Below, one piece after another: positions 1-64,000 of a stretch of 64,000 nucleotides of DNA (position 1 is its first letter; every line of letters starts with the position of its first letter). Made by a program: the position numbers and the translations under genes. The DNA lies in assembly GCF_030252425.1 (NCBI RefSeq), contig NZ_CP126994.1:1674001-1738000 (forward strand), in the 5' to 3' direction. The notes below the pieces were generated by a model. That model was not told the DNA's origin. It saw nothing but the letters and a program-made list of their open reading frames with translations, and ran no database searches. The stretch is from Acidisoma sp. PAMC 29798. Its GTDB lineage: Bacteria > Pseudomonadota > Alphaproteobacteria > Acetobacterales > Acetobacteraceae.

Positions 1-171
1 AATCTCGTCGCCTTCTCCGCCGCCTTGCATGACCTCACCGGGCAGGTCTTCACCATGTTCGTGCTGACGGTCGCGGCGGCCGAAGCCGCCATCGGCCTCG
101 CCATCATCGTCACCTACTTCCGCAACCGCGGCTCGATCGCGGTCGAAGACGTCAATCTGATGAAGGGCTAA
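1..171 (+). CDS. nuoK: NADH-quinone oxidoreductase subunit K (3' part)
   Basis: Only the last 56 codons are inside the window; the gene starts upstream. The visible part spans the end of one membrane helix and a full last helix with the conserved acidic residue of the NuoK family in the string [11 protein letters not shown], then the usual short tail ending NLMKG. NuoK is a small three-helix subunit of the proton-pumping membrane arm of complex I and lies between NuoJ and NuoL. Three bases separate its stop from the start of nuoL, so the genes are cotranscribed. Confidence 0.93.
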
Positions 172-174
172 GAC

Positions 175-2097
175 GTGATCTTCGCCATTGCCGTCTTCGC
201 CCCCCTGCTGGGCGCGCTGATCTCGGGCTTGTTCGGTCGCAGCCTGGGGGATCGCGGGGCGCAGATCGTCAGTGTCCTGTTCATGCTGATCGCCTCCGCC
301 GCTGCCGTCGCCTCCGGCCTGCAACTCCTTACCGGCCTGGTGCCCGATGGCATCCTGGTCATCGGCAACTGGATGCATGTCGGCAGTTTCCAGGCGGATT
401 GGACGTTGCGCGTCGATAGCCTGTCGGCCGTCATGGTGATGATGGTGACCGTGGTCTCCACGCTCATTCACATCTACTCGGTCGGTTATATGGCCGAGGA
501 TCGCTCCATTCCGCGCTTCTTCGCCTATCTGTCGCTCTTCACCTTCGCCATGCTCATGCTGGTGACGGCGAACGACCTGTTGCAGCTGTTCTTCGGCTGG
601 GAAGGCGTGGGCCTGGTCAGCTATCTGCTGATCGGCTTCTGGTATGACCGCCCGAGTGCGAATGCCGCCGCCATCAAGGCCTTCGTCATGAACCGGGTGG
701 GCGACCTCGGCTTCGCGCTGGGCATCGGCCTGGTGTTCTTCCTGTTCGGTAGCATCCGCCTGGACGCGATCTTCGCGGCCGTGCCGGCCCATAACGCCGA
801 TGTCTATCGTCTGTTCGGCACCAATCTGCATGCCATGGATGTCATCGGCATCCTGCTGTTCATCGGCGCCATGGGTAAGTCGGCGCAGATCGGGCTGCAC
901 ACCTGGTTGGTGGATGCGATGGAAGGCCCGACGCCGGTTTCCGCCCTCATCCATGCCGCGACCATGGTCACGGCCGGCGTGTTCCTGATGGCGCGGATGT
1001 CGCCGCTGCTGGAATACGCGCCCATCGCCTTGGGCGTGGTCGGCGTTATCGGCGGCACCACGGCGCTGTTCGCGGCGACCATCGGCTGCGTGCAGACCGA
1101 TATCAAGAAGGTCATCGCTTATTCCACCTGCTCGCAGCTCGGCTATATGTTCGTGGCGATTTCGGTGGGCGCCTATCAGGCCTCGATCTTCCACCTCATC
1201 ACCCATGCCTTCTTCAAGTCGCTGCTGTTCCTCACTGCAGGCTCCGTCATTCATGCGATGTCGGGCGAGCAGGACATGCGCAAGATGGGCGGCTTGTGGC
1301 GTCTTATCCCCTTCACCTACGTCATGATGTGGATCGGCAACCTGGCGCTCGCCGGCATTCCGCCGCTGTCGGGCTTCTATTCCAAGGATGCGATCGTCGA
1401 TTCCGCCTTCTTCGGCCATGGCGGCGGCTATGCTTTCATCTGCGTCGAGATCGCCACTTTCCTGACCGCCTTCTATTCCTGGCGCCTGCTGTTCATGACC
1501 TTCCACGGCCGTGCGCGCGGGGATGATCACGTCATGGCGCATGTCCATGAAAGCCCCTGGGTGATGCGCGGGCCGCTGGCCTTGCTGGCCCTCGGCGCCA
1601 TCTTCGTGGGCGTGTCCTTAAAATACGACTTCATCGGCGCCGGTGACACGCTGTTCTGGGACGGGGCGATTTCCGACATTCATCATGAGGGTATCCTTCC
1701 GTCGCTCGAACATATTCCCTTCCTGATCGACATCCTGCCGACCGTGCTCGGTATCCTCGGGATTCTGGCGGCCTATCTGATGTATGTCGCGACGCCCGAT
1801 CTGCCGGCCCGGCTCGCCCGCCGCTTCGCCGGCGTCTACCGCGTGCTTGTCCACAAATATTATTTCGACGAGTTTTATGACGCGGTCTTCGTCCGCGCCT
1901 ATCGCGTGCTGGCGCGCGGGCTGTGGCATATCGGCGATGAGGGCATCATCGACGGTATTCCAAGGGGCGGCGCGGCCATTGCGCGCGGCTCAGCCGGGGG
2001 ATTGGTGCGCTTGCAGAGCGGTTCACTCGCGCAATACGCCTTCGTCATGCTGATTGGCCTGGTCGTTCTGATCAGCGTCTTCCTGATCTTCCGGTGA
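175..2097 (+). CDS. nuoL: NADH-quinone oxidoreductase subunit L
   Basis: A 640-residue, multi-spanning inner-membrane subunit, slightly longer than the ~613 residues of E. coli NuoL. It is one of three antiporter-like proton channels of respiratory complex I. The family marks are present: the glutamate in FFGWEGVG in the fifth helix and the lysine in GAMGKSAQIGLHTWL, both part of the proton path, and a terminal helix after a hydrophilic stretch, consistent with the long lateral helix. The start is GTG at 175, three bases after nuoK; no ATG fits the N-terminus. The stop overlaps nuoM. Confidence 0.97.
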   Translation: MIFAIAVFAPLLGALISGLFGRSLGDRGAQIVSVLFMLIASAAAVASGLQLLTGLVPDGILVIGNWMHVGSFQADWTLRVDSLSAVMVMMVTVVSTLIHIYSVGYMAEDRSIPRFFAYLSLFTFAMLMLVTANDLLQLFFGWEGVGLVSYLLIGFWYDRPSANAAAIKAFVMNRVGDLGFALGIGLVFFLFGSIRLDAIFAAVPAHNADVYRLFGTNLHAMDVIGILLFIGAMGKSAQIGLHTWLVDAMEGPTPVSALIHAATMVTAGVFLMARMSPLLEYAPIALGVVGVIGGTTALFAATIGCVQTDIKKVIAYSTCSQLGYMFVAISVGAYQASIFHLITHAFFKSLLFLTAGSVIHAMSGEQDMRKMGGLWRLIPFTYVMMWIGNLALAGIPPLSGFYSKDAIVDSAFFGHGGGYAFICVEIATFLTAFYSWRLLFMTFHGRARGDDHVMAHVHESPWVMRGPLALLALGAIFVGVSLKYDFIGAGDTLFWDGAISDIHHEGILPSLEHIPFLIDILPTVLGILGILAAYLMYVATPDLPARLARRFAGVYRVLVHKYYFDEFYDAVFVRAYRVLARGLWHIGDEGIIDGIPRGGAAIARGSAGGLVRLQSGSLAQYAFVMLIGLVVLISVFLIFR

Positions 2098-3644
2098 GCG
2101 TGATGAACCAGGCCGGCTTTCCGCTGCTCTCGCTGCTGACCTTCCTGCCACTGGTCGGCGCGGCCGTCATCTTCTCCATCCGCGGTGATGACGCCGTAGT
2201 GGCCTCCACCGCGCGCTGGACCGCGCTTTGGACCAGCCTGATCGTCTTCGTGCTGAGCCTCGTGTTGTGGTTCGAGTTCGACAAGAGCCAGGCCGGTTTC
2301 CAATTCAACGAAGTGCTGTCCTGGCTGCCGCAGTTCGGCGTCAGCTACCGCATGGGCGTGGACGGCATCAGCGTCATGTTCGTGCTGATCTCTACGGCCT
2401 TGACGCCCATCGCCATCCTGTCGAGCTGGAACAGCACCGGCGGCCGGGTGCGCGAATACATGATCGCCTTCCTGGTCATGGAGACGATGATGGTCGGGCT
2501 GTTCTCGGCCCTCGACTTTATCCTGTTCTTCGTCTTCTTCGAAGGCGTGCTGATCCCGATGTTCATCATCATCGGCGTCTGGGGTGGAGAGCGGCGGTTG
2601 TATGCCGCCATCAAGTTCTTCCTGTTCATGTTTGCAGGCTCGATGCTGATGCTGCTCGGCATCATGGCGCTGTGGTTCCATGACGGCACGATGAGCATCC
2701 CCGACATGCTGCATATTCCGCTGCCGCCGCATTTGCAGTTCTGGCTATTCCTCGCCTTCCTCGCGGCTTTCGCCGTGAAGATCCCCATCTGGCCGGTCCA
2801 TACCTGGCTGATCGATGCGCATCAGGAGGCACCGATCGCGGCCTCCGTCTTGCTCGCCGGCGTGCTCGCCAATATGGGCGGCTATGGGTTCCTGCGCTTT
2901 TCGCTGCCGCTGCTGCCGCAGGCCTCGCAGCATTTCGCGCCTTTGATGTTCGCCCTCGGCGTGATTGCCGTGATCTACACATCGATCGCAGCCCTGGTAC
3001 AGCGAGATTTGCTAAAGCTCGTCGCCTATTCCTCGGTCGGCCATATGGCCATCGCGGTCATCGGCATCTTCACCTTCAATGTGCAGGGCATCGAGGGTTC
3101 GCTGTTCCGCATGCTGTCCCACGGCTTCATTACCGCCGCGCTGTTTCTTTGCGTCGGCGTGCTGATGGACCGCACCAAGTCGCAGAGCATGGACGGGTTC
3201 GGCGGCGTGGTGCATCGGATGCCCTTCTACTCGCTGCTGTTCATGATATTCGCCATGGGCACCGTCGGCCTGCCGGGCACGGCCGGTTTCGTGGGCGAAA
3301 TCCTGGTCATCGTCGGTGCCTTGAAGGTGAATTTCTGGGTGGCCCTGCTGACCGGGACGACGCTGATCCTCAGCGCCGTCTACACCCTGGTGATGTATCG
3401 CCGCGTCATCTTCGGCGCATTGGTGCGGCCTGAACTCAAGGGCCTGACCGATATCGGCGGGCGCGAAATCGCCATGCTGGTGCCGCTGGTCGTGCTGACT
3501 CTGTGGATGGGCCTCTACCCCTCCAGCTTCTCCGGCTTCTTCGATGCGACAGTCACGGCCATGGCGAACCAGCATGTGGCAGCCATTGCCGGCGGCCCGC
3601 ATCTCGCTTCCGCCACGCCTCTCCTCGCCGTGGGATCCAATTGA
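2094..3644 (+). CDS. nuoM: NADH-quinone oxidoreductase subunit M
   Basis: A 516-residue polytopic membrane protein, the second antiporter-like subunit of complex I. Diagnostic residues are the glutamate in FFEGVLIPMF and the lysine in AVKIPIWPVHTWL, and the C-terminal GLPGTAGFVGEIL segment is typical. GTG at 2094 overlaps the nuoL stop by four bases (GTGA), which suggests translational coupling; ATG at 2103 is an alternative only three codons inside. The stop TGA overlaps the ATG of nuoN. Confidence 0.97.
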   Translation: MSVMNQAGFPLLSLLTFLPLVGAAVIFSIRGDDAVVASTARWTALWTSLIVFVLSLVLWFEFDKSQAGFQFNEVLSWLPQFGVSYRMGVDGISVMFVLISTALTPIAILSSWNSTGGRVREYMIAFLVMETMMVGLFSALDFILFFVFFEGVLIPMFIIIGVWGGERRLYAAIKFFLFMFAGSMLMLLGIMALWFHDGTMSIPDMLHIPLPPHLQFWLFLAFLAAFAVKIPIWPVHTWLIDAHQEAPIAASVLLAGVLANMGGYGFLRFSLPLLPQASQHFAPLMFALGVIAVIYTSIAALVQRDLLKLVAYSSVGHMAIAVIGIFTFNVQGIEGSLFRMLSHGFITAALFLCVGVLMDRTKSQSMDGFGGVVHRMPFYSLLFMIFAMGTVGLPGTAGFVGEILVIVGALKVNFWVALLTGTTLILSAVYTLVMYRRVIFGALVRPELKGLTDIGGREIAMLVPLVVLTLWMGLYPSSFSGFFDATVTAMANQHVAAIAGGPHLASATPLLAVGSN

Positions 3645-5068
3645 TGAACTGGCTCGTCGCCATCCCCGAAATCGCCCTGGCACTCACGGCCATGGCGGTC
3701 CTGCTGGTCGGCGCCTTCACGGAAGGTCGTGGCTCGTTCCTGCTCTGCGCCATGCTGTCTCTCGGCGCGCTGCTGCTGACGGCGGGCCTCGTGGTCATCG
3801 CACCGCAAGGCTTGGGCTATGGCGGCTTATTCATGGCCGATGCGTTCAGCCGGTTCAGCCAGATCCTGATCCTGGCGGCGGCAGCCCTGGCCATCATCCT
3901 GTCGCTGGACTTCAACCGCCAGGAGGAGGGGCTCGCTCGGTTCGAGTTCCCGGTGCTGATCCTGTTCGCGACCACCGGCATGATGATCATGGTCTCGGCG
4001 ACCAATCTCATGACCCTGTATCTTGGCCTGGAGCTGCAATCCCTCGCGCTCTACGTCATCGCCGCCTTCGCGCGGGATACGCTGCGCTCGGCCGAGGCCG
4101 GCCTGAAATATTTCGTCCTTGGCTCGCTCGCCTCGGGGCTGCTGCTGTATGGCATTTCCCTGACCTACGGCTTCTCGGGCAGCATGGACTTCGCCCATAT
4201 CGCCGCTGCACTGCTGACGGCGACACCCTCGGCCGGGCTGATCATCGGCATGATCTTCGTGATCTGCGGCCTGGTGTTCAAAATGGCCGCGGTGCCGTTC
4301 CATATGTGGTCGCCGGATGTCTACGAGGGTGCCCCGACCTCGGTGACGGCACTGCTCGGCTCCGCGCCCAAGGTGGCGGCGGTCGCGCTGTTGCTGCGGG
4401 TTATGTTCGTGCCCTTTGGCCATCTGCTGCCGCAATGGCAGTTGCTGATCGAGATCATCTCCATCAGCTCCATGGTCCTCGGCTGCTTGGCGCCGATCAT
4501 GCAGACCAATATCAAGCGCTTGATCGCCTATTCGGCGATCGGCCATATCGGCTACGCGCTGATGGGCCTCGCGGCCGGCACCACCTCCGGGGCGCGGGGC
4601 ACGCTGGTCTATCTCGCGACCTATATCTTCATGACGCTGGGGTCCTTCGCGGTCATCATGGCGATGCGCCGACAGGGCCGCAGCATCGAGAAGATTTCTG
4701 ACCTCTCCGGCCTCGGCCGCACCGATGGCGGGTTGGCGCTCGGCATGGCCATCTTCATGCTCAGCATGGCGGGTATACCGCCGCTGTCCGGCTTCTTCGG
4801 CAAGCTATACGTCTTTCTCGCTGCTGTTCAGGGCGGCCTATGGACCCTTGCCGTTATCGGCGTCGTGACCAGCATCATCGGGTCCTACTATTACCTTCGC
4901 ATCGTCAAGGTGATGTATTTCGATGCGCCGGTGGGGGCCTTCGACCGGCGGTCGCCCTCGCTGTCGTTCGTGGTCGCGGCAAGCGGCTTCGTCACCACCT
5001 TCTTCATCCTCGTCGCGGGTCCCGTGACTGCGGCGGCTGAAGCGGCGGCGCGGGCCCTTCTGGGGTGA
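3644..5068 (+). CDS. nuoN: NADH-quinone oxidoreductase subunit N
   Basis: The third antiporter-like proton channel of complex I, 474 residues, near the usual length. It has the glutamate in YLGLELQSLALYV and the lysine in VFKMAAVPFHMW followed by SPDVYEGAP, a hallmark of NuoN. The open frame runs upstream into nuoM, but ATG at 3644 (MNWLVAIPE) is the natural start because it overlaps the nuoM stop by one base. It ends nuo and is coupled to birA by a GTGA overlap at 5065-5068. Confidence 0.97.
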   Translation: MNWLVAIPEIALALTAMAVLLVGAFTEGRGSFLLCAMLSLGALLLTAGLVVIAPQGLGYGGLFMADAFSRFSQILILAAAALAIILSLDFNRQEEGLARFEFPVLILFATTGMMIMVSATNLMTLYLGLELQSLALYVIAAFARDTLRSAEAGLKYFVLGSLASGLLLYGISLTYGFSGSMDFAHIAAALLTATPSAGLIIGMIFVICGLVFKMAAVPFHMWSPDVYEGAPTSVTALLGSAPKVAAVALLLRVMFVPFGHLLPQWQLLIEIISISSMVLGCLAPIMQTNIKRLIAYSAIGHIGYALMGLAAGTTSGARGTLVYLATYIFMTLGSFAVIMAMRRQGRSIEKISDLSGLGRTDGGLALGMAIFMLSMAGIPPLSGFFGKLYVFLAAVQGGLWTLAVIGVVTSIIGSYYYLRIVKVMYFDAPVGAFDRRSPSLSFVVAASGFVTTFFILVAGPVTAAAEAAARALLG

Positions 5069-5847
5069 GGTCTGGCGCCCTCGTTTTTCCAGCCGAGGGA
5101 CTGCTGGGCTACCGGCTTGAGCGGGTCGACACGATCGGCTCCACCTCTGACGCCTGTATCGAGCGTGCGAAAGCCGGCGAACCCGATGGGCTGGCGATCC
5201 TCGCCCGCGTACAGACCAAGGCGCGGGGCAGCCGGGGCCGGGACTGGTCCGCACCGCTCGGCAATCTCATGCTCTCCGTTCTGCTACGTCCGCTTGATGC
5301 GGTGGAGGGTGCGGGTGCCGGCCAATGGGCGCTGCTCGCAGGCCTCGCTTTGGTTGAGGCGCTGGCCGAGTTCGACATCGCGCCGGCGCTGCTGACTTTG
5401 AAATGGCCGAACGATGTCTTGCGGGACGAGGCCAAGCTCGCGGGCGTGCTGATCGACGCTGCGATGACGACGGACGGCACCATGGACTGGCTGGTCATCG
5501 GCGTCGGCGCCAATCTGGCCGTGGCACCGCCTGTCGAGGGCCGCCGCGTTGCAACCATCGCGAGCCACGAAGGCACGCCGCCGACAGCCGATTCCGTCGC
5601 GGTCCGATTCCTCGACCGTATCGCCCATTGGCGGGACCGATTGGCGGAAAATGGATTCGCGCCGATCCGCGCCGCGTGGCTCAGCCATGCGCATCCGATT
5701 GGAACGCCGGTCACGATCAGACAGGGCGATCGCACGCGCGCGGGAATCTTTGCGGGGCTTTCGCCGGAAGGCGCCCTGCTGCTTCTGGCGGATGGCGAAA
5801 TCCACGCCATCTCAACAGGGGACGTGCTGATGGGGCAGGGGGGATAA
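5065..5847 (+). CDS. birA: biotin-[acetyl-CoA-carboxylase] ligase
   Basis: Activates biotin with ATP and transfers it to the biotin carboxyl carrier protein of acetyl-CoA carboxylase. At 260 residues it lacks an N-terminal winged helix, so it is the monofunctional ligase type and not a BirA repressor. Visible motifs are the biotinyl-AMP loop ARGSRGRDW, the substrate motif LKWPNDVL and KLAGVLID. The start is GTG at 5065, overlapping the nuoN stop. Placement of birA and coaX directly after nuoN is common in alphaproteobacteria and gives no sign of a functional link to complex I beyond shared transcription. Confidence 0.93.
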   Translation: MRSGALVFPAEGLLGYRLERVDTIGSTSDACIERAKAGEPDGLAILARVQTKARGSRGRDWSAPLGNLMLSVLLRPLDAVEGAGAGQWALLAGLALVEALAEFDIAPALLTLKWPNDVLRDEAKLAGVLIDAAMTTDGTMDWLVIGVGANLAVAPPVEGRRVATIASHEGTPPTADSVAVRFLDRIAHWRDRLAENGFAPIRAAWLSHAHPIGTPVTIRQGDRTRAGIFAGLSPEGALLLLADGEIHAISTGDVLMGQGG

Positions 5848-5856
5848 CGGTTCGCG

Positions 5857-6666
5857 ATGCGTCTCGTCATCGATGCCGGGAATACCAATATCGTCATGGC
5901 GGTTCATGACGGCACAGGCTGGCGCGGCATCTGGCGCATCTCGACCGATGCCCAACGCACCTCCGACGAATATGCGGTGTGGCTGTTTACCCTTCTCAAG
6001 CATTGCGACATCGACCCGGCGGGCATTACGACCGCCGTCATCGGCACCGTGGTTCCGGCGGCCCTCTATCACCTCCGCCGGTTGTGCCGCGAATGGCTGT
6101 ATTGCGAGCCGCTCATCGCCTCCTCGGATCTCGATTGGGGGTTCGAAATCAAGATGGATACGCCGAGCGAAGTGGGCGCCGATCGCCTGCTAAACACGCT
6201 GGCGGCGCATCAGATCTACGGCGGCCCGCTGGTTGTGGTCGATTTCGGCACCGCCACGACCTTCGATGTGGTCGATCAGGATGGCGCATTTATTGGCGGT
6301 ATCATCGCGCCCGGCGTGAACCTGTCGATCGAGGCGCTGCATCAGGCCGCCGCGCGGCTGCCGCGTATCGCGATTGGTCGCCCGCAGGTAGTGATTGGCC
6401 GATCCACGGTTCCGGCAATGCGCTCCGGCATCTTTTGGGGCTATGTAGGAATGATAGAGGGCTTGGTTGCGCGAATCCGCAGCGAGCTCGGCCAACCCAT
6501 GAAGGTGATCGCGACAGGCGGCCTTGCGCCGCTTTTCGCCGAAGGCACCACGATATTCGAGACCATCGATTCCGATCTCACGCTGGAGGGGCTGCGTTTG
6601 TTGGCGCTGCGCAACCCGACACCCAGCTTGGCGAATGACTGGAAGCGCCAGCCCACAGGAGACTAA
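5857..6666 (+). CDS. coaX: type III pantothenate kinase
   Basis: Catalyses the first step of coenzyme A synthesis, ATP-dependent phosphorylation of pantothenate, in the cytosol. The 269 residues carry the ASKHA-fold signatures of CoaX: IDAGNTN near the N-terminus for phosphate binding, the EVGADRL motif that binds pantothenate, VVDFGTATT, and GGIIAPG. It starts nine bases after birA. A CoA kinase upstream of a malonate-decarboxylase-bearing genome is expected housekeeping, since that enzyme also uses a CoA-derived cofactor. Confidence 0.95.
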
Positions 6667-6685
6667 CCCAAGGATACGGGCTTTT

Positions 6686-8338
6686 ATGACAAGCACTGAC
6701 GACGATCTGGCTTTCCTCCCACTCGGGGGGACGGGCGAGATCGGCATGAATTTGAATCTCTACCGCTGTAATGGACATTGGCTGGCCGTGGATTGCGGTC
6801 TCGGCTTCGGCGGCCCCGAGCATCCCGAAGTCGATGTGATGGTGCCGGACCCGGTCTTCATCGCCGAACGGCGCGACAAGCTGCTCGGCTTGGTCATCAC
6901 CCACGCGCATGAAGATCATCTCGGCGCGGTCGCCTGGCTGTGGCGCCAGTTGCGCTGCCCCGTCTATGCAACGCCCTTCACGGCGGCGGTGCTGCGGCGG
7001 AAGCTGCATGAGGCCGGCCTGCTCGGTGAAGTGCCGTTGCATGTCGTCGCCCCCGGCGGCTCGATCGAGCTTGGGCCCTATCAGATCCAGTTCATCGCCG
7101 TGGCCCATTCGGTGCCGGAAGCGCAGGCTTTGGCCATCACCACGCCCTATGGCGTCGTCATGCATAGCGGCGACTGGAAGATCGACCCTGACCCCGTCGT
7201 GGGGCCGGTGACGGATGAGGCGACCCTGAAGCGCTACGGCGATGCCGGCATCCTGGCCATGGTCTGCGACTCGACCAATGCTTTGGTCGAAGGTCATTCG
7301 GGTTCCGAGGCTGAGGTGCGGCGCGCCTTGCCGGCGTTGATGCGCAACCTGAGCGGGCGCATCGCCGTCACCTGCTTCGCCAGCAATGTCGCGCGGGTGG
7401 AGAGCATCGCCCTCGCTGCCAAGGCAGTCGGCCGCCATGTGGCCATTGCTGGGCGGAGCCTGCGCAATATCGAGGCGGCGGCCCGCGAATGCGGCTACCT
7501 CGCCGATGTGCCGCCCTTCCTCAATGAGGATGCGGCTTCCGACATTCCGGACGACAACCTGCTGCTGATTCTGTCGGGCAGCCAGGGTGAGGCGCGGAGT
7601 GCCATGTCCCGCGTGGCGGCCGATTCGCATCCGCGCATCGCCCTGGGTGAGGGCGACACGGTGATCTTCTCCAGCCGCGTCATTCCCGGCAATGAGCGCG
7701 CGATCAACACGGTGCAGGACAATCTGGCCCGACGCGGCGTGCATCTGATGACCGATAACGACCATATGGTCCATGTCTCCGGCCATCCGGCGCGGGACGA
7801 GCTGCGCCAGATCTACGCACTCGTGCGGCCGACCTTCGCCGTGCCGGTGCATGGCGAATGGCGCCATCTCGCGGCCCATGCGGGACTCGCGAAGGATGCC
7901 GGCGCCACGCCACTGATGCTGGAGGACGGCGATATCCTGCGCCTCGCCCCCGGCACCCCGCGCATCATCGACAGCGCGCCGGTCGGCAGGCTGGCGGTGG
8001 ATGGCAACCGCCTGGTGCCGATGACCGGCGGGGTGCTCGCCGCGCGCCGGCGGATGATGTTCAACGGCATCGTCATTGGCAGCCTGGTGGTGGATGAGAC
8101 GGGCCGGATTCGCGGCGCGGCGCAGATCAGCGCGCCGGGCCTGTTCGACCCCGAGGATCCTGAGACCGCGCGCATGATCGCGGAATTCACCTCCTCGGTC
8201 GCCGATCTGCCGGCGCCGCTTCGCCGGGATGATGTCGCCCTCGCCGAATCGGCCCGTGCCTCCCTCCGGCGTGCCGTGGGGCGGCGGATGCAGAAGCGCC
8301 CGCTGGTCGATGTGCATTTGATGCGTATCGCCAGCTAA
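6686..8338 (+). CDS. rnj: ribonuclease J
   Basis: A 550-residue metallo-beta-lactamase/beta-CASP ribonuclease with 5'-3' exonuclease and endonuclease activity in RNA maturation and decay. The zinc motif HAHEDH lies at residues 73-78, after LPLGGTGEIGMN, and the beta-CASP part contains the SGSQGE and HVSGH motifs. The frame is open further upstream inside coaX, but ATG at 6686 gives the canonical N-terminus and sits 19 bases after coaX. The position between coaX and a DUF1467 gene is conserved in alphaproteobacteria. Confidence 0.95.
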   Translation: MTSTDDDLAFLPLGGTGEIGMNLNLYRCNGHWLAVDCGLGFGGPEHPEVDVMVPDPVFIAERRDKLLGLVITHAHEDHLGAVAWLWRQLRCPVYATPFTAAVLRRKLHEAGLLGEVPLHVVAPGGSIELGPYQIQFIAVAHSVPEAQALAITTPYGVVMHSGDWKIDPDPVVGPVTDEATLKRYGDAGILAMVCDSTNALVEGHSGSEAEVRRALPALMRNLSGRIAVTCFASNVARVESIALAAKAVGRHVAIAGRSLRNIEAAARECGYLADVPPFLNEDAASDIPDDNLLLILSGSQGEARSAMSRVAADSHPRIALGEGDTVIFSSRVIPGNERAINTVQDNLARRGVHLMTDNDHMVHVSGHPARDELRQIYALVRPTFAVPVHGEWRHLAAHAGLAKDAGATPLMLEDGDILRLAPGTPRIIDSAPVGRLAVDGNRLVPMTGGVLAARRRMMFNGIVIGSLVVDETGRIRGAAQISAPGLFDPEDPETARMIAEFTSSVADLPAPLRRDDVALAESARASLRRAVGRRMQKRPLVDVHLMRIAS

Positions 8339-8353
8339 TCGGATCGCGACACC

Positions 8354-8620
8354 ATGGCATGGTTCACCGGGCTGGTTCTGTTTGTGCTGGTGTGGTGGAC
8401 CCTTTTGTTCGCCGTGCTGCCCTTCATGAACCACCCGACCAGTGAGGCGGATCCCGTGTCCGGCTGGCGGGGCACGCCGACGCGGCCCTTCGTGCTGCGG
8501 ACTGTGGTGATCACGACCATCGTGGCGGTCATCGTCTGGCTGGTCTTGATCGGCGTGATCAACAGCGGCTGGATCAGTTTCCGCCATGGCTGGATCGGTG
8601 GACCGGCCGACTTGAATTGA
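8354..8620 (+). CDS. DUF1467 family membrane protein
   Basis: An 88-residue protein with two predicted transmembrane helices separated by a polar loop with GWRGTPTRP, matching the DUF1467 pattern (helix ending in LLFAVLPF, then a second helix). Its function is unknown. It follows rnj by 15 bases and is the last gene of the nuo-birA-coaX-rnj run; in many alphaproteobacteria the same gene precedes proS or lolC, which are not found here because a tRNA gene follows. Confidence 0.85.
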   Translation: MAWFTGLVLFVLVWWTLLFAVLPFMNHPTSEADPVSGWRGTPTRPFVLRTVVITTIVAVIVWLVLIGVINSGWISFRHGWIGGPADLN

Positions 8621-8703
8621 GGATTTTTTCTGGTGGCTGAGACGCGGCGCTGCCTCTTGCAGAGCCCCGGATCAGCGGCTAGGAAGTGCGCCTTCGGGAC
8701 CGT

Positions 8704-8778
<75 letters not shown>

Positions 8779-9012
8779 CGGTTCCCGTTGTACGAAGCCA
8801 GCTTGGCATGCGTTACATCGCAGCCAACATCGGCCTCACAAAAAGTTGATTGCGAAAGATCGAAGCTCAGTCTGAGTCGCTTCGCTCCGTCAGCCAATTC
8901 AACGCTCTTCGCAATCATGAAAATTCCACGGGAAAATTATTGCGAGGTCATAAGTATTATTGACTCGCACACGTTCTGGTAGCACATCTTATGCAACCTA
9001 GGGGTGTATCTC

Positions 9013-9752
9013 ATGCGTGTCCTCCTCGTCGATCACGACCAACATGCGGCCAATGCGGTGCAGATTGCGCTCAAATCCTCCGGCGCCGTCATCGAACACG
9101 TCGATTCGGGCGAGGAGGCGCTGCAACTCGCCAAACGCTACGATTACGACCTGATGATCCTCGACCTGATGCTGCCTGATACCGATGGCTACGAGGTCAT
9201 CCGTCGGTTGCGCTGGGCGTCCATCAACGTTCCGGTGCTGGTCTTATCGAGTCTCACGCGCCCGCAGGCGAAGGTGAAGGCCTTCTCGCTCGGCGCCGAT
9301 GACTTCCTCGCCAGGCCCTTTGATGAGACGGAGTTGACGGCCCGGGTCCAGGCCTTGGTCCGCCGCTCCAAGGGTCTCAGCCATGCCAAGCTTTCCATCG
9401 GGCCCATCGTGCTCGACATGGATTCCAATACCGTCGCAGTCAGCGATCAGGACGTGCATCTGACCGAAAAGGAATATCGCATCCTGGAACTGCTGCTGCT
9501 GCGGGCGGCAGCATCATCGCCAAAGAATCGTTCCTCAATCATCTCTATGGCGGCAATGATGAGCCAGACATCAAGATCATCGATGTCTTCATCTGCAAGC
9601 TTCGCAAGAAGCTCCAGATTGCGGGCGCACCGAACATCATCTCCACCGTATGGGGCAGGGGCTATATCGTGCGTGAGCCTGCAACCGTGACCGGGGGCGC
9701 CCGCGCTCAGGATCGCACCATCGTGCGTCGGGCCGTCGCCTCGGCAGCCTAG
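9013..9752 (+). pseudogene. ctrA: CtrA-type response regulator, frameshifted
   Basis: The N-terminal receiver (MRVLLVDHD, phospho-acceptor D51 in ILDLMLPD) and the start of the OmpR-type winged helix ([15 protein letters not shown]) are in one frame. The family continuation, with [22 protein letters not shown] and VWGRGY, is found one base out of frame and ends at the TAG at 9750-9752. Adding one G to the GGG at 9503-9505 restores an ungapped alignment to CtrA, so one base is missing. The uninterrupted frame would instead end at 9690 with an unrelated tail. Two receiver positions are also unusual: the acidic pair reads D-H-D and the conserved lysine before PF is arginine (R101). This may be a decaying paralogue or a sequencing error; ATG 9013 is preferred over GTG 9004. 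Confidence 0.8.
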
Positions 9753-9785
9753 AGCAGGATCGGCGTGGTCATGCTCCGCTTTCCC

Positions 9786-10649
9786 TTACTGTGCCACGAC
9801 CTTGCGGTAGAGATGCCAACTGGCATGACCCAGAACAGGCATGACCACCGCCAGGCCCACGAACAAGGGAATTGAGCCAAGGACCAGCCCGACGGTGATG
9901 ATGCCAGCCCACAGCGCCATTGGCACAGGGTTTGTCGTCATGGCCCGGATCGAGGTTCGCATCGCCGTCATGACATGCACATGGCGGTCGAGCAGCACCG
10001 GAAACGAGATGACGCTGATCGAGAGAACGACGAGGGCAAAGACGAAGCCTGCGCTAACGCCGATGGTAATCAGTTCCCAGCCTGCGCCCGTGAACAACAG
10101 GGTGTGCAGGAACGCGCCGATGGATGCTGGCGCCAGAGCGCCGATCGTGCCGCTATAGATCGCGGCAGCCACGAGTTGCCAGATCAGGAAGACGATCACC
10201 AGAATAAACGCGAGGGCGAAAATCGCCCCGATCGATGGGGAGCGTACGACGCTCAGGGCATCCGGCCATCTCACCGTTAAGCCGTGCTCCCTCCGACGGC
10301 TCATTTCGTTCATGCCTATGGCGGCAATTGGCCCGACCAAGGCCAATCCGCCGGCCAAGGGAAACAGCCATTGCAGACCCTCGCCGAAGGAAAGGCCGGC
10401 GAGCACGAGGCCCACGACCGGATAGATGATGCAGAGGAAAATAACGTCGGTGCGAATAGCCGCGAAGTCCCGCAACCCGGCCCGAAGGGCTTCCCACACG
10501 TCGGCGGTGCCGATGTGCCGAACGACCGGCGCTGCACTTTCGGTCTTGGTCTGGGGGAGGTAGCCATCGCCTTGGGCCGAACCGACCGTACCGTATGACA
10601 GCCTGATTTGGTCCCACAGCCACAGGACCGGATTTTGTATGACCGCCAT
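9786..10649 (-). CDS. DUF2189 integral membrane protein
   Basis: A 287-residue protein with about six hydrophobic segments. After an N-terminal polar region comes the DUF2189 pattern: a segment starting ADVWEALRAGLRDF, a first helix, a GPIAAIGMNEMSRRREHG loop, then paired helices and a short basic tail. The family is of unknown role and is often found near respiratory oxidase genes. ATG at 10649 has a strong ribosome-binding site (AGGGAGG) seven bases upstream. It converges on the ctrA-like gene. Confidence 0.82.
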   Translation of the reverse strand: MAVIQNPVLWLWDQIRLSYGTVGSAQGDGYLPQTKTESAAPVVRHIGTADVWEALRAGLRDFAAIRTDVIFLCIIYPVVGLVLAGLSFGEGLQWLFPLAGGLALVGPIAAIGMNEMSRRREHGLTVRWPDALSVVRSPSIGAIFALAFILVIVFLIWQLVAAAIYSGTIGALAPASIGAFLHTLLFTGAGWELITIGVSAGFVFALVVLSISVISFPVLLDRHVHVMTAMRTSIRAMTTNPVPMALWAGIITVGLVLGSIPLFVGLAVVMPVLGHASWHLYRKVVAQ

Positions 10650-11042
10650 GCCGCGCCTCCCTTGGAGCCGGACGGCGTTACAGGAGCCGACCTGATGCGA
10701 CGTGAAGTCTACACGCCAGAGAGCGTGTCGTCGCTCACGATTACGGGAGACGGGGTGACTTTGTCATTGGCAGATTGCGACACCGGCTAGACCAATGATG
10801 CCGCAATGGAGCAGCCTGGGCGCTGGCGCCTGCGTCGACGCCCTTCTATAGCTGGACGAACAAAGCGGCCGCTCGTGAACAATAAAACGCGGCAGGGTGG
10901 GATGGACACAGAATGGAATAGGCGTGCTGCCCGCTGGTAAATTCGCGATTGCCCGCGCGTTTGGCCGCTGACGGCTAACGTCGCCGAGCATGACGGCAAG
11001 ATATCGACAATAAAAAATTCAAAAATCCAAGGTATCGTTTGA
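10650..11042. other. intergenic stretch, no gene seen
   Basis: About 390 bases between the DUF2189 gene and a dehydrogenase remnant. Open frames here are short and unlike any family. The last 60 bases are AT-rich (poly-A run near 11010-11020) compared with the surroundings, which could hold a promoter or simply mark decayed DNA. Confidence 0.5.
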
Positions 11043-11168
11043 ATGCATCAAATCAAAGATCAAACGCGGCAGTTGCAGCTGGTGCTTTACCCTTCGCAGC
11101 ACAGCGCGTTTTTCATCACCGGCCAAGTCGTTGTCATCGACGGTGGCGGCTTTGAGGCCGATGCCTGA
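11043..11168 (+). pseudogene. 3' remnant of a short-chain dehydrogenase/reductase gene
   Basis: A 41-codon frame whose second half, AFFITGQVVVIDGGGFEADA, matches the C-terminal end of SDR enzymes (the hTGQ-vhVDGG pattern after the substrate-binding helix). Nothing upstream carries the Rossmann TGxxxGxG or the catalytic YxxxK, so only the tail of the gene remains. The flanking upstream DNA is unlike a coding region. It sits nine bases before the next gene, so the original dehydrogenase was probably the first gene of the unit that follows. Confidence 0.6.
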
Positions 11169-11177
11169 GACGGCGGC

Positions 11178-11738
11178 ATGAGCAATATCGATCTGACGCG
11201 ACAATCGCTTCGGCGGGTCGAGGAGCGGCGACCTGATATCCCGCTATTCTGTGCGCCCGTGGCGCCGCCGGACCTGTGGACCCCCGAGGGCGAGACGGGG
11301 CTGGACGATGCGACGCTTGCCTATGTCCTCGCTGCGCGGCCGGCTTTTGATTTGCTGCGCGCGGCATCCGGCCAACTCGCGGCGCTACTGGTTCTGGCGG
11401 CGGCCGGCGGGCGCAGCGCGCAGGACAATCCGGTCTTTGCCCTCGCCCAAACAGCGCAAGCAGAGGCGCGCGATAGGATCGGCGCTCTGCGCCCGGGGCG
11501 GGGCGGGGCGCATCATCGCCTCCATCTCCGCGCCTGCTCCGATGCGCTGGATGCGGCCTGCCGGGAAGCCGCGCTGCATCTGCACGAGGGGCAAGACGAG
11601 CGGGCGCTGACCCTGCTGCGTGAAGGCTTACGGCACCTTCATTTCGCCGCCGGCGCCCTGCCGGGCTTCGAAGTCGTGGCGTTCAACCAATCCTGCTGCG
11701 CGGCGCACAGACAACCACGGGAGACCACCAATGGCTGA
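11178..11738 (+). CDS. hypothetical protein, helical, upstream of lactonase-like gene
   Basis: A 186-residue, Ala/Leu/Arg-rich, mostly helical protein without signal peptide or membrane segments. I do not recognise a family. It overlaps the start of the following metallo-hydrolase by eight bases, so the two are coupled, and it is preceded by the dehydrogenase remnant. The weak ribosome-binding site makes the exact start uncertain. It could be an accessory or substrate-specific partner of the hydrolase; that is inference from context only. Confidence 0.6.
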   Translation: MSNIDLTRQSLRRVEERRPDIPLFCAPVAPPDLWTPEGETGLDDATLAYVLAARPAFDLLRAASGQLAALLVLAAAGGRSAQDNPVFALAQTAQAEARDRIGALRPGRGGAHHRLHLRACSDALDAACREAALHLHEGQDERALTLLREGLRHLHFAAGALPGFEVVAFNQSCCAAHRQPRETTNG

Positions 11739-12609
11739 CTATTCGATCTGGATCATGGAATATGCCTTCATGCCGACCGCGCCGGTCAGCGTGATGGTCT
11801 ATGGGGCGCATAACCAGGGCACCCGAAAGATGCCGTATGGCTATGTCCTCATCAAAGGCCGAGGCACGCTCGCCATGGTCGATGTTGGGTACAATCACAA
11901 GGAGTATGGGCAAGTCCTGGCGGAGAAGTTCGACGTTCATGGCTGGCAGCCCGCCGATGTGGTTTTGGCCGAGGCCGGGGTGAAGCCATCGGATGTCGAG
12001 CATGTCTTCCTGACGCATGCGCATTTCGACCACGCTGGAAATACCGACGCCTTCCCGAACGCGACCTTCTATTTGCAGGAGCGGGAGCTTTCCAAATGGA
12101 TCTGGGCGCTCGCGCTCGATCGCAAATTCCGTTGGCTTCAGGCCGCGACCGATCCTGGTGACATCGCGCGGATCGTCGATCTCGCGCGCCAGGGCCGTCT
12201 CGTTTCCATCGACGGCGACAGGGACGATATCCTTCCCGGCATCGATCTCCGTCTGGCCGCAGACAGCCACACCTGGGGCTCGCAATTCCTGACGATCCGC
12301 AATGATGGCAAGCGCGACAGCGCCGATGCCTGGGTCATGGCCGGGGATCTGGCCTATAGCTACGACAATCTCCGGGGCACCGATCCGGCCGACCCTGGCT
12401 ATGTGCCGCTCGGTCTTGCCATGTGCAGCCAGGAGAATCTCCTGTTCGCGACAGACGCGATGATGGGTGCCGTCGGCGGCGACTACAAGCGCGTCGTTCC
12501 CCCGCATGATCAGGAGGTTGCGGACGTCTTCCCGTCACGCATCACCAAGACCGGCTTGCGGATCAGCGAAATCGCGCTCGCGGACGGGGATACCAGCCTG
12601 GTGTCCTGA
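11731..12609 (+). CDS. MBL-fold hydrolase, N-acyl-homoserine-lactonase family
   Basis: A 292-residue metallo-beta-lactamase-fold enzyme. The zinc motif THAHFDHAGN is present, with further ligands expected in ADSHTWG and in the MAGDLAY segment. The arrangement resembles the AttM/AiiA-like lactonase family, which hydrolyses lactone or cyclic amide rings; true quorum-quenching activity is not shown and many members act on other metabolites. ATG at 11731 is chosen over the longer open frame because it follows a GGAG element and gives the family N-terminus. The unusual opening MADYSIWIMEYAF is typical of a subgroup that lies next to SDR genes. Confidence 0.75.
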   Translation: MADYSIWIMEYAFMPTAPVSVMVYGAHNQGTRKMPYGYVLIKGRGTLAMVDVGYNHKEYGQVLAEKFDVHGWQPADVVLAEAGVKPSDVEHVFLTHAHFDHAGNTDAFPNATFYLQERELSKWIWALALDRKFRWLQAATDPGDIARIVDLARQGRLVSIDGDRDDILPGIDLRLAADSHTWGSQFLTIRNDGKRDSADAWVMAGDLAYSYDNLRGTDPADPGYVPLGLAMCSQENLLFATDAMMGAVGGDYKRVVPPHDQEVADVFPSRITKTGLRISEIALADGDTSLVS

Positions 12610-12709
12610 CAGCAGGCTGTGGCGGGCCATGCCCAATGATGATGAGCACTACGTCTACGCCATAGCCCTATGAACGCACCTAAGCGCGTAAGCCAATGAG
12701 ACACAATCG

Positions 12710-14062
12710 TCAGGCTGCCAGCATGTCGTAATTACGAGTACTGGGCACTACCAGTTGGTCTGCTAACCGTCGCCGCTCGTCGGCCAGACTCCTCGCTCGA
12801 TCAGGGTCGAGAAGTTCAGCGAGGTAGGATAGCGAGACCGGACGCAAGACGACCGAAGCCGGCCGCTTGTTGGACCATGTTACAGGCTGACGAACCTCAA
12901 CGCGCTCGTCACGTGCTTCCGCAGACATTGAGGCATACAGCAGCACGCTAACTTCGCTTGGCGAGGCAAGTGCATAAATTGAAAGTTGATACAGCCATTC
13001 GGCTGGGAGGCTCCTTTCCCAAACGTCGCGATATTTTGCGTCCAGGAAGCCGTGCAACTCTTTGTCGTAGAATAGAGCGTAATCCGGCCGCGGTGCCGGC
13101 GCACGGCGCTGCCTCGGATTGGCGTCAGGCGCATAGGCAAACAAGTTGCGAATCGCTGGTTCGTCCGCGATCCGCGCACCGGCAAGATTATCGTGCAGAA
13201 AGCGGGAGAGCAGACGTTGGAAGAAGACGTTCATATCGAACAGAAAACCGGGCGTCCGGCTCGGCGGTTGTCCCGAATCGAAGGCGATACCCAGGGCGTC
13301 ATGCAGTAGCCGGATGATCGTCAGCGCTGGCCCACAGGATGCGGTCAAGCGGGTTAGGCCACGATCCGCTCGGTCGATATCATCAGCGCCGAGGCTCACC
13401 AAGCGCTCGACATCCCCAAACATCGACGAAAGTTGATGCGCACGCCGTCGTAGGTTCCTGTCCTCAGCAAGTCGCGCCCCAACCTCAAGGCCGGCGCGCA
13501 ATACCTGATTCAAATGCCAGTCAGCTCGACGTTCGAAATGTCTGCAGGGAAGCCGCGCCTCCCGCACGCCGCCTTGGCGGATCATTTGATCTATCAGGAT
13601 GTGGCCGCGCGGGCTCTCCAGATTCTCCGATAATGGGATGTAGCGACGCGCCAGACCCCGGTGTAGTAGTTCCTCCACCTCCGCTGCGAGCAACGAAATC
13701 AGCAAATCGTGTAAACCGTGCCGGGTGGTCGGAGACCTCGTCTCCTCCACCGCCGTGACATCGCGCAACCCATAAGCGTAGCGGAGCAGTCGAGCGAGCG
13801 GCATCGCAGGCAGCTTGGGCCCAATCGCAATGCGAAGCGGCCCCACGTCCACACGGCCGACGAATGATGTGCTGGTGATTTCAAGTCCGTCGTATCCCTC
13901 GCGGATGTCCAATCGTCCACGCAGCGCCTCGGCCAGTCGGCGCGACGCCATGTCGCCCGCTAGAGAACAGCCCCTCAAGCGCGCGTCCTGTGCAGGGCCG
14001 ACTTGGTCCCATTCTGTTAGTTCGACGACGAAAGGGGCCGGACCGTCAGGGTGCGGAGTCAT
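12710..14062 (-). CDS. mcrC: McrC family restriction endonuclease subunit
   Basis: The nuclease partner of McrB. Of its 450 residues the C-terminal half carries the PD-(D/E)xK pattern: RPDY at 325-328 and LDAKYR at 340-345 (D341, K343), preceded by FDMNVFFQ, the equivalent of the family's DMNxLFE. It needs the GTPase McrB to cut modified DNA. ATG at 14062 overlaps the end of mcrB by 17 bases, the usual coupling; the open frame further upstream lies inside mcrB. It converges on the lactonase-like gene with a 100-base gap. Confidence 0.88.
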   Translation of the reverse strand: MTPHPDGPAPFVVELTEWDQVGPAQDARLRGCSLAGDMASRRLAEALRGRLDIREGYDGLEITSTSFVGRVDVGPLRIAIGPKLPAMPLARLLRYAYGLRDVTAVEETRSPTTRHGLHDLLISLLAAEVEELLHRGLARRYIPLSENLESPRGHILIDQMIRQGGVREARLPCRHFERRADWHLNQVLRAGLEVGARLAEDRNLRRRAHQLSSMFGDVERLVSLGADDIDRADRGLTRLTASCGPALTIIRLLHDALGIAFDSGQPPSRTPGFLFDMNVFFQRLLSRFLHDNLAGARIADEPAIRNLFAYAPDANPRQRRAPAPRPDYALFYDKELHGFLDAKYRDVWERSLPAEWLYQLSIYALASPSEVSVLLYASMSAEARDERVEVRQPVTWSNKRPASVVLRPVSLSYLAELLDPDRARSLADERRRLADQLVVPSTRNYDMLAA

Positions 14063-16406
14063 CCTCACCCTCGTTGTCGTCGACAGGGGTATCAGACGGC
14101 TCGCCCGCCAAAGTGCTATCGGCCGGCTCCTGATCAAGTAAAAGTGGCTGCATTTCCTCGAATGACACAGCCTGAATTAGATCTCCTTCCCGATTGGTAC
14201 CAAATATCTCTTCTCTAATACGACCAACCTCCGCATCGACCAGTTCACCGCCAAGTATGTCTCTGAGCATACCAAAATCATCATAACAATATTCTTCGAG
14301 CAAGGGGATTATGTCGTCGCGTAGAATGCGCGAAAACTCTGCTACCGAAGTGATGGGCTGCGGTGGCATTAAATAGGCGTGACCAATCTGAAGGTTGCGT
14401 GCGTCCCGTTTCAGGTGGAGGCGAAGTCTTGTGTTCAGCGCGTCCAGCCAAGCACCAAGCAGTAACCCCCCCGCTTTCCGTCCAGCCAGTAAATTGCTTT
14501 CTGGCATTAATTCGACGAAACCAAACCGCCGCCGAAGTGCGGTATCCATTATAGAAATGGACCGATCCGCCGTGTTCATCGTGCCAATGATGAACACGTT
14601 TTTTGGCACAGCAAAGACTGCCCCGGTGACCGGCAATATGATCTGTCGATCCCGTTTATCGTATTCGATCGCCGTAAGTAGTTCCCCAAAGATGCGTGGT
14701 AGGTCGCCACGGTTAATTTCATCCACGACAAGAAAAAAATGCTGGTTCGATTGCTTGGACGCATCGGCACAGAGACGTTTGAATATACCGTCGCGCGGCT
14801 CGAAAACCATCCGGCCATTTATCGTCGTCGGCCGTAGACCCTCGATGAAATCCTCGTAACCCCACCCAGGATGAAAGGTACAGACACGCACGAGACCGTC
14901 GCCATCGACGACCGTCTTGCGCTCAGATGTGGTCAGATCGACAAAGCTCTTCCGGAACGCATGGCGGGCGGCAAGTTCGTTGGCGACGGCCAACGCCCGG
15001 TAGGTTTTCCCGGTGCCCGGCGGACCATACAATATCACCTGGCCTTTGCGGCGGAGGACGGCTTCGATTCGTAAAGCGAATTGATCAAGCGGCGGCATAG
15101 GTGCGGTTTCGGCCGCCGGAGCAAATGGACGCGGCGCAGATACCGCAGCAGGCAGCGTCCCTCTTCGGGATAACCGCTGCTCAAGCTCAAGCAGGTTGGC
15201 TGCGCTCCTGCCAAGTTCATAAACCGTGGTACGCGGTCCCTCTTGGTCGGGCATTCGCCAGGAGTCGAGGCTAAGCCACTCAACAGGACGTTTGTGTGGG
15301 AAGCCAAGGCTGCCGTCATACTCATAAGGCCCGCGAACTTTCCCTACGCCCAGCACGGTTTGGCCTTCACACGCCAGTACTAAATCTGACTCCGAGATTT
15401 CTTGAGAAAAGTTCAGTATTTCTCCAGCTTTTCTAGACGCGACGCCTGCGTTAGAAGGGTAAGCCGGAAGCAAAAAATCCCGAATTCTATTTTTTGCAGT
15501 GGTCTTGTCCTGACCTATTGCTTCTGACAGATCGGGAACTTGCTCGGACCAACCAATGGACACGAAACCGCCCTCACGCATTTCTGCCCAGTGGCTTCCG
15601 CCGTCACTCCCTTCTGTAGTGCCAACCTTCCAATACCGGTGAAAGGCACCATCACGCCGATTGAGGATTGTGTTGAGTGTCGTGACCGGCACCTCAAGTT
15701 CACGCGCGGCGGCAATGAAACGCCCAGCGCAGATGAAGCGCGGCGAACTGCCATCCAGGATGCCGACTTCATCGGGAGGCATCTGTAAGAGCTTGAAAAG
15801 GTGGAATCGCTGGTAACGGGGGCTATGGTAGTCATCAATGCGGTCAGGGCTGATAAGGAACCAGTATTTGTGAGCCCAGCCGTCGTGCGCCAGTTTTGGG
15901 GCGGCCTTCTCCATGGCAGCTTGAAGTTTAACGTATGCCTCATCCGACGTGTCGCCGATGTCAAGTGACGACAATGCTTCAGCCCCGGCCACCAATTGGT
16001 CTCTCTGATTTCGAGCGAAATCTATGGCGCCCTCAAGCGATAGGACGTTCTGTGCCTTCGGCGATCCCGTCATCCAGGCATTGTCGCTCTGGCGCTGGTA
16101 GATGCCGAATTTTAGCGCTGACCCACCACCAATTCCGCCAAATTGATTGCCGGAGAAATCATCATCGTTCTTGAACTCCAGCCAATAGGCCAAGCACCGA
16201 GTTTCACCCGTCAAGCGCCCGTGCATCAGACGCAGCAGGGCTTCACCGTCGAGATCGCGCAACACGGCTGGTCCAAAGCGCTCACGGAAGAGCGCTGTTT
16301 GCTGCTCGATCTGCAAGTGTGTCAGCAGCTCGCCGGACGCGATGCCGTGGTTAAGCGCAGCTTTCAGTTCATCAAAAATCTGCGGTTCAAGAATTGCTGC
16401 GCTCAT
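14046..16406 (-). CDS. mcrB: McrB family AAA+ GTPase with PUA/EVE-like N-terminal module
   Basis: The motor and DNA-recognition subunit of a type IV (modification-dependent) restriction system, 786 residues. The AAA+ domain has Walker A GPPGTGKT (461-468), Walker B FLVVDEINR (558-566), the McrB signature MNTADRS (610-616) and RRRF as arginine finger. Residues ~257-385 (YWKVGTT, GGFVSIGW, DLVLACEG, GVGKVRGPYEYD, PVEWL) look like a PUA/EVE-type domain, which in related proteins reads modified cytosine. Residues 1-240 form a further conserved N-terminal domain of unknown fold. The last 30 residues are acidic and probably disordered. Coupled to mcrC. Confidence 0.88.
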   Translation of the reverse strand: MSAAILEPQIFDELKAALNHGIASGELLTHLQIEQQTALFRERFGPAVLRDLDGEALLRLMHGRLTGETRCLAYWLEFKNDDDFSGNQFGGIGGGSALKFGIYQRQSDNAWMTGSPKAQNVLSLEGAIDFARNQRDQLVAGAEALSSLDIGDTSDEAYVKLQAAMEKAAPKLAHDGWAHKYWFLISPDRIDDYHSPRYQRFHLFKLLQMPPDEVGILDGSSPRFICAGRFIAAARELEVPVTTLNTILNRRDGAFHRYWKVGTTEGSDGGSHWAEMREGGFVSIGWSEQVPDLSEAIGQDKTTAKNRIRDFLLPAYPSNAGVASRKAGEILNFSQEISESDLVLACEGQTVLGVGKVRGPYEYDGSLGFPHKRPVEWLSLDSWRMPDQEGPRTTVYELGRSAANLLELEQRLSRRGTLPAAVSAPRPFAPAAETAPMPPLDQFALRIEAVLRRKGQVILYGPPGTGKTYRALAVANELAARHAFRKSFVDLTTSERKTVVDGDGLVRVCTFHPGWGYEDFIEGLRPTTINGRMVFEPRDGIFKRLCADASKQSNQHFFLVVDEINRGDLPRIFGELLTAIEYDKRDRQIILPVTGAVFAVPKNVFIIGTMNTADRSISIMDTALRRRFGFVELMPESNLLAGRKAGGLLLGAWLDALNTRLRLHLKRDARNLQIGHAYLMPPQPITSVAEFSRILRDDIIPLLEEYCYDDFGMLRDILGGELVDAEVGRIREEIFGTNREGDLIQAVSFEEMQPLLLDQEPADSTLAGEPSDTPVDDNEGEDDSAP

Positions 16407-16542
16407 TCGGTCCTGTCTATCTCACTGGGTATTCAACCTCGCAGCCAACGGCTCCATTTGACACGCGGTTGATCAAACCTAGCACCGACCCAGCCGGCGT
16501 TCTATGGTCGCCGCTGGTGGCGTGGTATGCCTCGCGGAACAC

Positions 16543-17262
16543 TCACTTGATACCATCGAGCCGAGCTTGGACTCGTGGAACGGACGCCAGAGCCGTGGCG
16601 AAAGCTTGCGCCCTGACCGTCAATTCGGCATCGGGATCGACGACCGTAAACCAGCGCTGGCGTTGCACGTAGGACCGCGATCCCGCTGTGCGGGGCACGG
16701 AGACATTCGTCCGCAGGGTGATGAGGTTCCCGGCATCTGCTTCGACCATCAATCGCCCGTGCAACTGCCGCAGCAGCGCGTCGTGCGTCATGCTTCGGCC
16801 CGGGAAGGTGATGAAGACGATGGCCCGTTCGGGTTTGCGGAGCAGCCGGATTTCCGAGAAGGTCGCATGCTTCTCCGTTTCTCCGCCGACGCCATTGTCC
16901 GGGTCGAGAAATACGATGTCCGCCCCGTCGAGAGCGCTCCGCTTCCGTGTCCCCCACGCGCTCCGCGCGAAACGCGGCGGCATCGGCTCACGATGAAACA
17001 GTGCTCCCTCGGGCCAGATCGCCGCCTGTTCCAGAGCGGCAATGCTGCGTTGGGGCAGCGTGGTGAGCCCCGCGTGAAGCTCTTCATCGAGTAGACGCCA
17101 TGCCGCCTCGTCGCGCCATTCGAGATGCCGTCCATCCGGGCGTCCGTCATCTCCCGGCGCGTAGTACCATGCGATGCCGAGCGTCCGGTCTGCGCCCGCA
17201 AGCGCGCGTAGGAACGCGAATTTGAGAACGTCGCTGACATCGCCGGCATACTGATCGCGCAT
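16543..17262 (-). CDS. conserved hypothetical protein beside McrBC
   Basis: A 239-residue soluble protein starting MRDQYAGDVSDVLKFAFLRAL; the frame is open to 17325, so a start 21 codons further up is possible. It contains a hydrophobic strand followed by FLDPDNGVG and later IVFITFPGRS, an order reminiscent of Rossmann-type enzymes; the opening DVLKF and the DPDN motif faintly resemble RlmJ-like methyltransferases (ADVLKH, DPPY), but no S-adenosylmethionine motif is clear. It lies 136 bases upstream of mcrB on the same strand, within the island. Function unknown; could be island cargo or a defence accessory. Confidence 0.65.
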   Translation of the reverse strand: MRDQYAGDVSDVLKFAFLRALAGADRTLGIAWYYAPGDDGRPDGRHLEWRDEAAWRLLDEELHAGLTTLPQRSIAALEQAAIWPEGALFHREPMPPRFARSAWGTRKRSALDGADIVFLDPDNGVGGETEKHATFSEIRLLRKPERAIVFITFPGRSMTHDALLRQLHGRLMVEADAGNLITLRTNVSVPRTAGSRSYVQRQRWFTVVDPDAELTVRAQAFATALASVPRVQARLDGIK

Positions 17263-17918
17263 TTGGACCCCATGTTCGTCGTCGTCAAATATCCGCCCGA
17301 TTGCACGAGCGTTGCAAAGTCTCACGGCGCCATATCACCACAGAACTCACGCCGGACTGAGAGCGATGTGCAATGCCCCGTTTCGCTTCATTCGTGCCTC
17401 TGCATGACGGCGATCGACACGGCGAGAGCCAAGCGACCGCGAGCTTTTTGACATGCAATCCGTTTGTCGATGGCACGTTTCCGGCAGGCGGACGGTTTAG
17501 GGAACGCAGATGCAAGGTGGTTTGGCTGCAAGTTCTGAGTCGACATTCGCATCATTGTTTTCAGGGTGCTTTGCAGTCAAAACTTAGCGTTGGAGATAGC
17601 GTGAAGGTCAGGGTGGCAGAAAGAAGAGTGATGGCAAGATAAAGCGGATTTTCAATCCGCGCTCCCTTCGGTGGTAAGTGGTTGTCTGCACATTGTTTTT
17701 GAGCCGCTTTACGGCGATGTAGCGGCACTCCGAACGGTGTGCGTGGTGCCGCCTGAGGCACTTTTCTCTTTATTTTCAATGCAAAAGTGGGTGGCGCTCG
17801 CAAGGTGCCGCGTGGCACGTCCCGCTGTTTCTACGCTACAGCAAGTCTTTTTACGCCACACCACGATGAGTGCTTTCGAGGTCTTGCGCATCCCGAATCC
17901 GATGCTGATCGTCCTGTC
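17263..17918. other. intergenic region upstream of the relaxase, candidate oriT/promoter
   Basis: The gap between the hypothetical gene and the relaxase start is longer than any other in the island. It contains a perfect hairpin at 17644-17660 (GCGGATT, TTC loop, AATCCGC) and a less GC-rich stretch around 17500-17720. Relaxase genes commonly lie next to their own origin of transfer, so an oriT here is plausible. No nick-site consensus is convincing. The relaxase frame is open back to 17787 but that part reads like non-coding DNA. Confidence 0.4.
17644..17660. repeat. perfect 7-bp inverted repeat with TTC loop
   Basis: Arms GCGGATT (17644-17650) and AATCCGC (17654-17660). Read on the minus strand it differs by one base from the anticodon arm of a bacterial tRNA-Phe(GAA), but no acceptor, D or T arm surrounds it. 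It could be a transfer-origin hairpin, a terminator-like stem (no T tract), or a scar from a tRNA-associated site. Confidence 0.45.
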
Positions 17919-20039
17919 ATGGCAGGCAATGACGCAGACGATTTCCGCATCAAACCGGGGCGGTCCCGTACCCAAAGGACGCGCGTCCGTTCGCACGACC
18001 TGCCGTTCCTGCAACAGGTCAAGGCGGCCGTTCGCAAAGCCGGCGGCAACCCCAATCGGATCGGCCGGGGATCGGGATCGGCGGGCAGCCGGAAAGGGGA
18101 AGGCAGCGGGCGGTTCAATGCGCACGGCCGGGGCGCGAAGGTGGTGGCTTCCTTTCCGAAAGACGGTGGTGGATGGAGCCGCGACGGGAACGGCGCGCGG
18201 TTTCGTTCGCGCCGTGTGGTGGTCAAGGCGCGGGTGGTCAAGCTCAACCCGCAGCGCGGCTCACGCGGCCTGAAGATGCGGGGCACGGTGAGCAAGGCGG
18301 CCGACGCCCACCTGCGCTACCTCCAACGCGACGGGGTGATGCGCGACGGCGAGAGGGGCCGCGCCTATTCGGCACAAGAGAACGAGGCGGATGGCCGTGC
18401 CTTCATCGAGCGCGGGCGGGAGGACCGCCACCAGTTCCGCTTCATCGTTGCGCCGGAGGATTCCGTCGAGATGAGCGACCTTCGCGGCTTCACCCGCGAC
18501 CTCATGCGGCAGATGGAAACCGACCTCGGCACGAAGCTCGATTGGGTTGCGGTCGATCACCACAACACCGGCCACCCCCACACCCATGTCGTCGTCCGGG
18601 GCGTCCTCGACGATGGCCGCATCCTCAACATCGCCGGCGACTACATCGCCCATGGCGTCCGCCACCGGGCGAGCGAACTGGTGACGCTGGAACTCGGGCC
18701 ACAGACCGAGCTTGATGTCGCCCGCAAGCTGGCGACCGAGGTGGATGCCGAACGGCTGACCCGGCTCGACCGGATGCTCATTACCGAGCAACAGGAGAAG
18801 GGCGTCGTGTACCTTCGCCCCGATGCCGCCGAGAGCTACACTGTCCGCGCCAACCGCCATCTTCTCATCGACCGGGCGAAGAAGCTGGAACGCTACGACC
18901 TCGCCACTGAAACCGAGCCCGGACGTTGGGCCATCTCCGAGAAAGCCGAACCGACCCTGAAGGCTTTGGGCGAGCGCAACGACATCATCAAGACCATGCA
19001 CCGGGCGCTCGCTGATCACGGTATCGCCGACGAGCGCGGTCCGAGCCAATATGTCACCCACGGCAAGCAGATCGCCCATCCAGTCGTCGGGCGCGTGCTC
19101 GCCAAGGGATTGGCCGGGGACGAGATGGGCGACCGGCTGCACCTGGTCATCGACGGCGTGGACGGGCGCACCCACTATGTCGAGACGGCGGATGCGACCA
19201 AGCTGGATGAGATCAAGCGGGGGCATATCGTCTCGCTCGATCCCGTCCCGACCAAGGCCGAGCCGAGACCCGCCGACCTCAATATCCACACGATGGCGGA
19301 AGCCAATGGCGGCATCTACCGGCCGAGCCAGCATCTGGATGCCATGCGGGACATCATCGAACGCCGCCACGGCGACCCGGACGCCTTCATCCGCTCCCAT
19401 GTCCGCCGTCTGGAAGCGCTTCGCCGCGCCGGCCATGTGGAGCGCATCGACGCCGATCACTGGAAAATCCCCGCCGACATCGCCGAGCGCGGTGTCGGCT
19501 ATGACGCGCCGGGACGACCCAAGGACTTCGCCATCCGCACGCTCTCGACCCTCGACCTTGAACGGCAGATCGGCAGCGGCGGCGCGACCTGGCTGGATCG
19601 GGAGCTTGTCGCCGACAAACGGACCCCGCTGGCCGAGGCGGGCTTCGGCCAGGAGGTGAAGGATGCCCTCTACCGACGGGCCGAGCGGCTGGTGGAGATG
19701 GGCCACGCCACGGACAGCGGGCAAACGATTACCATCCCGCGCAAGACCATCGCCGCGCTCGAACGGCAAGAGGTCGATCACGTTGGCCGGCAGATGGCGG
19801 CCGAGCGTGGCCTGTCCTATGCGCCAAGCGAGCTGGGGGAATATGTGACCGGGCGGCTGGCGGGCGTCGCCACCCTCACCAGCGGGCGCTTCGCCATGAT
19901 CGAGGACGGATTGGGCTTCCAGCTCGTCCCTTGGCAGCCCGTCCTCGAAAAGCGCATCGGTCAGCATCTCAGCGGCATCCATCGTGACGATGGCGGCATC
20001 GAATGGGGCTTCGGCAGGCAGCGCGGACTCGGATTGTGA
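17919..20039 (+). CDS. relaxase/mobilization nuclease, VirD2-like with DUF3363
   Basis: A 706-residue conjugative relaxase that would nick the transfer origin and pilot single-stranded DNA. The N-terminal 110 residues are basic and Gly/Arg-rich; the nuclease core spans ~115-260 with HLRYLQRDG (a candidate active-site tyrosine) and the metal triad motif GHPHTHVVVRG (H219, H221, H223). The C-terminal half matches the DUF3363 extension found in this relaxase class. ATG at 17919 (MAGNDADDFRIKPGR) is the family-type start. No type IV secretion genes are present, so any transfer would depend on a helper. Confidence 0.85.
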   Translation: MAGNDADDFRIKPGRSRTQRTRVRSHDLPFLQQVKAAVRKAGGNPNRIGRGSGSAGSRKGEGSGRFNAHGRGAKVVASFPKDGGGWSRDGNGARFRSRRVVVKARVVKLNPQRGSRGLKMRGTVSKAADAHLRYLQRDGVMRDGERGRAYSAQENEADGRAFIERGREDRHQFRFIVAPEDSVEMSDLRGFTRDLMRQMETDLGTKLDWVAVDHHNTGHPHTHVVVRGVLDDGRILNIAGDYIAHGVRHRASELVTLELGPQTELDVARKLATEVDAERLTRLDRMLITEQQEKGVVYLRPDAAESYTVRANRHLLIDRAKKLERYDLATETEPGRWAISEKAEPTLKALGERNDIIKTMHRALADHGIADERGPSQYVTHGKQIAHPVVGRVLAKGLAGDEMGDRLHLVIDGVDGRTHYVETADATKLDEIKRGHIVSLDPVPTKAEPRPADLNIHTMAEANGGIYRPSQHLDAMRDIIERRHGDPDAFIRSHVRRLEALRRAGHVERIDADHWKIPADIAERGVGYDAPGRPKDFAIRTLSTLDLERQIGSGGATWLDRELVADKRTPLAEAGFGQEVKDALYRRAERLVEMGHATDSGQTITIPRKTIAALERQEVDHVGRQMAAERGLSYAPSELGEYVTGRLAGVATLTSGRFAMIEDGLGFQLVPWQPVLEKRIGQHLSGIHRDDGGIEWGFGRQRGLGL

Positions 20040-20306
20040 AAGTACGGAAAAGCCTTGCCTGCTGGTGGCGAGGAGGCCGGACCAGCGCCATCCCGTCAAG
20101 GCCAAGCCGCTGCGCGGTGGCGCGTGCCGCGCCAGCCTTGACCGGCTGTCACTGGCCCAGCGGGGGGCTCTCCAAGCAAGTAAGGCTGATTGGGAGCGTG
20201 GACGTTCCAATGCCGACGCAGAGGGCTGGCGTCGGTTCCGACCCCAAAGAGGAGCTTGCAAAATGACCTATGGAGTGGTACATAGGGCTATGTTCGGAGC
20301 GCCGGA
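20040..20306. other. gap between relaxase and higBA
   Basis: A 267-base gap without a recognisable gene. Its right end holds the inverted repeat proposed as the higBA operator; the rest has no visible structure and may be what remains of a deleted transfer gene. Confidence 0.4.
20267..20286. promoter_or_regulatory. candidate HigA operator
   Basis: Inverted repeat CCTATG-N8-CATAGG (20267-20272 and 20281-20286), ending 20 bases before the higB start. HigA-type antitoxins bind such palindromes to autoregulate their operon; this assignment is from position and symmetry. Confidence 0.5.
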
Positions 20307-20603
20307 ATGATCGTTGGCTTTCGGGACGAATGGCTGCATGCCTTCTTCGTGGATGATGTCCGGTCGCGGAACATCCCGCCTGATCTTGAAGCCCGGCTGT
20401 TCCGCAAGCTTCAGATGATCGACGACGCGACGACCGATCAGGACTTGCGGGTGCCGCCCAGTAACCACTTCGAGAAGCTGCGCGGCAATCTGGCGGAATT
20501 CCATTCGATCCGCGTCAACCAGCAATGGCGCTTGATCTTCCGTTGGGACGGCGGGCGTGGAGAAGCGGCGGACATCTATCTGGATGACCACAGCTATAGG
20601 TGA
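20307..20603 (+). CDS. higB: HigB-type toxin (RelE superfamily)
   Basis: A 98-residue ribosome-dependent mRNA interferase of the plasmid-maintenance killer type. The family pattern is complete: FRDEWL near the start, the central NHFEKLRGNLAEFHSIRVN and the C-terminal QWRLIFRW with DDHSYR. As is usual for this family the toxin gene comes before the antitoxin, separated by 11 bases. It probably stabilises the island. Confidence 0.92.
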   Translation: MIVGFRDEWLHAFFVDDVRSRNIPPDLEARLFRKLQMIDDATTDQDLRVPPSNHFEKLRGNLAEFHSIRVNQQWRLIFRWDGGRGEAADIYLDDHSYR

Positions 20604-20614
20604 AGGAGTAAACC

Positions 20615-20923
20615 ATGCTGACAACAAAGCGTAAGCCGGCGACGGTCGGCGAGATACTGACTGAGGAGTTCATGGAGCCGATGGGCCTGACGCAAGCAGC
20701 ACTTGCCGAGGCGATGGGCGTTCAGCGCAAGCACGTCAACGAACTATGTAACGATCGCAGGAACGTGACAGCGGCAACCGCCCTCATCCTCGCCCGTGTG
20801 TTCGGCAACAGTCCGGACTTCTGGCTTAACGTTCAGCGGCGCAGCGACCTATGGGACGCGATGCATATCCCCAAGGAGCGTGAGCGAATCGAACGCGCCC
20901 GCCCACTAAAAAGTGCCGCGTAA
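20615..20923 (+). CDS. higA: HigA-type antitoxin
   Basis: A 102-residue helix-turn-helix antitoxin of the XRE family that neutralises HigB and represses the operon. The opening PATVGEILTEEFMEPMGLT and the recognition part QAALAEAMGVQRKHVNELC are typical, as is the DFWLNVQ motif. A strong ribosome-binding site (AAGGAG) precedes the ATG. Confidence 0.93.
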   Translation: MLTTKRKPATVGEILTEEFMEPMGLTQAALAEAMGVQRKHVNELCNDRRNVTAATALILARVFGNSPDFWLNVQRRSDLWDAMHIPKERERIERARPLKSAA

Positions 20924-21052
20924 CCTACGTTTGGCAACTATGGGCAGCGCCAGTCCCGCATCACCCAAGTATTTTTACGCTCTGTTGCGAATCGTACTGT
21001 CGCGTAAAATTGGGCCGTTCTTGTTTTTGACGAGTCGCGCGATCCTGTCGGG

Positions 21053-21301
21053 ATGTCCCGAACGCGCGAAAAACAGCAGAAAGACCGTCGCGAATACCCG
21101 CATCTGGGCGTTCTGCCCGACGATCTTTACATCCAGTTGGAGCCGTGGCCCCGCATCGGCCGGCCGCCGAAGCATGATGTTGCTACGTGGACCGTCACCG
21201 ACGACTGGCCCCGGTGCGTCCCGGTCACGGAGGCCGAGGTGGGCGTGTTCGAGGCATGGTTCGGCGACATCTTCGATGAACTGTTCGGACCGTGCCGATG
21301 A
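21053..21301 (+). CDS. small conserved hypothetical protein upstream of the recombinase
   Basis: 82 residues, charged N-terminus (MSRTREKQQKDRREYPHLG) followed by an acidic, aromatic C-terminal half (VFEAWFGDIFDELFG). It ends 21 bases before the recombinase and has no recognisable domain. Its tight spacing suggests cotranscription; a directionality or accessory factor is possible but unproven. The region between higA and this gene (20924-21052) has no other feature. Confidence 0.55.
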   Translation: MSRTREKQQKDRREYPHLGVLPDDLYIQLEPWPRIGRPPKHDVATWTVTDDWPRCVPVTEAEVGVFEAWFGDIFDELFGPCR

Positions 21302-21322
21302 TTTGACAGGGAGATATCTGCC

Positions 21323-23449
<2,127 letters not shown>

Positions 23450-23740
23450 GCCGACCGTGAAGCGCAGGGCCGGGTCATAGGGAAAGACCTTTGGCCCGGT
23501 GTAGTCGACACGCTCTTCGGCATCGATGGGCGATTGCGGATGCGTCGCGAACAGCCGGGACCGCGTCGCCACCCATTGCCGCCACGCGACCTCCGGGTTC
23601 GGTTCGCGCCGGATATCGGCATAGAGGTCTGCGACCTGACGTCGCCAGTCCCAAAGGTCTTCGATGTCGCTCATCGACCGGATATGAGGCGCAGGCGCCG
23701 CGATGCAATGCTATGGGCGGGTTTGGCGGAAGGCGTGGTC

Positions 23741-25246
23741 TCAGGATCCGACCGTCTCGGACACCGCCGCGGCATAATGAAGCCGCTTGGCTTCATACAT
23801 CCGCTCATCGGCGATACGGATCGTCGCTTCCAGGCGTTCGTTGGGCTCGGCGGTCGCGAGGCCCAAGGAAATACGCAAGGGCACCGAGGAGTAATACTGG
23901 TTGTTGATCTCGATGAGACCGGCAAGCTGATCGACCATCAGCTGCCCGCCACGCTCATCGGTCTCCGGCATGAGAATCGCAAATTCATCGCCGCCGATGC
24001 GGCAGGCGTGCATCGGCTCACTGACGGCCATCGTCAGCACCTCCCCCATCCGGCGCAGAAGGCCATCGCCCGCGAGATGGCCGAGCTGATCGTTCATCGA
24101 TTTCAAGCCATCGAGATCGATGATGATGATCGAGATCGGGTAGGGGCCCTTGCGCTCCAGCCGGTTCAACTCATCGACATAGAAGGACCGATTGAACAGC
24201 TTGGTCAGTTCGTCGTGCTTGCCCAGAAACTCAAGATAAGCCTCGGCCTTCTTGCGTGCCGTGATATCGGTCAATGCGACCTGCACGAGCGCCCAGTCAT
24301 CCTCATGACCCGGCAACATCGACAGCTGTAGATGCAGATACAGTTCTTCGCCGTTCAGGGTGTAGTTCACGACTTCACGCTGCTGGAGGAGCTTGCCATC
24401 CCACAGATCGATCAGCTGCTCCTTGAAGGGCCGCTCCATTTTGTCCCGAAGGATATCGGGCAGGCGGCGCATCAGGGTTTTCTGGTCGGGTGCGCGAAAC
24501 AGGGTCAGCGTGTGCTGGTTGACCGAAATGATCCGGATTTCGCGCATGCAGCGCACCACGAACTCCTCATGCACATCGAGAAAGACGCGGAAATCAGTGA
24601 TCCCCTTGGCGCGGACATCATCAAGAAGAACCTTGATGGCGCTGAAATCCTCGACCCAGAGTGAGACCGGCGAGTATTCGAACAAACCGCGCGCGTAACG
24701 TTCGCTGGCATCCAGTTGCCGGCGCACCGCTTCGCGGTCCGTAATGTCCTGCACCGCCACGAGAACGCGACCTAGCGTGCCCTCATAGCCTGGCAAGACC
24801 GTGCCCTTCGTCTGTACATCGAGACGCCGGCCACTGAGTGTGTAGTTGACGGTCTGGCTGGCGAAGGCGTTTTTGCCCGCCCAAAGCTGGCACAATTCGC
24901 TGATCAGTGACGCGCGCGAATCCGGTCCAAAAATACGGTCGAGGTTGCCGACGAGGTCGTCTAAGCCTGAGGCCTCGAAAAGCTCCAGAGTACGCCGATT
25001 GACTTTGATCACTTGCAGCTTCGCCGAATAGTCAACGATCCGCGCTGGATCATCGGCCAAGTAGGCCGCCAAATCCTCGATGCCCTCGGCCCGCAATTGC
25101 TCAAAGAGCGGGTGAAGACCGCTGTAATCCTCCAACCAAAGGGACACCGGTGCCAGCTCGAACATATCCGCATCCACGGACTCATTCGGAGGCTTTGCAG
25201 TGGCGCTCTCGGGACTCGGTCGTTGGACGGTCATTGGCAGCAACAT
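23741..25246 (-). CDS. diguanylate cyclase with two tandem PAS domains
   Basis: About 501 residues. Two related sensor units follow each other (~30-180 and ~195-335), each opening with PVSLW-EDxS and a short helical insert before the PAS core. The GGDEF domain (~345-500) has the intact signature RIGGDEF, DLDGLKSMND and HDELTKLFNR, so it should make cyclic di-GMP from two GTP. The RxxD inhibitory site five residues before GGDEF is absent, so product feedback is not expected. No membrane segment is visible, suggesting a cytosolic sensor. Start uncertain: ATG 25246, ATG 25234 or TTG 25270. Confidence 0.88.
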   Translation of the reverse strand: MLLPMTVQRPSPESATAKPPNESVDADMFELAPVSLWLEDYSGLHPLFEQLRAEGIEDLAAYLADDPARIVDYSAKLQVIKVNRRTLELFEASGLDDLVGNLDRIFGPDSRASLISELCQLWAGKNAFASQTVNYTLSGRRLDVQTKGTVLPGYEGTLGRVLVAVQDITDREAVRRQLDASERYARGLFEYSPVSLWVEDFSAIKVLLDDVRAKGITDFRVFLDVHEEFVVRCMREIRIISVNQHTLTLFRAPDQKTLMRRLPDILRDKMERPFKEQLIDLWDGKLLQQREVVNYTLNGEELYLHLQLSMLPGHEDDWALVQVALTDITARKKAEAYLEFLGKHDELTKLFNRSFYVDELNRLERKGPYPISIIIIDLDGLKSMNDQLGHLAGDGLLRRMGEVLTMAVSEPMHACRIGGDEFAILMPETDERGGQLMVDQLAGLIEINNQYYSSVPLRISLGLATAEPNERLEATIRIADERMYEAKRLHYAAAVSETVGS

Positions 25247-25274
25247 AGGGACGCTCGTATTATTGAGCAACGGC

Positions 25275-25293
25275 GGGCCCCGCTTTACGGGGC
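25275..25293. terminator. hairpin downstream of creA
   Basis: Perfect 7-bp stem GGCCCCG/CGGGGCC with a five-base loop, between creA and the GGDEF gene on the minus strand. It lacks a T tract, so it may be a weak or Rho-assisted terminator of the glucan operon. Confidence 0.4.
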
Positions 25294-25315
25294 CGCTGTC
25301 AAGCCTGGTGGCGTG

Positions 25316-25777
25316 CTAGGGGTTCCCGCTCGTCGCGACCGCCGAAATGGAATTGAACGGGCTGCCATCCGTGAGGCGGCTGCTGATGGCGACATAGAGG
25401 ATCACCTTCTTGTCGTCGTCCAGCATGCGATACACCGCGAGATGCTTGAAGAAGACCGAGAGTGCGGCATCGAACACACGCTGCTTCTTCGGCAGACCCG
25501 TGGGGTAGGACACCGGCCCCACGGCGCGGCAGGCGATGGAGAAGCGGGACGGATCCTCGGCCAGGCCGAAGCTGCCTTTGACGCCGCCGGTTTCGGCGCG
25601 CGACACATAGCAGGAGACATTGGCGACGGCGGGATCATCGTAACGGTCCACCACCACCCGGTCGTTGGAGCCGAGTAGCCGGAATGTCGTGTCAACGCTT
25701 CCGATGCGGCTTTGCGCGAGGGCGGTCTGGGACAGTCCCATGCCTAGCACCATAATCGCGGCGAGCCATTTCGTCAT
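25316..25777 (-). CDS. creA: CreA family periplasmic protein
   Basis: 153 residues with a cleavable signal peptide (MTKWLAAIMVLG to TALAQ). The mature part carries the CreA pattern: RIGSVDTTFRLLG, VVVDRYDDPAVANVSCYVS, TGGVKGSFGLAEDPS and IACRAVGP. The family has no firmly established function in spite of its name. ATG at 25777 overlaps the stop of the upstream glycosyltransferase (TGATG), so it is the last gene of the opgG-opgH-GT21-creA operon. Confidence 0.9.
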   Translation of the reverse strand: MTKWLAAIMVLGMGLSQTALAQSRIGSVDTTFRLLGSNDRVVVDRYDDPAVANVSCYVSRAETGGVKGSFGLAEDPSRFSIACRAVGPVSYPTGLPKKQRVFDAALSVFFKHLAVYRMLDDDKKVILYVAISSRLTDGSPFNSISAVATSGNP

Positions 25778-26919
25778 CAATCGAGTTCTTCCGCCATGAC
25801 CTGTTGAATGTTCATCTCATTGCCGCGCCATTCAAAATCGTTGCGCAACCATGCCTCGACCCACAGGGCCGGCAGCAGCATATCGCGGATTACGCTGGCG
25901 AGCAGCATGCGTGGCGAAAAATACCAACCGGCCGACCAAGCCAGCATGGCCTCACCGCCGAACCAGATGGCGCTGAGGATGGCGACGACCAAAGCCTCAC
26001 TGCGGCCCTCGGCCCAGGCGACGTAAACCCCTGCGAGCACCGGAAACAGGGCGCCGGTGAGGATTTCGGGCGCGAACATGACCGGGAAGGTCGTGCGGCG
26101 TAGCGTGGCCCAGCGGCGCTGGCGGCTCCAAACTTCGGAGAAGGTCCGCTTGCCGAGCGGCTGGGGGAAGGGGGTATCGACCAGATGCACGCGCAATCCG
26201 GCCTCATGCACCATCTTGGTAAAGGCGGCGTCTTCCGCAATTTCGGTGCCCAGGGCCTTCAGCAAGCCGCCCGCACGATCGACCACGTCACGATGGAACA
26301 GCATGCTTTTGCCCTGCGCGAAACCGAAGCCCAGGGTTTCACCGACATATTGCCAGCGCGCCTCGAAGGTATTGAGGAAGGCGCATTCCAGGGCGGCCCA
26401 AAAATTGCCCGGCCGCGCGCCGATTGGCATGGAACAGACCAGGCCGGTATCCTTCCGCCACCGGCCCATCAGCCGCTGCACATAGTCCGGTGGCATCAGG
26501 ACATTGCTGTCCGCCATGATGATCCAGCTATGCCGCGCCTCGTCCCAGCCCTTCAGAACGTTGTTCAGCTTGGGGTTGGAGCTGCGATTGTCCTCGCCGA
26601 TCAGCAGCCGCGCCGGAACCTGCTTGTGACTCTCGATCAGGCTATGGACGATGCCGCCGACCGGGTCATCCTCCCGCGCCAGGCAAAACAGGATTTCGTA
26701 ATTGGGATAATCGAGCGCGAAGGTGGAGGCCAAGGTTTCGCGTTCGAAATTATCGACCCGGCAGACAGGCCGGATGATGGTCACATGGGGGGCGTCGATC
26801 GGCGCCGAGGGCAGGCGCGATCGTTCGCGGCAGCGAATGGACGCGATCGCCAGGCTCAGCACGTGAACGACAGTCGCGAGAAGGCAGAATGCGGCGGCAG
26901 ATGTGGCAAGCGTGATCAC
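25777..26919 (-). CDS. family 21 glycosyltransferase (ceramide glucosyltransferase-like)
   Basis: An approximately 380-residue membrane-bound GT2/GT21-type enzyme: N-terminal membrane anchor, nucleotide-binding VTIIRPV and the DSNVLMPPDYV segment with the metal-binding aspartate, the catalytic DAAF region, the RQRRW (QxxRW) motif, then two or three C-terminal helices. Relatives add glucose from UDP-glucose to ceramide or, as HpnI, a sugar to hopanoid lipids; no hopanoid genes are near. GTG at 26919 with GGAG seven bases upstream is preferred over TTG at 27012. It follows opgH by 132 bases. Confidence 0.82.
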   Translation of the reverse strand: MITLATSAAAFCLLATVVHVLSLAIASIRCRERSRLPSAPIDAPHVTIIRPVCRVDNFERETLASTFALDYPNYEILFCLAREDDPVGGIVHSLIESHKQVPARLLIGEDNRSSNPKLNNVLKGWDEARHSWIIMADSNVLMPPDYVQRLMGRWRKDTGLVCSMPIGARPGNFWAALECAFLNTFEARWQYVGETLGFGFAQGKSMLFHRDVVDRAGGLLKALGTEIAEDAAFTKMVHEAGLRVHLVDTPFPQPLGKRTFSEVWSRQRRWATLRRTTFPVMFAPEILTGALFPVLAGVYVAWAEGRSEALVVAILSAIWFGGEAMLAWSAGWYFSPRMLLASVIRDMLLPALWVEAWLRNDFEWRGNEMNIQQVMAEELD

Positions 26920-27051
26920 GCTGCGACTCCGATCAAGGGCGAGCGCTCCCGACTCTTGAAGGAAGAGGGGGCTCTTGCTGCGGTTGAGACAGAGGAGACA
27001 GCACTTGTCCAATGACCGTTCGGCGGCAAATCACCGCTCGCTGGCCGCGCC

Positions 27052-29202
27052 TTACCGGGACGCGGCCGCCGGCGCGGTCTGGCAATCGACGTTCAAGGCG
27101 ACCAGGCGGTCTAGGCCTTCCGCCGAGCCTAGCACGGCGGCGGTCTCGGAGGTGCTAAGGGCGGACAAGGCTGCCTGGAGCGATGTAGCCTCCTGAAGTT
27201 TCGTGAGGCCGACCAGCAGCGGTGCATCAATGGGGTCGTGACCCGGCCGGCGCGGCGGCGGCAGCATCGCGCGGTGGTGCTCCATCAGTCGTCGGCTGCC
27301 GAGCAGCCGGGCAACGCCGCTTTCCGCATGCTGGCGCCGCAAGACTTCATGCGCCGCCGTCGCGCGTTGCATGACGGTCGGGGGGCGATGCTCCTCGACG
27401 ATCTGCAACAGGCCGAGGCGCCGCAGGGCGAGGCCGATGCTGCGGCTCGCCGTGATCATCTCCATCGGCACCGCGAGCACCAAGCCGAGCAGGACCGGCG
27501 TCATCCACAGAAACAAGGCGGGCGAGACGGCATAGGCGGCGACGGCCAGCACGATGCCGAACAGCATGTAGCGCCAGTATTGGCGCCAGACGATGCGGAA
27601 GGGCACATGGTCGCCGTCCCGATTCTGGACGTTCCAGCCGGAATCCCGGCCGCTGAGAATCTGGATCACACCCGAGGTCTGGATGAGCATGGCCACCGGC
27701 GCGACCAGCGCGCCGAGCAGGGTTTCGAGCAGCAGACTGAGAAAGGCGCGGCCGGCCCCGCCGCAGCCCCGGCGCAAGGGTCCGTTGAACAGCAGCAGGA
27801 TATAGGCGAAGACTTTCGGTGCCAGAAGTACCGCCATGGTGCCGATGAAGACCCATTTCGCGAGTACCGGATCGACCTGCGGCCAGCGCGGAAACAAGGA
27901 TTTCGTGGTCCCGAAATAGGACGGCTGCACGAAGCGGGACTGCAAGGAAATCAGCACGCCGGCGAGCAGGAAGCACAGCCAGAGCGGCGCGGTGACGTAG
28001 CTGCCGATGCCCATCAGCAAATGCAGCCGGCTCACCCAGTTCAGCCCGCACGCCGGCAAGACACCGACATGCTGGAGGTTGCCCTGGCACCAGCGGCGGT
28101 CGCGGACCGCGACATCGGTGAGGGAGGGCGGGCTTTCCTCGAAACTGCCGCCCAGAGCGGGGATCATATGGATGGCCCAGCCGCCGCGCCGCATCAGCGC
28201 GGCTTCGACAAAATCATGGCTCAAAACCGGGCCGCTGAAGGGCTTGCGGCCGCGCAGATGGGGCAGACCGGCCTGTTCGGCAAAGGCGCGGGTGCGGATG
28301 ATGGCGTTATGGCCCCAGTAATTGCCCTCCGAGCCATGCCACCAGGTGATGCCCTGGGCGATCAGCGGCCCATACACGCGGCCTGCGAATTGCTGCATGC
28401 GGGCAAACAGTGTCTCGCCATTGACGATGACGGGCAGGGTCTGGATGAGGCCGACACCCGGATTCTGCTCCATCGCGGCGGCCAGGCGCACGATGGTGGC
28501 ACCGTCCATCAAGCTATCGGCGTCGAGCGTGATCATCTGCGGATAGGCGCCGCCGAAGCGGCGCACCCATTCCGCGATATTGCCCGCCTTGCGCTCGATA
28601 TTCTTGGCGCGGCGGCGGTAGAAGATGCGCGTCTCCCCACCAGTGCGCTGACGCAGCGCCAGGAAGGCGGCTTCCTCGGCGATCCAAATATCGGGATTGG
28701 TGGTGTCACTGAGGATGAAGGTGGTGAAATGCGCGCCCCGCCCGGTGGCGATCAGCGATTCGTCCATCGCCTCCAGCCCCGCCATGACGCGGGCCGGGCT
28801 CTCATTATAGGTCGGCATCAGCAGCGCCGTGTGGCCGGTGAGTTCGGGGAGAGGCCCGTCTTGGGTGATGCCGAAGCGCCAGCCGCCGCCGCTCATCGCC
28901 GCAATGAAGCCGCCCAGGCTGCTCATGAAGGCGAGGGCGACCCAGGCAAACAGCGTGACGAACAGCAGCAGCACGAGGATGCCGAGGATGCTCGGGCCGT
29001 TGCTGTTGAAGACGAAATACATCTTCTCGCCACCGGCGAGGGTCATGGCCACCGCGCCGCCGATCACGAACAGCCGGCGGAAGACGATGCCGCGCGGCTC
29101 ACTCGCGGGCCGCCCACCGCGTGGGGGCGCCTCGGAAAGGGATTGCACGGGCATGGCGAGCGGCGCCTCATCCGGCAAGGCCCGGAAGCCGGCGTCCGTC
29201 AC
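27052..29202 (-). CDS. opgH: glucans biosynthesis glucosyltransferase H
   Basis: Inner-membrane synthase of osmoregulated periplasmic glucans; it polymerises beta-1,2-linked glucose from UDP-glucose and passes the chain to the periplasm. The 716 residues show the GT2 core between membrane segments: LMPTYNESPARV, TLDADSLMDGA, HDFVEAALMRR and VRDRRWCQGNLQH (R/QxxRW), followed by several C-terminal helices. GTG at 29202 overlaps the opgG stop (GTGA), which fixes the start better than the longer open frame up to 29262. Confidence 0.93.
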   Translation of the reverse strand: MTDAGFRALPDEAPLAMPVQSLSEAPPRGGRPASEPRGIVFRRLFVIGGAVAMTLAGGEKMYFVFNSNGPSILGILVLLLFVTLFAWVALAFMSSLGGFIAAMSGGGWRFGITQDGPLPELTGHTALLMPTYNESPARVMAGLEAMDESLIATGRGAHFTTFILSDTTNPDIWIAEEAAFLALRQRTGGETRIFYRRRAKNIERKAGNIAEWVRRFGGAYPQMITLDADSLMDGATIVRLAAAMEQNPGVGLIQTLPVIVNGETLFARMQQFAGRVYGPLIAQGITWWHGSEGNYWGHNAIIRTRAFAEQAGLPHLRGRKPFSGPVLSHDFVEAALMRRGGWAIHMIPALGGSFEESPPSLTDVAVRDRRWCQGNLQHVGVLPACGLNWVSRLHLLMGIGSYVTAPLWLCFLLAGVLISLQSRFVQPSYFGTTKSLFPRWPQVDPVLAKWVFIGTMAVLLAPKVFAYILLLFNGPLRRGCGGAGRAFLSLLLETLLGALVAPVAMLIQTSGVIQILSGRDSGWNVQNRDGDHVPFRIVWRQYWRYMLFGIVLAVAAYAVSPALFLWMTPVLLGLVLAVPMEMITASRSIGLALRRLGLLQIVEEHRPPTVMQRATAAHEVLRRQHAESGVARLLGSRRLMEHHRAMLPPPRRPGHDPIDAPLLVGLTKLQEATSLQAALSALSTSETAAVLGSAEGLDRLVALNVDCQTAPAAASR

Positions 29203-30740
29203 GGCGTCCAACGGTAGAGCCAGGTTTCGGACACGGGACCTGCCGCGCCGATCAGGATGCATTGCAACTCGACGAGCTTCGCGTCACCCGGTGCCAGCTC
29301 AAACAGAATCCGCCAGCCGCCGCTATCGGGGTTCGGCTCCACCACGACGTTTTGAATTTTGCCCTGCGAGGTTTTGACGTCGGCATGGACCTTGCCGTCA
29401 TCGGGTAGGTTTTTCACCGCATCCCCCACGATATCGAGCACGATGAGCCGTCGCTTGCCATCCTCGGTGGCGCCGATCCGCGTCGCGACGATGCGGCCGA
29501 GCGGGGTCGGGAAGGGGTTATCCCAGCCCCAATGCATCCGGTAGGTGAAGGTATATTCGCCCTTCGCGGCCAGCTTGTCCTTCGGCCGCCAGAAGGCCAC
29601 GATATTGTCGTTCACCTCGTTTGCGGTGGGGATTTCCACGAGTTCGACGACGCCCTGTTCCCAATCTCCGATCGGCTCGATCCAGAGGCTGGGCCGCTTT
29701 TCGTATTGAAGGGCGAGGTCCTCATAATCCGCGAAGGCCCGCTTACGCTGCATCAGGCCGAAGCCACGCGGATTGCCGTCCGTAAAGGCGCTGATCTGCA
29801 GGGTCGTGGGATTGTTGAGCGGGCGCCAGATTTGCAGCCCCTGGCCATTCCACATCGACAGCCCCTCGGAATCATGCGCCGCCGGCCGCCAGTCATCGAC
29901 CTTGTTGTGATTGTTGGTGTCGAAATCGAACATGCCGGTGAGCGGGGCGATGCCCGGCTCGGTGATGTCCACGCGCGGATAGAGGGCGCTTTCGACGTCG
30001 AACACGGTTTCCGCGCCCGGCCGCAAGGTGAAGCGAAAGGCGCCGGTCACACTCTGGCTGTCGAGCAGGGCGTGGATGACGAGGGAACTGGCGCCGGGCT
30101 GCGGACGTTCCAACCAGAAGGCGCGGAAGCGCGAAAATTCCTCCTTCTGGTTGCCAGTGCCGATCGCGAGGCCCCGCGCCGAAAGGCCGTAGACCTGGCC
30201 CTTGGCGACAGCGCGGAAATAGCTCGCACCCAAAAAGACGCAGACTTCGTCAAAGACATCCGGCCTATTGATGGGGGCACGGATGCGCAGCCCGGAAAAG
30301 CCGATGTCACCGGCCACCTGCATCTTCGGATTCTCATAGTCGAACATATCGGCGCTGTAAGGCACGGCCTTGGCCTGGCCATCGGCCACTTCAAACATAT
30401 CGACGCGGGCCTCATAGAGGAATCCGCGGGGAAAGAACTCGACCTGGAAGGGCAGCGACTGGTCGTGCCACAGGGCCCGGTCGGCGCGATATCGAATGCC
30501 CCTGAAGTTGTCATAGCTCATATTGGTGATGGCCCCGGGCAGCTTGGTGTCGGGCCCGACATAGGCCTGACGTGCCAACGCCTGGGCGAGGCGGCGCACC
30601 GTCGCACCGTCGAAAGGCCCCGTCACGGGTGCGGGCAGCGGCACAGTGGCGGCGCGCGCGCTAGCCGGTAGGCCTGTGCCAGCAAGCAGAGCGAGGAGGG
30701 AGGCGGTGGCGCTCCCTTGGACCAGATCACGTCGATACAA
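29199..30740 (-). CDS. opgG: glucan biosynthesis protein G
   Basis: Periplasmic protein required to assemble or branch osmoregulated glucans. 513 residues, near the usual length. The chosen start is TTG at 30740, eight bases after AGAAAGGA, giving YRRDLVQGSATASLL: a twin-arginine type signal peptide ending ARAA. The mature protein has the OpgG hallmarks DNFRGIRY, LPFQVEFFPRG, FPRGFLYEA and PLNNPTTLQISAF. It is first in the operon and divergent from a small gene at 30949. Confidence 0.92.
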   Translation of the reverse strand: MYRRDLVQGSATASLLALLAGTGLPASARAATVPLPAPVTGPFDGATVRRLAQALARQAYVGPDTKLPGAITNMSYDNFRGIRYRADRALWHDQSLPFQVEFFPRGFLYEARVDMFEVADGQAKAVPYSADMFDYENPKMQVAGDIGFSGLRIRAPINRPDVFDEVCVFLGASYFRAVAKGQVYGLSARGLAIGTGNQKEEFSRFRAFWLERPQPGASSLVIHALLDSQSVTGAFRFTLRPGAETVFDVESALYPRVDITEPGIAPLTGMFDFDTNNHNKVDDWRPAAHDSEGLSMWNGQGLQIWRPLNNPTTLQISAFTDGNPRGFGLMQRKRAFADYEDLALQYEKRPSLWIEPIGDWEQGVVELVEIPTANEVNDNIVAFWRPKDKLAAKGEYTFTYRMHWGWDNPFPTPLGRIVATRIGATEDGKRRLIVLDIVGDAVKNLPDDGKVHADVKTSQGKIQNVVVEPNPDSGGWRILFELAPGDAKLVELQCILIGAAGPVSETWLYRWTP

Positions 30741-30948
30741 GGCCGGTCCTTTCTGAGACGAAGAGGGGGGCGAAGACGGCGGGCGAAGACGGGGAGCAAA
30801 GATCGGGGTATGCGCAGATGGGGATGGTCGTGGCCAGAGGTGGGCCCGAACCCCATGAAGACAATGCTGCACCACGGCATTGATCTAAGCTGCTGTCGCG
30901 GCACACAAAAACGGCGCAATATCCGCGCCGACAACAAGGACAAGCCTC

Positions 30949-31227
30949 ATGGGGTATGACACGGCCAATCGCGGCGGCGGCAATATTCCTCCCTGGGTCG
31001 GCGCCTATGTCGTCTATAGCCGGGCCTGGATGATCCTCGAACATCTTCGCAAGAACGGCTACGGCGTTGGCCGGCACGCCGTCTACAAGGAGATGAAGCG
31101 GGTAGAGGAGGAGATGGCGGTGATGATCGCGGCTCTGGATCAAGGCCTGGAAGACCCAGTGCGCGATGCGGTGGACCGTAACACGCGGTTTCTCACCACG
31201 CAGCAGTTGGCCGCGACGAGCCGGTAG
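30949..31227 (+). CDS. small hypothetical protein
   Basis: 92 residues, no signal peptide. The middle (WMILEHLRKNGYGVGRHAVYKEMKRVEEEM) is predicted helical and amphipathic. No family recognised. It is divergent from opgG with a 208-base gap and precedes the RelB-like antitoxin gene. Confidence 0.5.
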   Translation: MGYDTANRGGGNIPPWVGAYVVYSRAWMILEHLRKNGYGVGRHAVYKEMKRVEEEMAVMIAALDQGLEDPVRDAVDRNTRFLTTQQLAATSR

Positions 31228-31271
31228 CAACCGCTCTGCTTACACTTGATATGTCTAACGCTTGGATGTAT

Positions 31272-31281
31272 CTCAATTGAG
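31272..31281. promoter_or_regulatory. 10-bp palindrome upstream of relB, possible operator
   Basis: CTCAATTGAG lies 75 bases upstream of the antitoxin start in an AT-rich stretch. Antitoxins of this class bind similar palindromes; the assignment is tentative. Confidence 0.3.
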
Positions 31282-31355
31282 TATCTGTGCTTAGGCGCAG
31301 TTTACGCGTGGACGCGCATCATTCCGCCTCCCGCCCAGATATCGGAGACCGCGCT

Positions 31356-31637
31356 ATGGCCGCTCAGAGCACGATGCTGCATGTGCGCGTCGATGAAGAG
31401 ATGAAGACGAGGGCTGCAGAAGCGCTGGAAGCCATGGGACTGACGGTTTCCGATGCGGTGCGGGTGCTCCTTCATCGTGTCGTCCAGGATCAAGCCTTTC
31501 CTTTAGAACTGAAGGTTCCAAACGCAACGACGCGTCGGGCCATGCAAGACGCAGATGAGATGATGAAGGCGCGGCGTTTGCGCTTCAGCAGCGGGGATGA
31601 TTTGATTGAAAGCCTCGACGACGTCATCGACACATAA
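31356..31637 (+). CDS. RelB/DinJ family antitoxin
   Basis: 93 residues. The N-terminus (TMLHVRVDEEMKTRAAEALEAMGLT) is the ribbon-helix-helix DNA-binding part, followed by VSDAVRVLLHRVVQDQAFP, the DinJ pattern. It neutralises the toxin encoded immediately downstream, which overlaps it by 32 bases. ATG at 31356 is preferred to the longer open frame because it gives the family length. Confidence 0.9.
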   Translation: MAAQSTMLHVRVDEEMKTRAAEALEAMGLTVSDAVRVLLHRVVQDQAFPLELKVPNATTRRAMQDADEMMKARRLRFSSGDDLIESLDDVIDT

Positions 31638-31941
31638 GCGCGCCTCGCTTCCTCGAAGTTCGGACTACACGCGCGACTTTCTTAAAGATTGGCAGCGACT
31701 CACGCGATCGGGTCGGTATGATCTCACGCGGCTGAAGTCCGTTATACTCATGCTCGTCGCCAATGATGCGCCTCTTGGTCCTGAATGGCGTGATCATGCT
31801 CTCACATCAAACTGGGCTCGTCATCGAGAATGCCATATCGGGGGCGATTTCTTGCTCATCTATCAGCTTGAAGACGGCAAGACGGCTGGCGCCGTTTTGT
31901 TCGTCCGAGCGGGAACGCACGCCGACTTATTCGAGACGTGA
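31606..31941 (+). CDS. YafQ family mRNA interferase toxin
   Basis: 111 residues, RelE superfamily. Family landmarks: DYTRDFLKDWQRL, WRDHAL, CHIGGDFLLIYQ and GTHADLF, which contain the histidines and aspartate used for ribosome-dependent mRNA cleavage in YafQ. The start is TTG at 31606 inside the antitoxin gene; no ATG or GTG gives a full-length protein. It converges on the carbohydrate-active gene with a ten-base gap. Confidence 0.9.
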   Translation: MKASTTSSTHKRASLPRSSDYTRDFLKDWQRLTRSGRYDLTRLKSVILMLVANDAPLGPEWRDHALTSNWARHRECHIGGDFLLIYQLEDGKTAGAVLFVRAGTHADLFET

Positions 31942-31951
31942 GCCATAGCCT

Positions 31952-33904
31952 CTATGCGGTGGTCGTGACCGTGAAGGTCGTGTGGCTGATCGTCGTCAGT
32001 TCGACGACGCCGGCGCCGTAATGCGTGCCGTTGAGATTGATGCCATTGACGTAGAGGTCGCGCCCCGCAGCGGCGTTATCGAATTGGATGGCGATCGTAT
32101 GCGTGCCCGCGCCGAAATTGCCCGAGAATGAAGCGCTCTGCCATAAGCCGCTGCTATGCGCGACGGAGACACCCTGTGGTGTCGATGCGGCCTTGCCGTC
32201 GATGATCAGGGTGAACTGCGCATTCCCCCCTGAGGCATTCCCGGAAAGATGCAGGATTAAGGTATCCGCCGGCGCGCTGGCTTTCGCCGTTGATCCGCCG
32301 ACCGTGTAATCATAGGCGCCGCCGGCGTTCATCTCCTTGCTGGTCCCGGCGTAGGTCACGCCATCGAAGGCAATGCCGTTGATGTAGAGGTTCCGGTCCG
32401 TGGCGTCGCTGCCACCCCAGGCGTCATTGAGGAACGTGAGCTGAACATCATGGGTACCGAGACCCCAATCCCCGGTCACTGACACGACGTTGGAATGGTT
32501 ATCTGCCTGAAGCGCAGAGGCAGCACGGACGCCACCCACCTGTTTTCCGTCGACTGAGATCGTGTAGTCCGCGTTTCCCTTCCACGCATCTTCCGCGATA
32601 TTCAGCGTCAGTGTCTCCGTCGTTGCGACGGGCGGCGTCGTGACCGGGGCCGTCGTGATCGGCGTGGTGGTTGTCGTGGTCCCCGGCTCGACCTCGACGA
32701 TCAACGGATGATCCGTGATGCCGAGCGTGACGCTGCTGACATTGGTGAGCGTTTCGATCGGGGTCGTGCCCTTGAGGGGATCGAAGACCTCCACCGTCTT
32801 GTACGTCGCGCCGAGCTTGACAGTGACATTCGTCGTGGCGGCCGTGACTTCGGCGCCCTTTGCTTCGTTCCAGATCGCGGGTTCGTTCCAGACCACAATG
32901 TCCGACGCGCCGCTGGATTTTTGAATTTCGAGCGTATGGCCGGTCGAGGGCAGGTTCGTCAGCGTGTAGCTGACCGGCTTGAGGGTGAAGGTGCTGGCCG
33001 TGGTGCCGGTATCTGCCAGGATCGTGGTCAGGTTATGGATCGCGGTGGCGGCTTCCTTCGGCGTATTGCCGGGGGCGTAGAGCCCGTAACCGTCGTCGCC
33101 CTGCGACGACCCCGCCGCATAGGCGTCCATGAGCTGATAAAGATCGGTATGCGCGATGCCGCTTGCCGCATCGTCCATCAAGAGGTCGAGCGTGTATTTG
33201 GCCTGCACGTCCTGATTGACGTCACCGCTGGTGCCGCCATTCGTGCTGTAGCCGGTCTCCGTATAGACGGCGGCACCTGTCGCCGGCGTCTCGTTCCCCA
33301 GGGCCTGGGTGCGGTTGACCCATTGATAGGGCGCGTCGCCCTGGTTCGGATAAGGGTGCTGCGTGTCGTAATCGGCGAGGCCGGCGGTGGTGGCGGGGTT
33401 CGGGCCGACCGCATCGCTGCCCGCCGCATAGCCGGTGAAATAGTCGACCGAGACGCCCTTGAGGTCCGCATTGGCGTGAACGGCGGCATAGATCGCCTTC
33501 TGCAGGGCGACCGCGCCCGCGAGGCCGCCAACGCCGTTATAGGTGATCGGAAAGTTGTTGATCTCGTTCGCACCCTCGACCGCGATGACGCTGCCAGGCA
33601 CGGCCTTGTTCAGCGCCGCCACCAGGGCGAGTTGAGCGGTCAGGCTGGCGGTCGTGATCGCGCCGCCACCGAACAGGCAGATCGTGAACTTTACGCCTTC
33701 CTTGGCGAGGGTGATGTAGCTCGATAGCGGCGCCGAGCCCGCATATCCATTACTGATCGTGTCTCGTACTTCGGTAATGCCGAGATATTTCAAATCCGCA
33801 TCGATATTGGTGATATTAGCATAACCCCCGTCTGTATAGGGAATATGCGTGTTGACGCCGAGCGTATTGAGAAAGTCGGCCGAACGGAGTGTGGTTCCGG
33901 TCAT
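31952..33904 (-). CDS. glycosidase-like protein with two C-terminal carbohydrate-binding modules
   Basis: 650 residues. The N-terminal ~310 residues resemble a (beta/alpha)8 glycoside hydrolase of clan GH-A: GVNTHIPY, VEGANEINN (candidate acid/base Glu after Asn-Glu) and VYTETGYST (candidate nucleophile). A linker rich in Thr and Pro (~425-445) precedes two modules (~448-535 and ~550-640), each with LTLNI/LILHL, D-G-K and RNLYINGI or RDLYVNGI, like CBM60-type calcium-dependent binding domains. No signal peptide is present although the architecture is that of a secreted enzyme, so another export route is likely. ATG 33904 follows GCAGGAG. Substrate unknown. Confidence 0.7.
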   Translation of the reverse strand: MTGTTLRSADFLNTLGVNTHIPYTDGGYANITNIDADLKYLGITEVRDTISNGYAGSAPLSSYITLAKEGVKFTICLFGGGAITTASLTAQLALVAALNKAVPGSVIAVEGANEINNFPITYNGVGGLAGAVALQKAIYAAVHANADLKGVSVDYFTGYAAGSDAVGPNPATTAGLADYDTQHPYPNQGDAPYQWVNRTQALGNETPATGAAVYTETGYSTNGGTSGDVNQDVQAKYTLDLLMDDAASGIAHTDLYQLMDAYAAGSSQGDDGYGLYAPGNTPKEAATAIHNLTTILADTGTTASTFTLKPVSYTLTNLPSTGHTLEIQKSSGASDIVVWNEPAIWNEAKGAEVTAATTNVTVKLGATYKTVEVFDPLKGTTPIETLTNVSSVTLGITDHPLIVEVEPGTTTTTTPITTAPVTTPPVATTETLTLNIAEDAWKGNADYTISVDGKQVGGVRAASALQADNHSNVVSVTGDWGLGTHDVQLTFLNDAWGGSDATDRNLYINGIAFDGVTYAGTSKEMNAGGAYDYTVGGSTAKASAPADTLILHLSGNASGGNAQFTLIIDGKAASTPQGVSVAHSSGLWQSASFSGNFGAGTHTIAIQFDNAAAGRDLYVNGINLNGTHYGAGVVELTTISHTTFTVTTTA

Positions 33905-34170
33905 GGTCGGCTCCTGCAAGGGTGTGTCTAAACGCTGCACGGACGAGGGTCCGTCGTGACACGACGCAGGAACTACTGTCCTGGCGTAATCCTTTTGGCT
34001 TACAGCGTAAGAACACCGTTAGCACAAAGAATGACCAGATCAATATTTTTTTGAAGACAATGGGATTAATTATTCGATTCTTAAAGCGATCGTCTTGGCC
34101 GTGTGGCGGGTTGAATTTCTTGTCCCGATCCTACAACTAACACATTACAACACCGCAATGAAATATTCGG

Positions 34171-34623
34171 TCAGTGCAGGTGGATGAGCGGCCCCGCCAC
34201 GAGCACCAGGGCAAAGGCTGCCACGGCCGACAGCAGGCCGAGGAAACCCGCGAAATACAGCCAGGGGCGCGGTGCTGCGAAGGGAATGACGTTGAGGGCG
34301 AAGATGATCGCCTTGGGGTTGAGCAGCGTCGTGACGAAGACTTCCCGCAGCGTGATCAGTCTGCCGTGTTGGGCGATCACGGCGGTGCCCCGGCGCCACA
34401 GACAGATCGCCAGCCACAGCAGGTAGAGCCCGATCAACAGCCTGAGCGTGAGGGCAATCGCCGGGTGGCTGGTCAGAATGGGCCGCAGCACCAGCCCGAT
34501 CACGAGGATCGCGATCATATAGCCGCCGGCCTTGGCGGAGATGAGCGGCAGGGCGCGCCTGAAGCCGACCTGGGCGCCTGCGGTGGCGAGAAGGGTATTG
34601 GTGGGGCCGGGCGTGCCGAGACC
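34171..34623 (-). pseudogene. LysE/RhtB family exporter, 5'-truncated
   Basis: The frame from 34623 begins GLGTPGPTNTLLATAGAQ, the second half of the first helix of LysE-type amino-acid exporters, and continues through the other helices to the stop at 34171. The N-terminal part before the TPGPTN motif is missing and a TGA stands directly upstream. An internal ATG at 34518 could give 115 residues but would lack two helices. The break coincides with the end of a truncated antitoxin gene, so one deletion removed both ends. Confidence 0.75.
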
Positions 34624-34826
34624 TCACGATCCTCGTGCATGATCTCATCCGCAAGTGCCATCTGTCGCTCGAACTCGGGATTGTATGCGGTCAACCGGTA
34701 GCCGCCGTCCGGCGCGTCGGTAAGATACAGCGTGTCGCCCTTCTGAACTTTCAGATGAGCCATAGCTTGCTTCGTCAAGATGAAGCCCGAAGACGCGCCG
34801 ACGGTGGTGATCCTTAAGGTCAGCAC
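34515..34826 (-). pseudogene. AbrB/MazE-type antitoxin, 3'-truncated
   Basis: The first ~69 residues (MLTLRITTVGASSG, HLKVQKGDTLYLTDAP, MALADEIMHEDREV) match swapped-hairpin AbrB/SpoVT antitoxins that are normally followed by a Doc-type toxin. After residue 69 the frame enters the lysE remnant out of frame and gains about 34 unrelated residues. No toxin gene remains. GTG start at 34826. Because the DNA-binding part is intact and its palindromic operator is present, an expressed but toxin-less repressor is possible. Confidence 0.72.
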
Positions 34827-34832
34827 GCGAAC

Positions 34833-34868
34833 CTCTGGGCTATATAATCTGAATTATATAGCCCAGAG
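34833..34868. promoter_or_regulatory. perfect 16-bp inverted repeat, antitoxin operator
   Basis: Arms at 34833-34848 and 34853-34868 with a four-base spacer (CTGA), AT-rich core TATATAAT. It begins six bases upstream of the antitoxin start. AbrB/MazE-type antitoxins autorepress through such sites, so it probably overlaps their promoter. Confidence 0.7.
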
Positions 34869-34877
34869 CCGCTGTTT

Positions 34878-35021
34878 TCAGCAGCCGGGGTTATAGGGGT
34901 GGTAATAGCAGAAACGCGGATGATGGGGCGTCACGATGAGGCAGCCCGACAAGGACACGCCCAGGCCCACGAGCAGCGCGACCCCCATAAGCGGCTTCAG
35001 ATACCCTCGAAAATGCGACAT
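34878..35021 (-). CDS. 47-residue lipoprotein
   Basis: A short gene with a good ribosome-binding site (GAAGAGGA) directly before the ATG. The protein has a basic N-terminus, a hydrophobic core and the lipobox LSGC with the lipid-attachment cysteine at residue 27. The mature part is only 21 residues, rich in His, Tyr, Pro and Cys (PHHPRFCYYHPYNPGC). Membrane-anchored; function unknown, a metal- or heme-related role is only a guess from composition. Confidence 0.65.
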   Translation of the reverse strand: MSHFRGYLKPLMGVALLVGLGVSLSGCLIVTPHHPRFCYYHPYNPGC

Positions 35022-35109
35022 TCCTCTTCCCCCGGCAGGTGACCGCGCGGTATTGCGCGGGCGATACCGAGGCTACCCAAAGTCCTTGCCCGGTCAACGC
35101 ATTTCCGCG

Positions 35110-36909
35110 TCACGTCCGGTGATGTGTCTCCGCCAAAGCATAAACGGGGGTATGAATGCCTTCCATCCGCGCCTTGAGCTGAAGGGCGAGATATTGGGAA
35201 TAGTGCCGCGACTGGTGCAGATTGCCGCCTTGAAACCACAATGCCTCCTGCTGCGTCGGCTTCCACATATTCCGCAATTCGCCCTGCCAAGGACCGGGAT
35301 CCTTGGTCGTATCCGAGCCCAGGCCCCAGCACTTGCCCACGCGATCAGCGACGTCTTGGCTGATCAACTTGGCAGCCCAGCCGTTCATCGAGCCATAGCC
35401 CGTGGCATAGACGATGAGGTCGGCCGGCAGCTCCGTGCCATCGCTGAACAGCACCGCGCTTTCCGTGATCCGCTCGGTGCCGACCCCGCTTTTGAGCTTG
35501 ATGTCGCCATTGGCGATGAGCCCCGAGGCGCCGACGTCGATGTAATAGCCCGAGCCTCGGCGCACATATTTCATGAACAGCCCGGAACCGTCATCGCCAA
35601 AATCCAACAGGAAGCCGGCCTTTTCCAGTCGCGTATAGAAATCGGCATCGGCGTCGCGAATCGCCGCGACAGTGTGCTTATGGAACTCACCCATGATGGC
35701 GTAAGGCAGTGACGCGTTCAGCAGATCCGCCTTGGCCGTATCGATGCCACGGTCGAGCGCGGCTTCGGAATAGAGATGGCTCGTCCCGAACTTGAACAGC
35801 GAGTCCGCGCGCGCCACAAGCGTGGATGACCGCTGCACCATGGTGACTTCGGCCGCGTCATGCTCCCAAAGATCGGCGCAGATATCGTGCGCCGAATTAT
35901 TGGAGCCGATGACAACGCAGCGTTTGCCGCGAAAGGCCTCGCCGCTGCGATACTGGCTCGAATGCAGCAGCGTGCCCGCGAAGCTTTCGGCACCGGCCAC
36001 ATCGATGACATTGGGGATGCCCGACATGCCGGTCGCGAGCACGAGGTGCTTAGGACGTAGCGTCATGCTCTCCCCGTTTCGATCGACGGTGACGACCCAT
36101 TCACCGGCCGCCGCATCATACTGCGCGCCGACGCAGGAGGATGAGGTCCAGTAATTCAGCTCCATCACCTTGGCATAGGCTTCGAGCCAGTCGCCCATCT
36201 TGTCCTTCGGCGAATAGACCGGCCAGTCGTCCGGGAAGGGCAGATACGGCATGTGGTCGTACCAGACCGGATCATGCAGGCAGAGCGACTTGTAGCGCTG
36301 GCGCCAGGAGTCGCCGGCATGGGCATTGCGATCGATGATGATCGTCGGCACGCCGAGGCGCTTCAATCGGGCGCCAAGGGCGAGGCCACCCTGGCCGCCG
36401 CCGATGATCAGGCAATAGGGCTGGCGTGTGATCCCCAGCGTTTCTTCCTCCGCCGTCTTGCGTTCGAGCCAAGTGGTGCTGCCGCGACGCACGCCATGCT
36501 CGGCACCGAGGGGCCGGGTGCGGCCCTTTTTCTCCTCATGCCCCTTCAAGGACTCCATCGACGTCAGCAGCGTCCAACACAGCCCGTCCCGCAGCCTGAC
36601 ATGGGCGATGCCCGTGGCGACGGCCGTTTCGAACGTGAACCAGCCAGAGACGGTGCCATTCTCCTCCTGAGATCCGTCCTTGGGAAGAAGGGTATGGGGC
36701 TGCACGTCTTGCAGCCGCGCCTGCAACATCGCAGCGATCGCGGGCCGCCCCTCCGTCGTGTGGATATTCCAGGTGAAGGCGACCAAATCACGCCAATAGG
36801 CCTTGTCCTCGAATAAAACGGCCGTAGCCTCGGCGTCATTGCGCTCAAGCGCCGCGCCGAAAGCCGAGACCCAGTCCGCCAATGCCGATTGCGCAATGGT
36901 CTGGCTCAT
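35110..36909 (-). CDS. flavin-containing monooxygenase with N-terminal SnoaL-like domain
   Basis: 599 residues. Residues ~8-120 form an NTF2/SnoaL-like cone domain; residues 165-599 are a class B flavin monooxygenase. FAD motif LIIGGGQGGLALG (167-179), the FMO/Baeyer-Villiger signature FAGTLLHSSQY (310-320), the NADPH motif VVIGSNNSAHD (332-342) and the ATG at the second Rossmann end (VLATGMSGIP) are all present. Substrate unknown; relatives include indole-3-pyruvate (YUCCA-like) and other small-molecule oxygenases. ATG at 36909 with GGAGAG upstream. Confidence 0.85.
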   Translation of the reverse strand: MSQTIAQSALADWVSAFGAALERNDAEATAVLFEDKAYWRDLVAFTWNIHTTEGRPAIAAMLQARLQDVQPHTLLPKDGSQEENGTVSGWFTFETAVATGIAHVRLRDGLCWTLLTSMESLKGHEEKKGRTRPLGAEHGVRRGSTTWLERKTAEEETLGITRQPYCLIIGGGQGGLALGARLKRLGVPTIIIDRNAHAGDSWRQRYKSLCLHDPVWYDHMPYLPFPDDWPVYSPKDKMGDWLEAYAKVMELNYWTSSSCVGAQYDAAAGEWVVTVDRNGESMTLRPKHLVLATGMSGIPNVIDVAGAESFAGTLLHSSQYRSGEAFRGKRCVVIGSNNSAHDICADLWEHDAAEVTMVQRSSTLVARADSLFKFGTSHLYSEAALDRGIDTAKADLLNASLPYAIMGEFHKHTVAAIRDADADFYTRLEKAGFLLDFGDDGSGLFMKYVRRGSGYYIDVGASGLIANGDIKLKSGVGTERITESAVLFSDGTELPADLIVYATGYGSMNGWAAKLISQDVADRVGKCWGLGSDTTKDPGPWQGELRNMWKPTQQEALWFQGGNLHQSRHYSQYLALQLKARMEGIHTPVYALAETHHRT

Positions 36910-37021
36910 GCCCGTCTCTCCCTCGTTTTTTATTGTCCTATTGGTGCCATGCGGGGGCACGGGCGTCCATCGCGCGCCGGCGCGCGTTGCGGCGACCTGC
37001 CAGGACGGCCATATCTGGCGC

Positions 37022-37477
37022 ATGACCACGCGCTATGGGCTCGAAATTCGCGCCGCCACCGGCGCTGAGGCGCCGGGCCTGGCCGAGCTTCTGGCCGCCG
37101 GCGGCCATGCGGTCGCGCCACGCCTTCTGGCAGACCGGCTTGACGCCATCCGCCAGGGTGCGGGCACCGCCTTGGTCGCGCTGGAGTGGGGTCCGCCCAG
37201 CGGCGTGATCGTGCTCCATTGGTATCAAACGCTGGAGGCCGCTTTACCGGTCGCCCTGATCACCACGCTTCTGGTCGCGCCCGAGGCGCGGCGCCGGGGC
37301 ATTGGCCGGATGTTGGTCAAGGCGGCGGCCCAGGCGGCACGGGTCGCCGGTTGCGGCGCTTTGGAGCTTGCGGCGCTGCCTGATCAGACGGAGTTGGAGG
37401 CCTTTTGCCGCGCCACCGGCTTCATCGAAGCGGGACCCCGATACCAGCGCGTGCTGCGCAAGAACGCTACGCTATAG
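37022..37477 (+). CDS. GNAT family N-acetyltransferase
   Basis: 151 residues with the GNAT acetyl-CoA loop RRRGIGRMLVKAA preceded by the beta-strand ITTLLVAPEA; the C-terminal FCRATGFIEAGPRYQRVL is the family-typical last motif. Substrate unknown. The open frame extends upstream into the divergent monooxygenase region, but ATG at 37022 gives the standard domain length. Confidence 0.85.
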   Translation: MTTRYGLEIRAATGAEAPGLAELLAAGGHAVAPRLLADRLDAIRQGAGTALVALEWGPPSGVIVLHWYQTLEAALPVALITTLLVAPEARRRGIGRMLVKAAAQAARVAGCGALELAALPDQTELEAFCRATGFIEAGPRYQRVLRKNATL

Positions 37478-37513
37478 CGCATCACCGCCGTGATCATGCT
37501 TTAAGCGGCCACG

Positions 37514-39832
37514 ATGATCAATTTCTCCCCTGCTGAAGCCGCGATCGAAGCGGCGAACCTCACCGTCGAAACCCATGAAATGGCGCGGTTGGAGCGTCTG
37601 GTGGCCCGGCGGCTGCCCGCCGACCGCGAGGCCGTGCGAGACGCGCTGTGCGAACTGCGTCGCAAGGGCTGGGTGTCCCGGCTGTATGACACCTCCCAGC
37701 GCGAAGGCCGCTACTGGGTTCTGCGCGAAGACGCGGTCGCGGCGGCGGCCGGCATCCAGGACCCGGCGGTCGATGACGCGACGCTGCGTGAGGCGCTCGA
37801 TGCGGTGATGCTGACGCGGCTGAGGGGTTTCGCCGCAGAGCCGGGGCAGGCTCTGGACCTCGCCTTGACTGAGCTGTTCGATTCCGGCGGCCGTATTCTG
37901 ACCGCGCCCCAGCATGAGGCGCTGGCCCAAACCGTCGCGCGCGCCTTCGATCTGCTGCCGGATGCGCCCTTCGTGCTCGCCGCGCTGCGGGACGAGGAGG
38001 TGCGCCGTCGCGAGCGCCGTGACGCCGAAACGGCCGCGCGTGCCGGCCGGCGGGAAGAGGTTCAGCGGCTGCGCGATTGGGAACGCAGCCTGGTCGAGTT
38101 CAAGGATGTGCCGGCCCTGCTGGGCTGCACGATGAAGGAAGCGCTGCGCTGGATCGCGGCCAATCGCTTGCCGGTGGCGCGGCGGATTCCGCAAAAGGGT
38201 GGCGAGCGCTGGGAATTCGACCCGGTGGCGCTCGCGCCCTTACGCGTGGAGATCGCCCGCTGGCGGCAGGAGGAGCAGGGGCCCCAAATCGGGATCGGGG
38301 GCGGTATCGGCGCCCCGGCCATTCGCTCGGGCAAGGCCGCCAATGCGGCCATCGCGCGCGTTGCGGCGCTCGACCGCTATGCCGCGCATTTCTCCACCGC
38401 GCGGGCCATCGAGCGGCGGATCACGCTGGTCACCGGCCCTACCAATAGCGGCAAGTCGCATCTCGCCCTCGATCGCCTGGCCGGTGCCACGAGCGGCTTG
38501 GCCTTGGCGCCGCTGCGTCTGCTCGCCCACGAATTCCGTGAGGCGCTTGCCACGCGCGGCGTGGTCGCTTCGCTTGCCACGGGTGAGGAGCGGATCACCG
38601 AACCGGGCAGCCGCCATCTGGCCGCGACGGTGGAGATGTGCCCGCTGCACAACCCGGTCGAAGTGGCGATCGTCGATGAGGCGCAGATGCTCTACGACCC
38701 CGATCGGGGCGCCGCCTGGACGGCCGCGATCATGGGTGCGCCGGCGCACCATGTCTTCGTGCTGGGCGCGCCAGATTGCGCGCCGATGGTGCGGCGCATC
38801 GCGGCGCTTTGTGGCGATCCGCTGGATGAGATCACGCTGCTGCGCAAAGGCCCGCTGGTCGCGGCGAGCGAGGCCGTGCCGCTCGCCAGCCTCGGCGTGG
38901 GTGACGCCGTGGTCGCTTTTTCCCGGCGGGAAGTGCTGGATTTGCGGGCGGCGCTGCAGGCCAAGGGCAAGCGCGTCGCCGTGGTCTATGGCGCGCTGAG
39001 CCCTGAGGTGCGGCGGGCCGAGGCCGCGCGCTTCAACAGTGGCGAGGCCGATATTCTGGTCGCGACGGACGCGATCGGCATGGGCCTGAACCTCAATATC
39101 CGCCGCGTGGTGTTTGGCGCCTTACGCAAGTTTGACGGCACGCAGAGCCGGGACCTGCTTGCGCAGGAGGTGAAGCAGATCGGCGGCCGGGCCGGGCGCT
39201 ATGGCAAGCATGAAACCGGCATCGTCGCCGTGCTGGCAGGGGCCGGCAGCCCGAGCTTCGTGCGGCAGATGCTCGCGGCGCCGATGGCCGAGCCCGGCGA
39301 TCTGCGGCCCTTGGTGCAGCCGGACGCGGATATCGTGCGTGCCGTCGCGGCTGAAATCGGCTCCGACAGTCTGTTCGGCGTGTTGGCGCGCATCCGCCGG
39401 GCCGTGCTGCGGCGGGACGACCCGAATTACCGCCTCGCGGATATGAGCCAGGCCTTCGCCGTGGCGACGGCGCTGGAAGGTGTCGCCGGCCTCGATCTAC
39501 AACAGCGCTGGACTTATGCGATGTGCCCGATCGACGAGCGCGACCATGGCATCCCGCGCCTCGCGACCTGGGCCGCCGAGCATGGCGCCGGTCGCGCCGT
39601 GCCGCCGCCCTCGACCGGGCGTCTGCCGCCGCCGGAGCGCGCGTCGCGGGAGGAGTTGGAGCGCGCCGAGAAGCGGCACAAGCGGTTGGTGGCCTGGCGC
39701 TGGCTGGCTTTGCGCTTCCCCGATGCCTATCCCGAGCATGCCGAGGCGGAAGCGCTGACCGCGCAACTCGACACCTGGATCGAAGCGGTGCTGCGGCAAC
39801 AGCGGCGCACCAAAGGCACGTCGAATATGTAA
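37514..39832 (+). CDS. SUV3-like superfamily 2 RNA helicase
   Basis: 772 residues. Helicase motifs in order: GPTNSGKSH (Walker A, ~311-319), LAPLRLLAHE, TVEMCP, DEAQM (motif II), VVAFSRREV, VVYGALSPEVRR, LVATDAIGMGLNL and QIGGRAGRYG (motif VI), the set of the mitochondrial SUV3 family, which acts with 3'-5' ribonucleases in RNA decay and is common in alphaproteobacteria. The first ~290 residues are an additional N-terminal part with a helix-rich, partly coiled region (EEVRRRERRDAETAAR). Confidence 0.88.
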   Translation: MINFSPAEAAIEAANLTVETHEMARLERLVARRLPADREAVRDALCELRRKGWVSRLYDTSQREGRYWVLREDAVAAAAGIQDPAVDDATLREALDAVMLTRLRGFAAEPGQALDLALTELFDSGGRILTAPQHEALAQTVARAFDLLPDAPFVLAALRDEEVRRRERRDAETAARAGRREEVQRLRDWERSLVEFKDVPALLGCTMKEALRWIAANRLPVARRIPQKGGERWEFDPVALAPLRVEIARWRQEEQGPQIGIGGGIGAPAIRSGKAANAAIARVAALDRYAAHFSTARAIERRITLVTGPTNSGKSHLALDRLAGATSGLALAPLRLLAHEFREALATRGVVASLATGEERITEPGSRHLAATVEMCPLHNPVEVAIVDEAQMLYDPDRGAAWTAAIMGAPAHHVFVLGAPDCAPMVRRIAALCGDPLDEITLLRKGPLVAASEAVPLASLGVGDAVVAFSRREVLDLRAALQAKGKRVAVVYGALSPEVRRAEAARFNSGEADILVATDAIGMGLNLNIRRVVFGALRKFDGTQSRDLLAQEVKQIGGRAGRYGKHETGIVAVLAGAGSPSFVRQMLAAPMAEPGDLRPLVQPDADIVRAVAAEIGSDSLFGVLARIRRAVLRRDDPNYRLADMSQAFAVATALEGVAGLDLQQRWTYAMCPIDERDHGIPRLATWAAEHGAGRAVPPPSTGRLPPPERASREELERAEKRHKRLVAWRWLALRFPDAYPEHAEAEALTAQLDTWIEAVLRQQRRTKGTSNM

Positions 39833-39833
39833 T

Positions 39834-39853
39834 GATGCCGCGTCATCCGCCCT
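39834..39853. repeat. half copy of the GGCGGAT hairpin repeat
   Basis: The string CATCCGCCCT after the helicase stop matches the right arm and flank of the palindromic repeat at 46917-46942; the left arm is lost. Confidence 0.35.
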
Positions 39854-39949
39854 AAGTACTTTCCGAGCCTGCCGCGAGGACCACCAAGCGCCTAGACCCC
39901 CCTGTGCGGACCGAGCCTTCGGTTCGCCGATCACGGGGAGAAATCCGTC

Positions 39950-40885
39950 TTGCTGAAGATCATCTTGGATGCGCTGGTGCCGGTCTTTTTTGGCATGGGT
40001 CTCGGTTATATTGGCGGCTGGACACGCGATCTCGACAACAAGCATGTCGGCGAACTCAATGCCCTGGTCATGGACTTCGCAGTTCCGGCCGCGATTTTCG
40101 CGACCGTGGTGCAGGCCTCGCGCAGCACCTTGTTCCAGCAATTGCCCTTGGCCGGCATCCTGTCGCTGTCGATGGTCATCCTCTATGTCCTGACCTACGT
40201 CATGGTGCGCCGCGTATGGCATGTGCCGGCCGGTGAGGCCTCGGTTCAGGCGCTCACGACGTCGCTGCCGAATTACGCCTCGGCCGGCCTACCGCTGATC
40301 GCGGCCTTGCTCGGCGCCGCCCATCTGGTGTCGGTCGCCGTGGCCATCGCCTGCGGCTCCATCGTCGTCTCCCCCATCACCCTGATCATTCTTTCGCGAA
40401 GCTCGCAGAAGCCGGGGCAGGGCAGCATCGGGCAGGCATTCCTCGCCACCTTCAAGAAGCCTATCGTTCTGGCACCACTGATCGCGGTTGCTTTCGTGTT
40501 GACAGGCGTAGGATTGCCCGAGCCGCTGCAGCGCTCCTTCTCCCTCATGGGGCAGGTGGGTGGCGGTGCGGCCTTGTTCCTGACCGGCCTCATTCTCTCG
40601 GCACAAAAGGTCCGGCTGAGTGGCAGCGTCAGTCTCCAGACCCTTTTCGCCAATGTCGCCCATCCGTTGCTCGCGGCCGGGCTAGCCTGGATCTTCGCGG
40701 TGTCGCCCTTGACGGCGCGGGAGGCGATCGTGCTGTCGGCGCTTCCCGTGGGCTTCTTCGGCATTCTGTTCGGGTTGCGCTTCGGCGTGGCCTCCGACGT
40801 GGTCGGCACCACACTGATCGCGAGCACGCTGCTCAGTGCCGTCACGCTTGCGGCGGCAATCTATTTCACGGCCGGCATGGGCTAG
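39950..40885 (+). CDS. mdcF: malonate transporter, AEC family
   Basis: 311 residues, ten predicted membrane helices, auxin-efflux-carrier fold. Conserved features include LNALVMDFAVPA, the TTSLPNYASAGLP segment and SALPVGFFGILFG. MdcF members take up malonate, and this one is the first gene of a complete malonate decarboxylase operon, which supports the substrate. Start TTG at 39950, nine bases after GGGGAG; ATG codons lie much further in. Confidence 0.88.
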   Translation: MLKIILDALVPVFFGMGLGYIGGWTRDLDNKHVGELNALVMDFAVPAAIFATVVQASRSTLFQQLPLAGILSLSMVILYVLTYVMVRRVWHVPAGEASVQALTTSLPNYASAGLPLIAALLGAAHLVSVAVAIACGSIVVSPITLIILSRSSQKPGQGSIGQAFLATFKKPIVLAPLIAVAFVLTGVGLPEPLQRSFSLMGQVGGGAALFLTGLILSAQKVRLSGSVSLQTLFANVAHPLLAAGLAWIFAVSPLTAREAIVLSALPVGFFGILFGLRFGVASDVVGTTLIASTLLSAVTLAAAIYFTAGMG

Positions 40886-40940
40886 CGGCGACCATTTCCA
40901 GGCCGCGTTCTTGTTGGAATTATAACGGGAGTTGAACCAC

Positions 40941-42584
40941 ATGGCCGAATGGCAAACCGAACGGACGGCCCGTGACGCGCGACTGGCGGCGGGTAAGGTT
41001 TTCGCGAAGGGCAAGATGGTCGCGCCTGCGGATGTGACCAAGCTGCTCGAAGCGGTGATCCGTACCGGCGATCGCGTCTGTCTTGAGGGCGACAACCAGA
41101 AACAAGCAGATTTCCTGGCCGAGGCGCTTGTGAAAGTCGATGTCGCGCGCATCCACGATCTGCATATCGTGCAATCCGGCATCGTGCTTCCGGCCCATGT
41201 CGATCTGTTTGAGAAGGGCATCGCCAAGAAGCTCGACTTTTCCTATTCGGGTCCTCAGGGCGGCGCTATCGCGCGCGCCTTGAACGCCGGCAAGATCGAA
41301 CTCGGCGCGATCCACACCTATATCGAACTCTTCGCGCGCTACTTCGTGGATCTGACGCCGCATGTGGCACTCACAGTCGCGCGCGCGGCGGATCATGACG
41401 GCAATCTGTATATGGGTCCGAATACCGAAGACTCGCCGTCGGTGATCGAGGCGACCGCCTTCAAAAGCGGTATCGTCATTGCCCAGGTCAATGAAGTTGT
41501 GGACAAACTGCCGCGCGTGGACGTTGCCGGTGACCGTGTCGATTTCGTTGTCGTCACGCCGAAGCCCTTCTATGTCGAGCCGCTGTTTACCCGCGACCCC
41601 GCCAATATCACCGAGACGCAGATTCTCGCGGCGATGATGGCCATCAAGGGCATCTACGCCGAATACGGCATCAAACGCCTCAATCACGGCATCGGCTATA
41701 ATACTGCTGCGATCGAGTTGCTGTTGCCGACCTTCGCGGAAAAACTCGGGCTGAAGGGCAAGATCGCCACGCATTGGGCACTCAACCCACATCCGACGCT
41801 GATCCCGGCGATCGAATCCGGATGGGTGAAACAGATCCACAGCTTTGGCTCGGAAGTCGGCATGGACGCGTATATGCGCGCCCGGCCGGATATCTACTTC
41901 ACCGGGCGCGATGGCTCGATGAGTTCCAATCGCATGTATTGCCAGGTCGCCGGCCTATACGCGACGGACCTCTTCATCGGCTCAACCTTGCAGATCGATT
42001 TGCAGGGCAATAGCTCGACCGTCACCACGGACCGCATCGCGGGCTTCGGCGGCGCGCCGAACATGGGCTCCGATCCGCATGGCCGCCGCCATCCCAGCGA
42101 CCCTTGGCTGAAGGCGGGGCGGGAGGCGACGGACGGCGACCAGAGGCTGATGCGCGGCCGCAAGCTGGTCGTGCAGCTTGTGGAAACCTTCAGCGAAAAG
42201 ATGGTGCCGGTCTTCGTCGAAAAGCTGGACAGCCTGGAACTCGCCAAGACCTTCAAGCTGGAACTCGCCCCGGTGATGATCTACGGCGATGACGTGACGC
42301 ATATCATCAGCGAGGAAGGCATGGCCAATCTTCTGCTATGCCGGACGCCGGAAGAGCGTGAGCAGGCGATCCGTGGCATCGCCGGCTTCACGGAGGTCGG
42401 CCGCAAGCGCGATCATGCCATGGTCGCGAAGCTGCGCGCGCGCAAGATTATCCAGCGGCCGGAAGATCTCGGCATCAATCCGTTGGATGCGCAACGCGGG
42501 CTTTTGGCCGCGCAGTCGATCAAGGACCTCATGCATTGGTCGGGGAATCTCTATGCCCCGCCGAGCAAGTTCCGTAACTGGTAG
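40941..42584 (+). CDS. mdcA: malonate decarboxylase alpha subunit
   Basis: 547 residues. MdcA is the acyl-carrier-protein transferase: it moves malonyl from acetyl/malonyl exchange on the carrier protein MdcC. The sequence is MdcA-like throughout (LEGDNQKQADFLA, HIVQSGIVLP, GRDGSMSSNRMYCQVAG, RGLLAAQSIKDLM near the end). ATG at 40941 with GGGAG upstream is preferred over TTG at 40932. It lies 55 bases after mdcF. Confidence 0.95.
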   Translation: MAEWQTERTARDARLAAGKVFAKGKMVAPADVTKLLEAVIRTGDRVCLEGDNQKQADFLAEALVKVDVARIHDLHIVQSGIVLPAHVDLFEKGIAKKLDFSYSGPQGGAIARALNAGKIELGAIHTYIELFARYFVDLTPHVALTVARAADHDGNLYMGPNTEDSPSVIEATAFKSGIVIAQVNEVVDKLPRVDVAGDRVDFVVVTPKPFYVEPLFTRDPANITETQILAAMMAIKGIYAEYGIKRLNHGIGYNTAAIELLLPTFAEKLGLKGKIATHWALNPHPTLIPAIESGWVKQIHSFGSEVGMDAYMRARPDIYFTGRDGSMSSNRMYCQVAGLYATDLFIGSTLQIDLQGNSSTVTTDRIAGFGGAPNMGSDPHGRRHPSDPWLKAGREATDGDQRLMRGRKLVVQLVETFSEKMVPVFVEKLDSLELAKTFKLELAPVMIYGDDVTHIISEEGMANLLLCRTPEEREQAIRGIAGFTEVGRKRDHAMVAKLRARKIIQRPEDLGINPLDAQRGLLAAQSIKDLMHWSGNLYAPPSKFRNW

Positions 42585-42595
42585 GAGACGCGGAT

Positions 42596-42907
42596 ATGCA
42601 GACCCTGACGTTCAATCATACCGCAAAGCAGCGCCTGCCGGGTAAGAAGGACAGCGCCATCATCGGCGTCGTCGCCTCCGGCAATCTGGAAGTGCTGTTG
42701 GAGCGTGTTCTGCCCGATACCGATTGCGAAGTGATCATTGCGACGCCGGTGAAGGGCTATGACGAGACCTGGGCGGCCGTCGTCGCCGAATTCGTCGAGC
42801 GATCCTCACCAGGCGGCTTGCGCATTTCGATCAATGACGGCGGGGCGCGGCCCGACACGGTCTTTTTGCGACTGCTTCAAGGCAGCGCGCTGATGGAGGC
42901 CGAGTGA
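42596..42907 (+). CDS. mdcC: malonate decarboxylase acyl carrier protein
   Basis: 103 residues, the delta subunit that carries the 2'-(5''-phosphoribosyl)-3'-dephospho-CoA arm. The attachment serine is S28 in VVASGNLEVLLE. Its stop overlaps the start of mdcD (TGATG), part of the nearly gap-free operon. Confidence 0.94.
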   Translation: MQTLTFNHTAKQRLPGKKDSAIIGVVASGNLEVLLERVLPDTDCEVIIATPVKGYDETWAAVVAEFVERSSPGGLRISINDGGARPDTVFLRLLQGSALMEAE

Positions 42908-43818
42908 TGGATCACGCTCACAGCAGTTGGCTCCAGGCGACGGCGCGCCAGCGCATTGCGGGTCTTTTGGATGCGAACAGCTTCCAGGAATTCATCGGGC
43001 CCGCCGCGCGCGTGCAGAGCCCGCATCTGCATCTGTTCGATCTGCCTTCGGCCTTTGATGACGGTGTGATCGTCGGTCGCGGCAGCCTCGACGGCACGCC
43101 CGTGCTGCTCGCGGCGCAGGAAGGTCAGTTCATGGGCGGCACCTTCGGGGAAGTCAGCGGCGCCAAGATCGTCGGTATTCTCCGTGCCGCGCGCGACCAT
43201 ACGGATCTGCCGCGCGTCGTGCTGCTGCTGCTCGACAGTGGTGGTGTGCGCTTGCAAGAAGCGAATGCGGGCGAACTCGCCGTGGCCGAGGTGATGCGCG
43301 CCGTGACGGAAGCCCGCCGTGCCGGCGTGGCGGTCATCGCCCTTGTCGGTGGTCGCGCCGGTGCCTTTGGTGGCGCCGGTCTAACGGCCGCGACCTGCTC
43401 GCGTATCGTCGTGTCAGAACAGGGCCGCATCAGCGTCTCGGGTCCCGAAGTCATCGAGACCAACAAGGGCGTCGAGGAATTCGACTCCCGTGACAAGGCG
43501 CTGGTCTGGAGCGTTTCGGGCGGCAAGAACCGCCGTTTGATCGGCGGCGCGGATGCCTTCACGGCCGATGCGATGGACGGGTTTCGCGCGGCGACGAAGG
43601 CTGTGCTCGCGCATGTGCCGAAGTTCGACCTCGCCACGCTTCAAGCGGAGCAGGCGCGACTTGCCGAGCGCCAGACAAGACTCGGTGGGTGTGAAGACGC
43701 GATATCGATGTGGACAATCCTCGGCATCGATCATCCCGAGGCGATCAGCGCGATGGACAATGACGCCTTCATTGCCCTCGCCAATGGCATCAAGGGAGCC
43801 AGCCATGACGCTCGATGA
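42907..43818 (+). CDS. mdcD: malonate decarboxylase beta subunit
   Basis: 303 residues of the carboxyltransferase (crotonase-like) fold; with MdcE it decarboxylates malonyl-S-ACP to acetyl-S-ACP without biotin. Features: LLLLDSGGVRLQEANAGELAV, GGRAGAFGGAGL with backbone NH groups for the oxyanion hole, and ETNKGVEEFDSRD. ATG at 42907 overlaps mdcC; GTG at 42904 is one codon upstream. Confidence 0.95.
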   Translation: MDHAHSSWLQATARQRIAGLLDANSFQEFIGPAARVQSPHLHLFDLPSAFDDGVIVGRGSLDGTPVLLAAQEGQFMGGTFGEVSGAKIVGILRAARDHTDLPRVVLLLLDSGGVRLQEANAGELAVAEVMRAVTEARRAGVAVIALVGGRAGAFGGAGLTAATCSRIVVSEQGRISVSGPEVIETNKGVEEFDSRDKALVWSVSGGKNRRLIGGADAFTADAMDGFRAATKAVLAHVPKFDLATLQAEQARLAERQTRLGGCEDAISMWTILGIDHPEAISAMDNDAFIALANGIKGASHDAR

Positions 43819-44533
43819 GATTCTCAAAAGCCTGTTCCCGACCGGGCATAATGTCACCGTCTCACAAGACGGCCTCATCACCGGCACGGCTTTGCGCAAA
43901 ACCGGTGGACCCATCGCCGTCATCGGCGTGGCGAATGGCGTGGCGCTAGGAACGGCGGGCGTGTTGCCGCTGGCCGAGGCCGTGTTGCAGGTCGTCGCGG
44001 CCGGCGGCACGACGCCCATTCTCGTTCTTGTCGATACGCAGGGCCAGCTCATGGCCCGGCGGGATGAGATGCTGGGTCTGAACGAATATCTCGCCCATCT
44101 CGCCAAGTGCCTGCTGCTGGCCAGCCAGGAGGGCCATCGGACGATCGGTTTGGAATATGGCAAGGCGGCGGCGGGCGCTTTCCTCGCAACGGCGCTGGCC
44201 ACGGATATGCTGATTGGCCTGCCGGGCGCGACGCCGACGGTGATGGATCTGCCCTCTGTCTCGCGCGTCACGAAGCTGCCGGTGAAAACGCTGGAGGAAT
44301 TGGCCAAAACCACCTCCGTCTTCGCGCCGGGCTTGGAGCATATGGAACAAATGGGTGCGGTCGCCATCACTTGGGACCCGGCCAAGCCGTTGGACGCGCA
44401 GTTGGAGGAGGCCTTGGCCGCCGCCTCGCCGAAGGATATGCGCGATCAACTCGGTGCCGAGCGCAAAGGCCGGACCATGGCTGCGATGGTGGCGAAGCGC
44501 GTCATCGCCGAGGCGACCGGCACGCCCGCGTGA
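43805..44533 (+). CDS. mdcE: malonate decarboxylase gamma subunit
   Basis: 242 residues; second half of the carboxyltransferase pair. It shows ILVLVDTQGQLMARRDEMLG and LEYGKAAAGAFLATALATDM, with the helix-capping glycines of the crotonase-like fold. ATG at 43805 overlaps mdcD by 14 bases; the longer open frame upstream lies inside mdcD. Confidence 0.94.
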   Translation: MTLDEILKSLFPTGHNVTVSQDGLITGTALRKTGGPIAVIGVANGVALGTAGVLPLAEAVLQVVAAGGTTPILVLVDTQGQLMARRDEMLGLNEYLAHLAKCLLLASQEGHRTIGLEYGKAAAGAFLATALATDMLIGLPGATPTVMDLPSVSRVTKLPVKTLEELAKTTSVFAPGLEHMEQMGAVAITWDPAKPLDAQLEEALAAASPKDMRDQLGAERKGRTMAAMVAKRVIAEATGTPA

Positions 44534-45150
44534 CCCTGCGGCGGCACGATCTTTTGCAGGTTGCGCCTGCGGCTTGGGCCGCCATGCTCGTGCAGCATCC
44601 AGGCCTGGGCGATCTGCCTTTGGTCGCGGATTGGGCAGAACGAGGTTGGCCCGTGATCGTGCGGCGGCCGATGCCTGCGGATGCGCCGGACGCCATTCCG
44701 GCGGCCTTGCCGCTGCCACCGTGTCACGGCAAGCGCCGCGTCGCCTTTGCCTTTCCGGCGGGCGCTGAGGTGACGGCGCGACCGGCGGTCTTGTTGGGGG
44801 AGGCTGCATCATCGGCGCCCGCTTCGTGGCTGCCGGTGATCGCGGGTCTGCTCGGCCTCGGCGAACCGCGCGTCTTCGGGGCGCTGTTGTGGCAGCATCT
44901 GACCGGATTGACCTATCTCACCGAGCGATCGGATCTCGATCTGCTGTGGATGATTGGCGATCACCCGGCGGCGGATGCACTCGTGCAAGGGCTGCGGCGA
45001 TTGGATGGGGCGGTGCGCCTTGACGGCGAGTTGGAACTGCCGGACGGCGTCGCCGTGAATTGGCGGGAATACGCCCAAGGCGGTGACATCCTTGCCAAAT
45101 CCATGGCCGGCGTCCAAGCGCGATCCGTCGCGGGTTTGTTCGCGCCATGA
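44530..45150 (+). CDS. mdcG: malonate decarboxylase holo-ACP synthase
   Basis: 206 residues. Transfers the phosphoribosyl-dephospho-CoA group to the serine of MdcC. The nucleotidyltransferase motif SDLDLLWM is present and so is the N-terminal RRHDLLQV. GTG at 44530 overlaps the mdcE stop (GTGA). The frame extends upstream in mdcE without homology, so the GTG start is preferred. Confidence 0.9.
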   Translation: MTLRRHDLLQVAPAAWAAMLVQHPGLGDLPLVADWAERGWPVIVRRPMPADAPDAIPAALPLPPCHGKRRVAFAFPAGAEVTARPAVLLGEAASSAPASWLPVIAGLLGLGEPRVFGALLWQHLTGLTYLTERSDLDLLWMIGDHPAADALVQGLRRLDGAVRLDGELELPDGVAVNWREYAQGGDILAKSMAGVQARSVAGLFAP

Positions 45151-45989
45151 CCGCGCTCGCACCGCGTTTCGTCGCGCCGCTGTCGGAGGCCGTCGCGCAT
45201 CAGGTGGCGCGCCTGGCGGCGGGCGCCTTGCGTGCCGAACTGGACACCTGGCCGAAACCTGGCCTCGTCAGCCATGTCGATTGCGGCAGCCATACCGACA
45301 TGGACGCTGGCACCTTCCTTGCCAGCGCAACGGCGATCGAGCCCTTCTTCGCGGCGCTGGTCATCGCCGGTGCGACGGGGGCGGGCATGGACGGTTTGCG
45401 CGCCATCGGCCTGCAGGCGGAGGGCGCGATGCTGACCGCCACCGGTGGGGTCAATACCCATCGCGGCGCCATCTTCGGCCTCGGTTTGCTCTGCGCCGCA
45501 GCGGGGGCCAACGGGCGCGCATGGAACGCCGGCGCACTCTGCGCGACGGTCCGGCAACGCTGGGGGCAGGGGATTATACGCGGCCCGATTCCCCTGCGCA
45601 GCCATGGCACCGCGGCGTTGTTGCAATACGGCGCCGGCGGCGCGCGGGCACAGGCCGCTGCGGGCTTTCCGCATGCGCTGGAAATCGGGCTGCCTGCGCT
45701 GCGGTTGATGCCCGGTACCGGCAATGCCGGGCGGGTTCAGTGCTTCTTTGCCCTTCTTGCGACTGTAGAAGACACGAACTTGCTTCATCGTGGCGGTGCC
45801 GAGGGCTTACGGTTTGCGCAACAGGCGGCAGCCGGTTTTCTCGCCGCCGGCGGTGTCGCGCAACCGAATTGGCGCGACGCGGCAGAGGCCATCCACCATG
45901 CCTTCGTCGCGCGAAATCTCAGCCCGGGCGGTTGTGCGGATTTGCTGGCGATCACGCTGTTCCTCGATGCTTTGGAGCGTCATACATGA
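45147..45989 (+). CDS. mdcB: triphosphoribosyl-dephospho-CoA synthase
   Basis: 280 residues of the CitG/MdcB family, which makes the prosthetic-group precursor from ATP and dephospho-CoA. Motifs: WPKPGLVSHVDCGSHTDMD and TGGVNTHRGAIFGLG. ATG overlaps the mdcG stop (ATGA). Confidence 0.94.
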   Translation: MTALAPRFVAPLSEAVAHQVARLAAGALRAELDTWPKPGLVSHVDCGSHTDMDAGTFLASATAIEPFFAALVIAGATGAGMDGLRAIGLQAEGAMLTATGGVNTHRGAIFGLGLLCAAAGANGRAWNAGALCATVRQRWGQGIIRGPIPLRSHGTAALLQYGAGGARAQAAAGFPHALEIGLPALRLMPGTGNAGRVQCFFALLATVEDTNLLHRGGAEGLRFAQQAAAGFLAAGGVAQPNWRDAAEAIHHAFVARNLSPGGCADLLAITLFLDALERHT

Positions 45990-46915
45990 CGGGCATCGCC
46001 ATCCTCTGCTCGGGCCAAGGGGCGCAAAGCGCCGGTATGTTCGATCTGCTGGCCGATGCACCGGAAGCAGCCCCTGTCTTCGCAGCCGCCAAGGCCGCGC
46101 TCGGCGGGCGCGATGCGCGCGACCTCGTGCGCTCCGCGAGCAGCGCGGAAATCCACACCAATAAGGTCGGCCAAATTCTGTGTTGCACGCTCACCATGGC
46201 CGCCTGGGCAGTGATCGGCGAAGGCTTGCCGCGCCCGCTGGTCGTTGCCGGTTACAGCGTTGGGGAACTGGGCGCCTGGGGTGTCGCCGGCCTGCTGGAC
46301 GCGGCGGGCGTGCTGGATCTCGCTGTGAAGCGCGCGATGGCGATGGATGCGGCGACAATCGAGCCCTCGGGCCTCGTCGCGATTCGCGGCCTACGGCGCG
46401 ATGTGCTCGACCCGCTCTGTGCCGCGCTTGATGCGCATGTCGCCATCATCAACGCGCCGGACCAGATGATTGTCGGTGGCACGCAGGCATCGCTTGCGGC
46501 GGTCGTTCAAGCGGCCCAGGCCGCCGGCGCTGAGCGGACGACGATGCTGGCCGTCGCCGTCGCCTCGCATACGCCACTGCTCCGCGCTGCAAGCGATCGG
46601 TTTCGCCAGGATCTCGCGGCGACGACGTGGCCGTCGCAGATGCCGCCGGATATTCGGCTGCTGAGTGGCATCGATGGTGGGGCGGTGTTTGACGTGCCCG
46701 CGGGGCTCGACAAACTCGCCCGCCAAATCAAGCAGACGGTGGATTGGCAGGCCTGCATGGAGGCCTGCCGCGCCGCCGATGTCACGAAGATCATCGAGCT
46801 GGGACCGGGCAATGCGCTCGCCCGGATGATGGATGGCATCTTACCAGGCGCCGACGCGCATAGCCTGTCGGAGTTTCATAGTCTCGCCGGCTTCAGGCGA
46901 TGGGCGGAGCGTTGA
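45986..46915 (+). CDS. mdcH: malonyl-CoA:ACP transacylase of malonate decarboxylase
   Basis: 309 residues of the FabD-type acyltransferase fold. Catalytic serine in GYSVGELGAW, LCSGQGAQ at the N-terminus, VASHTPLL with the catalytic histidine. It primes the carrier protein with malonyl. ATG overlaps the mdcB stop (ATGA). It ends the operon; the next gene converges on it with a hairpin repeat between. Confidence 0.93.
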   Translation: MTGIAILCSGQGAQSAGMFDLLADAPEAAPVFAAAKAALGGRDARDLVRSASSAEIHTNKVGQILCCTLTMAAWAVIGEGLPRPLVVAGYSVGELGAWGVAGLLDAAGVLDLAVKRAMAMDAATIEPSGLVAIRGLRRDVLDPLCAALDAHVAIINAPDQMIVGGTQASLAAVVQAAQAAGAERTTMLAVAVASHTPLLRAASDRFRQDLAATTWPSQMPPDIRLLSGIDGGAVFDVPAGLDKLARQIKQTVDWQACMEACRAADVTKIIELGPGNALARMMDGILPGADAHSLSEFHSLAGFRRWAER

Positions 46916-46916
46916 T

Positions 46917-46942
46917 GGCGGATAACGCTGCGCTCATCCGCC
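46917..46942. terminator. GGCGGAT hairpin repeat between convergent genes
   Basis: Arms GGCGGAT (46917-46923) and ATCCGCC (46936-46942) around a 12-base loop that itself has a small GCG core. It fills the 32-base gap between mdcH and the DUF2852 gene and resembles the copy at 51410-51435 in arms, loop length and loop sequence. It probably acts as a two-way terminator. Confidence 0.6.
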
Positions 46943-46947
46943 CTCTA

Positions 46948-47457
46948 TTACTCTGGCGGCGGGCTGGGCTCGGACGAAGGCGGCGCATTGCGGCGCTCGG
47001 CCATGAACTGGTCGAACTCAGCCTTGTCCTTGGCGAAGCGCAGCCGGTCGAGGAAGCCTGAGAACTCACCCTGCTCCTCCTCCAGCCGCCGCAGCGTTTC
47101 GGCGCGATATTCGTCGAAAGCGCTATTGCCGCTGGACGGTGCGGTGCGGCCGGAAAAGTTCGCTTTCCGGCCAGCCCAGGCGGCGGGTCCGCAGCCCTGA
47201 AAGCCCGATTGGCGGCCGAAGGCCCAGCGCCCCACGCGCTTGTTCCAGATCGACACGAACAGCAGCGCAAGGCCGACAGGCCACCAGATGAAGAAGCCGG
47301 TGATGGTGGCGGCGATCAGCAGCGGGCGGGAGAGCGACCAAAGGCCGAAATAGTCCAGCGGCCATCCGGTGGCCTCAGGTGGTTTTCTCGCACCATCCCA
47401 GGGTGCTTGGCCCATCCCAGGATTGCCGTAGGCACCTCGGTTCGCAGCGCCGGACAT
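46948..47457 (-). CDS. DUF2852 membrane protein
   Basis: 169 residues with one or two hydrophobic stretches (LLIAATITGFFIWWPVGLALLFVSIW) and a highly charged, helical C-terminal third (DEYRAETLRRLEEEQ, RLRFAKDKAEFDQFM, AERR), the pattern of DUF2852. Function unknown. A TetR-type operator (47475-47495) lies 18 bases upstream of its start, so it is probably controlled by the preceding TetR gene. Confidence 0.85.
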   Translation of the reverse strand: MSGAANRGAYGNPGMGQAPWDGARKPPEATGWPLDYFGLWSLSRPLLIAATITGFFIWWPVGLALLFVSIWNKRVGRWAFGRQSGFQGCGPAAWAGRKANFSGRTAPSSGNSAFDEYRAETLRRLEEEQGEFSGFLDRLRFAKDKAEFDQFMAERRNAPPSSEPSPPPE

Positions 47458-47474
47458 GATGTTGGTCCTATGTG

Positions 47475-47495
47475 AATGTAAAACACATTTACATT
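47475..47495. promoter_or_regulatory. TetR operator upstream of DUF2852
   Basis: Perfect inverted repeat AATGTAAA-N5-TTTACATT. A second, weaker version of the same site lies in front of the tetR gene at 48187-48205 with identical spacing, which supports regulation by that protein. Confidence 0.65.
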
Positions 47496-47540
47496 TATGA
47501 GCGAGATCGTCGCGGCGTCAAGGAGTTTGCGCGTCGGTTC

Positions 47541-48170
47541 CTATTTTCCGCCGGCGAGGCCGAGGCTTTGCAGATAGAGCAGGACCCCGGCTTCCAGCAG
47601 ATCCTCAGGCGACATGGGCAGCTTCCGGCGCCCGGCATCAGCGCGGCAAAACAAGGAGGCGATGCCGTGGGACATCGCCCAGACATGCAGCGCCACCATC
47701 AGCGCCGGCGGCCGGCCGGCGCGGGTGGCCGATGCGGTCAGCGTTTCCGCCGCGTGGCGTACCACCAGAAACGCCCGGTCACTGGCGGCGAGCAGGCCGG
47801 GATGCGCCTCGGCATCGATTCGCGCCTCAAACATGGCGGCGTAGAAGGCGGGCTCGGCGCGCGCAAAGGCCAGATAGGCGCGGCCGATATTCTCGAAGGC
47901 CTGGATCGGTTCAGGTTTGCCGTCGTGCCAGGCTTGGCGCAGAGCGACAGTCAACCGCTCGTAGCCGCGCAAAGCTACCTCCGCCACCAAGGCTTCGGCG
48001 TCACGGAAGTGGCGATAGGGCGCGCCGGGGCTGACGCCCGCCCGGCGCGCGGCTTCCGCGATCGTGAAGCCCGCTGGGCCGCTTTCGGCAATCAGCGTCT
48101 GCGCCGCTTCGACCAGCGCCTCACGCAGGTTGCCGTGGTGGTAGCCGCGTCGCTGTCCGGTCCAACTCAT
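47541..48170 (-). CDS. TetR/AcrR family regulator
   Basis: 209 residues. The N-terminal helix-turn-helix (NLREALVEAAQTLIAESGPAGFTIAEAARRAGVSPGAPYRHF, read in parts) begins after MSWTGQRRGYHHG, a feature of the WHG-domain branch of TetR regulators. It lies between the aldo/keto reductase gene and DUF2852 on the same strand. Likely autoregulated through 48187-48205. Confidence 0.9.
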   Translation of the reverse strand: MSWTGQRRGYHHGNLREALVEAAQTLIAESGPAGFTIAEAARRAGVSPGAPYRHFRDAEALVAEVALRGYERLTVALRQAWHDGKPEPIQAFENIGRAYLAFARAEPAFYAAMFEARIDAEAHPGLLAASDRAFLVVRHAAETLTASATRAGRPPALMVALHVWAMSHGIASLFCRADAGRRKLPMSPEDLLEAGVLLYLQSLGLAGGK

Positions 48171-48186
48171 GCGACGCGATTACGCC

Positions 48187-48205
48187 ATGTGAGGGAAATT
48201 TACAT
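48187..48205. promoter_or_regulatory. TetR operator upstream of tetR
   Basis: ATGTGAG-N5-TTTACAT, five of seven arm positions symmetric, same half-site as 47475-47495. It lies 17 bases upstream of the tetR start and directly after the aldo/keto reductase gene. Confidence 0.5.
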
Positions 48206-48214
48206 CCCATTCGA

Positions 48215-49087
48215 TCAGACGGCGCGCCCGATCCCATCGAGCGTCGACAGCACCTCAGGCGGCAGCGCGATCTCCGCCACGTCGAGATTCTCCTGCAGAT
48301 GCCCGACCGAAGACGTGCCGGGGATCAGCAGGATATTCGGCGAGCGCTGCAGCAACCAGGCGAGGGCCACCTGCATCGGAGTCACGCCGAGGCCGCGCGC
48401 GACATCGGAAAGCGCGGTCGATTGCAGGGGCGTGAAGCCGCCGAGCGGGAAGAAGGGCACATAGGCGGTGCCGGCGGCGGCGAGTTCGTCGATCAGCGCA
48501 TCATCGTCCCGGTGTGCGAGATTATAGAGATTCTGCACGCAGACGATGTCGCAGATGCGCCGCCCATCCGCGACTTGCGTGGCGGTGACGTTGCTCAACC
48601 CGATGTGGCGCACCAGGCCCTGCCGCTGCAAATCGGCGAGCACCGTCAACGGCGCCTCCAATGAGCCTTCCACGGGATGATGGGGGTTCAACATGCTGCG
48701 CAGATTGACGATCTCCAGCACATCGAGGCCCAGATTGCGGAGGTTGTCATGCACCGCCTGCGTCAGTTCCTCCTTCGACATCGCCGGGATCCAGCCGCCC
48801 TTCTCATCGCGGCGCGCGCTGATCTTGGTGACGATGACGAGATCATCGGGATAGGGATGCAGCGCCTCCCGGATGATCTGGTTGGTGACATGCGGGCCAT
48901 AGAAGTCGCTGGTGTCGATGTGGTTGACGCCGCTTGCCACCGCCGCCCGCAACACCGCAAGGGCGCCATCATGGTCCTTCGGCGGCCCAAAAACACCGGG
49001 GCCGGCGAGCTGCATGGCGCCGTAGCCCATGCGCTTCACCATGCGGTCGCCGAGGGTGAAGGTACCCGCTTTGCTGATATCGGTCAT
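48215..49087 (-). CDS. aldo/keto reductase family oxidoreductase
   Basis: 290 residues, NADPH-dependent (beta/alpha)8 reductase. Catalytic Asp and Tyr in HIDTSDFYGPH, catalytic Lys in VIVTKIS, and the cofactor end LLIPGTSSVGHLQENL. The second of two ATG codons is taken as start, seven bases after AAGGAG (49093 is the alternative). Divergent LysR gene upstream suggests it is the regulated target. Substrate unknown. Confidence 0.88.
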   Translation of the reverse strand: MTDISKAGTFTLGDRMVKRMGYGAMQLAGPGVFGPPKDHDGALAVLRAAVASGVNHIDTSDFYGPHVTNQIIREALHPYPDDLVIVTKISARRDEKGGWIPAMSKEELTQAVHDNLRNLGLDVLEIVNLRSMLNPHHPVEGSLEAPLTVLADLQRQGLVRHIGLSNVTATQVADGRRICDIVCVQNLYNLAHRDDDALIDELAAAGTAYVPFFPLGGFTPLQSTALSDVARGLGVTPMQVALAWLLQRSPNILLIPGTSSVGHLQENLDVAEIALPPEVLSTLDGIGRAV

Positions 49088-49135
49088 GGTCATTCTCCTT
49101 GTGACTGACCGTGATGTAAGCCCTCCCACTCTGCA

Positions 49136-49154
49136 CGATAATAAGGCATAATCG
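49136..49154. promoter_or_regulatory. LysR-type box between reductase and lysR genes
   Basis: CGAT-N11-ATCG, containing the T-N11-A core of LysR-family binding sites, in the 93-base divergent intergenic region. Confidence 0.55.
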
Positions 49155-49180
49155 GCACAGGCTGTGCGGTAGGTCGAACA

Positions 49181-50095
49181 ATGGCAGCGGATCTTGGTGA
49201 CCTGACGGCCTTTGTGGCGGTCGCGCGCGCAGGTGGCTTTCGCGAAGGCGCGCGGCTGAGCGGCGGCAGCGCCTCCAGCCTCAGCGAGGCCGTGCGTCGG
49301 CTCGAAGACCGGCTCGGCGTCCGCCTGCTCAACCGCACAACGCGCAGCGTGGCGCCGACCGAAGCCGGCGCCCGCCTGCTTGACCGCCTTGGCCCCGCGC
49401 TCGGTGAGGTTGAGGCCGCGCTTGATGTGGTGAACGGCTTTCGCGATCGCCCGGCCGGCATGCTGCGGCTAAACGTGCCCGTCAGCGCAGCGCGGCTGGT
49501 TCTGCCCGCCATCGTGCCGGCCTTCCTCGCGGCCTATCCGGACATCGAACTTGAGGTGATCGCCGAAGACGGTTTCGTCGATATCCTCGCGGCGGGATGC
49601 GATGCGGGCATCCGCTATGATGAGCGGCTGGAGCAGGACATGATCGCGGTGCCGATCGGTCCCCGCACGCAGCGGTCCGCGACCGCAGCCGCGACCGCTT
49701 ATCTCGACCGCCGAGGCCGCCCCGTGCATCCGCGGGACTTGCTGGAGCATGCCTGCCTGCGGGGTCGGTTCAAAAGCGGGGCGATGACGGACTGGGAATT
49801 CGAGCGGGACGGGGAGGTGGTCATCGTGGAGCCGAGAGGCCCGCTCATCGTGCGCGTGGGGGAGGGCACGGATCTCGCCGTCCAGGCGGCCATTGCCGGC
49901 AGCGGCATCATCCAATTGTTCGAGGAATGGCTGCGTCCGCATCTGGAAAGCGGCGCGCTCGAACCGGTGCTGGAGCCTTGGTGGCAGCGCTACTCGGGTC
50001 CGTTTCTGTATTATCCGGGGCGGCGTCATCTGCCGGCGCCGCTGCGCGCCTTCGTCGATTTCATCGCAAAACATCGGTTCGCAACTGTGGATTGA
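49181..50095 (+). CDS. LysR family transcriptional regulator
   Basis: 304 residues: N-terminal winged helix (LTAFVAVARAGGFREGARLSGG, SSLSEAVRRLEDRLGVRLLNR) and a C-terminal periplasmic-binding-like effector domain. Closest to the LysR branch that controls neighbouring oxidoreductases. Divergent from the aldo/keto reductase. Confidence 0.92.
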   Translation: MAADLGDLTAFVAVARAGGFREGARLSGGSASSLSEAVRRLEDRLGVRLLNRTTRSVAPTEAGARLLDRLGPALGEVEAALDVVNGFRDRPAGMLRLNVPVSAARLVLPAIVPAFLAAYPDIELEVIAEDGFVDILAAGCDAGIRYDERLEQDMIAVPIGPRTQRSATAAATAYLDRRGRPVHPRDLLEHACLRGRFKSGAMTDWEFERDGEVVIVEPRGPLIVRVGEGTDLAVQAAIAGSGIIQLFEEWLRPHLESGALEPVLEPWWQRYSGPFLYYPGRRHLPAPLRAFVDFIAKHRFATVD

Positions 50096-50149
50096 AGCAT
50101 GGTCGGGGTGAGGCCATAATGGCGTTTCGCTGATCGAAAGGATGCGCCG

Positions 50150-50803
50150 ATGGCCCGGCCGATGAAGATCGACTTCGTGTCGGATGTGTCCTGCCCCTGG
50201 TGCATCATCGGCCTGCGTGGGCTGGAGGAGGCATTGGCCCGAACCGGCGATGTGATCGATGCCGATATCCACTTCCAGCCCTTCGAGCTGAACCCCGACA
50301 TGCCGCCTGAGGGCGAGAATATCGTCGACCATATTGGCGCGAAATATGGCTCGACGCCCGAGCAATCCGCGGCCTCCCGGCAAATGATCCGGGACCGCGC
50401 CGCCGCCGTGGGTTTTACCATGGCGATGTCCGATCAGAGCCGCATCTACAATACCTTCGACGCGCATCGCCTGCTGCATTGGGCTGAGCTGGAAGGCCGA
50501 CAGGCGGCCCTGAAGCACGCCTTGTTCGACGCCTATTTCACGGAGGGGGAGAGCCCCGCCGATCATGACGTCCTGGTCGCGGCGGCCGAAAACGCGGGTC
50601 TAGACGGTGACACGGCGCGCGACATCCTCGCCTCGGGCCGCTTCGCCGAAGAGGTTCGCGCGGCCGAAGATCTGTGGCGGTCGCGCGGCATCAATTCGGT
50701 GCCGGCGGTTGTAATCGACGGGCGCTATCTGATTTCGGGCGGCCAACCGCCAGAGGCCTTCGAGCAGGCGTTGCGCCAAATCGCGGCCGAAGCGCCAGTC
50801 TAG
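50150..50803 (+). CDS. DsbA family (FrnE-like) oxidoreductase
   Basis: 217 residues, no signal peptide, so cytosolic. Active-site CPWC at residues 15-18, cis-proline loop INSVPAVVIDGRYLISGGQ. FrnE-like proteins are DsbA-fold disulfide or glutathione-linked enzymes acting in the cytosol. It follows lysR by 54 bases and may be cotranscribed. Confidence 0.9.
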   Translation: MARPMKIDFVSDVSCPWCIIGLRGLEEALARTGDVIDADIHFQPFELNPDMPPEGENIVDHIGAKYGSTPEQSAASRQMIRDRAAAVGFTMAMSDQSRIYNTFDAHRLLHWAELEGRQAALKHALFDAYFTEGESPADHDVLVAAAENAGLDGDTARDILASGRFAEEVRAAEDLWRSRGINSVPAVVIDGRYLISGGQPPEAFEQALRQIAAEAPV

Positions 50804-50818
50804 CGAGCGGACACAGTC

Positions 50819-51409
50819 ATGACGGCAGTGGTGCGGAGTTTGGCGCTTGCATCGGTCCTCCTTGCGAGCGCGATCCCTCAGGCGCGATGTGACAGCGCAG
50901 CTCTGGTGCCAATTTCGGGTGACCAGGAAGACCATCTGCGCAGTTACTTCGATCGGAATGCGCTTCCACACGGATCGTCGGATGCCACATTCCAGAACGG
51001 AGAGATGTTTCTCTTGCATGCGGACACAACAGAATCGTTAACCATTGCACCGATCCAGTTCGACACAGTGGTCAACATGTCCGGCCAGCACATGCGATTT
51101 GATTGCGGAGTCTTTGTGCTCGACGGTAAAAAGCGAGCCCACTTCGCGCGCACGACACCCGCGACCTCTGCTCTCGACTGCATGGGGCTCGACGCCGCCG
51201 GCGCGATGCCGGGTGAAGGGGCACGGCCGCGTCTTCTGTTTCTCTATGAAATGGACGGCTCTAGCTCAGCTAGTCGGTCTCAGGTTGCAGTCTTGACCTG
51301 GAACAACCGTCGTCAGCAGTACGAACCCGATTGGGCCACGTCGCGATCGCTGACCAGGCGATTGCCGCATCCGACGATCGATGCCGTGCGAGCTCTGCTC
51401 GCCAGGTAG
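50819..51409 (+). CDS. secreted hypothetical protein
   Basis: 196 residues with an N-terminal signal peptide (SLALASVLLASAIPQARC). No domain recognised; the mature protein has three cysteines and a Ser-rich stretch near residue 150. Start 15 bases after the DsbA-like gene. Confidence 0.6.
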   Translation: MTAVVRSLALASVLLASAIPQARCDSAALVPISGDQEDHLRSYFDRNALPHGSSDATFQNGEMFLLHADTTESLTIAPIQFDTVVNMSGQHMRFDCGVFVLDGKKRAHFARTTPATSALDCMGLDAAGAMPGEGARPRLLFLYEMDGSSSASRSQVAVLTWNNRRQQYEPDWATSRSLTRRLPHPTIDAVRALLAR

Positions 51410-51435
51410 GGCGGAAAAGCGTAGCGCATTCCGCC
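51410..51435. terminator. GGCGGAA hairpin repeat between convergent genes
   Basis: Arms GGCGGAA (51410-51416) and TTCCGCC (51429-51435), 12-base loop, directly after the stop of the secreted protein gene and before the end of the phosphoesterase gene on the other strand. Second member of the repeat seen at 46917-46942. Confidence 0.6.
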
Positions 51436-51452
51436 GTCAACGTGGATGGCTG

Positions 51453-52712
51453 TTACACCGGTCCCGCGTCTTCGCGAAGCAGTTGCGCGTCCTCGGCGGT
51501 CCATGTCTCGGTATAGATGCATGTGCCGTGAAGATCGACGTAATCGACGAGAAGCTGCTTGGACCGAAAGGTGAGACGGGCGAAGCCGTTCATGCCGAGA
51601 TGCAGGTGTTCGTCGTTGTGATAGACACGCTCGTCGAGGAAGACGATAGGAACCTCCGGATGCGCGGGCGTCGTCGGCGCGAGATCGACGGGCATGCCAG
51701 CATGGCCGATGCAACGGCCAAAGGCTTCGACACCGTCTTTGACTGAGAATTTGTCGTAGATCGTCAGCCGATGCTCGTGGCCCCAGAACCACAGCACAGG
51801 CCGCTTGAAGAATGTCGCGAGCTGGGTTGCGGCTTTCGGATAAGCATGATCGAAGGCCGAAAAATACTGATGATGACTGAGCACGATAATGCCGCGTGCA
51901 TCATCCTCGCTGGGCTTCAGGGTTTTCTCCAGCCAGTCGATCAGCAACGGCGGCAAAGCACAGTCCGGCTCTAGGATGGATTCGATGAAGGGCCAATTGA
52001 CTGAATCATAGCCGGTGTCGATGCCGATCACCCGCCAATCATCATTCTCCAGACAGAAGAAGCTCGCCTGCTGACCTTGCGAGACGCCGTTTCGCATCTC
52101 CCCCAGCGACGGCAGGATATGCCTGAAATAGGCGATGCCACGCGCATACATTTCGTGATTGCCGAGGAGGGAAAAGCTCCCTCGGCTGCCGAGCGGCCAG
52201 GCGATGGGCGTAAAGTGGCTGCCTTGGACGGGCTGTCCGAGGAAGTTCTCTGCAACCTCCCGGCCGTCACCCATGTAATAGACGTCGCCGAGATGGATCG
52301 TGTAATGCGCGCGAAATCCTTCGATCTGCCGCGCCACCAGGGCGGCTTCGTCCGTGCCGGTGCCCCAATCGCCGGCGAGTGCGACACGCACCTCATCGCC
52401 ATGCTCATCGCCTTGGAGGCGATAGATGCCGGACCCGTGGCCCTGGTAGGTTTGGAACGGATGACGTGGCCCAAAGCGATGCCGCACGTATTCGGCAAGC
52501 CAGCGCCAGGTCTGGGATGAGGCGAAGGCAGCGATCATGCGATAGGCGGGGGCAGGCGCCTCGGGCGTCGCGGTTTTGACACGCGGCCGAGGCGGCCGCG
52601 CGACCTTGCGGAGGAAGGCGTGGAACGGCGACCGCGCCAGCCCTCTCAGATCCTGCAAGTCCTTACCACCGGCCCGAGTGCCGCTATGGAACGGAGGCAT
52701 CCAGTTGTTCAT
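51453..52712 (-). CDS. metallophosphoesterase
   Basis: 419 residues, calcineurin-like fold. Metal motifs: GDWGTGTDE, HLGDVYYMG, LGNHEMYARG, VLSHHQYF and WGHEHRL, in the usual order. About 90 residues precede the catalytic domain. Substrate unknown. No signal peptide. Confidence 0.88.
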   Translation of the reverse strand: MNNWMPPFHSGTRAGGKDLQDLRGLARSPFHAFLRKVARPPRPRVKTATPEAPAPAYRMIAAFASSQTWRWLAEYVRHRFGPRHPFQTYQGHGSGIYRLQGDEHGDEVRVALAGDWGTGTDEAALVARQIEGFRAHYTIHLGDVYYMGDGREVAENFLGQPVQGSHFTPIAWPLGSRGSFSLLGNHEMYARGIAYFRHILPSLGEMRNGVSQGQQASFFCLENDDWRVIGIDTGYDSVNWPFIESILEPDCALPPLLIDWLEKTLKPSEDDARGIIVLSHHQYFSAFDHAYPKAATQLATFFKRPVLWFWGHEHRLTIYDKFSVKDGVEAFGRCIGHAGMPVDLAPTTPAHPEVPIVFLDERVYHNDEHLHLGMNGFARLTFRSKQLLVDYVDLHGTCIYTETWTAEDAQLLREDAGPV

Positions 52713-52757
52713 GCATCGTCACGGTAGATCGCACGGCAGCCCAAGCAAAACCTTGGC

Positions 52758-53831
52758 TTAGCCGATCTCGACCTCCAGCCGATCGTAGCCTTTGGCCCGA
52801 TAGATGATCGCGGAAACAGCCCAGCTGACGACGAAGATGCCGATGATCAGATACCCGATGGTGCCGAAATGGTCGTTCAGCGCACCGATGCTATCCCAGA
52901 AGAACCCTTTCAGCGCGAGCTGGTCTTGAACGAGGCCGAGGCTTTCAATGCCGCCCACCACCAAAGCCACAATTACCGACACGAAGGTGATGGTCATATT
53001 GTAATACAGCTTGCGGATCGGCTTGACGAAGGCCCAGCCATAGGCCCCCAGCATCAGAATACTGTCAGTGGTATCGACCAGGGACATGCCGGCGGTGAAC
53101 AGCGCCGGAAAGACCAGGATCGACCAAACCGATGTGCCGTGGGACGCCTGGGCCGCCGACATGCCCAACAGGCCCACCTCCGTCGCCGTATCGAAGCCAA
53201 GGCCAAACAGAAAGCCCAGGGGATACATGTGCCAACTGCGCCGAATGAGCGCGAAGATCGGCCGAAACAGCCGCGAAAGAAGCCCCCGACCGGCCAGCAG
53301 CATGTCGAGATCCTCATCGACATAAGGCGCGCCGCCCTTCACGCGCCGAAAGGTTCGATACACCGTCACCAAAATCACGAAGTTCATCGCGGCGATCGCG
53401 AGCAGGAACAGTGCCGAGACCAAGGTGCCGATGACACCGCCCACGGCTTGGAAGGCGCCGAACTGCGTCTTGAGCGCGGTCGCTGTCGCCGCGATGGCGA
53501 CCGAGGCCATGATGACGATGGTGGAATGACCAAGCGAGAAGAAGAAGCCGACCGCGACCGGGCGCTTCCCCTCCTGCATCAGCTTGCGGGTGACGTTATC
53601 GATGGCGGCGATATGATCGGCATCCACGGCGTGGCGCAGGCCGAAGCCGTAGGCAAGAAACGCCAAGCTCAGCAGAACCGGATGGTGGTGGAAGGCAATG
53701 AGCGCCCAGGCCCAGGCGACGACATTACCGCCGATCAGGATCGTATAGAGACCAACGACCTTGAGCGGCAGGTTGCGACCGCTGTCGTTGAAAATATCGG
53801 CAATGACTCGTCGCATTGTCGCCCCGCACAT
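52758..53831 (-). CDS. nickel/cobalt transporter (NiCoT family)
   Basis: About 357 residues, eight predicted helices. The metal-selectivity motif RHAVDADHIAAIDN (H67, D72, H73), FFSLGHSTIV and LGFDTATEVGLL identify the HoxN/NixA family, which imports Ni2+ or Co2+. Start uncertain: ATG 53831 or ATG 53816; a longer open frame reaches 54113 but overlaps the divergent gene. No riboswitch or NikR-type site was seen upstream. Could supply cobalt or nickel for a metalloenzyme elsewhere. Confidence 0.9.
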   Translation of the reverse strand: MCGATMRRVIADIFNDSGRNLPLKVVGLYTILIGGNVVAWAWALIAFHHHPVLLSLAFLAYGFGLRHAVDADHIAAIDNVTRKLMQEGKRPVAVGFFFSLGHSTIVIMASVAIAATATALKTQFGAFQAVGGVIGTLVSALFLLAIAAMNFVILVTVYRTFRRVKGGAPYVDEDLDMLLAGRGLLSRLFRPIFALIRRSWHMYPLGFLFGLGFDTATEVGLLGMSAAQASHGTSVWSILVFPALFTAGMSLVDTTDSILMLGAYGWAFVKPIRKLYYNMTITFVSVIVALVVGGIESLGLVQDQLALKGFFWDSIGALNDHFGTIGYLIIGIFVVSWAVSAIIYRAKGYDRLEVEIG

Positions 53832-53913
53832 GACCAGACTATCGTCCTCTTTCAGCACATCTGACGGGCGTCGTCGCGGCGGGAGTACGATTGGCAGGCA
53901 CAGATTCGATGCT

Positions 53914-54327
53914 ATGACATCGGCCGACATGCATTCCGCCTCCACCTCATCCGGTCGTTCGGTCTGGCGTCTCGTCCTGACGGTCATGCTCGGCCTTGCC
54001 TTGGCAAGCCGCTTGGCCTTGGGCGCGACCGTGCCGATGGTTCCGAGCGCGGCGTCTGATCCCATCGGGCGCTTGCAAGCCGTCATGGTCATGTGTGCGC
54101 CGGGGCAGACCAAACCGCCGCAAGCCCCCCGTCATCACGCTTCCTTCGATGACCTTTTGCTCGTCGAGCACGCGGACAATGCCCATGCCCTGATGGGCGC
54201 GCCGGCGCCTTTGCCACGCGCCGTGTTGGCCTGGACGATGGTCGCCTTCCCGCAAGTGTCATGGTCAGGCCCGCCCCGGCTGCGGCGGGCGGCTTGGCAG
54301 GCACGGGGACCGCCAAGCCGCCTCTGA
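53914..54327 (+). CDS. small membrane-anchored or secreted protein upstream of copC
   Basis: 137 residues from ATG 53914 (53929 is an alternative). One hydrophobic segment (VWRLVLTVMLGLALASRLALG) then a periplasmic tail with MVMCAPGQT and a His pair. It resembles in size and position the DUF2946-like proteins of copper operons but lacks their typical second cysteine motif. It is 85 bases from copC, on the same strand. Confidence 0.5.
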   Translation: MTSADMHSASTSSGRSVWRLVLTVMLGLALASRLALGATVPMVPSAASDPIGRLQAVMVMCAPGQTKPPQAPRHHASFDDLLLVEHADNAHALMGAPAPLPRAVLAWTMVAFPQVSWSGPPRLRRAAWQARGPPSRL

Positions 54328-54412
54328 CGGCTTGTGCTGCATCGACAAATCCCTGTGCTGATCGACGTGACGGACGCCGCGCGTCCGTGCGTTCTCGAAG
54401 GACGATACCTCC

Positions 54413-54790
54413 ATGAACAACCGCATCCTGGCGGCGGCTTTTGCCGCCACGCTTTTGAGCGCCACGCTTTTGAGCGCCACGGGCGCCTTCGCCCATGCCT
54501 ATCCCCAAACCGAATTGCCTGCGAAAGGCAGCACCATCAAGACCGCACCCGCTGCCCTCTGGATCGAATTCGACGACGAACTCGAACCGAAGTTCACGGG
54601 CGTGAAGGTTACGGATGCCATGGGCATGGTGATGAGCGAAGGCCCCGCGACAGTCTCGGCGACGGATAGCCACCATCTGAGCATCGCTCTCAAGCCGCTC
54701 CCGCCCGGCCAATACACCGTGACCTGGCACGCGACTGATACGGATACGCATAAGACGCACGGCGTCTACAGCTTCACCGTCGCTCCGTAA
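54413..54790 (+). CDS. copC: copper resistance protein CopC
   Basis: 125 residues with a signal peptide cleaved before HAYPQTE, so the mature N-terminus is a histidine as needed for Cu(II) binding. The beta-sandwich ends with the DTDTHKTHG motif, a second copper ligand set. The signal peptide contains a perfect 15-base tandem duplication (54446-54475), giving ATLLS twice. Starts the copC-copD-sco operon. Confidence 0.9.
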   Translation: MNNRILAAAFAATLLSATLLSATGAFAHAYPQTELPAKGSTIKTAPAALWIEFDDELEPKFTGVKVTDAMGMVMSEGPATVSATDSHHLSIALKPLPPGQYTVTWHATDTDTHKTHGVYSFTVAP

Positions 54791-54792
54791 GC

Positions 54793-55701
54793 GTGCCCAG
54801 CTTCGACCTCTCCGAGAGTGGCGGCATCGGTCTCGTCCTCAGTCGAGGCGTGACGGATGCCGCCGTGCTGATGGTTTTCGGCACGCTCATCTTCCGGGCG
54901 GTCGTGGCGCCGGCGGGCTTCGCCTTGCTGCCCTTGCCCGAGGCCGCCGCCTTTCGGCGGCGGCTGGCGCGCCAGGGCAGTGTGCTGGCCGCGATCGCGC
55001 TGCTCGCAATGGCCCTCTGGCTGGTCCTGGTGGCGCGGTCCTTGGCCGATGCGACAGGATTTGGCGCATCCATCGATGCCGTCTGGACGGTGGTCCACGA
55101 CACCAGCTTCGGTCATGTTCTGGTCGCAGAATGCGGCGCGCTGGTGCTCGTGCTCGTGGCACTCATGCTGCCGGCACCGCTTGACCTTCTCTCCCTCGCG
55201 CCGGGGGCGATCATGATTGTTCTTCACGCCTGCCACGGCCATGCCTTCGGCATGGGCCTGCCGGTGCTGCGCGTCTCTGTCACCGCTCATCTATTGGCGG
55301 CGGGCGCGTGGTTGGGGTCGCTTCCCGCCCTGGCCCTCGCGGTGCGCCGGCTGCCACCCTCCGTGTCGGCGGCGCTGGCGCGCCGCTTTTCACCCGTGGG
55401 TCTCGTCTGCGTGTCCGTTCTTGCCGTCACGGCCTTCTATCAAGGCGTCATCCTGATCAGCAGTTGGTCGTTCCTCGCCCACAGCGCCTATGGCTGGACG
55501 GCGCTTCTCAAGCTGCTTCTGTTCCTGCTGCTGCTGGGTGTGGCGGCCTTCAATCGCGTCTATGCGACGCCGCGCCTGGCAAGCGCGCGCGGCGGCCCGC
55601 CAACTTTGCTTTACGCTATCACGCTAGAGATCGGCCTGGGCTTTGCCGTTATTCTCGCAGCCGGGCTGCTTGCCAGCCTGTCACCGGGGATGCGGATGTG
55701 A
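54793..55701 (+). CDS. copD: copper transport protein CopD
   Basis: 302 residues, about eight membrane helices. CopD moves copper across the inner membrane, taking it from CopC. Conserved His/Trp positions occur in VVHDTSFG, LHACHGHAFGMG, and the helix GAWLGSLPAL. GTG start three bases after copC. Overlaps sco by GTGA. Confidence 0.88.
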   Translation: MPSFDLSESGGIGLVLSRGVTDAAVLMVFGTLIFRAVVAPAGFALLPLPEAAAFRRRLARQGSVLAAIALLAMALWLVLVARSLADATGFGASIDAVWTVVHDTSFGHVLVAECGALVLVLVALMLPAPLDLLSLAPGAIMIVLHACHGHAFGMGLPVLRVSVTAHLLAAGAWLGSLPALALAVRRLPPSVSAALARRFSPVGLVCVSVLAVTAFYQGVILISSWSFLAHSAYGWTALLKLLLFLLLLGVAAFNRVYATPRLASARGGPPTLLYAITLEIGLGFAVILAAGLLASLSPGMRM

Positions 55702-56291
55702 GGGTGGCCAAATGGAAGCGGGCGGTTGCCGGTCTCGCCTTGCTTCTGGCGGCGTCGGTCAGTCTTTTTGCCTTGATGCAGGGCGGAGAAAGGCAGCCGA
55801 CCGCCAGCGTCGGCGGCCCGTTCCAGCTCGTGGATTCCCAGAAGCGCGTCGTGACGGACCGCGATTTCCGAGGTCACGATATGCTCGTGTATTTCGGGTA
55901 TACGTCCTGCCCCGATATTTGCCCGACGACCCTGGCCTCCGTCATCCAAGCCCTGAACCAGCTTGGCCCTCGCGGCGACGGCATCCAGCCTATATTCATC
56001 ACGATCGATCCCAAGCGGGACACGCCGGCGGTCATCGGGCGCTATGTCGCGGCCTTTTCCCCGCGTCTGATCGGCCTGACGGGCACGGCTGCGCAGATCC
56101 GGGCCGTCGAGGCGGCCTATCACGTCGTCGTCAGGCCCGGTGTCGCGTCGCCCGACGGGTTGGAGGCGATCGACCATAGCGCGGTCCTCTACCTCATGGG
56201 GCCGGATGGTGCCTTCCTGGCGCCGCTGTCACCCCAGGCGTCACCCGCCACACTCGCCACGGATCTCGCCCGCTTCATCCACGCGGAGTAA
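55698..56291 (+). CDS. sco: SCO1/SenC family copper chaperone
   Basis: 197 residues with an N-terminal anchor (AVAGLALLLAASVSLFALM) and a thioredoxin-like periplasmic domain. The copper-binding TSCPDICPTT (C71, C75) and the third ligand in AIDHSAV (H160) are present. It helps assemble the CuA site of cytochrome c oxidase. Start GTG at 55698, overlapping the copD stop; GTG at 55704 is possible. The stop lies near the opposite-strand tetR gene end, overlapping it by 17 bases. Confidence 0.92.
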   Translation: MRVAKWKRAVAGLALLLAASVSLFALMQGGERQPTASVGGPFQLVDSQKRVVTDRDFRGHDMLVYFGYTSCPDICPTTLASVIQALNQLGPRGDGIQPIFITIDPKRDTPAVIGRYVAAFSPRLIGLTGTAAQIRAVEAAYHVVVRPGVASPDGLEAIDHSAVLYLMGPDGAFLAPLSPQASPATLATDLARFIHAE

Positions 56292-56829
56292 GCGTCGCGA
56301 GACCGTCTACGAAGAGATCGAGAACCTGTCGGGCATGGTCAGGCTCAGCGGGCAGTCGTGCATCGAGCGTGAGTGTCGCGAGACCATGCACGATCGCCCA
56401 GGCGGCGGTGATCGCCGTTGGGGTCCGCCCGGGCACCATCTGCGCAATCCGGCGCGCCAACACGCCATAGGCCGTGTCGCCCCCGGGATCGCGGTCCACC
56501 TTTTCATACTCGGGCTCGGCGAACATCAATCGGAACAACGCCGGATGCGCGACCGCGAAGGTGATATAGGCGAGGCCTTGCCCGATCAGCGCGTCCCGAT
56601 CGGTGTCCGCGCGATCGGCGTCGAGCAGCGTGGCCCGCAGCATCGCGAAGCCAGTATCCGTGACGGCGCGCATCAAGGAGGCCTTGTCGGCGAAATGCCG
56701 ATACGGCGCCATGGCGGAGACGCCGGCGGCACGCGCCACGCCACGCAGCGTCAGCTCGGATGGGTGCTCGGTGAGAAGCCGCATCGCTTCCTGCACCAAA
56801 CGCGATCGTAAGTCCTGTTTGAGATCCAC
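56275..56829 (-). CDS. TetR family regulator
   Basis: 184 residues, GTG start at 56829. N-terminal HTH: LVQEAMRLLTEHPSELTLRG and VARAAGVSAMAPYRHFADK; the C-terminal domain is a WHG-like ligand pocket. Its gene is divergent from a DUF4188 gene, with two operators (56832-56875) between. A longer frame reaches 57204 but passes through that gene. Probably represses itself and the DUF4188 gene. Confidence 0.9.
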   Translation of the reverse strand: MDLKQDLRSRLVQEAMRLLTEHPSELTLRGVARAAGVSAMAPYRHFADKASLMRAVTDTGFAMLRATLLDADRADTDRDALIGQGLAYITFAVAHPALFRLMFAEPEYEKVDRDPGGDTAYGVLARRIAQMVPGRTPTAITAAWAIVHGLATLTLDARLPAEPDHARQVLDLFVDGLATLTPRG

Positions 56830-56831
56830 GC

Positions 56832-56875
56832 TGTTTACACCGTAAGCACGCCCTGTTATGCTTACAATGTAAACA
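56832..56875. promoter_or_regulatory. paired TetR operators
   Basis: Two near-identical palindromes, TGTTTAC-N3-GTAAGCA (56832-56848) and TGCTTAC-N3-GTAAACA (56859-56875), 27 bases centre to centre, filling most of the 57-base gap between tetR and the DUF4188 gene. Confidence 0.7.
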
Positions 56876-56886
56876 GAGGTATCGCC

Positions 56887-57363
56887 ATGAAGCAAGGTGT
56901 TGTGCGGGAAACGGTCGACCTCAGCGCCTATCCTGATCTGGTCATGGTGCTGCTGGGGTTCAAAGCGCATCGCCTGCGCGCGATCCCGGCGCTGTTGAGC
57001 CTGGGGAAAGGCTTCGCGGAGATCCAGCGCAATCCGCCGGATGGTCTCTTGGGGGAGGAGCGGTCCCTGTTTGGCTGGAACCATATCGGCTTCCGGCAAT
57101 ATTGGCGCGATCTCGACTCTCTGCATCACTTCACGCGATCGGCGCCCCATGCGGGATGGTGGCGTGACTTTCTGAAAGACACGCGTGGCGCTGGGTTCTG
57201 GCATGAGGCCTATAGTGCCAAGGGCGGCATCGAAGCCATCTACGTGAACATGCCCAAGCGCATTGGGCTCGCGGGTTTCGCCCCTGTTCGAGACCCGGTC
57301 GGTTCGCTGATGTCGAGCCGCGACAGGCTGCGCGCCGACGCGCAGGCACGATCTGCCGCCTGA
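56887..57363 (+). CDS. DUF4188 domain-containing protein
   Basis: 158 residues. Motifs RNPPDGLLGEERSLFGWNH, FRQYWRDLDSLHHFTRSAPHA and FWHEAYSAKGGIEAIYVNMP are those of DUF4188, related to phenylacetaldoxime-dehydratase/monooxygenase-like ferredoxin-fold proteins. A good AGAGGT ribosome-binding site precedes the ATG. Target of the divergent TetR. Confidence 0.85.
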   Translation: MKQGVVRETVDLSAYPDLVMVLLGFKAHRLRAIPALLSLGKGFAEIQRNPPDGLLGEERSLFGWNHIGFRQYWRDLDSLHHFTRSAPHAGWWRDFLKDTRGAGFWHEAYSAKGGIEAIYVNMPKRIGLAGFAPVRDPVGSLMSSRDRLRADAQARSAA

Positions 57364-57634
57364 TTGTGGATCGAGTTTCCCCTATTTCAGACTTGCGCTC
57401 TGGTTGAGATGAACGGCTGAGAGTGGCGCTGCGGCGTCGATGAGCGCTCTTTGAGTCGTGGCGCCCTAGGCCGAGGAGATCCAGCGCGATTTGATCCTAG
57501 ACTATGCCAGCAACCTCGCGCTTTATCCTGCTTTTCAGGCCTATTTCCGAACATACCCGTGGTGGAAATGAGGAGCGAAGATCTGCTCCAAACTCCTGAC
57601 GCATGAAAAACAGTCTGAGAGCGGAAACAGAAGC
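57364..57634. other. gap holding a hydrolase remnant
   Basis: Between the DUF4188 gene and the SLAC1-type gene. No intact gene; it contains the alpha/beta hydrolase fragment annotated separately at 57473-57571 and otherwise nothing recognisable. Confidence 0.5.
57473..57571 (+). pseudogene. alpha/beta hydrolase fragment
   Basis: A 32-codon open stretch ending LILDYASNLALYPAFQAYFR and a few more residues. This matches the region before the catalytic acid in many alpha/beta hydrolases. Frame is blocked by TAG at 57467 on the left and the hydrolase sequence is lost after the Arg-Thr-Tyr on the right. Remnant of a deleted gene. Confidence 0.55.
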
Positions 57635-58633
57635 ATGAGCGACAGCACAATCAGTGTCACCACCCACCACACAAAGTGGCGGTTCGATTATTTTCCCGTC
57701 GGCCTGTTCGGCTCCGTCATGGGCCTGACGGGACTTTCGGTGGCGTGGCGGTTGGCGCATCTGCGCTACGGCGCACCCGGCTGGGTGGCGGACGGGATCG
57801 GCACGGTCGCTGTCATCGCCTTCATCCTGATTGTGTTGGGCTATGGGCTGAAGGCCATCACGGCGCCCGACGCCGTGATGAAGGAGTTCCGTCATCCGAT
57901 CGCCGGCAACTTGTTCGGCACATTTCTGATCAGCCTCTTGCTGCTCCCCATCGTTTTGGCCCCGGTCGCCCTTGATCTGGCGCGGATCCTGTGGGTGGCA
58001 GGGGCGATCGGCATGTTTGCCTTCGCTTGGATGATGGTCAGCCGGTGGATGAGCGACCGTCAAGCGATCGCCCACGCGACGCCCGCATGGATCGTGCCCG
58101 TTGTGGGCGTCTTGGACGTGCCATTGGCGCTGCCTAGCTTGGGGCTACCCCCGATGCACGGCGTCATGGTGTTGGGCCTGGCTGTCGGCCTGTTCTTCGC
58201 CGTGCCGCTGTTTACGCTGATCTTCTCGCGGCTGCTGTTCGAGCCGCCGATGCCGGACGCGCTGCAGCCGACGCTGCTGATCCTGGTTGCGCCCTTCGCC
58301 GTGGGGTTCTCCGCCTATGCTGTCACCTCCGGGCAGATCGATCTCTTCGCGCAGTCGCTCTATATGCTGACGCTGTTCATCCTGGCGGTGCTGTTGGGGC
58401 GGTTGCGCAACCTGATCGCCTGTTGCCCGTTCCGGATGGCTTGGTGGGCCGTGAGTTTTCCGCTCGCCGCCTCGTCCATCGCGGCCCTGCGCGTCGCGGC
58501 GGCAGAGCCGGGACTGATCACGGACGTGATCGCGCTCGGCTTGCTGGCCCTCGCGACGATGGTGATCGCGGGGTTGCTCGTGCGCACCTTGGTGGGCGTC
58601 GCTCGCGGGGAGTTGAAGACGCTGACAACGTAG
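57635..58633 (+). CDS. SLAC1/TehA-type anion channel protein
   Basis: 332 residues, ten predicted helices. FPVGLFGSVMGLTGLSVAW near the N-terminus and FRHPIAGNLFGTFLISLLLLP are family signatures. SLAC1/TehA proteins pass anions such as chloride, nitrate or tellurite-related species. Starts at ATG 57635. Confidence 0.88.
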   Translation: MSDSTISVTTHHTKWRFDYFPVGLFGSVMGLTGLSVAWRLAHLRYGAPGWVADGIGTVAVIAFILIVLGYGLKAITAPDAVMKEFRHPIAGNLFGTFLISLLLLPIVLAPVALDLARILWVAGAIGMFAFAWMMVSRWMSDRQAIAHATPAWIVPVVGVLDVPLALPSLGLPPMHGVMVLGLAVGLFFAVPLFTLIFSRLLFEPPMPDALQPTLLILVAPFAVGFSAYAVTSGQIDLFAQSLYMLTLFILAVLLGRLRNLIACCPFRMAWWAVSFPLAASSIAALRVAAAEPGLITDVIALGLLALATMVIAGLLVRTLVGVARGELKTLTT

Positions 58634-58651
58634 CAGGCGGGGGATATTGGG

Positions 58652-58942
58652 TCATGAAAGCTCCTTCGGCGCGCTGGATGCGGCGTTCGGGCGCCTGATG
58701 AAGGTGACCGACGCATAGGCACCGATCCAGGAGCCCGCTGCCGCGAAGACGACGTAAATCCAATCCTGCGTATAGCTGATCACGGCGAAGGATGAGAGCA
58801 GATACCAGAGGCTGCTCCAGGTTGCGGCGGGCACCCGCTTTTGCCGCGCGATGGCGGAACTGAACATGACATAGACCGCATCCGTGGCGGCCGTCGCCAC
58901 TACGACGCCCAGCGCGGTCAGAGAATTGATCGCCAGGTGCAT
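58652..58942 (-). CDS. small membrane protein
   Basis: 96 residues, three hydrophobic helices (NSLTALGVVVATAATDAVYV, LWYLLSSFAVISYTQDW, VYVVFAAAGSWIGAYASVTF partly). Hypothetical; not a recognised family. Converges on the SLAC1-type gene with an 18-base gap. A longer open frame extends to 59242 but only this part reads like a membrane protein. Confidence 0.65.
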   Translation of the reverse strand: MHLAINSLTALGVVVATAATDAVYVMFSSAIARQKRVPAATWSSLWYLLSSFAVISYTQDWIYVVFAAAGSWIGAYASVTFIRRPNAASSAPKELS

Positions 58943-59162
58943 TATGTCTTCCTGTGGCGGCGGTGGAGTCCAAGACAGGGACAGAGTGCGGGCGAACCGT
59001 CTGTTGTCTGGAAGGGGGGCTCTAGACGGACGCCTGACGCGCAATGCCGGGCGGACGGTGCTTACCGCTGCGCACGCCTTCGTGACTCGGCCCACCCAGC
59101 GTGAGGCCGATGTCGCACTGGTCCAGGCCACATCGCGTGGCCCGAATGCCCCGCTTGGTCGC

Positions 59163-59363
59163 TTAGGAGCGACGCGCGACCAAGGTGACGTCCACCGGGC
59201 GCTCGCCCCACAACTCATCCAAAGTCTCGGATTTCGCTGCATAGGCGTGGGTGAGGGCCTTGTTCTTGGTGCGCAGGTTGGCGTTGGCTCGCTCGAGCTT
59301 TTCGACGCGCGCCATCAAGTCCGCTTTGGTCGAAGGAAGAACCGTTTTTTGAGGCCGCGGCAC
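59163..59363 (-). CDS. small coiled-coil protein
   Basis: 66 residues, GTG start preceded by GGAGAG. Residues ~15-50 form a heptad-like coil (ADLMARVEKLERANANLRTK). No known family. A palindrome (59377-59394) lies in its upstream region. Confidence 0.5.
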   Translation of the reverse strand: MPRPQKTVLPSTKADLMARVEKLERANANLRTKNKALTHAYAAKSETLDELWGERPVDVTLVARRS

Positions 59364-59376
59364 GTGCTTCTCTCCA

Positions 59377-59394
59377 TATCTTCTTTCGAAGATA
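59377..59394. promoter_or_regulatory. palindrome upstream of the coiled-coil gene
   Basis: TATCTTC-TTTC-GAAGATA, perfect 7-base arms, 14 bases before the GTG start and within an AT-rich stretch to 59460. Candidate operator or promoter hairpin. Confidence 0.4.
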
Positions 59395-59469
59395 AAACAT
59401 TGTTTACGAATTATATCCAGGACTAATAATGATGTAATTGATTGAGCCGTCGTCCTGTAACAGAAAACG

Positions 59470-59946
59470 TTACGGCATATTATCCTGAGCGGTCCGCTGA
59501 ACGGCAGTTGCCAGGAGAGACCGTTGTTCGGCCGTAAAGGCCACCGCCAAAGTGCAGGGGATATGGTGTACCGCGAGGTAAACCATGACCCAAAAAGCAG
59601 ACTCGTTCAGGATCGGCTTCGCTTTCAAGAGCTCTCGTGGCGAGAGCGGGCTCAGGTCCAACAGGTCATTGGCCGGCCATTTGGACTGGCTTCCGGGAGG
59701 AAGAGTGACCCTTGCCGGTTCACCAGAGGGTCGCGGTGCGACGCGGCCCTTGTGCGTCTGTGCCGCCTTGGTGAGGTGATGCTTGATGATCGCGGCCTGG
59801 GCAGCCGAGCGATCGATTGTATGGGTGATCAACGCGGACTGACGCCTCAACGCGTCGATGCGCGCCTGCAAAGCTACCAACTCGGCTCTGAGGCTTAGGA
59901 CATTGCCGATAACAGCGCCGAGGCGCGTATGCGTTTCAGGATCCAT
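59470..59946 (-). CDS. hypothetical protein
   Basis: 158 residues, helical N-terminus (LSLRAELVALQARIDALRRQ), a basic Pro-rich middle, and a hydrophobic C-terminal helix. No known family. No strong ribosome-binding site, so start is uncertain. Confidence 0.45.
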   Translation of the reverse strand: MDPETHTRLGAVIGNVLSLRAELVALQARIDALRRQSALITHTIDRSAAQAAIIKHHLTKAAQTHKGRVAPRPSGEPARVTLPPGSQSKWPANDLLDLSPLSPRELLKAKPILNESAFWVMVYLAVHHIPCTLAVAFTAEQRSLLATAVQRTAQDNMP

Positions 59947-60236
59947 TTTGGCATCCTGGCAGGTCTCGCGCTCTGCTCCAAGGTGATCGTGTGTGCGGAT
60001 GCCAGCAGCGCGCCGTTGCGGGCGATGCGGATGGCGGTTTTCAGAGGAAAAGGGGGGATATTCTGCAAAGGTCGATGTGGCATGTGGCGTCAGCGTTTCC
60101 GCGTGATCTGATTCACATCACATCGGATGTGTTGCCAATGTGATGGTAGAGGCAAGTCACATCACGCCGAGATGACAGTCAGCGATGACCGTTACTGCAA
60201 GGAGACGGCGCGGGCGTTCGCACACCGGCACGCCGC

Positions 60237-60650
60237 TTACTGGTAACTTCCGTCTGGAAGCCGACCATGAAACGCCGTGTTCCGGCAGTTGCCCCAGGGT
60301 CCGTGCCAATAGCCGGGAGGGCATCCATTTCCGGCCGCCGCAAAGCCGCCACCGGGCAGGGGCCCGCTATAGGGCGTGCTCCGGCATTCGCCCCATGGCC
60401 CACGCCACGATCCGGCAGCACAGCCGGTGCCATTTTTCACGTATCCGCCGCCTGGCGTCGGCCCGCTATAGGGTGTATTCCGGCATTCCCCCCACGGCCC
60501 GCGCCATGATCCGGCAGCACAGCCATCGGCCACGCGGACGAAGAGGTCGGACTGGCGATGGGACGATTGCAGCATCGTCGGCGACGATGCGGCCATCGCC
60601 ATCGGGGCAAGCCCGACAACCAAGGCGAGAGTCACGAGGAAGCCGCGCAT
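60237..60650 (-). CDS. secreted protein with three GC-x-GxxxGPxGxCR repeats
   Basis: 137 residues with a signal peptide ending MAMA. Then come three repeats of about 33 residues, each starting GCxxGxWxGPWGxCR and each with two cysteines; the first two also share TPYSGP and PGGG, which are replaced by TAFHGR and PDGS in the third. The pattern is related to the GCG_CRPN-type Cys/Trp repeat proteins of alphaproteobacteria. ATG at 60650 follows AGGA. Two cysteines per repeat suggest disulfides or metal binding. Confidence 0.75.
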   Translation of the reverse strand: MRGFLVTLALVVGLAPMAMAASSPTMLQSSHRQSDLFVRVADGCAAGSWRGPWGECRNTPYSGPTPGGGYVKNGTGCAAGSWRGPWGECRSTPYSGPLPGGGFAAAGNGCPPGYWHGPWGNCRNTAFHGRLPDGSYQ

Positions 60651-61445
60651 GTGGTTTTTCCTGACACGGTGCTTTGGAGCAACGAATTGCTCACGAAACA
60701 GAGTGTGCGATCCGGTCGGGAGCGGCAAGCCCCCATCGCGTATGTTGTCGTCGATCGGGAGGGAGGGTCGTCGCATGGTTTTCCAGGCGGTCAGCCGGTT
60801 GGGTTAAGACCTGGTCACGAAGAATGACAAACGCAGGTGTTCTTGGGATCGACGTCAAGTTCGTGACGACCTTGAAACGTCATATAGGTGAGCAGCACCC
60901 CGGCAGTGGTTGCTGCGATGGCGGCTGTCAGGGGTGTCTTCCGGTGCGGGGCGGCTTCCTTATGGTTCCAATCACCCGTAAGCAAAGTGTGGGACCGCGG
61001 TAGTCGGCGAGTCCCGCAGCAATGATAACCCTCACTGTCCGCAGGAGCGCTGCATTCCGACTTCGTGGCGCGCATTTTCCTTGGGGTCCGTCGATAGCAC
61101 TTCCATGCATGCTGGCCGGCGTCCAGCGCTGCGGAGGTAGCGACTCCTAGCCAAGCACAGTAGCGAAAATGATGGCGGAGCTCGATTCGATGGCGAGAGC
61201 GAGAAATTTAGAAGTCTTCGTCCTGATCCTAGATTACATCGGATCGGTGTCGTGTTGACGAGATCGGTACTCTGCAGCAATTTTAAATATGCCGAAGTGC
61301 CGCTCTTCATCGACATTCTGGGAGAGAAAGCAGTAAACTCCTATTATTTGGCGATAGGCACAACCGGGGAAGTCTTGATCAGAGGCTCAGCAAGAGCGAG
61401 CCTCAACGCGTCAAACAGAAAACCGTCTTCGTTTTTTACATTTAA
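60651..61445. other. intergenic, no gene called
   Basis: Almost 800 bases. A minus-strand open frame around 60815-60990 encodes a possible hydrophobic helix and an end reading CVCHSS but has no convincing start and is not called. No repeats, RNA or regulatory site were recognised. From about 61180 the base composition becomes more AT-rich than the rest of the window, as in the neighbouring membrane-protein gene and the DNA around the IS element. Confidence 0.5.
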
Positions 61446-62060
61446 TCAATGTGGCCGCGATTCTTTGAGTTCCTCCAGTGTAACATCCTTCCCAAACTCT
61501 GGATGGGTAGGAAACGCCTGCCTCATCGCACCGGATGCGGGAGCATTCTCTTCTAATTGGCGCCGAGCCTCAACCACAGCAATCTCGTGTCGGGTAGCAA
61601 GAGAACGCCGGAGTATCGCTGGTATTTGGCCGGCTCGCATCAAGATCACGAAAACAGAGCTTACTACTAAGGCTTGCCCAAACCGAGGGCCTACCTCGGT
61701 GACGAGGTAAGGGACTCGGTTCAATATACCGGGCGCATTAACAGCCAGAGCTACCAGCGCTCCGACGGCAACGGCGACACAACCAAAGAGGAGAAAGAGC
61801 GCATCCATTGCCGCTTTTAGCTCGGCCTCGAGCTTATTGATCGCGCTAACGGATCGTCCACCAGCCGCCATCGTATTAACGAGCAGTGAGATTGTCGGAA
61901 GAATGCTGGCTGAAATGAGGCCAAGAAACGTTATAAGCAACGTGCGAGCATCACCGGAAATGGTGCCTGGCGCTAACGCGGCTCCAACCACTATCGCAGC
62001 GAACAGCCCAATTGTTTCTAACTTTCGAAACTGCAATCTATCTTCCCCGCCGACGCCCAA
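61446..62060 (-). CDS. four-helix membrane protein beside the interrupted gene
   Basis: 204 residues. Two pairs of hydrophobic segments (IGLFAAIVVGAALAPG, LLITFLGLISASILPTISLL, then ALFLLFGCVAVAVGALVALAV and FGQALVVSSVFVILMRAG), a central charged helix (INKLEAELKAAMDALF) and a charged C-terminal tail. No family recognised. ATG at 62060 overlaps the interrupted gene upstream by 43 bases, so the two form one unit. Confidence 0.65.
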   Translation of the reverse strand: MGVGGEDRLQFRKLETIGLFAAIVVGAALAPGTISGDARTLLITFLGLISASILPTISLLVNTMAAGGRSVSAINKLEAELKAAMDALFLLFGCVAVAVGALVALAVNAPGILNRVPYLVTEVGPRFGQALVVSSVFVILMRAGQIPAILRRSLATRHEIAVVEARRQLEENAPASGAMRQAFPTHPEFGKDVTLEELKESRPH

Positions 62061-62334
62061 TCGCGCAGTGCGTTCACAATTTGTTCCATAGCATCCGTAG
62101 GGTCGAGAAGCGAACGATAAGTTGTGACAGGACGTTGGATAGACAGCTTTACGATGCCATTCTTTTCGCTCCCATTGCCGCGAAGCCCAAGGTCCGCTGG
62201 GTCAATATTTCTAAGCGCCTCATTGATCGTCGCTCGGGAAATTGGCTTCTTTTTTCTCTTTTCTTTGATGAAGACTCGGAAGAACCCTTCGATCCATCCA
62301 TCATTGGGCACTTCTGATTGAAGGCTGGCAAGCG

Positions 62335-62360
62335 TGAGCTGCTGCCGGTTTGGTGGACAC
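62335..62360. repeat. left terminal inverted repeat of the IS3 element
   Basis: 26 bases starting TGAGCTGCTGCCGG and ending GGTGGACAC, matching the right end 63550-63575 without mismatch. Confidence 0.95.
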
Positions 62361-62365
62361 GCACC

Positions 62366-63226
62366 TTAGCCTGACGCTTTGTTCCGCTCGAATTCCATAG
62401 GGCTGAGATAGCCGATGGTCGAGTGGCGTCGGCGTAAATTATAGAACCGTTCGATGTAGTCGAATACGTCGGCTCGAGCCTGGTCCCTCGTGCGATATAC
62501 CTTGCGGGCTGTTCGCTCAGTTTTCAGCGAGGAGAAGAAGCTCTCCATTGCCGCATTGTCCCAGACATTCCCTGACCGACTCATGCTGCAACTAACGTTA
62601 TGATCTGCCAAGAGCTTCTGGAACTGTTCACTGCTGTATTGGCTTCCCTGGTCCGAATGATGCATCAACGCATCTGGTTTGCCGCGGCGCCAGATCGCCA
62701 TCATTAACGCGTCGGCCACCAACTGAGCTGTCATCGTGACGCTCATCGACCAGCCCACGACACGACGCGAGAAAAGGTCAATGACGGCAGCCACGTAGAG
62801 CCAACCTTCTGCCGTCCAAAGATAGGTGAAGTCGGCGATCCACTTCTGGTTCGGTGCTGTAGCTACGAATTGGCGGTCCAGCACGTTGGCAGCCGCCTCG
62901 TTCCGCTCGCCCTTGTCGGATGGCAGGCCTCTGCGGCGCGGTCGGGCCCGTAAGGCTTGCTCGCGCATGAGCCGCTCAATGCGGTGCAAGCCACACACGT
63001 CACCCTCGGCCAGGACGTCATGCCAGACGCGCCGGGCGCCATAGGTCCGGTCGCTGCCGACGAAGCTGGCCTTGACGTGCGCGCCGAGAATTTCGTCGCT
63101 GCGTGCCCGAGCGCTGGGCGATCGGGTGAGCCAGGCGTGGAATCCACTGCGTGAGACACCGAGCGCCTCGCAAAGCCACCGCACCGGCCAAATCCCTCGA
63201 TGCTTCGCCACGAAGCCGAATTTCAT
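62366..63226 (-). CDS. IS3 transposase OrfB
   Basis: 286 residues, DDE integrase-type catalytic domain: WIADFTYL (first Asp), HHSDQGSQY (second Asp) and NAAMESFF (Glu), with DLFSRRVVGW between. The N-terminus has the HTH_21-type GVSRSGFHAWL. Made as a fusion with OrfA by -1 frameshifting at the A7 run, or from its own ATG at 63226. Confidence 0.95.
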   Translation of the reverse strand: MKFGFVAKHRGIWPVRWLCEALGVSRSGFHAWLTRSPSARARSDEILGAHVKASFVGSDRTYGARRVWHDVLAEGDVCGLHRIERLMREQALRARPRRRGLPSDKGERNEAAANVLDRQFVATAPNQKWIADFTYLWTAEGWLYVAAVIDLFSRRVVGWSMSVTMTAQLVADALMMAIWRRGKPDALMHHSDQGSQYSSEQFQKLLADHNVSCSMSRSGNVWDNAAMESFFSSLKTERTARKVYRTRDQARADVFDYIERFYNLRRRHSTIGYLSPMEFERNKASG

Positions 63227-63519
63227 ATCGACTCCCTCGCGAAGTAGGCCGCGGCTTTTTTTAGGATATCGCGCTCCGCCTTGAGCTTTGCGACCTCACG
63301 CCGCAGACGATCTATCTCCTGCTGATCCGGCTTGAGCTGGCCCTGGCCCGGAAATGCCTGCCCAGGATCCGAGGTAACCTCCTTGATCCATCGTCGCAGA
63401 ATGCTTTCGCCCACATCCAGGTCCCGGCTGGCCTGCACCAATGAAATCCCACGTTCATTAACTAGCCGGACCGCCTCCAGCTTGAACTCCCGGCTGAACT
63501 GTCGTCGCGTCATTTGCAT
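63223..63519 (-). CDS. IS3 transposase OrfA
   Basis: 98 residues with the helix-turn-helix RQFSREFKLEAVRLVNE to DLDVGESILRRWI and a C-terminal leucine-zipper-like helix (IDRLRREVAKLKAERDILKK). It binds the terminal repeats. Overlaps orfB by four bases. Confidence 0.95.
   Translation of the reverse strand: MQMTRRQFSREFKLEAVRLVNERGISLVQASRDLDVGESILRRWIKEVTSDPGQAFPGQGQLKPDQQEIDRLRREVAKLKAERDILKKAAAYFARESI
63256..63262 (-). other. A7 slippery site for -1 frameshifting
   Basis: Minus strand reads CTA followed by seven A and G. Shifting one base back here enters the orfB frame, which stays open upstream of its ATG (SRGLLREGVD), giving a single OrfAB transposase. Confidence 0.8.
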
Positions 63520-63549
63520 CCTCCAATCTCGCGAAACACCTTAATCTCG

Positions 63550-63575
63550 GTGTCCACCAAACCGGCAGCAGCTCA
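63550..63575. repeat. right terminal inverted repeat of the IS3 element
   Basis: Reverse complement of the left repeat; the following GCG repeats the three bases before the left end. Confidence 0.95.
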
Positions 63576-64000
63576 GCGCTTCCGAACTCCAACCTAGCGT
63601 TCTAAGAACGTCGAACACCGTCGAACCCCTTTCGCGAGCGGACGCGGCTTCCCGCTCGACGATTTCTGCCGCCCGCTCGGTCGTGCTTGCCGCCGGACCG
63701 CCACGATTCGGTATGGCGGCGACGGTGATTTCAGAGGATTGATCAAGCTCCTTTCCATCGCCGGTCATAAACTTGCTGTTTAAGATAATTGCTTGCCCCG
63801 GTTCCAACTCGCCGGCTTGTTGTAGTAAGGCGGTCAGATATCGCTCTAGCGTTCGCCCTCGCACTTGCTGGCCTTCAATAAGCCCAACGTGGTTGCCTAC
63901 GATCGCAAAGTAAAGCGCCCCTTTGAGTACGCGCGCCTCTGCGCCGACATCGAGGCTTTGCAATAGATATTCAGAAGTGTCTTCATCCAGAGACTGCAAG

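Follow-up and report, generated by a model that had tools for sequence, protein, structure and literature searches.

A predicted exported protein with three WRGPWG units, a member of the GCG_CRPN family, in Acidisoma sp. PAMC 29798

Described relatives and family membership

The catalogued family closest to the small repeat protein studied here is NCBIfam NF047412 (sig_GCG_CRPN_rpt, 'GCG_CRPN prefix-to-repeats' domain-containing protein), on which an open-access library contained no paper and for which we found no stated role. The other described system that resembles it is the growth-blocking (ENF) peptides of insects, whose core is presented in PMC6439351 as an EGF-like fold with one disulfide and a short hairpin, and whose motif is given there as C-x(2)-G-x(4,6)-G-x(1,2)-C-[KR]. 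The gene compared with them lies in a window of 64,000 nucleotides (the whole stretch of DNA that was analysed), part of a contig of 4.54 Mb in a genome that totals 4.99 Mb.

The whole window protein scored 28.1 bits (E 1.5e-6) against NF047412, above the curated cut-off of 24, and the model matched it in three stretches. By eye the start of the protein looks signal-like, which may be a trait shared with the family. The literal GCG ... CRPN motif, as we read the family name, is absent, since GCA/GCP and CRN/CRS stand in place of GCG and CRPN, but the model still passes. The window protein has three WRGPWG units, whereas the wider NF047412 members that we found have one motif and then other low-complexity sequence. 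Pfam-A gave no family at E up to 10, so there is no sign of a known enzyme family. The earlier note had said that the family has no known role, and our searches of the open-access literature gave none, but the family itself is already catalogued. A six-frame search with NF047412 gave matches over the cut-off in at least 8 of 299 genomes of the bacterial family, at least 16 of 395 of the order and at least 3 of 385 of the class, and these counts are lower bounds because the family-wide search missed the window's own gene. Judged from these comparisons, the window protein is a three-repeat version of the catalogued family, and belongs to a WRGPWG subfamily that we define here. The family thereby gains a sharply delimited subfamily and candidate partner genes, along with a proposed fold of one disulfide per unit that can be tested.

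The likeness to the growth-blocking peptides lies in the motif. All three window units match it as C-x2-G-x6-G-x-C-[KR], with the same Cys spacing, and in the wider set of proteins described below it was found in the last unit of 90 of 90 proteins and in the first unit of 48 of 83 (35 of 83 fail), against a background of 8 matches in 1,221,027 residues of the same loci's reading frames outside the family. A profile search of the PDB up to E 10 returned three growth-blocking peptides only (E 0.048, 0.052 and 0.31), and the window protein as a single query gave E 0.65. Neither value is significant, so common descent is unsupported. We read the likeness as convergence on a one-disulfide hairpin and not as descent. 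The growth-blocking peptides are also single-unit animal cytokines, whereas the window gene encodes a three-unit bacterial protein.

Gene anatomy and predicted fold

The gene was recognised by its open frame, its translation and the NF047412 match, and it is a single frame of 137 residues plus stop at 60237-60650 on the minus strand (60240-60650 without the stop). An alternative longer frame starts at 60776, but the start at 60650 is favoured because AGGA, a possible ribosome-binding site (60659-60662, minus strand), lies 9-12 bases ahead of its ATG. Residues 1-20 (60591-60650, minus strand) look by eye like a signal peptide with cleavage between AMA and A after residue 20, and AlphaFold2 places a helix at residues 2-13. 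From this signal-like start the protein is predicted to be exported.

Repeat comparison defined three units on the minus strand, which start at residues 43, 76 and 109 and are 33, 33 and 29 residues long. Unit 1 covers residues 43-75 with Cys 44 and 56 (60426-60524), and unit 2, a copy of unit 1, covers residues 76-108 with Cys 77 and 89 (60327-60425). Unit 3 covers residues 109-137 with Cys 110 and 122 (60240-60326), stops after 29 residues together with the protein end, and corresponds to the last unit that is conserved among the relatives. Every unit contains C-x11-C (Cys 12 apart) and a W-x-GPWG core. The anatomy supports the earlier description of a secreted protein with three Cys/Trp repeats of two Cys each.

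Among 83 two-unit relatives, the distance between the two Cys of a unit was always 12, while the distance from the second to the third Cys varied from 16 to 31; one disulfide per unit fits this constant spacing with a variable linker. AlphaFold2 models of the window protein (from 47 rows) and of a Variovorax relative (from 46 rows) reached a mean pLDDT of 61.1 and 66.3 and a pTM of 0.28 and 0.33, respectively, and we regard both models as too low-scoring for a global fold. In these low-confidence models DSSP assigned two short strands to every C-C loop, the second beginning at the closing Cys, in all three window units and both Variovorax units. The only Foldseek match (E 8.5) is meaningless for a model of such low confidence.

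We give about an even chance to the reading that this member of the WRGPWG subfamily of GCG_CRPN is an exported protein built of disulfide hairpins, which acts in the envelope. The NF047412 score, the constant Cys distance within units, the strands in the models, the growth-blocking-peptide motif and the LTXXQ-type neighbour described below speak for it, while the low quality of the models, the non-significant match to the growth-blocking peptides and the 35 of 83 first units outside their motif speak against it. The small protein would be exported via Sec, and in the oxidising periplasm or at the cell exterior each C-x11-C unit would close on itself by a disulfide to form a short beta-hairpin, so that the hairpins would be strung along Gly/Pro-rich linkers. 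The strongly conserved last unit with its fixed tail may be the main working module, and unit 1 a partner that varies more and underwent one duplication in the window lineage. The most likely role would be that of a binding or structural element of the envelope or surface.

The conserved last unit also bears on a different reading, in which the protein is an exported metal-binding protein, the Cys and the His of the last unit's GHC and YHG bind copper or zinc, and the LTXXQ-type neighbour forms part of a metal-stress module. At least 90% of 47 aligned rows have each of the two His, and E. coli Spy deletion mutants are described as zinc-sensitive in PMC8144458. But the first His is Asn in the window protein and in Acidisoma silvae, and the second is mostly missing from first units, so we consider metal binding unlikely.

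Relatives and the origin of the extra unit

With the window protein as the only query, genome_contigs gave no confirmed relative, but an alignment query confirmed 119, from which the best 80 of 119 were taken. Three of four plasmid matches were included (H4 was left out), which gave a sample of 83 loci (L051-L133); some genomes contribute two loci and some proteins are identical (e.g., L078, L081 and L132). For two alignments (A3 and A4), 45 of the 80 loci were chosen for spread, with the A. silvae locus L118 counted in. Because the search patterns came from WRGPWG, this set represents the WRGPWG subfamily but does not cover NF047412 as a whole. Going by the names of the records, the 83 loci belong mainly to Hyphomicrobiales (Methylobacterium, Ancylobacter, Xanthobacter, Rhizobium, Bradyrhizobium, Afipia and others), and the other carriers are four Roseomonas-type loci, one Acidisoma, one Reyranella and three Variovorax. 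A second place in the window's own genome (E 0.022, 29% identity, one stop) was not counted as a relative. A phage origin was rejected, since nothing in the phage collection matched.

All 83 loci encode a protein with exactly two C-x11-C units and only the window has one with three, within a search whose unit pattern required a unit near the C-terminus, so that other forms may escape it, as the wider members with one motif illustrate. The two-unit proteins, such as that of A. silvae, share with the window protein the signal-like start, the C-x11-C spacing and the conserved last unit with its tail, and they differ from it in the number of units. In the last unit of Bosea sp. 117 (L121:7806-8237) we saw an ending like that of a first unit, YVGPLPGGGYQP in place of YHGRLP..., as though a copy of unit 1 had replaced unit 2.

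Within the window gene, 26 of 33 residues and 74 of 99 bases agree between units 1 and 2. In 2000 codon shuffles the highest match at a 99-base lag was 48, so the internal repetition is not due to chance. However, the earlier statement that the DNA of the first two repeats is very similar was overstated, since 25 of the 99 bases differ, 10 of the 26 same-residue codons carry silent changes, and Tandem Repeats Finder, run with the score threshold at its minimum, listed nothing at 59000-62000. Unit 3 is identical to units 1 and 2 at 16 and 15 of 30 positions, respectively, the 30th being the stop codon. It is closest to unit 2 of A. silvae (67 of 84 bases). Window units 1 and 2 each share 63 of 84 bases with unit 1 of A. 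silvae and 69 with each other, and this better match to each other argues for a single duplication of unit 1 in the window lineage. Window units 1 and 2 differ silently from each other in 9 of 25 codons, and from A. silvae in 8 of 22 and 8 of 21. These values are comparable, which means that the duplication would be about as old as the species split. The count of three thus comes, by base comparison, from one old duplication of unit 1 and not from a fluctuating array. The earlier suggestion that the array may expand and contract is largely unsupported, and a recent or hypervariable array finds no support in the Tandem Repeats Finder result, the base divergence, the constant two units in 83 loci and the age of the duplication. 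Two units are the rule in this sample and the window is the exception.

Gene neighbourhood and candidate roles

LTXXQ is a motif of Spy and CpxP. A gene of this type adjoins the repeat gene in 36 of 84 loci (the 83 plus the window) and is absent from that place in 48, as judged with a profile of the downstream gene, and the same profile matched only once elsewhere in the 1,262,604 bases of those loci. The gene is directly downstream in 34 loci and upstream in two (L097 and L109). A narrow distance rule gave 26 of the downstream cases, and L051, L055, L065, L069, L077, L098, L103 and L129, where the gene starts in a longer stop-to-stop frame, were added; in L069 the profile match is divided over two frames. 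Against Pfam LTXXQ, two of three scanned neighbours passed the cut-off and one fell below it. Spy is described in PMC8144458 as an envelope-stress chaperone. For the preferred reading of an exported hairpin protein, the adjacent LTXXQ (Spy/CpxP-like) exported protein of many relatives may help folding or share a stress role.

A gene like the LIP-type secretory lipase of L058 was found within 3.5 kb in 22 of 84 loci (L052-L130) and farther away in two, nearly always in loci that lack the LTXXQ gene (L105 alone has both), while an FAD monooxygenase recurs in 22 loci (19 near) and a cupin in 16 (all 16 near); one member of each of these three was scanned by Pfam, and all neighbour counts are raw, with loci within a genus not independent. 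The pattern of an EcfG-type general-stress promoter occurred in none of 83 full-length upstream stretches, against a background of 38 in 6516 windows of 400 bases.

In seven Rhizobium-type loci (L054, L058, L060, L062, L066, L068 and L131) a second exported-looking protein lies downstream and ends in one WxGPWGHC unit, and in L058 it has 237 residues and no Pfam match. The unit can thus be seen as a movable C-terminal module. This mobility, together with the agreement in motif and Cys spacing with the growth-blocking peptides, would suit a secreted precursor of signalling peptides, whose units, excised or displayed, would act on other cells as hairpins like those of the growth-blocking peptides. 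But the match to these peptides reached only E 0.048, a modification or processing enzyme was not recognised among 10 Pfam-scanned neighbour proteins, and by record name the carriers are mostly not insect-associated, so we think such a precursor very improbable. A bolder form of the convergence idea would make the WRGPWG unit a free-standing bacterial counterpart of the growth-blocking-peptide/EGF-type hairpin, a recognition module that other exported proteins can carry at their C-terminus and that a dedicated Spy-like chaperone, encoded next to it, services, and we offer it as speculation with a small chance of being correct.

Against the preferred reading, the window's 64 kb contain no match to the LTXXQ or lipase neighbour profiles, and 48 of 84 loci lack an adjacent LTXXQ gene; the window's genome has one Pfam LTXXQ match elsewhere, which is weak with the neighbour profile (23 bits). 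Apart from weak sharing, the neighbours of the window gene have no counterparts in the relatives' loci. An IS3-type transposase gene pair (rve, HTH_Tnp_1; 62366-63519, minus strand) lies 1.7 kb from the repeat gene. Within the genus Acidisoma the gene is present in two of five genomes and absent from three, so it is dispensable, which also counts against the preferred reading, and in a tree of 81 proteins the window protein sat on a long branch (1.1) with no firm placement. The observations on unshared neighbours, transposase, genus and tree would be expected of a degenerating or recently acquired passenger gene that has no role in the window strain. However, the frame is intact, the growth-blocking-peptide-like motif is kept in all three units, and units 1 and 2 are separated by more silent codon changes than replacements (10 to 7), though not between unit 3 and the other two units (10 to 14 and 9 to 15). 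A passenger gene is therefore a doubtful explanation in our view. On the other side of the repeat gene, a SLAC1-type anion channel gene (PF03595) is located at 57635-58633 on the plus strand.
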